Origin: Elusimicrobiota bacterium
Lineage (GTDB): Bacteria > CAYTYR01 > UBA6262
DNA: 26,527 bases
Direction: 5' to 3'
Assembly (NCBI GenBank): GCA_003153935.1
Contig: PMCA01000028.1
Coordinates: forward strand, 1-26,527
The notes beneath the pieces are model-generated. The model was not told the DNA's origin and did no database searches. It saw nothing but the letters and a program-made list of their open reading frames with translations. Shown here in pieces: positions 1 through 26,527 of this stretch (position 1 is the first letter of the stretch; every line of letters starts with the position of its first letter). The translations under genes and the position numbers were made by a program.

Positions 1-27
1 GGCGTAGTGTCAGAAATCATCGCGTAA
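1..27 (+). CDS. tuf: 3' end of elongation factor Tu (partial)
   Basis: The first 27 bases read GVVSEIIA followed by TAA in frame 1. This matches the usual EF-Tu C-terminus (GAGVV plus a few variable residues). The next gene is rpmG followed by tRNA-Trp, which is the normal neighbourhood of tuf. Only eight codons are visible, so the call depends on this short match plus synteny. EF-Tu delivers aminoacyl-tRNA to the ribosome. Confidence 0.75.
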   Translation, partial: GVVSEIIA

Positions 28-39
28 AATAAAAAAGCA

Positions 40-120
40 GTGTAAAGTTGAAAGTTATAAGTTAAAAGTATAGGTTATATATCCTAAACTTAACACTTAA
101 CACTTAAAACTTATAACTGT
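40..120. repeat. Degenerate heptanucleotide repeat array, inverted halves
   Basis: Positions 40-74 read as consecutive 7-mers GTGTAAA, GTTGAAA, GTTATAA, GTTAAAA, GTATAGG. Positions 83-117 read as CCTAAAC, TTAACAC, TTAACAC, TTAAAAC, TTATAAC, which is the reverse complement of the same family. The halves can pair (GTTATAAGTT at 54-63 with AACTTATAAC at 108-117), so a transcript would form a hairpin between tuf and rpmG. The array may be a mobile-type short repeat and may also affect mRNA processing. No coding potential is seen here. Confidence 0.7.
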
Positions 121-137
121 ATTTCTAAGGAGTTCCA

Positions 138-299
138 ATGGCTAACCAAGATCTAAGTATTGTCACGCTTGCCTGCAGCAAGTGTAAAAGAAGGAATTAT
201 TCTTTAACCAAGAATAAAAAGAAACATCCGGATAAACTGGAAGTAAAGAAATTTTGCAAGTTCTGCCGTGAGCATACATTGCACAAGGAGACGAAATAG
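138..299 (+). CDS. rpmG: Ribosomal protein L33
   Basis: This 53-codon ORF encodes a protein of the 50S large subunit. It has two CxxC pairs (C13/C16 and C40/C43), the zinc-binding 'C+' form of L33. The start begins [13 protein letters not shown] and the end is rich in Lys and Arg, as in the family. The ATG is preceded by AAGGAG at 127-132, about five bases upstream. It sits between tuf and tRNA-Trp, the classic context for bacterial rpmG, and is probably co-transcribed with tuf. Confidence 0.95.
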
Positions 300-306
300 G
301 CATTCA

Positions 307-381
307 GGGGGTGTCCGTTAATGGCTAAACGACCGGTCTCCAAAACCGGAACTGTAGGTTCGACTCCTGCCACCCCCGCCA
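307..381 (+). tRNA. trnW: tRNA-Trp (anticodon CCA)
   Basis: A full cloverleaf can be drawn by eye. The acceptor stem is GGGGGTG (307-313) with CACCCCC (371-377). The D arm is CGTT/AACG. The anticodon stem is CCGGT/ACCGG with loop CTCCAAA, giving anticodon CCA. The T arm is GTAGG-TTCGACT-CCTGC. The discriminator base is G and the CCA tail is encoded. It lies seven bases after the rpmG stop, the usual tuf-rpmG-trnW order. Confidence 0.97.
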
Positions 382-391
382 TATGTAAGAT

Positions 392-420
392 ACGCCCCGA
401 AAATTCGGGGCGTTTTTCTT
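392..420 (+). terminator. Rho-independent terminator after tRNA-Trp
   Basis: A GC-rich hairpin, ACGCCCCGAA paired with TTCGGGGCGT around a tiny loop, is followed by TTTTTCTTT. It ends the tuf-rpmG-trnW transcript. Confidence 0.93.
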
Positions 421-446
421 TATGGGCGCTGCAATAACGAAATAGC

Positions 447-474
447 TTGACAAGTCCTGATTTTGTGTTATATT
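447..474 (+). promoter_or_regulatory. Sigma70-type promoter for the MshEN pseudo-ATPase gene
   Basis: The -35 box is TTGACA (447-452) and the -10 box is TATATT (469-474), with a 16-base spacer. It lies just after the tRNA-Trp terminator and about 140 bases before the ATG at 618, so it should make a long leader. Confidence 0.8.
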
Positions 475-479
475 TTACT

Positions 480-617
480 TGGATAAACAACCAATCAAGA
501 TATTCACATAAAAGCCAATAAGCCACGAGAGACTTTGAGGCCTTTTAACAAGTTTATCTTTCATAAGTTCTATTTCAGGTTAGATTTGTTTAAGGGGCTC
601 ATCCAAGGAGAAAATTG
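480..617 (+). other. Long structured 5' leader, function unknown
   Basis: The leader between the promoter and the start at 618 shows nested complementarity. GATAAAC (482-488) can pair with GTTTATC (552-558). Inside that, AAAAG (510-514) pairs with CTTTT (542-546) and CC with GG. An alternative pairing is TAAACAA (484-490) with TTGTTTA (587-593). I recognise no known riboswitch consensus here. It may be a regulatory leader or just a folded UTR. Confidence 0.35.
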
Positions 618-2054
618 ATGCGGCCACTTGGCTGGGACAACCACACGCAGTACCGGCAGAAAAAATTAGGGGAGATGCTGGTTGAGGCTTCCCTGATAAA
701 TGAAAACCAACTGCAAACGGCGTTAGTCAAACAGCAGCGCTCCAGTAAAAAAATAGGCGAGATTCTCATTAACCTGGGATTTACTAATGAGGAGCTCGTT
801 CTTAATTTGTTAGGCAAACAGTTGAACGCTCCGTACGTTAAACTGGCGGAAACGGAAAAGATCGATAACCGGATCATCGGCAAAGTTCCCGAAAACATCG
901 CCCAGAATAATCTGGTCCTGCCGCTGAAAATGGAAGGCGACACGCTCTGGGTAGCTATGAGCGACCCGGCCAACCAGTTTCTTAAAAATGTGCTCGGATT
1001 ACTGACCGGCTATAACATAAAATCCTATATCGCCAGCCCCAAGGAGCTTAAGCAGGCCATATCCGCCTACTATTCCAAGGAAGGGCGATTCAAAACGGGC
1101 GTGGAAAGCCCGCAGACCCACAGTTATTTCCTGCCCTTAAAGCAACTCGGGTTCACCCCGCGCAGTCTGCAACTGTATGAAAAATACCTGGAAGCCCAAA
1201 AAGGCTGCATCCTGATCATCGGCCCGGAAAACAGCGGCAAGAAAACCACGGTTTACGCCAGTCTCAAGAAACTGAATTTCCCCGACAATGACATTGTCAG
1301 TGTAGAGAACAAACTGGATTATCATTTGGATAACGTCAACCAGATAGAAGTATCGCCGGAGATGGACATTAAGAACACCCTGGAATATGTCAACCAGTTC
1401 AATCCCAATATCCTGGCTGTGGAAAATATCCAGGGAGTTGGAGCCTGGAACCACCTGGGGCGCATGGCGGAAAAGGGGAACCTGGTGATCGGGACCATTA
1501 CCAGTGACCAGACCCTGGCGGATTTCCTGGCGGGATTTGTAGCGGAAAGATCGGACCATTATTCCCTGATCGAGCACCTGGACCTGGTAGCGGAGCAACG
1601 GCTGGCCAAAGCGGTTTGCCCCTATTGCAAAGGCAGCATAGAGATTTCCCGGAAAACGGCGGCCGCGGCCGGGCTGAAAGCCAGCGGCAAGCAGGTAACG
1701 GTATACGAGGGAAAGGGCTGCAAGATATGTAATTTCACCGGAACTTACGGGTATACCGCCTGTTACGGCATATTGCCTATAACGAATAAAATAAAGGACA
1801 TGATGATGCAAAAGGCCAATATAAGCAAATTCAAGAAAACCATCAACAAAGAATTCAAATACGAGCTGTCGGAAGTTCTGCAGGAGAAGCTGCTGAGGGG
1901 ACAGATACCGCTGGAGGAATACCTGCTGCTGACCGGCCAGGATTTTTCCCGGTTCAAAGAGCTGAAGGGCCTGAAACTGGCGGAGATGTACTGGTCTCTG
2001 TTCGAGCGTTCGGGCTCGGTCAACGCCTACCTGGAATATCGCAAAAAGAACTAA
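618..2054 (+). CDS. MshEN-domain protein with degenerate GspE/PilB-type ATPase core
   Basis: This 478-residue protein has the domain order of type II secretion or type IV pilus assembly ATPases. Residues 16-39 and 45-68 form two 24-residue MshEN motifs (KLGEMLVEASLI..Q, KIGEILINLGFT..Q) separated by five residues. This is the 24-5-24 layout known to bind c-di-GMP, although the leading Arg is Lys in both and a Gly is Ser in the first. The ATPase core looks inactive. Walker A reads GPENSGKKT (202-210, Lys where Thr is usual). The Asp box reads SVENK, Walker B reads NPNILAVEN (262-270, without the usual Glu), and the His box reads GTITSD with no His. The zinc tetracysteine is kept (C334, C337, C368, C371). 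I chose ATG 618 because AAGGAG at 605-610 is spaced for it; TTG at 615 is also in frame. It is probably a c-di-GMP-responsive regulator rather than a motor. Confidence 0.85.
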   Translation: MRPLGWDNHTQYRQKKLGEMLVEASLINENQLQTALVKQQRSSKKIGEILINLGFTNEELVLNLLGKQLNAPYVKLAETEKIDNRIIGKVPENIAQNNLVLPLKMEGDTLWVAMSDPANQFLKNVLGLLTGYNIKSYIASPKELKQAISAYYSKEGRFKTGVESPQTHSYFLPLKQLGFTPRSLQLYEKYLEAQKGCILIIGPENSGKKTTVYASLKKLNFPDNDIVSVENKLDYHLDNVNQIEVSPEMDIKNTLEYVNQFNPNILAVENIQGVGAWNHLGRMAEKGNLVIGTITSDQTLADFLAGFVAERSDHYSLIEHLDLVAEQRLAKAVCPYCKGSIEISRKTAAAAGLKASGKQVTVYEGKGCKICNFTGTYGYTACYGILPITNKIKDMMMQKANISKFKKTINKEFKYELSEVLQEKLLRGQIPLEEYLLLTGQDFSRFKELKGLKLAEMYWSLFERSGSVNAYLEYRKKN

Positions 2055-2075
2055 TATAGCAGTCAAAATAATTAC

Positions 2076-2103
2076 TTGACAAACGCCTAAATTATGATAT
2101 ATT
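2076..2103 (+). promoter_or_regulatory. Sigma70-type promoter for the riboswitch-controlled surface operon
   Basis: The -35 box is TTGACA (2076-2081) and the -10 box is TATATT (2098-2103), with a 16-base spacer. Transcription would begin near 2110, about 20 bases before the riboswitch aptamer. Confidence 0.8.
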
Positions 2104-2131
2104 ATTAGTAATCAAATTACACCTTGACAAC

Positions 2132-2226
2132 TTAACCGAAAGGGCAAACCCCGCGTGAGCGGGGGACGCAAAGCCACGGGACCGTGGAATACCCATAAAC
2201 AAGTGAGGTCAGCCGAGCTGCCGAAG
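2132..2226 (+). promoter_or_regulatory. c-di-GMP-I (GEMM-I) riboswitch aptamer
   Basis: The stretch carries the conserved GEMM-I signatures in order: AGGGCAAACC (2141-2150), a P2 stem CCCCGC/GCGGGG capped by a GTGA (GNRA) tetraloop, GGGACGCAAAGCC (2163-2175), and the 3' conserved block AGCCGAGCTGCCGAAG (2211-2226). The middle G of AGGGC at 2143 appears to be the ligand-selecting position. From memory of the family, G there favours c-di-GMP and A favours cGAMP. The aptamer sits between a strong promoter and the ATG at 2342, so it should control the secreted-protein genes that follow. Confidence 0.93.
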
Positions 2227-2258
2227 TTAATGAACCAGGCATCTCGGATTTTTGTTTT
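2213..2258 (+). terminator. Riboswitch expression-platform terminator
   Basis: CCGAG (2213-2217) plus TGCC (2219-2222) pair with GGCA (2238-2241) plus CTCGG (2243-2247), followed by ATTTTTGTTTT. The left arm is part of the conserved 3' block of the c-di-GMP aptamer, so the ligand-bound aptamer and this terminator cannot form together. This predicts that c-di-GMP turns the downstream genes on. Confidence 0.75.
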
Positions 2259-2275
2259 ACCGGACCCCCGGTAAA
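2256..2275 (+). other. Second hairpin in the riboswitch leader
   Basis: TTTACCGG (2256-2263) pairs perfectly with CCGGTAAA (2268-2275) around a four-base loop, directly after the terminator U-tract. It has no U-tract of its own. It may stabilise the read-through mRNA or block re-pairing. Confidence 0.5.
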
Positions 2276-2341
2276 CTTAAATACAAAGCCACGAAAGTCA
2301 CGGATGTGCTTTTGGGGCAAATCAAAAAGGAGGAAGAGCAC

Positions 2342-3487
2342 ATGAAGAAAGCACTAGTATTAGTTCTAACAGTGTTAGCTTTCGCCGGCATTACTGCTGT
2401 GGCGCATGCTGACCTGGACGTGTTTCTGAATGGCTGGATCGGGTCCTACCCGTCTATGTGGATGGGCGAGCAACAGGCCACTTATGGCGTGACACCCACT
2501 AACCATTCCATTACTTATTCTACAGCCGTAGGGGCTGGAGTGGGCGGAGAACAGGCTGCCAAGTTCCTTTATGACTCATCGAAAGAATCTTGGGCCGGTG
2601 AAGTGGTACAGGCTGGCGGCAGCGGCACAGGAACTATGGATTTAAGCGCTTATACTTCTTTAACCTTCAAGCTGAGAAAAGAAACCGGCGGGCCAGACGT
2701 TAAGATCCAGAAAATTTTCATGACTGACGGCAACGGCGTAGAATATGACGCGAGCGGCAACACTGCCAACGATCCCTCTGGCAAGATGATCACTCTCACC
2801 GGCGGCATGGCCGACTGGTCTGACGCTCTGAGCGTCACCATTGCTCTGCCTACCAGCGCCAATCTGGCTGCTGTGAACCAACTGTGGGGATTTGTCATTA
2901 CCGCTGCGGATAACGGCAGCACCGGCGGACAGTTTGCTTATTACGTGGACCAGGTAAAATATGCCGGCGGCGGCAAAGGTGAAGTCATCGTCAGGATCAA
3001 CGGCGGCAAGAGAGGTATCTCTGTGGCCGGCGTTATCAACTTCGGTACCATTGCTCCTTCTGCTAACGTTTTCTCGCAGGACCTGTCAGCTTCCAGCACA
3101 CCTCCCAGCGATTCACATTTCATTATCACCAACCTGGGCGACCAGAAAGACGAGATCTTAACGGTCGGGTTATCCAATCCGGCTGGTTGGACTGCGGTCA
3201 ATCAACCTAACTTCGCTTTAATGACCGGGAATCAATATGTATTAGAAGCTATTTTGAACTCTGGCATTCCGACTAAATCCTTATTTGATTCCAATTTTGC
3301 TAATTTAGTCCTGGTTGGCGGAGCTTCCAAAGCTTGTAACGGCACTTTCTTTGCCGGTGACGAGACTGGGAATCCTATTGTGAAGAACAACGGCACAGCC
3401 AATATGTGGCTGAGATTCGTTGCTCCTCCCAGCACCTCTACCAGCGCGGAAATGCACTTGTTCGTGAACATCGGATTCGTACAGTAA
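2342..3487 (+). CDS. Secreted protein with CBM-like domain and shared C-terminal module
   Basis: This 381-residue exported protein has a signal peptide at residues 1-23 ending AVAHA. A beta-rich domain follows (about 24-215) that resembles CBM11/CIA30-type carbohydrate-binding folds: ..SWAGEVVQAGG.. DLSAYTSLTFKLRK .. YYVDQVKY. The C-terminal part (about 220-381; FGTIAPSA.., NPAGWTAVNQ, ..FFAGDETG..) recurs at the end of the 996-residue protein encoded at 7204. Both halves are therefore paralogous to that protein. ATG 2342 is chosen because AAGGAGG at 2328-2334 precedes it and a signal peptide starts there; the longer reading frame from 2252 would run through the riboswitch leader. It is the first gene after the c-di-GMP riboswitch. 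The function may be matrix or surface binding; the substrate is unknown. Confidence 0.85.
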   Translation: MKKALVLVLTVLAFAGITAVAHADLDVFLNGWIGSYPSMWMGEQQATYGVTPTNHSITYSTAVGAGVGGEQAAKFLYDSSKESWAGEVVQAGGSGTGTMDLSAYTSLTFKLRKETGGPDVKIQKIFMTDGNGVEYDASGNTANDPSGKMITLTGGMADWSDALSVTIALPTSANLAAVNQLWGFVITAADNGSTGGQFAYYVDQVKYAGGGKGEVIVRINGGKRGISVAGVINFGTIAPSANVFSQDLSASSTPPSDSHFIITNLGDQKDEILTVGLSNPAGWTAVNQPNFALMTGNQYVLEAILNSGIPTKSLFDSNFANLVLVGGASKACNGTFFAGDETGNPIVKNNGTANMWLRFVAPPSTSTSAEMHLFVNIGFVQ

Positions 3488-3495
3488 TATAACCT

Positions 3496-3535
3496 GTTGT
3501 CTCTCTCTCCCGCTAAAACGGGAGAGAGAGACAAC
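3496..3535. repeat. Perfect 17-bp inverted repeat between two surface genes
   Basis: GTTGTCTCTCTCTCCCG (3496-3512) is the exact reverse complement of CGGGAGAGAGAGACAAC (3519-3535), with loop CTAAAA. It lacks a U-tract, so a simple terminator is less likely than an mRNA-stabilising or processing hairpin, or a REP-like repeat. Confidence 0.8.
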
Positions 3536-3562
3536 TCAATTCAACGCTCAGTGAGGGAGAAA

Positions 3563-5152
3563 ATGCAAAATTACAAAGTTGGCAAAGGGAGAAGGGGCTG
3601 GTATAAGTATCTAATTTTAGCTGCCATATTTTCATTAGGTCTTTTATCCAATTTATATGCTACCACTACTTGGACCACCACCTTTCCCGGCATTACCAAT
3701 CTCCCGATGGGATTTGGGAGCCCGGTTATTATTAGTAATGTAACCTATACTAATACCGGCACTGAATCTCTGAATTTCACCCTGACAGCGGAAAAATTGA
3801 TAGCGACACCTCCTACAGGTTATGTAGATGCTCCTGATGCCGCCTATTCGGCAACTACTCCCTGGATAACAGCAGCGCCCTCAACCTTTACGCTGGCAGG
3901 CGGCCAGGCGCAAACTGTAACTGTTACCGTTGAAGTTCCTTTTGATGTCACTTATTTATCCAAGAACTATGTCATCTACTTTAAGCAATCCGCTTCCGTT
4001 ACAGGCGGCGGGGTAGGATTGGCATTATATTCCAAGATCGATACTATACTTGATTCACAGGCCATATTAGCCAGCTTTAACGATATATCACCGGTCACTA
4101 AAATAAGTATGCTGGGAGATAAACTGATCATTAAATCCAAGATCATTAGTGCCGGAGCTAACACCGTAACCTTGAATTACGGATCTTCCACGGCGGCTAT
4201 TGCTGATTACACCAGTTTGTCAGCTAAGGACGTATCTGCTGTAACCGGTGAAGCTAACACTTACATTTATACTTTTGAAATACCTGCCAGCGCTATAGTC
4301 GCGCCGAGCTTAAAATACTTTATTAGATCGAAAGCGGGCGCCAGCATTGTCTATTACCCGTTTGCTACTACTTCGAACATTGTGACCTTTGATGGCGATC
4401 CTTACACCATAGACGTCACCCAGGTCACTAACGGCACTATTAGCGCTGGTTCAGTGTCCTCTATTATAGTTCCGGATGGCAACTCGGAAGACGGCGAGAT
4501 GCAGTTAGTTGCGGTTAAAAATGCCGTAAGTTCCAATCTTAACGTTACCATTACCCAGAAAGATAGAGCCGCTACTCACACTGCTCCGCCGATGTCCCTG
4601 AGCGATACCCCGGCGGCGGTATTCGATTTTGCTCCGAGTGGCACCAGGTTTGCTAAAGCCATAGACCTGACCATGCTCTATTTTGATAACGACAATAACG
4701 GCAAGGTTGATTACATTGAAAATTCCGACGGCGTGGCAAACACCATAGACCCGATTACTCTTCGTGTTTTCTACTGGGATGGGTTTAACTGGCGCCTGGC
4801 GGCTATGCCTACTATCAACACGACCGATCACACCGTTACCTGTAAGATCGATCATTTCAGCGAATACGCTCTCTTCCCGGTGGCGACCCTGACCCCAGAG
4901 GACTACCGGCCGAAGATGAAGATAATCACCCCGAACGGTGACGGCGTGAATGATGAAGCTGATTTCAACTCCCTTACGGAAGAGATTAAGATATTTGATA
5001 TCACCGGCAGGAAGATACGGTCAGTATCAGCCGGCACCGGCAAGTGGGACGGCAAGGATGATGGCGGCACTATCGTAGAAAGCGGAGTCTACATCTATCA
5101 ATTCACAGTCGACGGAACTTTAGTCAGCGGCGTTATCGCCGTGGCGAAGTAG
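3563..5152 (+). CDS. Secreted Ig-like protein with FlgD/CHU_C-type C-terminal domain
   Basis: This 529-residue protein has a basic N-terminus and a hydrophobic segment (signal peptide or anchor, roughly residues 13-33). The Ig-like domain that follows has ..PWITAAPSTFTLAGGQAQTV.., which resembles residues in the protein at 6204. Mid-protein is an Asp/Asn-rich stretch, DNDNNGKVDYIE, that could bind calcium. The last 75 residues (about 455-529) begin ITPNGDGVNDEADF and continue with IFDITGRKI, WDGKDDGG and SGVYIYQF. This is the FlgD-Ig/CHU_C fold used as a sorting or anchoring tail in type IX-like export. ATG 3563 has GAGGGAG just upstream; an upstream TTG at 3497 lies inside the hairpin and is unlikely. 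It is six bases before a TAG-adjacent PorV-like gene. Confidence 0.82.
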   Translation: MQNYKVGKGRRGWYKYLILAAIFSLGLLSNLYATTTWTTTFPGITNLPMGFGSPVIISNVTYTNTGTESLNFTLTAEKLIATPPTGYVDAPDAAYSATTPWITAAPSTFTLAGGQAQTVTVTVEVPFDVTYLSKNYVIYFKQSASVTGGGVGLALYSKIDTILDSQAILASFNDISPVTKISMLGDKLIIKSKIISAGANTVTLNYGSSTAAIADYTSLSAKDVSAVTGEANTYIYTFEIPASAIVAPSLKYFIRSKAGASIVYYPFATTSNIVTFDGDPYTIDVTQVTNGTISAGSVSSIIVPDGNSEDGEMQLVAVKNAVSSNLNVTITQKDRAATHTAPPMSLSDTPAAVFDFAPSGTRFAKAIDLTMLYFDNDNNGKVDYIENSDGVANTIDPITLRVFYWDGFNWRLAAMPTINTTDHTVTCKIDHFSEYALFPVATLTPEDYRPKMKIITPNGDGVNDEADFNSLTEEIKIFDITGRKIRSVSAGTGKWDGKDDGGTIVESGVYIYQFTVDGTLVSGVIAVAK

Positions 5153-5163
5153 GGGGGATGACG

Positions 5164-6114
5164 ATGAAAAAGTACACGCTGATCACTCTTACAATCATAG
5201 CGATGGCACTGACCATAAATACATTCACAGCGCAAGCTGCGTTCAAAGACACTGGTTGGGGAACCAGGCCTGCTGGCATGGGGGGAGCATTTGTTGCGGT
5301 AGCCAACGATAGTAATGCTCCCCTTTGGAACCCGGCGGGTATTGCCCAGATGAAGAACGCTGAAGGCAGCTTCATGTATTCAACCTACTATAACGGCTTG
5401 GATCTTAAAGCCGGTAATGACACGGTAAGCCTGGGATTCAACTACCTGTCATTTGTCTATCCTAAGTCCAGTATTGGCGCTTTTGGCGTCAGCTGGGCCA
5501 ATTTTACCGCCTCTAACCTTTATAAGGAAGACACTTATGTGATAACGTACGCCAAGCGCTTAAACGATTGGTTCCCGGGATTGACGCCCAAGGTCTATGT
5601 TGGTGTTAACCTGAAATCTATGGGGCACGCTTACACCCTCGACGATTATGCTAAGGATGACCCGGTATTTGCCTCAGGCAACTCTAAGAGCGCTTTTTCT
5701 GCCGATATCGGTACCTTAATTAAGCCTTATGACAAGATCTGCATCGGCCTCGTGGCCAAGAACCTGACCCAGCCGGATGTGGGATTGAAAGATACGGATA
5801 AAGTTCCTATGGAAATACTGGCCGGCGTAGCTTATAGGAATATTAACCTGGGGAATACAATACTGACCCCGGCAGCCGATTTCAGTATGAGGGACGGTGT
5901 TTCCACTTATCATCTGGGATTAGAGAGCTGGTTATTTGGTAAGAGCCTGGGACTAAGAGCTGGCTTTAATTCTACGGAAGCGACATTTGGATTTTCCTTT
6001 GATGGCCTGCGCAGCCAGGCACTAGGTCTGAATATCGATTATTCATTCATTATGCCGTTGCAGATAGCAAGTTCATCGGGCAGTCATAGAGTATCATTGG
6101 GGATATGGTTCTAA
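5164..6114 (+). CDS. PorV/UPF0164-like outer-membrane beta-barrel protein
   Basis: This 316-residue protein has a signal peptide (1-25, ending TAQA). After it comes GTRPAGMGGAFVAVANDSNAPLWNPAGIAQ, hallmark residues of the PorV/PorQ family of FadL-like barrels (segment quoted in parts: GTRPAGMGGAFVAVA and NAPLWNPAGIA). The rest is alternating beta-strand sequence ending in a C-terminal Phe (SLGIWF), as for Bam-inserted barrels. In type IX secretion, PorV receives cargo with C-terminal sorting domains, and the gene just upstream carries such a tail. ATG 5164 fits the GGGGGG ribosome site at 5152-5157; ATG 5158 is too close. It likely shares the riboswitch-controlled transcript. The role in export is inferred. 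Confidence 0.83.
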   Translation: MKKYTLITLTIIAMALTINTFTAQAAFKDTGWGTRPAGMGGAFVAVANDSNAPLWNPAGIAQMKNAEGSFMYSTYYNGLDLKAGNDTVSLGFNYLSFVYPKSSIGAFGVSWANFTASNLYKEDTYVITYAKRLNDWFPGLTPKVYVGVNLKSMGHAYTLDDYAKDDPVFASGNSKSAFSADIGTLIKPYDKICIGLVAKNLTQPDVGLKDTDKVPMEILAGVAYRNINLGNTILTPAADFSMRDGVSTYHLGLESWLFGKSLGLRAGFNSTEATFGFSFDGLRSQALGLNIDYSFIMPLQIASSSGSHRVSLGIWF

Positions 6115-6140
6115 AAAAGGAACATAATTAAATACCAACC

Positions 6141-6175
6141 TAAGGAGACTTCCCAAGAGGTCTCCTTATTGTTTT
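6141..6175 (+). terminator. Hairpin terminator after the PorV-like gene
   Basis: TAAGGAGAC (6141-6149) pairs with GTCTCCTTA (6160-6168), followed by TTGTTTTATT. The next gene starts only 28 bases later and I see no promoter between, so this may be a partial terminator. Confidence 0.75.
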
Positions 6176-6203
6176 ATTAAATCTCCTGCGAAGGGAAGAG
6201 AAA

Positions 6204-7067
6204 ATGAAGAAGAGCAGTTTGGCGTCATTATGGTCAATTATATTTATTTTGTCCTTATCTATAAGTGCCTGGGGAGCGTCTTTTACCGTTAATTTTTCGG
6301 ATATTGAACTGGACAACCTGAAGCCCGGCATGCCGGTCAGTCTGCTGCAGAAAGCCGCCTTTCCCCTGACCGTTACCAATACGGATAATAACAGTGAAAA
6401 TATGCGTTTTGAAGTCGTACTGCCGGAAGCGGGCCAGCTAAAAGAAGGTTATGAACCCATACCAGATGTAACCTGGATCAAGTTCGAGAGGGATAATTTC
6501 TGGCTGAAACCTAACCAGTCTGAAGACGTGGATATGATCATTTATACTCCTTACGACCAGAAATTGTTCGGCAAGAAGTATGAAGCGATCTTGGTCACTT
6601 ATACTTTGGAAGGTATGATGAAGGTCAATTTAAAGAGTAAGATGTTCATCGCCTTCAACAATGATCACTATCCACCCAGCGTGGTCAACGACCTGATCGC
6701 CGAAGATAGTATCAACAACACCTCATTATTGATGGCGCCGAAGTTGGTCAGCCTGGAGAAGGTCAAACTGAATAAGAACCTGCAAATGGCCAATCTGATG
6801 GTCACTAATACAGGCGCTCAGACCTTATCCCTAACATTTTACGCCGTGGGACTACAGAACGTCCCCGCGATAGTGGGGTTGGTAACGTTTAAGGATCAGG
6901 TTATGGAACTAAAGCCGAGGGAGACCAAATTATTGGCCATGACGGTCAATTTGCCGTTATTGCGGGCTAAAACCAGCGAACCGATGCGGATGCTGATTGG
7001 TGCCAAAGACACCAAAAAGACCACCCCTTTGGGCCAATTCATGGTGCTGGACCTTAATTTTCTCTAA
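6204..7067 (+). CDS. Secreted Ig-like protein of unknown function
   Basis: This 287-residue protein has a signal peptide of about 24 residues (..SISAWGA). The mature part is beta-rich. The segment TWIKFERDNFWLKPNQSEDV followed by YTPYDQKLFGKKYEAIL aligns in pattern with PWITAAPSTFTLAGGQAQTV and VPFDVTYLSKNYVIYF of the protein at 3563, so the two likely share an Ig-like domain of DUF916 or chaperone type. A second Ig-like part starts near residue 175 (..MANLMVTNTGAQTLSL). The ribosome site AAGGGAAG lies at 6191-6198. It follows a partial terminator, so it may be read through from the riboswitch operon. It could be a periplasmic partner for surface-protein export; the name is not known. Confidence 0.75.
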   Translation: MKKSSLASLWSIIFILSLSISAWGASFTVNFSDIELDNLKPGMPVSLLQKAAFPLTVTNTDNNSENMRFEVVLPEAGQLKEGYEPIPDVTWIKFERDNFWLKPNQSEDVDMIIYTPYDQKLFGKKYEAILVTYTLEGMMKVNLKSKMFIAFNNDHYPPSVVNDLIAEDSINNTSLLMAPKLVSLEKVKLNKNLQMANLMVTNTGAQTLSLTFYAVGLQNVPAIVGLVTFKDQVMELKPRETKLLAMTVNLPLLRAKTSEPMRMLIGAKDTKKTTPLGQFMVLDLNFL

Positions 7068-7079
7068 GACGGAATCAGG

Positions 7080-7107
7080 TTGACAATTAACGGAAATATG
7101 CTATATT
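7080..7107 (+). promoter_or_regulatory. Sigma70-type promoter for the large modular secreted protein
   Basis: The -35 box is TTGACA (7080-7085) and the -10 box is TATATT (7102-7107), with a 16-base spacer. A leader of about 85 bases follows before ATG 7204. Confidence 0.75.
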
Positions 7108-7123
7108 TATTATAACTGATATC

Positions 7124-7180
7124 AGAAGTCACGGGCTGGTTACAGGTTACTATGAGGTAGGATCTTCTGTAACCCTTTTG
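7124..7180 (+). promoter_or_regulatory. Putative attenuator in the leader of the large secreted protein
   Basis: GGTTACAG (7138-7145) pairs with CTGTAACC (7167-7174), followed by CTTTTG, a weak terminator. CAGAAG (7124-7129) can instead pair with CTTCTG (7164-7169), using the same right arm. The two structures exclude each other, as in an attenuator. No known ligand-binding consensus is seen. It could also simply terminate the preceding gene. Confidence 0.4.
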
Positions 7181-7203
7181 TTAAGCCTTAAGGAGTGAAA
7201 ATA

Positions 7204-10194
7204 ATGCAGATCACTAAGATGCTCAAAATTAATACTTGCCTGTTAAGTATTGTTTTGGGTATTTTTATTGCTTCCAATCTTAGGGCGGCAGAGTCCATTT
7301 TTACCTTTACCGAGCTATTTACCAATACCACTTACGAAGACTCCGGTACTACAGCCGATTGGGTGATCCCCGATATCAATACTTTTATGGGCATGGTCCG
7401 CTTGCCTAAAGATTCTACTCCCGGCAGCCCATCTAAGCAGGTTAATGGCAAGGTAATGTTGTCAGCCAGCGATGGCAACTTGTATTATGCCTGGGTGGAT
7501 TTCCGCAGCGGTATTGGCGATGGCAAGGGTCATATTTATCTCCAGAAGTATAATACCAGCGGCGTTAAACAGTGGGGCAATGAGAAGCAAGTAGATTCAG
7601 CTGGAACCGGTACATATATAAATGATGATTTCCTGACTCCTGTTCCCGGATTGATGGAGGGTATCGACGGCTCCATATTTGTATACTGGGCGGTGGGAGG
7701 CAACTTATGGGTACAGAAATTTGATAATACAGGCGCCAAAAAGTGGGGCGGCGACACTGTAGTAAATACCGCCTCGGTAACTACCTACAACTTCGGTTAC
7801 ACTCCTGCAGTGGTTGATTCCGACGGTAAGCTGGTATTCTTTTGGAGCAGCGGCTCAGGGTTATATATGCAAAAGATAGACGGCAGCGGTGCCAGCGGCA
7901 TCAAATCGGGCAGCCAGGTTTTGCTCCAGTCCGGCTATGTCAATAGGCCCATGGCCAGCCGGGATTCAACCAATCACTATTACGTGGCTTACACTTTATT
8001 TGATATCGGTTCCTTGCAAGATATCCTCTACCTGGACAAATTTAATACTGACGGGACCAGGGCCTGGGCCCAGCGTACCACGGTAGTCGCCTCTACCGGC
8101 ATCAGTTCCGTTGATATCGCTACTGACGCTTCCGGCAATAGTTATGTTGTTTGGGACGACTATCGCAATATCCTGTCTACCGGCCGGGACGTATTTATAC
8201 AGAAATTTGACTCCAGCGGTACCGCGTGGTGGGGCATGATGGGCAAGCAGATGAACACCGATACCGGCTATGCTGTCCAGCAGAACCCCAAAGTCAAGCT
8301 GGATGCAAACGGACTGCCCAATGTGATCTGGGAGGACCAGCGCTCCGGCACTAATGTCGATATTTACGCGCAGCATTACGATACCAACGGCAATAAGATA
8401 TGGAGCAGCGGGGAAGTTAAGGTAAACAAGGGGACCAATAGTTCCGCTTACTCGGAATATTTCGTGGGAGTCGCTGATAGCTTCGTTATCAATACCCAGG
8501 CCGGAGGGGACCAGAATTCCCTCTATGTTGCCTGGTTTACTGACCGCAGTAATGATTTCAATATCTATAGCCAAAAGGTTACCAGCTCCGGTACGGTAAG
8601 TTTTGGCACTGACCTGCAAGTAACAACGGAGCTGGGCGGCGGAGGGTATTTAAGCTCCGCGCATGTACAATCCACTAAACTTAACATTACAGCTATGAAT
8701 ATAACCGGAGCCAGGGTGTATGGTATTTACCTGAACTACGGCCAGACCATCAATTTTTCCCTGTCCAACGATGGCGGCGCTACCTGGGTGCCGACCACCA
8801 TGCTGGGAGCGAAGGTTAATTTTGCCAATTCCGGACACGATTTGCGCTGGAAAGCCGATTTTACCTCTACCGATCCCTTTCAAACCCCGGTTATTTACGG
8901 CCTGGTCATTGAGTATTTTATCCAGGGCGCAGGGGAGCCTTACCATAAAGTATTGCATATATATGATGATAATTGGGCCTATCCGCCAACGGGCTGGATG
9001 GCTGAAGGTAATAAGACCACTGCTATGACCATGGTGTCCAATAGCCCGGATACCCCGGCCCAGGGTAATGCCTGCGTTAAACTGACCTACAATCCCAATA
9101 TTGCCTCCTGGGCTGGCTTTTTTGTGCAAGCCAGCGGTAAATGGCGGGCCAACGGAGGGACCGGCATAGACCTGAGCAAATATTCACAATTGGTCATCAA
9201 GGCCCGGTCGGGCGACGCCAATGCCCAGGCTATCCAGGTGCAATTCGGCATAGGGGAGTCCGGAGACAGCTTTAAGGGCACCACTCGCTGGACCGTGTTA
9301 CCGACCACCTGGACCACTTATGTGATCGATCTGGCAGGGAGGGACCTGCATGATATAAACGGCCTGGTGATGATAAACATGCAGAGAGTGCAGAGAATAG
9401 ACCCGGTTATTTATATTGACGATATTAAGTTCCTGGGCCCTGGTCCGGCGGCGATAAGTGACCTGATGCCTTCTCTGGGCGCTGCCCCAGGCACGATGAA
9501 TTTATCCTGGACAGCTCCTGCCGGTGATTATACGAATACCAATTATATCGTGAAATATTCTACTTCCTATTTCAATAATGACACCGGATTTAACAACGCC
9601 ACCACTTATAGCCAAACCTGGTCCGTGGACGCTCCGGGTACTATTGAGAATCATGTCCTGAGCGGTCTTACCCCGGGACAGGGATACTATATCGCCATAG
9701 AGACCAAGGACGATCACCTTAATCAGTCGGATATCTCCAATGTTATCTACTATCATGCCCGCAGTGCGGGATTAGGTATCAAAGTGGATGGCACAGCCAT
9801 CGACCTGGGAGAAATGGCGCCCAACGAGAGCAAATCGGGAGGGCCGATCTCGGTTACTAATATCGGCGGTGTGCCTCTGACCGTCAGTTTAAGTATTATT
9901 AACCCGACGGGTTGGACTGCCGATGTCAGTAATTTAGCGCTGGATCATTATATGCTGATGGGGGCCTTTGCCACCGCTGTCGGCAATGTGAATTGGAACC
10001 CGGCCAGACATGCTATGCTGGCTACGCCAGCGGTGTGTACCGCCACGAAATTTGCCGGTGACAGTAACGGGGTCAATTTCGCCCTCGATGAGATGAGAAA
10101 ACTGTTCATTAACTTTACGGCCCCGCTAACGATACGGCCGGGGACGGAAAGCCAGAAGATATATATCAATATAGACGCGGGTACCGTCAATTAA
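7204..10194 (+). CDS. Large modular secreted protein: propeller-like repeats, CBM-like, FN3 and shared C-terminal domain
   Basis: This 996-residue protein starts with a signal peptide (about 1-29, ending NLRAA). Between bases 7480 and 8620 there are seven similar units of about 50-75 residues with the pattern IYLQKYNTSGVKQWG, VFIQKFDSSGTAWWG, IYAQHYDTNGNKIWSSG, as expected for a seven-bladed propeller. Then come a beta domain (about 480-575), a CBM11/CIA30-like domain (about 583-748, with DLSKYSQLVIKARS and VIYIDDIKF), and an FN3 domain (about 749-853, LSWTAPAGDYTNTNYIVKYS..LTPGQGYYIAIET). The C-terminal module (about 854-996) is shared with the protein at 2342. ATG 7204 is eight bases after AAGGAG; GTG 7195 is less likely. 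It is probably surface-bound and may bind polysaccharide; I see no enzyme motif. Confidence 0.83.
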   Translation: MQITKMLKINTCLLSIVLGIFIASNLRAAESIFTFTELFTNTTYEDSGTTADWVIPDINTFMGMVRLPKDSTPGSPSKQVNGKVMLSASDGNLYYAWVDFRSGIGDGKGHIYLQKYNTSGVKQWGNEKQVDSAGTGTYINDDFLTPVPGLMEGIDGSIFVYWAVGGNLWVQKFDNTGAKKWGGDTVVNTASVTTYNFGYTPAVVDSDGKLVFFWSSGSGLYMQKIDGSGASGIKSGSQVLLQSGYVNRPMASRDSTNHYYVAYTLFDIGSLQDILYLDKFNTDGTRAWAQRTTVVASTGISSVDIATDASGNSYVVWDDYRNILSTGRDVFIQKFDSSGTAWWGMMGKQMNTDTGYAVQQNPKVKLDANGLPNVIWEDQRSGTNVDIYAQHYDTNGNKIWSSGEVKVNKGTNSSAYSEYFVGVADSFVINTQAGGDQNSLYVAWFTDRSNDFNIYSQKVTSSGTVSFGTDLQVTTELGGGGYLSSAHVQSTKLNITAMNITGARVYGIYLNYGQTINFSLSNDGGATWVPTTMLGAKVNFANSGHDLRWKADFTSTDPFQTPVIYGLVIEYFIQGAGEPYHKVLHIYDDNWAYPPTGWMAEGNKTTAMTMVSNSPDTPAQGNACVKLTYNPNIASWAGFFVQASGKWRANGGTGIDLSKYSQLVIKARSGDANAQAIQVQFGIGESGDSFKGTTRWTVLPTTWTTYVIDLAGRDLHDINGLVMINMQRVQRIDPVIYIDDIKFLGPGPAAISDLMPSLGAAPGTMNLSWTAPAGDYTNTNYIVKYSTSYFNNDTGFNNATTYSQTWSVDAPGTIENHVLSGLTPGQGYYIAIETKDDHLNQSDISNVIYYHARSAGLGIKVDGTAIDLGEMAPNESKSGGPISVTNIGGVPLTVSLSIINPTGWTADVSNLALDHYMLMGAFATAVGNVNWNPARHAMLATPAVCTATKFAGDSNGVNFALDEMRKLFINFTAPLTIRPGTESQKIYINIDAGTVN

Positions 10195-10219
10195 ATTGCC
10201 CCGGATGACGGCAGCTTAG

Positions 10220-10250
10220 ATAACCTTGCTTATAAAAGGTTATTTTTGTT
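10220..10250 (+). terminator. Rho-independent terminator
   Basis: ATAACCTT (10220-10227) pairs with AAGGTTAT (10236-10243), followed by TTTTTGTTTG. It ends the transcript of the large secreted protein. Confidence 0.88.
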
Positions 10251-10269
10251 TGTCAGGGCATAATAAAGC

Positions 10270-10298
10270 TTGACTTTTAGGTGGATATTAGATATACT
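10270..10298 (+). promoter_or_regulatory. Promoter of rplM-rpsI
   Basis: The -35 box is TTGACT (10270-10275) and the -10 box is TATACT (10293-10298), with a 17-base spacer. It lies just upstream of rplM. Confidence 0.8.
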
Positions 10299-10332
10299 AA
10301 CTCTCTAATTTTAAGAAAGGAAAATCTTGATA

Positions 10333-10767
10333 ATGAAGACGAGTATGGTAAAAAAAGAAGACGTTATAAAAAAATGGTATCTGGTGGATGCTAAAGGGCA
10401 CGTATTGGGCCGTTTAGCTTCAGAGGTGGCCCAAGTATTAAGAGGTAAAGGCAAACCCTCGTTCGCTCCGCATATGGACCTGGGGGACAACGTGGTGATC
10501 ATCAATTGTGAACACATAGTCCTGACCGGTAAGAAACTGGTGCAGAAGACCGATTTCCGTTATTCCGGCTATCCCGGGGGCCAGACTATCACTCCTTACG
10601 GCATTTTAATGAAAACCAAACCGGATAAAGTGGTTACCATGGCGATCAAGGGCATGCTGCCTCCCAATAAACTGAGAGACAAGATCATGAAGAGATTGAA
10701 GGTATTCAAGGGTGAGACCGTTCCGGCCTCGTACAAAAATAGCGAAAAATTAGAGATAAGGGGTTAA
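10333..10767 (+). CDS. rplM: Ribosomal protein L13
   Basis: This 144-residue protein is an early-assembling 50S component. Family signatures are KKWYLVDAKGHVLGRLAS near the N-terminus, the GDNVVIINCEHIVLTGKK stretch, YRYSGYPGG-type residues (here FRYSGYPGGQT), and the MLPPNKLRDKIMKRLKVFKG segment near the C-terminus. The length is close to the 142 residues of the E. coli protein. The start is uncertain: ATG 10333 is 11 bases after the GGA of AGAAAGGA, while TTG 10327 has tighter spacing. It is followed four bases later by rpsI, the conserved L13-S9 operon. Confidence 0.95.
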   Translation: MKTSMVKKEDVIKKWYLVDAKGHVLGRLASEVAQVLRGKGKPSFAPHMDLGDNVVIINCEHIVLTGKKLVQKTDFRYSGYPGGQTITPYGILMKTKPDKVVTMAIKGMLPPNKLRDKIMKRLKVFKGETVPASYKNSEKLEIRG

Positions 10768-10771
10768 GTAA

Positions 10772-11164
10772 ATGGCAGATACCGCACAGACAGTAGGCAG
10801 GAGAAAAAACTCGATCGCCCGGGTGAAACTCAGCTCCGGTAAAGGCGAGATAACCGTCAACGGCGAATTACTCGAAGACTATTTCAAAAAAGTTGAAACT
10901 CTGGTAGCCATAGTGATGGAACCGCTGAAGCTGGTGAAAGCCGCTGATAAGTATGATTTCGAAGTTATAACCAATGGCGGGGGTATTTACGGCCAGGCGC
11001 AGGCTATCAGACATGGCATCGCCAGGGCTTTAAATGAAGTAGACGAGAGTTTACATACCACATTGAAAAAAGCCGGTTTCCTGATGCGCGACCCACGCGT
11101 AGTGGAACGCAAGAAACCAGGCCGACCGAAAGCCAGGAAGAGATTCCAGTTCTCCAAGAGATAA
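10772..11164 (+). CDS. rpsI: Ribosomal protein S9
   Basis: This 130-residue protein is a 30S subunit component whose C-terminal tail reaches the P-site tRNA. It begins with VGRRKNSIARVKL and ends with the diagnostic RKKPGRPKARKRFQFSKR, including the final SKR. GGGIYGQAQAIRHGIARAL is the conserved core. It is paired with rplM, starting four bases after the rplM stop. The segment DPRVVERKKPGR is also family-typical. Confidence 0.97.
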   Translation: MADTAQTVGRRKNSIARVKLSSGKGEITVNGELLEDYFKKVETLVAIVMEPLKLVKAADKYDFEVITNGGGIYGQAQAIRHGIARALNEVDESLHTTLKKAGFLMRDPRVVERKKPGRPKARKRFQFSKR

Positions 11165-11165
11165 A

Positions 11166-11218
11166 GACAGTAGACAGATGACAGTCCGTCCCGACTTGTC
11201 GGGACGCGCAGATAACAG
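11166..11218. repeat. Heptamer repeat with embedded palindrome after rpsI
   Basis: Directly after the rpsI stop come GACAGTA, GACAGAT, GACAGTC (11166-11186). Then comes a palindrome, CGTCCCGAC-TT-GTCGGGACG (11187-11206), then a partial repeat, GCAGATAACAG. It has the same seven-base period as the array at 40-120 and the tract in argJ. It looks like a degenerate heptamer array with a REP-like palindrome inside it. Confidence 0.65.
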
Positions 11219-11220
11219 AA

Positions 11221-11256
11221 AAAACCCCGTTAGTCAATCTAACGGGGTTTTTATTT
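11221..11256. terminator. Bidirectional terminator between rpsI and the minus-strand gene
   Basis: AAAACCCCGTTAG (11221-11233) pairs with CTAACGGGGTTTT (11239-11251). A T-rich run follows on the plus strand, and an A-run precedes the stem, which gives U's on the minus strand. It serves the two convergent genes rpsI and the gene at 11266-11898. Confidence 0.92.
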
Positions 11257-11265
11257 TGGTGCTAT

Positions 11266-11898
11266 TTATTTTACTGAGTAGCTTTTCAGGACTTTCAGGG
11301 TCTTTTTGGTCTCATATTTGACCTGGCCTATGCCGGCGGCGTACCAGCCATATTCGTCGCTGATCTCTTTATCGCGCTCCTGGTGTATATAGATCTTGAC
11401 GCATTTGAAGGTGCCAGCCGGCACCTTAATCTCGTCATTTACGGAAACAACTTCGCAATGCATTTTAATATGCTTATTGATCCAGGCTATTTTTAAATTT
11501 CCTTCCCAATCCCATTTACTGCCTTGATTCAAAGGATAGATCATAATAGGTATTTCCGGGGTAAAGACGGAACTGGCCTCAGGGGTATAGGATTTGCTGG
11601 CTCCGATCTTTTTCCAGTAGATACCCTTGTCGTTGCTCAAGACGAAAGAGCGTACAATTCCTCTTTTGTCCTTTTGCTTTAAGATACTGTAAGTTGCTTT
11701 ATCGTAGATCTCCGGTTTGTCAATAGTGACGGTTTCATCGAAAGTATCATCGTTGTCTTCGTGGTTGGTGATCGAGTAGGTCCAGGTGGAATCGGGGGTT
11801 AAGGGATAGTAGTTCTTTGGGTCGGCGGCCTGGGCCGCCAGGGCTGTCAATCCCAACACAGCGGTCAGTAGCAGGGTCTTGAGATAGAAATTTTTCAT
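11266..11898 (-). CDS. Secreted protein of unknown function (YYPLTPDSTWTY type)
   Basis: This 210-residue minus-strand protein begins with a signal peptide (1-24, ending LAAQA). The mature part opens with YYPLTPDSTWTYS, a motif I associate with small exported hypothetical proteins that start 'YYPLxxGxxWxY'. The rest is predicted beta-strands with PLNQGSKWDWEG and EIKVPAGTFKCVKI, the latter also recurrent in that group. The ATG at 11898 has AGGAGGT upstream on the minus strand. It is the only gene on this strand and is divergent from argC. Function is unknown; no catalytic motif is visible. Confidence 0.82.
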   Translation of the reverse strand: MKNFYLKTLLLTAVLGLTALAAQAADPKNYYPLTPDSTWTYSITNHEDNDDTFDETVTIDKPEIYDKATYSILKQKDKRGIVRSFVLSNDKGIYWKKIGASKSYTPEASSVFTPEIPIMIYPLNQGSKWDWEGNLKIAWINKHIKMHCEVVSVNDEIKVPAGTFKCVKIYIHQERDKEISDEYGWYAAGIGQVKYETKKTLKVLKSYSVK

Positions 11899-11958
11899 AT
11901 AAGTTACCTCCTGGGTATATTTTTATCATTTTGACCCGGCGCCCGGCAAGAAAAATCT

Positions 11959-11987
11959 TTGACAAATGCCCGATTCTGGCGTATAAT
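11959..11987 (+). promoter_or_regulatory. Consensus promoter of the argC-led operon
   Basis: The -35 box is TTGACA (11959-11964) and the -10 box is TATAAT (11982-11987), with a 17-base spacer: a perfect sigma70-type promoter. I see no clear ArgR box by eye. Confidence 0.88.
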
Positions 11988-12023
11988 TCTAAGAATATTA
12001 GCTATGTAAAATGGAGGCATTTA

Positions 12024-13067
12024 ATGATCAAAGTAGGCATCGTTGGCGCCAAAGGTTTCGCCGGTGAAGAGCTCATCAAATTATTACTAAAACATCCAAA
12101 AGTAGAGATCACCGCCCTGGCCGATAAAATGGACGGGGTGTCTCAGGATATTACCAGCATTTATCCCTATCTGGAAGGCAAGCTGGACCTGCCCTGCGAA
12201 GAACTGGATGTGGCTAAAGTAGCCGCTAAGTGCGACCTGGTATTTTTGGCCCTGCCGCATAAAATAAGTCAGGGTATAGCCGCCGATTTTATTAAGGCCG
12301 GCAAAAAGGTTATCGATCTCAGCGCGGATTACCGCATAAAAGACGCGAAAGTATATGAACAATGGTACGAAACTCCGCATAACCATCCGGAACTGCTGAA
12401 GGAAGCGGTATACGGTTTGCCTGAGATATATCGCGAACAGATCAAAAAGGCCCGCTTGATCGCCAATCCCGGGTGTTATCCTACCAGTATCATCCTGGGA
12501 GCGGCACCCCTGGTCAGGGAGCGCTTGGCCGGGACTGAATACATACTGGCCGATTCGAAGAGCGGGGTGACCGGAGCGGGGCGCGCGTTCGTACAGAAGT
12601 TTGTCAGCCAGAACGAGGGCACGGAAAACCTTAAGGCTTACAGTATTGGCATACATCGCCATACGCCGGAGATAGAGCAGGAACTGTCCAATCTGGCCGA
12701 CAAACAGGTCATGATCCTGTTCACGCCGCATTTGATCCCGGTCATGCGTGGAATACTGTCATCAATTTACCTTTTACCAAGCAGCAATTTTAAAACTAAC
12801 GAGTTGGTGGCGGTCTATAAGGAATTCTACGAGAAGTCGCCTTTTGTCCGCATCTTGGAGGAAGGTAAATTCCCTGAGACCAATGAAGTTTACAATACCA
12901 ACTATTGCGATATTGGCATAAAAGTGGATGAACGCACCAAGAGGATAGTGATCGTCAGCGCCATTGACAACCTGATCAAGGGGGCCAGCGGCCAGGCGGT
13001 ACAGAATATGAATCTGATGTCCGGTCTGGATGAACAGGAAGGTTTGATATGGGGCAAAACAAAATAA
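12024..13067 (+). CDS. argC: N-acetyl-gamma-glutamyl-phosphate reductase
   Basis: This 347-residue cytoplasmic enzyme performs the NADPH-dependent reduction of N-acetylglutamyl phosphate in arginine synthesis. The nucleotide-binding start reads KVGIVGAKGFAGEEL. The catalytic cysteine is C151 in ANPGCYPTS. HRHTPEIEQEL and the TPHLIPVMRGI segment are family-typical. The ATG at 12024 has GGAG seven bases upstream; the open frame extends upstream but overlaps the promoter. It overlaps argJ by 19 bases, so the two are probably translationally coupled. It is the first gene of a long operon. Confidence 0.96.
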   Translation: MIKVGIVGAKGFAGEELIKLLLKHPKVEITALADKMDGVSQDITSIYPYLEGKLDLPCEELDVAKVAAKCDLVFLALPHKISQGIAADFIKAGKKVIDLSADYRIKDAKVYEQWYETPHNHPELLKEAVYGLPEIYREQIKKARLIANPGCYPTSIILGAAPLVRERLAGTEYILADSKSGVTGAGRAFVQKFVSQNEGTENLKAYSIGIHRHTPEIEQELSNLADKQVMILFTPHLIPVMRGILSSIYLLPSSNFKTNELVAVYKEFYEKSPFVRILEEGKFPETNEVYNTNYCDIGIKVDERTKRIVIVSAIDNLIKGASGQAVQNMNLMSGLDEQEGLIWGKTK

Positions 13068-14272
13068 ATATACCTGCCGGGTTTAAGCTGGCCGGTATTG
13101 CCTGCGGTATCGCGAAAAAGAAAGGCAAGCTGGACGTGGGATTGATCTACGCTTCCGCTCCTTGCACGGCGGCAGCGGTGTTTACCACCAACACCGTTAA
13201 AGCAGCCCCGGTTCTGGTCAGCGTGGAACATCTGGGATCAGGCCGTATTCAGGCGGTGATAGCCAATAGCGGTAATGCCAATGCTTGTACGGGCCAGCAG
13301 GGAGTTAAAGACACCCTGGAGAGCGCTGGGCAGGTAGCCGCCGGATTGGGCCTGGAACCGCATCAGGTTATCGTGGCTTCTACCGGTGTTATCGGCGTTC
13401 CTCTTCCCATGGAGAAAATGCGTCAGGGTATTAAACAGGTCATTTCTCGTATTAAACGACCAACGACCAACGACGAACGGCTAACGGAATTTAGTCAGGC
13501 CATCATGACCACCGACACGGTCCCCAAGATCGCGTCTTCTGCCTTTAAGGTCAACGGGAAACAAATAAAAATAATTGGCGTGGCCAAGGGATCGGGCATG
13601 ATCCATCCTAATATGGCTACGATGCTGGCATTTATTATAACAGACGCGGCGGTAGCCGGGAATGTTTTAAGGTCCAGTTTGCGGGAGAGCGTCAATCGGT
13701 CCTTCAACATGCTGACCGTTGACGGCGATACCAGCACTAATGACATGGCCCTGTTGTTGGCCAGCGGGCAGGCCGGTAATAAAAAAATCAAGGGCGGCAC
13801 TGAAGAGAAGTTGTTCCGGCTGCACCTGGACAAGATATGCCTGGACCTGGCCAAAATGATGGCGCGTGATGGCGAAGGCGCTACCAAATTCGTGGAAGTG
13901 GCGGTTAGCGGAGCCAAAACCTTGGCCTCCGCCAAGCAGGTGGCCATGTCCATAGCCAAAAGCAGCCTGGTGAAGACGGCGTTGTTCGGCAACGACCCGA
14001 ATTGGGGACGGATCATCGCCGCGATAGGTTACAGCGGGGAAAAAATACAACCGGAAAAGATCAATATCAGCATCGCCGGCGGCGGACAAAAAATATTGAT
14101 GTGCAAGAGTGGCCGGGATCCTGGATTCAGCGAAACCGCGGCCAAAAAGATACTTAAACATACGGATCTGAAGATCCTGATAGATCTAGGTTCGGGCCGG
14201 GCCTCAGCCGTGGTATTTACCTGCGATCTAACCCATGGCTATATTGATATTAATGCCAGCTACCGTACATGA
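13049..14272 (+). CDS. argJ: Glutamate N-acetyltransferase / ornithine acetyltransferase
   Basis: This 407-residue enzyme transfers the acetyl group from N-acetylornithine to glutamate (cyclic arginine pathway). ArgJ self-cleaves at a Thr nucleophile, here T191 in KGSGMIHPNMATML. Also family-typical are NSGNANACTG, FGNDPNWGRIIAA and the Ser/Thr-rich VDGDTSTND. Codons 137-146 (RPTTNDERLT) arise from four tandem heptamers (CGACCAA twice, CGACGAA, CGGCTAA), apparently an in-frame repeat insertion in a surface loop. The start overlaps the end of argC and the stop overlaps the next ATG. Confidence 0.95.
   Translation: MGQNKINIPAGFKLAGIACGIAKKKGKLDVGLIYASAPCTAAAVFTTNTVKAAPVLVSVEHLGSGRIQAVIANSGNANACTGQQGVKDTLESAGQVAAGLGLEPHQVIVASTGVIGVPLPMEKMRQGIKQVISRIKRPTTNDERLTEFSQAIMTTDTVPKIASSAFKVNGKQIKIIGVAKGSGMIHPNMATMLAFIITDAAVAGNVLRSSLRESVNRSFNMLTVDGDTSTNDMALLLASGQAGNKKIKGGTEEKLFRLHLDKICLDLAKMMARDGEGATKFVEVAVSGAKTLASAKQVAMSIAKSSLVKTALFGNDPNWGRIIAAIGYSGEKIQPEKINISIAGGGQKILMCKSGRDPGFSETAAKKILKHTDLKILIDLGSGRASAVVFTCDLTHGYIDINASYRT
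13457..13484. repeat. Heptamer tract inside argJ
   Basis: The tract is four consecutive 7-mers: CGACCAA, CGACCAA, CGACGAA, CGGCTAA. The period matches the arrays at 40-120 and 11166-11186. It stays in frame with argJ because four units total 28 bases and the flank makes up the rest. Confidence 0.6.
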
Positions 14273-14859
14273 AGCAGAAGAATCCCCATCAAACTCAAAT
14301 AACTGAAGCCGGGCAGATAGTTAAAAAGGGCGGGGTGATCATTTTCCCGACAGATACTGTTTATGGCCTGGGTTGCGCTGCCGGGAATAAAAAAGCCATC
14401 GCCCGGATCTACCGTTTGAAAAGCCGCGCCGGGCATAAACCTTTACCGGTATTGATACCCTCGCTGGCCGCGGCGTTCCGGCTGGGCGCCAGTTTGAGCC
14501 TGCCGGGAAAAGTACTGGTCAAGAAATTTTGGCCCGGGCCTTTAACCTTGGTAGTGGGAACGAGAACAGGAAAAACCGTAGGATTAAGGATCCCCGAACA
14601 TAAACTGACCTTGGCGTTATTAAGGAAGACCGGACCGCTGGCGACTACCAGCGTGAACCTGAGCGGACAGCCCAGCGCAAGGAGTATAGGGGAAATCCCC
14701 GCGGCGTTAATAAGAGCGGTGGACCTGGTCATTGACGGAGGAGACTGCCCGCTGAGGGTAGAATCCACGGTAGTGGACGCGACCGGGTCGGAGATAAAAA
14801 TATTGCGTGAAGGATATATAAGTAAAAAAGAAATCGAGAAAATATTAAAAAATGTATAA
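14269..14859 (+). CDS. tsaC: Threonylcarbamoyl-AMP synthase (TsaC/Sua5 family)
   Basis: This 196-residue enzyme makes threonylcarbamoyl-AMP from Thr, bicarbonate and ATP for t6A37 of tRNAs. The YrdC fold is marked by GGVIIFPTDTVYGLGC, LKSRAGHKPLPVLI, WPGPLTLVV, GLRIPEH and TSVNLSGQPS. It has no C-terminal Sua5 domain, so it is the short TsaC form. It overlaps argJ (ATGA) and the next gene by eight bases. The order tsaC-ywlE-glyA resembles that of Firmicutes genomes. Confidence 0.94.
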   Translation: MKQKNPHQTQITEAGQIVKKGGVIIFPTDTVYGLGCAAGNKKAIARIYRLKSRAGHKPLPVLIPSLAAAFRLGASLSLPGKVLVKKFWPGPLTLVVGTRTGKTVGLRIPEHKLTLALLRKTGPLATTSVNLSGQPSARSIGEIPAALIRAVDLVIDGGDCPLRVESTVVDATGSEIKILREGYISKKEIEKILKNV

Positions 14860-15328
14860 CAAAATACTATTTGTCTGTACGGGTAATGTGTGCCGCAGCG
14901 CTATGGCCGAGGCCCTTTTGAAAAAGATGCTGGCGGAAGCCGATATCAAGGATGTGCAGGTCTGGTCGCGCGGGACTGCCGGCACTAAAGCTTTCCAGAT
15001 CCCTCCTCCGGTAGCCGCTTTGATGGAGGAAGAAAAAGTAACAATGGCTAAACATGTTTCCAAGCCTTTATTGGGCAGGGATGTCTTGAAGGCCGACCTG
15101 GTCCTGGTAATGGAGGAACATCACAAGGAGAGGATCAAAACATTCTATCCGGAAGTGTCGGGTAAAACTTATATCCTGAAGGAGTTTGTCGGCGCCGGCC
15201 ACGGGGATATCGAGGACCCGATCGGCATGGAAGCCGAAGATTACACCGCTTGTAAAAAGGAGATCAAAGGGTACCTGGAAAAACTAATAAAAATAATCGA
15301 GCAGGAAAACCGGAAAGGAGACAAATAA
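14852..15328 (+). CDS. ywlE: Low-molecular-weight protein-tyrosine/arginine phosphatase
   Basis: This 158-residue enzyme has the CX5R(S) phosphatase loop at the N-terminus, C9-TGNVC-R15-S16. The general-acid region is EDPIGM (D122-P123). It is the YwlE/Etp branch of LMW phosphatases. The second Cys (C14) resembles the YwlE arginine phosphatase loop. The physiological substrate cannot be told from sequence. It sits between tsaC and glyA, a conserved order in several phyla. An rpiB gene often found here is missing. Confidence 0.9.
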
Positions 15329-16578
15329 TGTCTTTCGTTAAAAAAACAGATCCAGAGCTTTATGACGCGTTGCTTAAAGAAACGGAAAGGGAAGCTTATA
15401 CATTGGAGCTTATTCCCAGCGAGAACCTGGTCAGCGAAGCGGTGCTGGAAGCCCAGGGTGGGGTTATGACCAATAAGTACGCGGAAGGCTACCCTGGCAA
15501 GCGTTACTACGGCGGCTGCGAATTCGTGGACGTCGCTGAAAAATTGGCGCAGGACCGGGCCAGGCAGTTATTTAAATGCGAGCACGTGAATGTGCAGCCG
15601 CACTGCGGCACTTCGGCTAATATCGCCGTCTACCTGACCGTGCTCAATTTCGGTGACACTATTATGGGCATGGACCTGTCCTGCGGCGGACATTTATCCC
15701 ACGGCAATCCGTTAAACTTCAGCGGCAAATTCTATAAGATCGTAGCCTACGGCGTTACCAAAGATAAGGAATTGATCGATTACGACCAGATGCGGCAATT
15801 GGCGCGGGAGCATAAACCCAAGATCATCGTTTCCGGCGCCAGCGCCTATCCCCGGATCATTGATTTCAAAAAGATCAAGGAGATCGCTGATGAGGTTGGC
15901 GCTTACCATATGGCCGATATCGCCCATATCGCCGGCATGGTAGCGACCGGTCAGCATCCTTCGCCGGTTCCCTATGCCGATTTTGTTACCACTACGACCC
16001 ACAAGACCCTGCGCGGTCCACGGGGCGGCATGGTTATGTGCCAGGAGAAATACGCCAAAGACCTGGATCGGATCGTTTTCCCTGGTATACAAGGCGGGCC
16101 GTTAATGCATGTGATCGCGGCCAAAGCGGTCGCTTTCAAAGAAGCCTTATCTCCCGAGTTCAAAACTTACCAGGAACAGATAGTAAAAAATGCCAAAGCG
16201 CTGGCCCAGGAACTGCAGCAGCTGGGTTTGCGCCTGGTCAGCGGCGGCACGGACAATCATCTGATGCTGGTGGATCTGCGCTCGCGCAAGATCACCGGCA
16301 AAGAGGCCCAGATCGCCCTGGATAAGGCCGGCCTGACAGTTAATAAGAATACCATTCCTTATGATCCCGAGAAACCTTTTATCGCCAGCGGTATCCGGTT
16401 AGGCACGCCAGCGATAACCTCCCGGGGGATGAAAGAGAAGGAAATGATCCAGATCGCCCGGTGGATAGACCAGGTTCTGTCCGCGTCGCAGGACGAGGCC
16501 AAGTTAAACAAGATCCGCGCGGAAGTTAAAGCCCTGTGCATTAAATTCCCGATCTACCAAGAGAGGTTAGAGCAATAA
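15328..16578 (+). CDS. glyA: Serine hydroxymethyltransferase
   Basis: This 416-residue PLP enzyme interconverts serine and glycine with tetrahydrofolate, feeding one-carbon metabolism. Motifs are [58 protein letters not shown], and the PLP lysine K226 in [14 protein letters not shown]. The length is typical. The ATG shares a base with the stop of ywlE (TAATG), and AAAGGAG lies at 15314-15320. Confidence 0.97.
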
Positions 16579-16580
16579 TA

Positions 16581-17618
16581 ATGACCTGGAAAATGGGTTC
16601 GATAATATATTTTGCTTTTTTTGTAGCGCTGGCGCTCAGTCTGAGCGTCACTCCCTGGGTAAGGAAACTGGCCCTGCGCTACCGGGTCATAGACGAACCC
16701 GGCGGCCGCAAGATCCACAAGGTTGCCATCCCCCGGTGGGGTGGATTAGGGATATTTGTCGCGGTAACGGTTACGGCACTGCTGTGCCTGGTCTTTCCCT
16801 ATTTCCGGAGCTTGCTCAAGTTCCATACCGAATTATTTTCCATGAAAGCGCAGTTCACCGGCATACTGGTGGGAGGGGCGATCCTGGTTCTCATCGGCAC
16901 TCTGGACGATAAGTACGGTATGCCGGCCATCGCCAAGTTGTTCGGTCAGATAGTTGTGGCCTTGGTGCTGGTCAATTATGGCATCAAGATCAGCGGTTTC
17001 TCCCTGCCGTTTTTTGAATTTCTGCCTTTTAATTCCATTTTTATTACCCAGCTGGTTACAGTGTCCTGGTTTCTCATATTTATCAATAGCATCAACTTCA
17101 GTGACGGGGCGGACGGCCTGGCGTGTGGTATAGTCGCCATCTCCTCATTCACTTTCCTGGCTATTTCCGTGCTGCTCTGGGGCACGCAAAAACCGCTGAT
17201 CATGCAGAACCTTAAACTGGCGGCGGTCCTTTCCGCTGCGCTGGCCGGGGCCTGCCTGGGCTTCTTGCGTTATAATTTTTTCCCTGCTAAAATATTCATG
17301 GGCGATACCGGTAGTATGTTCCTGGGTTATATGCTGGCGGTGATCACGACCATAGGCACCCTGAAGTCCAGTGCGGTGATCGCTTTGTTCATTCCGATGA
17401 TCGCCTTGGGGTTGCCCATGATAGATATCGTAATCACGGTTTGGCGCCGCTGGCACCGCAAGGCTCCACTATTCGTTCCCGACCGGCAACATCTGCATCA
17501 TCGGATGCTGGCCCGGGGCTGGACCCAGCGCGAGGTAGTGCTATTGAGCTACGTTTTAAGCGGGATTTTAGGCATATTCGCTATCTTGCTCACCATTTAC
17601 AAGGGAGTATCCAAATGA
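16581..17618 (+). CDS. Undecaprenyl-phosphate N-acetylglucosamine-1-phosphate transferase (WecA/TagO family)
   Basis: This 345-residue polytopic membrane protein is of the MraY/WecA superfamily. It attaches GlcNAc-1-P (or a related sugar) to undecaprenyl phosphate to start O-antigen, teichoic or similar glycans. Motifs include GGRKIHKVAIPRWGG, LDDKYG (D109-D110), NSINFSDGADGLA (169-181), KIFMGDTGSM (238-247) and DRQHLHHRML (301-310). It is followed, with ATGA overlap, by wecB, which makes UDP-ManNAc, so the pair may initiate a surface polysaccharide. The exact sugar substrate is inferred. Confidence 0.88.
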   Translation: MTWKMGSIIYFAFFVALALSLSVTPWVRKLALRYRVIDEPGGRKIHKVAIPRWGGLGIFVAVTVTALLCLVFPYFRSLLKFHTELFSMKAQFTGILVGGAILVLIGTLDDKYGMPAIAKLFGQIVVALVLVNYGIKISGFSLPFFEFLPFNSIFITQLVTVSWFLIFINSINFSDGADGLACGIVAISSFTFLAISVLLWGTQKPLIMQNLKLAAVLSAALAGACLGFLRYNFFPAKIFMGDTGSMFLGYMLAVITTIGTLKSSAVIALFIPMIALGLPMIDIVITVWRRWHRKAPLFVPDRQHLHHRMLARGWTQREVVLLSYVLSGILGIFAILLTIYKGVSK

Positions 17619-18733
17619 TCAAGGTTATTGCGGTATTCGGCACCCGCCCTGAGGCTATCAAAATGGCTCCGGTCGTCCATCAGCTCAAATCCCAAAAAAA
17701 TAAATTTAAGACCATTGTTTGCGTGACCGCGCAACACCGTCATATGCTGGACCAGGTTTTAAAAATTTTCAATATCCGCAGTAATTATGATATGGATATC
17801 ATGAGGAAGGCCCAGACTTTATACCAGATAACGACCAACGGGTTGCTGCAGCTGGAAGCTATATATAAGAAAGAAAAGCCGGACCTGGTCCTGGTTCACG
17901 GTGATACTACCACTACCCTGGTAGCCGCACTGGCGGCTTTCTATGAAAAGATCCCGGTGGGGCACGTGGAAGCCGGTCTCCGCTCTTTCGACAAATTCAA
18001 TCCTTTCCCGGAGGAGATAAACAGGCGGATAGCCGATGTCCTGTCCGATCTTTATTTCGTGCCGACTGCTTTGGGAGCGCGGAATCTGAAGCGGGAGGGG
18101 ATAAACAGCCGGCAGCTCTATGTGACCGGCAATACCGTAATTGACGCTCTGCACCTGGCGCTGAAACAGCCTTACCGTTTAAGAGATAAGGAGCTAAACA
18201 GGTTAGCCCCGGGCAAACGGATCATCCTGGTTACTGCTCACCGGCGTGAGAATTGGGGCCAGCCGCTGGCCAATATCTGCGCAGCCTTGAAACAAGTGGC
18301 CCAGGACTACCCCGATGTGCAGATCATCTACCCGGTGCATCTCAATCCCCAGGTAAAGAATATCGTCTATCCCGCCTTGGGCAAAATAAAGAATGTCATC
18401 CTGTGCCAGCCGCTGGATTATCTTGATTTTATCCATTTGATGAAAAAATCATACCTGGTGCTGACCGATTCCGGCGGATTGCAGGAAGAAGCCCCATCGT
18501 TAGGGAAACCGGTGCTGGTATTGCGCCGGGTTACGGAAAGGCCGGAAGGGGTTAAGGCCGGCACGGTAAAAGTGATCGGCACCGACCGCAAGGAGATTTA
18601 CCGCCAGACTTCCAGGTTATTGACGGATAAGAAAGCCTACCTGAAAATGGCCAGCGCCGTGAACCCGTATGGCGACGGACAGGCCAGCCAAAGGATCGCG
18701 CGGGCCATCGGCCAATACTTCCGGCATAAATAA
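17615..18733 (+). CDS. wecB: UDP-N-acetylglucosamine 2-epimerase (non-hydrolysing)
   Basis: This 372-residue cytoplasmic enzyme converts UDP-GlcNAc to UDP-ManNAc. Signatures are VFGTRPEAIKMAPV at the start, HGDTTTTLVAALAAFY, HVEAGLRSFDKFNPFPEEINRR (quoted in part), VTAHRRENWG, and DSGGLQEEAPSLGKPVLVLR near the C-terminus. ATG 17615 is chosen because AAGGGAG at 17601-17607 precedes it and it overlaps the stop of the WecA-like gene; the frame upstream is antisense-like extension only. It is likely involved in surface glycan synthesis with its neighbour. Confidence 0.95.
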   Translation: MIKVIAVFGTRPEAIKMAPVVHQLKSQKNKFKTIVCVTAQHRHMLDQVLKIFNIRSNYDMDIMRKAQTLYQITTNGLLQLEAIYKKEKPDLVLVHGDTTTTLVAALAAFYEKIPVGHVEAGLRSFDKFNPFPEEINRRIADVLSDLYFVPTALGARNLKREGINSRQLYVTGNTVIDALHLALKQPYRLRDKELNRLAPGKRIILVTAHRRENWGQPLANICAALKQVAQDYPDVQIIYPVHLNPQVKNIVYPALGKIKNVILCQPLDYLDFIHLMKKSYLVLTDSGGLQEEAPSLGKPVLVLRRVTERPEGVKAGTVKVIGTDRKEIYRQTSRLLTDKKAYLKMASAVNPYGDGQASQRIARAIGQYFRHK

Positions 18734-18746
18734 ACAAAAAACCAAA

Positions 18747-20459
18747 ATGAATAAAAAAGAAGACAACATAATTAAAGTGGAAGACGTATCCTGGTCGTAT
18801 CGCCAAAGCGCCAGCCCGGCCCTCATGCATATTGACTGGACGGTAGCAGAAGGCGAAACGGTCGCCATCGCCGGGCCCACCGGGGCGGGGAAATCTACCT
18901 TATGCCTGGCCCTGAACGGCTTAATACCTCATTTTACCGTCGGTAAATTGACCGGTAAAGTAGTAATAGACGGGTGGGACACAGCCATACTGGAACCGAA
19001 GGAACTTTGTCCATTCATCGGCGTCGTATTCCAGAATTTCGAAACCCAGCTGTTTACCGGCAGCGCGGAGCTGGAGGTCGCCTTCGGTCCCGAAAACCTG
19101 TGCCTGCCTCCGGACGTGATCCGGCAGCGGGTGAAAGACTACCTGGAATTCGTCGGCTTGGGCGGACAGGAAAAGAAGGAACCGGCCCTGCTGTCGGGCG
19201 GTGAGAAGCAGCGCCTGGCGATAGCCGCGATACTGGCCATAGAACCGAAAATAATCTGCCTGGATGAGCCTACCACTGATCTGGATCCGCAGGGGAAAAG
19301 CGAAGTGATAGGGATCATACGGAAATTGCAGGCGGAGAAACACAGGACCATGATCCTGGTGGAGCATGAAACGGAAGAACTGTTATCCAGCGACAAACTG
19401 CTGCTCATACAGGACGGGCAGGTTAAAGCCTATGGGGCGCCGCGAGAACTTCTGCGCCAGGTAGATCTCCTGCGGGAATTAGGTATCAGGCCACTGGCCG
19501 TAACGGAGGCGTTTAGCGACGCCAAGCCCGCCGACCGGCCGCTGACGGTGGCTGAAGCCCAGGCTTACTTTAAGAAGAAGGGTTACACGCTTAGCCCGGA
19601 GAAGCACCAAAAACTAATACGACGGGATAAAGAGCGCCAGAAAAAATACGGTGAAACCCAGATAGAATTACGGAACGTGAATTTTGACTTTGGCTCCGGT
19701 CCCGTGCTTAATAACCTTAACCTTAGCGTTAAGAAGGGCGAATTCATAGCTATCCTGGGGCAAAATGGCAGCGGCAAGACCACATTGATCAAACAGTTGA
19801 ATGGTCTGCTGGTACCCAAACAGGGAACGGCGGTAGTGAATGGCCGGGATACCAGTAAAGAAAGCGTTAAATCCTTAAGCCAGATAGTAGGATATGTTTT
19901 CCAGAATCCTGACCATCAGATCATAATGGAGACGGTTTATGATGATGTGGCTTTTGGCCCACGCTTTGCCAAGCTGGATGAAAAAGAAATAAAAAAGAGA
20001 GTCGATGAAGCCCTGGCTGCGGTCAAGCTGACCGGCCGGGAGAAAAGCGACCCTCTTACCTTAACGAAGGGGCAAAGACAAAAGGTGGCGGTGGCGGCGG
20101 TCCTGGCCAACAAACCGGATATCCTGGTACTGGATGAGCCTACCACGGGTCTGGATGATAACGAATTAAGAGGTATGATGGAGCTGATAAAAAGCCTCAA
20201 TGACGACGGTCATACCATAATCATGGTTACCCATTGCATGTGGGTGGCCGCTGAATACGCGCACCGGGTGGTGGTGCTTAAACAGGGAGAAGTGCTGCTG
20301 GACGGACCCGCCAGGGAGGTCTTCGCTCAGGAGGAAAAATTAAGGGAATGCCATCTGAGGCCGCCGCAAATTACCGGCTGGTCCCGTCAATTGGGGCATA
20401 CTTTATTGTCAGTGGCAGAGTTTAGAGAATGCTTGATACATTCGACAAGCTCAGTATAA
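18747..20459 (+). CDS. Fused double ATPase of an ECF-type transporter
   Basis: This 570-residue protein has two ABC ATPase domains. NBD1 has Walker A GPTGAGKS (43-50), C-loop LLSGGEKQ (148-155), Walker B IICLDEP (169-175) and H207. NBD2 has GQNGSGKT (338-345), LTKGQRQ (439-445), ILVLDEP (459-465) and H496. This matches the EcfA1-EcfA2 fusion (YkoD type) that drives uptake of vitamins or metals. No EcfT or S component lies next to it, so its partners must be elsewhere. The A-rich region before ATG 18747 has no clear ribosome site. A REP-like palindrome encodes the last five codons (566-570). Confidence 0.9.
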   Translation: MNKKEDNIIKVEDVSWSYRQSASPALMHIDWTVAEGETVAIAGPTGAGKSTLCLALNGLIPHFTVGKLTGKVVIDGWDTAILEPKELCPFIGVVFQNFETQLFTGSAELEVAFGPENLCLPPDVIRQRVKDYLEFVGLGGQEKKEPALLSGGEKQRLAIAAILAIEPKIICLDEPTTDLDPQGKSEVIGIIRKLQAEKHRTMILVEHETEELLSSDKLLLIQDGQVKAYGAPRELLRQVDLLRELGIRPLAVTEAFSDAKPADRPLTVAEAQAYFKKKGYTLSPEKHQKLIRRDKERQKKYGETQIELRNVNFDFGSGPVLNNLNLSVKKGEFIAILGQNGSGKTTLIKQLNGLLVPKQGTAVVNGRDTSKESVKSLSQIVGYVFQNPDHQIIMETVYDDVAFGPRFAKLDEKEIKKRVDEALAAVKLTGREKSDPLTLTKGQRQKVAVAAVLANKPDILVLDEPTTGLDDNELRGMMELIKSLNDDGHTIIMVTHCMWVAAEYAHRVVVLKQGEVLLDGPAREVFAQEEKLRECHLRPPQITGWSRQLGHTLLSVAEFRECLIHSTSSV

Positions 20460-20477
20460 GCCCTGAGCAGGGTCGAA
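20441..20477. repeat. REP-like imperfect palindrome overlapping the ecfA stop
   Basis: TTCGACAAGCTCAG and CTGAGCAGGGTCGAA form inverted arms around TATAAGCC. Such TTCGACAAGCTCAG palindromes are often dispersed in many copies in bacterial genomes. Here it supplies the stop and last residues of the ECF ATPase. Confidence 0.7.
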
Positions 20478-20513
20478 AGGGCTTGATTTCCACAAAAAAA
20501 GGAGGTATAATCA

Positions 20514-20816
20514 ATGACTGAAGAAAAGAAACCGGTAGAGAACCAGCTGCAAATTGACCTGGACGAGACTACGGCGCAGGGTGTCTACGCCAACCTGGCG
20601 TTTATTACCCATAATGAAACCGAATTTGTTCTGGATTTTATTTTTGTCCAGCCGCAGCAGCCCAAGGCAAAAGTAAGGGCGCGGGTTATCTCTTCCCCGG
20701 CTCATACCAAGAGATTCCTGGAAGCGCTGCAGGAGAATATCAAGAAATACGAGCAGAAATTCGGCCCGATCAAGGCTATGACCACACCGGATGACCGCAG
20801 CCGGATGGTACATTAA
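20514..20816 (+). CDS. DUF3467 family protein
   Basis: This 100-residue protein begins with an acidic stretch, then VYANLAFITHNETEFVLDFIF, VQPQQPKAKVRARVISSP and LQENIKKYEQKFGPI (quoted in parts), the diagnostic segments of DUF3467. Function is unknown in the family. AAGGAGG precedes the ATG. It follows the ECF ATPase directly and precedes an outer-membrane protein. The gene is common in many phyla and may be a small regulatory or structural protein; no known partner is implied. Confidence 0.87.
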   Translation: MTEEKKPVENQLQIDLDETTAQGVYANLAFITHNETEFVLDFIFVQPQQPKAKVRARVISSPAHTKRFLEALQENIKKYEQKFGPIKAMTTPDDRSRMVH

Positions 20817-20828
20817 GAGGAGGATCCA

Positions 20829-21623
20829 ATGAAAAGAATAGTGCTGGTACTGATTGCAGCGATCTTATTAACTGCGCAGTTCGCTTATGCCGCGCCCACG
20901 GAAGATGGTATTACCGATTTCCTGAGCCTGGTTAACCGCCCGCTGAACGGTGTGGTATCTACAGGTTTGGCCGGAGCTGAGCCATTGCCCGGTTTACCTA
21001 ACTTTACCGTAGGCACGGGAGCGGCCGCTTATAAAGTTGATTACCATGACATTAACACCGGCGAGTCCAAAACGGCTTATTTCCCTACTATGTTTGTCAC
21101 CGCCCGTTTAGGCCTGTTCGGCGGATTTGGGGTCCCGGGTATCAGCGGCTTGGGTTCGCTGGCTATCGGCGCCAAGTATGGCGTCATCCCTTCCGGGCCG
21201 CAGGACCAGGTGAGCTTTATGGGTGGTGAGGCTCGGATCGGCATCCTGAATGATTCCATCGCCACTCCGGGAGTGTGCGTTAGCGTTACCTATAATAAAG
21301 TATCCGACATTAAATTCGGCGCCGATACCGATGACGCCCAGGCCATTATCAAAGCTCATAATGTAGGGGCCATCGCCCTGGTGCAAAAGGAACTGCTGAT
21401 AGTCACTCCTTACGCCGGCATAGGTATGGACAGGAATACCACTTCAGCTACTTACCGGATAACTTCCCTGGGAATAGATAAGACCTGGGATAAGGAAGAG
21501 ACCGTTACCCGCTGGCTGGTAGGGTTGGAATTTTCACCATTGCCTTTCTTCCGTCTGGGAGTGGAGTATAACTCGGTCGGCGGCGATTCGGCTTACGCTT
21601 TGAGCCTGCGCTTTAAATTATAG
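20829..21623 (+). CDS. Predicted outer-membrane beta-barrel protein
   Basis: This 264-residue protein has a clear signal peptide (1-21, ending QFAYA). The mature part is glycine-rich and made of alternating strands (..MFVTARLGLFGGFG.., WLVGLEFSPLPFFRLGVEYNS). It ends ALSLRFKL, a barrel-type last strand. It resembles small outer-membrane proteins of the DUF6588 kind, but that is only a resemblance. The ribosome site GAGGAGG is at 20816-20822. It is the last gene before the secE promoter and may be the end of the argC-led transcript. Function is unknown. Confidence 0.75.
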   Translation: MKRIVLVLIAAILLTAQFAYAAPTEDGITDFLSLVNRPLNGVVSTGLAGAEPLPGLPNFTVGTGAAAYKVDYHDINTGESKTAYFPTMFVTARLGLFGGFGVPGISGLGSLAIGAKYGVIPSGPQDQVSFMGGEARIGILNDSIATPGVCVSVTYNKVSDIKFGADTDDAQAIIKAHNVGAIALVQKELLIVTPYAGIGMDRNTTSATYRITSLGIDKTWDKEETVTRWLVGLEFSPLPFFRLGVEYNSVGGDSAYALSLRFKL

Positions 21624-21630
21624 AAAGTAC

Positions 21631-21659
21631 TTGACAAATAAAGGGCATTAATATATATA
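21631..21659 (+). promoter_or_regulatory. Promoter of the secE-nusG-rplK-rplA operon
   Basis: The -35 box is TTGACA (21631-21636) and the -10 box is TATATA (about 21654-21659, inside an AT repeat), with a 17-base spacer. It lies upstream of secE. Confidence 0.8.
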
Positions 21660-21699
21660 TATTAGATTAAATTGCGTAATAAACCTTAATGGATGGGTC

Positions 21700-21897
21700 A
21701 TGGATATTAAAGCAGTGCAGGAAAAAATCAAATTATTCTTCCGTGAAGTAGTGGCGGAGGGGAAAAAAGTTTCCTGGTCCAATAAGCAGGAGTTTATCGG
21801 GGCAACGATAGTGGTGATCTTCTCGATACTGGTCCTGGCGTTCTTTATCGGCCTGGTGGATTTAACTCTTTCCCGGCTATTCGGTTTAATAATGTAA
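21700..21897 (+). CDS. secE: Preprotein translocase subunit SecE
   Basis: This 65-residue protein has an amphipathic N-terminal helix (VQEKIKLFFREVVAEGKKVSW) and a single C-terminal transmembrane segment (GATIVVIFSILVLAFFIGLV), the minimal bacterial SecE layout. It clamps SecY in the translocon. VSWSNKQEFIGATIVVI is family-typical. It is followed ten bases later by nusG, the usual pair. The start codon at 21700 has a weak ribosome site. Confidence 0.95.
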   Translation: MDIKAVQEKIKLFFREVVAEGKKVSWSNKQEFIGATIVVIFSILVLAFFIGLVDLTLSRLFGLIM

Positions 21898-21907
21898 GGA
21901 AGGTAGT

Positions 21908-22438
21908 ATGGCGAAACGCTGGTATGTTCTACACACTTATACGGGCCACGAGGACAGGGTTAAGGAAAATTTACAGAACCTGGTGGTCACCAAGGGCTTG
22001 CAGGATAAGATCTTCGGCGTCCTGGTCCCTACGGAAGAAGTGGTAGAGATCAAGAATAATAAGAAGAAGATCTACACCCGGAAGTTTTTCCCCGGATATG
22101 TGCTCGTAGAGATGGATATGGACGAGCAGGTCTGGGGCATAATACGTACTACGCCCGGTATTACGGGATTTCTGGGCGGGCATACTCCGGTACCCCTGCC
22201 AGACGAAGAGATCAAAAACATCCTGGATCTGACCAACAAAGAACACGCGGCCAAACCTAAGCCGGCGATCATATTTGAGAAGAACGAAAATATCCGTATT
22301 ATTGAGGGGCCTTTCAGCAATTTTGCCGGTATAGTGGAAGAGGTTAATTTAGAGCGCGCCAAATTAAAAGTAATGGTGACGATCTTCGGACGGGCCACAC
22401 CGGTGGAGCTGGATTTCCTGCAGGTAGAGAAAATATAA
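21908..22438 (+). CDS. nusG: Transcription elongation/antitermination factor NusG
   Basis: This 176-residue protein has an NGN domain (KRWYVLHTYTGHEDRVKENL, then FFPGYVLVEMDMDEQVW and TPGITGFLGG) that binds RNA polymerase. A C-terminal KOW domain follows (NIRIIEGPFSNFAGIVEEVN.. ERAKLKVMVTIFGR..PVELDFLQVEKI) that links to S10 or Rho. The length is normal. AAGGAAGG precedes the ATG. Confidence 0.96.
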   Translation: MAKRWYVLHTYTGHEDRVKENLQNLVVTKGLQDKIFGVLVPTEEVVEIKNNKKKIYTRKFFPGYVLVEMDMDEQVWGIIRTTPGITGFLGGHTPVPLPDEEIKNILDLTNKEHAAKPKPAIIFEKNENIRIIEGPFSNFAGIVEEVNLERAKLKVMVTIFGRATPVELDFLQVEKI

Positions 22439-22445
22439 ACATTAG

Positions 22446-22490
22446 CGATTGCAGCGGCAATCAAAAAAACACTGCAATCGTATTTTTATC
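22446..22490 (+). terminator. Terminator/attenuator between nusG and rplK
   Basis: CGATTGCAG (22446-22454) pairs with CTGCAATCG (22472-22480), followed by TATTTTTATC. It lies between nusG and rplK, so it may be a partial terminator that lets the ribosomal genes be tuned. Confidence 0.8.
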
Positions 22491-22521
22491 GGTTCAACCA
22501 TTAATTTAAGGAGTTTAGTAA

Positions 22522-22947
22522 ATGGCTAAGAAAGTAAAAGCGGTAGTAAAACTGCAGATCCCCGCGGGATCAGCTACACCCGCGCCGCCGGTAGGACCGG
22601 CTTTAGGTCAGCAGGGCGTCAATATCATGGAATTCTGCAAACAGTTCAACGCCAAGACGGCCAGTCAAGAGCAGGGGATCATCATCCCGGTGATCATCAC
22701 CGTATTTGAGGATCGCAGCTTCACCTTTATCACCAAGGTGCCTCCGGTAGCCATCCTGTTAAAAAAGGCGGCCGGCATTGCCGTCGCCAGCGGTGAGCCT
22801 AACCGTAAAAAGATCGGAAAAGTTTCCAAAGATAAGGTCAAAGAGATCGCTATCCAGAAGATGGCCGATCTGAATGCCAATGACGTGGCTGCCGCCATAA
22901 AGATGGTAGAGGGTACAGCCCGGTCCATGGGGATAGAAATAGAATAA
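22522..22947 (+). CDS. rplK: Ribosomal protein L11
   Basis: This 141-residue protein binds the GTPase-associated centre of 23S rRNA. It begins [41 protein letters not shown] (quoted in parts), with the proline-rich [10 protein letters not shown] hinge typical of L11, and [18 protein letters not shown] later. The length is exactly that of the family. AAGGAG precedes the start. Confidence 0.97.
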
Positions 22948-22955
22948 ATATAATA

Positions 22956-22994
22956 GGTGGGAGGTCCGATGTCCATCGGACCGCTAAGACCACC
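22956..22994 (+). promoter_or_regulatory. L1-type RNA hairpin between rplK and rplA
   Basis: GGTGG (22956-22960) pairs with CCACC (22990-22994), and inside that GGTCCGATG (22963-22971) pairs with CATCGGACC (22974-22982). The GGTGGGAGG...CCGCTAAGACCACC pattern recurs between rplK and rplA in many bacteria and resembles the L1 site of 23S rRNA. A role in L1 autoregulation is inferred. Confidence 0.65.
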
Positions 22995-23005
22995 AGGGGG
23001 TAATC

Positions 23006-23710
23006 ATGTTGCACGGAAAGAAATACAACAAAGTGGTAAAATTGATCGATAAACACAAAGCCTATGTTTTAAAAGAGGCCACCGAGCTGGTAAAAAGCGC
23101 GGCGACCGCTAAGTTCGACGAAACGGTGGAGATCACCATTTGTCTGGGTATCGATCCCAAGCAGGCCGAGCAATCCATCCGCGGCGCGGTGGTTATGCCG
23201 CATGGCACCGGGAAGAGCAAAAGGGTCCTGGTCATCGCCAAGGGTGAGAAGATAAAGGAAGCCGAAGAGGCTAAAGCCGATTTCGCCGGCGCTGAAGATA
23301 TGATCGAAAAGGTCATGGGCGGCTGGCTGGATTTTGACGTGATCGTGGCTACGCCCGATGTCATGAAGGATCTTTCCAAGGCCGGCAAGATACTGGGGCC
23401 GAAAGGTTTGATGCCCAACCCCAAGGTCGGAACAGTTACTTTTGAAATAAGCAGGGCGGTAGGAGAGATCAAGAAGGGTAAAGTGGAATACCGGGCCGAC
23501 GCCTCGGCGGTTATCCATAGTATCGTGGGCAAGGTCAGCTTCCCGGCTACCAGCTTGGAAGAGAACGCCAAGGCGCTGATCGAAGCCATAGTGAAAGCCC
23601 GGCCGGCTACGGCCAAAGGCCAGTATATCAAATCCATGTCGCTGTGCTCGACCATGGGCCCCGGCATCAAACTGGATAGCACCCAGATACTGAATTCGCT
23701 TAATAAATAG
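23006..23710 (+). CDS. rplA: Ribosomal protein L1
   Basis: This 234-residue protein is the L1-stalk component and a translational repressor of its own operon. Signatures are [34 protein letters not shown] (quoted in parts), [15 protein letters not shown], and the RKGK-type [21 protein letters not shown] near the end. The length is normal. The start at 23006 follows AGGGGG. It is adjacent to rplK with the hairpin between them. Confidence 0.97.
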
Positions 23711-23723
23711 TTAAAAAAAGTTC

Positions 23724-23752
23724 TTGACAAATAAATAGGATTCTGTTATTAT
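23724..23752 (+). promoter_or_regulatory. Promoter of rplJ-rplL-rpoB
   Basis: The -35 box is TTGACA (23724-23729) and the -10 box is TATTAT (23747-23752), with a 17-base spacer. It lies 13 bases after the rplA stop and ahead of the L10 leader. Confidence 0.85.
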
Positions 23753-23757
23753 CTAAG

Positions 23758-23910
23758 AGTCGAAGAAAGCAAGGTATCCCGGTGCTTCTTATCGGGATTA
23801 ATTCTTTTTATTATAGAGCCTGCCGAGACCAGAGAAGTAAAATGCTGTGAAAAACTTCCATCGGTAAGGGACGGAAGTTTTTTTTATTTTTATATGGGGT
23901 AGCGAGGGGA
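23758..23910 (+). promoter_or_regulatory. Ribosomal protein L10 leader
   Basis: The leader of about 150 bases before rplJ contains GCCTGCCGAGACCAGAG near 23819-23835, matching the conserved core of L10 leaders where L10(L12)4 binds. It is followed by a terminator-like hairpin at 23851-23881. This fits feedback control of rplJ-rplL by L10. Confidence 0.8.
23851..23891 (+). terminator. Attenuator hairpin in the L10 leader
   Basis: AAAACTTCC (23851-23859) pairs with GGAAGTTTT (23873-23881), followed by a long U-tract (TTTTTATTTTT). It lies within the L10 leader, just before rplJ, so it is likely an attenuator that a bound or unbound leader favours. Confidence 0.85.
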
Positions 23911-23913
23911 ATC

Positions 23914-24447
23914 ATGCCGAAAACAAAACTTATCAAAAAACAAGTAATGGAAAATCTTAAGGACAAGCTCCAGAAAGCTAACGGAGTCATTGTCACCGAA
24001 TATCAGGGCCTGAACGTGGGCGACCTGAACGACCTGCGCTCGAAATTAAGAAAAGTTTCCTGTGAATACCATATTATCCAGAATACGCTACTGCATCTGG
24101 CCAGCCAGAACAGCGACTATACCGCGATCGATGACACCCTAAAGGGTCCGACCGCGGTTTGTTTTGTTTATGGCGACCCGGTAGCTCCGGCTAAGGTGAT
24201 CATGGACTTCAAGAAGGACCATGAGAAGCTGAAAGTCAAGGCCGGATTAATAGAGAAAAAGGTGGTGAATGAGAAGGAACTGAAATCGTTGGCTAGTCTG
24301 CCTTCCCGGCAGGTATTACTATCCATGCTGGTTGGCAGGCTCCAGGCCCCGATCGCCAATCTGGTTTATGTCTTGAACGGGCCGATAAGCAAGATGGTTA
24401 ACGTGTTAGACGGAGTGAAAAAGAAAAAAGCGCAAGCTGGCGCTTAA
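23914..24447 (+). CDS. rplJ: Ribosomal protein L10
   Basis: This 177-residue protein anchors the L7/L12 stalk. It starts with KTKLIKKQVMENLKDKLQKANGVIVTEYQGL (quoted in parts), followed by the family-typical VGDLNDLRSKLRKVSCEYHIIQNTLLHLA and GPTAVCFVYGDPVAPAKVI. A Lys/Ala-rich tail (VKKKKAQAGA) ends it. It is preceded by the L10 leader and followed by rplL after 36 bases. Confidence 0.96.
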   Translation: MPKTKLIKKQVMENLKDKLQKANGVIVTEYQGLNVGDLNDLRSKLRKVSCEYHIIQNTLLHLASQNSDYTAIDDTLKGPTAVCFVYGDPVAPAKVIMDFKKDHEKLKVKAGLIEKKVVNEKELKSLASLPSRQVLLSMLVGRLQAPIANLVYVLNGPISKMVNVLDGVKKKKAQAGA

Positions 24448-24483
24448 TATAATGTAAGCGCAAATAACGAGGAGGTGCAGTAA

Positions 24484-24861
24484 ATGACTGCAGTAAACAA
24501 GGATCAAATGATCGAGTCAATTGAGAAGATGACCGTACTGGAACTATCGGAGCTGGTCAAGGCTCTCGAAGAGAAGTTCGGCGTGAGCGCGGCCCCGCAA
24601 ATGGTAGCCGCCGCCGGCGTCGCTGGAGCTGCCGCGGTAGCGGAAGAGAAGACCGATTTCACGGTCATGCTTACCGGTTTCGGAGCCAACAAGATCGGCG
24701 TGATCAAAGTGGTCAGAGAACTGACCGGCTTAGGTCTGAAGGAAGCCAAGGACCTGGTGGAGGGCGTACCTAAACCAGTCAAAGAGGGCTTGCCTAAAGA
24801 TCAGGCTGCCGAGATGAAAAAGAAACTGGAAGATTCCGGCGCGACTGTCGAGTTAAAGTAA
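24484..24861 (+). CDS. rplL: Ribosomal protein L7/L12
   Basis: This 125-residue stalk protein recruits translation GTPases. It has an N-terminal dimerisation helix ([29 protein letters not shown]), an Ala-rich hinge ([15 protein letters not shown]), and a C-terminal domain with [41 protein letters not shown] (quoted in parts). The length is typical. GGAGGTG precedes the ATG. Confidence 0.97.
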
Positions 24862-24905
24862 TTAACCCCGACCCGTTCGGCGGAAAATTAACTAAATATT
24901 TGGTA

Positions 24906-24951
24906 AAAAAGTTTTTCTCTCTCTTTTTTATAGCAGAGAGTTAAACTTTTT
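24906..24951 (+). other. Long imperfect hairpin between rplL and rpoB
   Basis: AAAAAGTTTTTCTCTCT (24906-24922) pairs with AGAGAGTTAAACTTTTT (24935-24951) with only two T-T mismatches. The region lies between rplL and rpoB, where processing sites and partial terminators are common. It could be an RNase III-type site. Confidence 0.6.
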
Positions 24952-24989
24952 ATAATAAACTTGTTGTTAACGCGACAAATGAGGTAAAA

Positions 24990-26527
24990 ATGAGCAAAAA
25001 GAAATTGAATTTTGCCCGCATTCCTGCCATCATGGAAGTTCCGGATCTTCTGGAAATACAGAAAAGATCATACAAGGAATTCCTGCAGCGGGAGCCCGCA
25101 CCGGATAAAAGAAAATATATTGGCATTCAGGCTGCGTTCAAAGACACTTTCCCGATAACTAACTCTACCGGGACTTTGTCTTTAGAATACGTCAATTATA
25201 TTCTCGACGAGCCCGTGTATTCGGAAGAAGAATGTATCGAAAAGGACATCACTTTCTCTTCTCCGCTTAAAGCCAAGATCCGCCTCATCATCAAAGACCC
25301 GGAAGCCAAAAATAAAGTCAAAGAAGTTACCGAGCAGGAGATCTTCATCTGTGAACTGCCGTTAATGACCACTACCGGCTCGTTCATCATCAACGGCGCC
25401 CAGCGTGTGGTGGTCAGCCAATTACACCGTTCGCCGGGAGTGATTTTTGAAGAAGATGAGAATAACGCGATCTCCTCTTACGGGAAAAAACTTTACACCG
25501 CGCGCATCATCCCTTACCGGGGCGCCTGGGTGGAGTTTGAATTTGACGTCAACAACGTGTTGTACGTGCGCATCAACAAGAAGCGTAAATTCCCAGCCAC
25601 TACATTCCTGCGCGTGCTGGGTTATGAGACTGACGAAAAAGTACTCAACCTCTTTTACCAGAACCAGGAAGTTAAGGTAAAAGACAGCAAGGACAGCCAG
25701 GAAGCTCTGCTCGGAAAGTACCTGGCCAGCGACGTGATCAATCCGAAGACTGGCGAGATACTGGTAGACGCGGCCAAGGAGATCACCAAGGAAATATATG
25801 AGCTGCTGCTTAAAGAAAAAGCAGAAAAAGTAAAATTACTGGTGATCGATCCGCAGATCAATAACGTCGCCATTCTCAACACCATCAAGAAAGACCCCAT
25901 TAAATCCAATCGCGAAGTGGCCCTGGAGATATTCAAGAAACTGCGGCCCTTCGATTTCCTGGGCACGGAAATGGCCCAGAATTACCTGCAGGAACTGCTG
26001 TTCACCAATCCCAAGAAATACGACCTGGGCAAGGTGGGCCGGTATAAACTGAATAAAAAATTGCATTTACAGGTCGCCGAAGCCAAGCGCACCCTGACCA
26101 CCGATGATATCATCCAGACCATGAAGTATGTTATCGACCTGAACAACGGTATCAGCGAGATCAAGGACAACCACGGCAAGATCGTGGAACGCCGCATCAT
26201 CGACGACATCGACCATCTTGGTAACCGGCGCGTCCGCTCGGTAGGGGAACTGCTGGAGAACCAGTTCCGCATCGGCCTGTCGCACATGGAGAGGCTGATC
26301 CGTGAAAAAATGAACATCAAGGACCTGGAGAACATTACTCCGCGCGACCTGATCAATACATCGCCGATCGTCGCGGTTATCCGGAAGTTCTTCGGTTCCA
26401 GCCAATTATCGCAATTCATGGACCAGACCAATCCGCTGGCGGAGCTGACCCACAAACGCCGGTTGAGCGCGCTCGGACCAGGCGGTTTGAACCGCAAAAG
26501 AGCGGGCTTCGAAGTCCGCGACGTGCA
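24990..26527 (+). CDS. rpoB: RNA polymerase beta subunit (5' part)
   Basis: The frame from ATG 24990 is open to the window end (512 codons and part of one) and has no stop, so the gene continues past the window. Family segments in order: [21 protein letters not shown] near the start, [30 protein letters not shown] (quoted in parts), and the rifampicin-region residues [34 protein letters not shown] (quoted in parts) at the end. At the E. coli D516, H526 and S531 equivalents the residues are the sensitive-type D, H and S. GAGG precedes the start. Beta forms the catalytic cleft of RNA polymerase. Confidence 0.98.

Follow-up and report, generated by a model that had tools for sequence, protein, structure and literature searches.

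The window analysed here, a 26,527-nucleotide stretch of DNA (contig C33 of a 1.75-Mb draft Elusimicrobiota genome), carries a c-di-GMP riboswitch predicted to switch on a surface operon and, directly upstream, the gene of a PilB-derived protein with a c-di-GMP-type domain and degraded ATPase motifs (hereafter the pseudo-ATPase). We consider somewhat probable a model in which the riboswitch switches the operon on and the pseudo-ATPase serves as an adaptor or decoy on a type IV pilus or T2SS-like machine. The parts of this circuit are known; the circuit would be a new variant built from them, of narrow distribution.

Organization and conservation of the locus

The features of the locus are as follows, in window coordinates with strand in brackets.

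447..474 (+), promoter of the pseudo-ATPase gene, sigma-70-type, TTGACA-16-TATATT (motif; conservation across four genomes begins about here)
618..2054 (+), pseudo-ATPase, 478 aa, MshEN and degenerate PilB-type motor domain (profile matches, alignment, dN/dS 0.08-0.10)
663..821 (+), two 24-residue MshEN c-di-GMP motifs, residues 16-39 and 45-68 (motif match)
2076..2103 (+), promoter of the riboswitch operon, TTGACA-16-TATATT (motif and conservation)
2134..2226 (+), c-di-GMP-I riboswitch aptamer, GGC variant model (Rfam)
2213..2258 (+), terminator with 5' arm CCGAGCTGCC (2213-2222) and 3' arm GGCATCTCGG (2238-2247), then ATTTTTGTTTT (expression platform, predicted ON switch)
2342..3487 (+), secreted protein with a CBM-like N-terminal domain and a C-terminal domain common with the 996-aa protein (sequence comparison)
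3496..3535 (+), intercistronic hairpin, 18 bp (strong hairpin also in the other genus)
3563..5152 (+), secreted protein with a CHU_C/T9SS-type C-terminal tail (profile matches)
5164..6114 (+), PorV/PorQ-family-like outer-membrane barrel (profile match)
6141..6175 (+), conserved terminator-like hairpin separating the PorV-like gene from the one that follows
6204..7067 (+), secreted protein, 287 aa, matching no family (single copy in the window, two copies in the sister genus)
7204..10194 (+), secreted protein, 996 aa, with fn3-type and CBM-like/C-terminal domains and its own promoter at 7080 (profiles, promoter motif)

The locus was compared among four genomes of one family, belonging to two genera (G000, G001, G002 and G003), with G004 as sister-family genome; named orthologs occur in Elusimicrobia bacterium UBA6262, an Elusimicrobia groundwater MAG and bacterium STB_115. 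ORF calls recovered all genes named in an earlier note on this DNA, in the order it gave, and this order is kept throughout the four family members. In G000, G001 and G003, the pseudo-ATPase gene is followed without interruption by the riboswitch and the CBM-like, tail protein, PorV-like and so-called Ig-like genes; G002 has the identical order split over two contigs, with about 350 extra bases between the pseudo-ATPase gene and the switch, both being retained. Co-occurrence of the pseudo-ATPase with the riboswitch and the surface genes holds in 4/4 family members, and the gene was found in no other place. Neither outcome that the earlier note had named as refuting its idea, an order unique to this genome or a pseudo-ATPase that accompanies other loci and never the surface genes, was seen. 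Among the 386 genomes searched, only these four carry it; the other matches listed begin near residue 167, are confined to the motor domain and lie in a longer open frame of 568-599 aa, and the viral contigs searched contained no relative. The CBM-like protein is found in the same four of five genomes searched and not in the sister-family genome, which has no pseudo-ATPase, yet possesses riboswitch-led PorV genes.

Each of the two units has a near-consensus promoter, and the pseudo-ATPase gene is, to judge from these motifs, transcribed from its own promoter and outside riboswitch control. Upstream conservation begins at about this promoter in the four genomes, and the left neighbour of the gene is different in each of them. 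Downstream, the collinear block continues into rplM-rpsI-argC-argJ; as the adjacency lies within a longer collinear block, synteny of four related genomes offers weak evidence for coupling.

The block is flanked on one side by an rpmG-like ORF with tRNA-Trp (window 307-378 region) and on the other (window 21700-26527) by a short ORF (possibly secE), nusG and ribosomal/rpoB genes, which usually lie close behind rpmG. There are 10 GGDEF matches in the genome.

The riboswitch and its expression platform

The c-di-GMP riboswitch previously placed at 2132-2226 scores above the cut-off of both Rfam models (68.3 bits versus 59 for RF03167; 65.3 bits versus 35 for RF01051), and the aptamer exceeds the Rfam threshold in all four family members. 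Its bases at the ligand-selective positions are of the c-di-GMP type (G20/A47/C92, assigned on Vc2 numbering). An A at position 20 would point to cGAMP; position 20 being a G, cGAMP was set aside and c-di-GMP is the predicted ligand.

The aptamer's 3' strand doubles as the 5' arm of an intrinsic terminator in 4/4 family members, each time with ATTTTTGTTTT behind it, so that ligand binding should prevent termination. The observed terminator stem was reached in 6, 14, 31 and 14 of 2000 shuffles, respectively, all of which preserved the T-run, and the pairing register is not the same in the two genera. The overlap also occurs in six further switches of these genomes (each 0 or 1 of 2000 shuffles), while the layout of the G004_C89 switch failed a stricter test. 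An ON switch for the surface operon is thus a well supported prediction, which lends good support to the earlier proposal that one signal controls expression of the surface module.

A tandem c-di-GMP riboswitch elsewhere (L085, 12248-12340, minus strand) shows a C instead of a G at ligand-selective position 20 of its distal aptamer (AAAACGCAAA). This C is conserved in four genomes (L085 and the matching tandem loci L090, L091 and L092).

Surface genes of the operon

The product of 2342-3487 was described as CBM-like, a label that is weakly supported: CBM11, CBM22 and EclA are matched at the level of fold (Z 5-6, from a low-confidence model), but there is no Pfam match, and a PDB profile search using the family returned nothing significant. 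The two AlphaFold models are poor (mean pLDDT 43 and 46), so these fold matches are hints only. The export-type tail of 3563-5152 was recovered as a Pfam CHU_C type IX tail (37.7 bits, cut-off 27); in NCBIfam it scores 28.1 as type B (cut-off 35) and 21.8 as type A (cut-off 23). The likeness of the third product to PorV also stood, but as a divergent one, with 63.2 bits against NF033709 where the family cut-off is 90; the homolog at the C8 locus reaches 201 bits against the same PorV/PorQ profile. Finally, 'Ig-like' found no family support for 6204-7067 in Pfam and NCBIfam profile searches. The hairpin at 3496-3535 is strong in the sister genus too, with a wholly different sequence.

Further downstream, the leader of the 996-aa gene (window 7108-7185) is conserved in four genomes and followed by a T-run. 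Its CAGAAG/CUUCUG-type and GGUUACAG/CUGUAACC-type pairings look mutually exclusive, and the leader in the window matched no Rfam family. A SAM-SAH candidate in the leader of a 975-aa gene (L082) was rejected (20.8 bits versus 40) and is missing in the window.

A PilB-derived protein with a degenerate motor domain

The MshEN domain spans residues 14-156 of the pseudo-ATPase (Pfam, E 2.5e-17), residues 168-435 match the C-terminal part of T2SSE (E 2.3e-29), and its closest relatives by match are PilB proteins. The NCBIfam MshE-type c-di-GMP motif NF053729 is matched at residues 16-68 (57.7 bits, cut-off 38), with the two 24-residue motifs and 5-residue spacer of MshEN receptors. Most contact residues are kept (PMC5013675), the deviations being R to K (twice), G to S and L to V. 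Lys for Arg is tolerated or favourable in Thermus PilF, and a first-position Lys is known from high-affinity binders (PMC11731258). Binding of c-di-GMP could be weakened by Gly to Ser at residue 25 (motif I, invariant in 4/4 orthologs) and Leu to Val at residue 61 (motif II). The product had been called a putative c-di-GMP-binding pseudo-ATPase, and the above-cut-off MshEN motif and degraded ATPase motifs agree with this, binding itself being a prediction.

The alignment reference was the set of three complete MshEN motors encoded in this genome. The pseudo-ATPase is missing the whole N2 domain with its SDIHIEP region in 4/4 orthologs. Its Walker A motif reads GPENSGKKTT (versus GPTGSGKTTT in the complete motors), departing from GxxGxGK[ST] with loss of the Mg-binding Thr, its catalytic Glu region reads VENIQG (versus VGEIRD), and the His box is lost (TIT/TIN). 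The C4 zinc motif of the CTD is retained (CPYC...CKIC). All these losses are identical in 4/4 orthologs from two genera, and dN/dS between sister-genus genomes (0.08-0.10) is comparable to that of ribosomal protein S9, in keeping with strong purifying selection; common losses and low dN/dS thus point to a conserved non-motor protein and not to a decaying gene. Judged by its sequence, the pseudo-ATPase cannot work as a motor. Conservation is not confined to MshEN (the RecA-like domain is 64% invariant), which suggests a protein partner. A YqzL-like C-tail was set aside, the match being too weak (E 0.03-0.05).

Riboswitches ahead of PorV and T9SS-type genes

PorV-family genes lie at most 5 kb downstream of two of the three riboswitch loci in G000 and three of the nine in G004 (P about 9e-4 and 5e-4, respectively, by a simple binomial estimate). 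Riboswitches lie ahead of PorV/T9SS-type genes at a rate above chance, sister family included. Another riboswitch-led gene of G000 encodes an S8 protease whose tail is of T9SS type A, and in G004 the riboswitch-led products include GH113 and S8 proteins ending in CHU_C-type tails. Each of the five genomes has a candidate distant homolog of SprA (SprA/Sov profile, 159.9 bits, E 5e-47, cut-off 200); a search for a PorU-type C25 peptidase, run without a positive control, gave no match. No report joining a c-di-GMP riboswitch to type IX secretion was found in open-licence papers, a scope which therefore gives no proof of novelty.

At another locus of G004 (L100), a c-di-GMP riboswitch with an overlapping terminator (584-502, minus strand) directly precedes an MshEN ATPase gene (437-3, minus strand) cut by the contig end, which would put both an RNA and a protein reader of c-di-GMP on a single transcript.

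Proposed circuit and alternatives

In the model that we favour, high c-di-GMP would bind the aptamer and block the overlapping terminator, switching on the CBM-like protein, the T9SS-tailed protein and the PorV-like barrel, as well as the 287-aa protein beyond an attenuating terminator. This expression step is the well supported part of the predicted circuit. The separate promoter would supply a PilB-derived protein that keeps MshEN and the zinc site and is not motor-competent. We infer that its most likely role is that of an adaptor or decoy, dependent on c-di-GMP, on a type IV pilus or T2SS-like machine of the inner membrane. Contacts with stator or platform might be made through its N1 domain and CTD and would bring pilus behaviour into line with the surface state; in PilB, the proposed stator contact lies in N1 (PMC11656802).

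The two units might instead be neighbours by descent, the riboswitch controlling the surface operon and the pseudo-ATPase being an unrelated regulator that lies upstream by chance in a conserved block. Two units with separate promoters, a collinear block that runs at least eight unrelated genes further downstream and a sampling of one family only are all compatible with this. However, the pseudo-ATPase stays while its left neighbour changes in 4/4 genomes, it has the same presence pattern as the CBM-like protein (four family members, not the sister family), and both units are predicted c-di-GMP readers; we take such chance proximity to be possible, but less than probable. The full model of the earlier note, in which c-di-GMP bound to the pseudo-ATPase would directly control activity or export of the surface proteins, seems to us quite improbable, even though the adjacency in 4/4 genomes, the MshEN motif and the presence of a T9SS-type tail, a PorV-like barrel and a SprA-like translocon in the same genome speak for it. 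Riboswitch-led PorV/T9SS-type loci exist elsewhere without a pseudo-ATPase, and T9SS draws its energy and gating from an inner-membrane motor and the outer membrane, with which, to our knowledge, no PilB-derived cytosolic protein is in contact. Direct contact is implausible because the pseudo-ATPase has its own promoter and is cytosolic by family, while the module is bound for the outer membrane. It is more likely that a cytosolic pseudo-motor acts on type IV pilus or T2SS-like machinery rather than on outer-membrane export.

The retained Walker A Lys (SGKK) makes nucleotide binding without hydrolysis possible, and the pseudo-ATPase could accordingly be conceived as a c-di-GMP sink or nucleotide-binding sensor with no pilus partner; the conservation reaching through the RecA-like domain argues for a protein partner, and we hold a sink or sensor to be very improbable. 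A more far-reaching form of the favoured model, in which the riboswitch turns on a T9SS-type module while a c-di-GMP-gated dead pilus motor reprograms pilus or secretion machinery, is tentative and on the whole unlikely. It would amount to a feed-forward circuit for surface attachment whose effector, a pseudo-PilB, is undescribed so far. The circuit as a whole, if true, would link c-di-GMP to T9SS-type surface display, for which the open-licence papers searched gave no report, and pseudo-motors would be added to the modes of type IV pilus regulation already known. It also provides testable predictions for a poorly studied lineage.

Comparison with known systems

The CHU_C/Por-type tails, PorV-family barrels and candidate distant SprA homolog recall Bacteroidota type IX secretion (SprA, PorV, CTD cargo), for which c-di-GMP riboswitch control was not found described in open-licence papers. 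In Clostridioides difficile, pili and surface proteins under riboswitch control (Cdi-2-4/pilA1 and others) likewise couple c-di-GMP to read-through into surface genes, but pilA1 has a class II riboswitch in a Gram-positive host, and neither an adjoining MshEN pseudo-motor nor T9SS-type cargo is described there (PMC6200980). Vibrio cholerae MshE likewise joins the c-di-GMP-binding MshEN domain to a motor of the PilB/GspE type, but is an ATPase motor (PMC5013675), whereas the pseudo-ATPase has lost N2 and catalytic residues. NfrB-type effectors also carry MshEN outside an active pilus motor, with an enzymatic glycosyltransferase output (PMC8669469) in place of the dead motor domain found here. 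Finally, the PilB cofactors FimX and PilZ are non-motor proteins that tune pilus extension (PMC11656802); although their folds (degenerate GGDEF-EAL and PilZ, respectively) are unrelated to the pseudo-ATPase, they offer the functional analogy that we propose for it.
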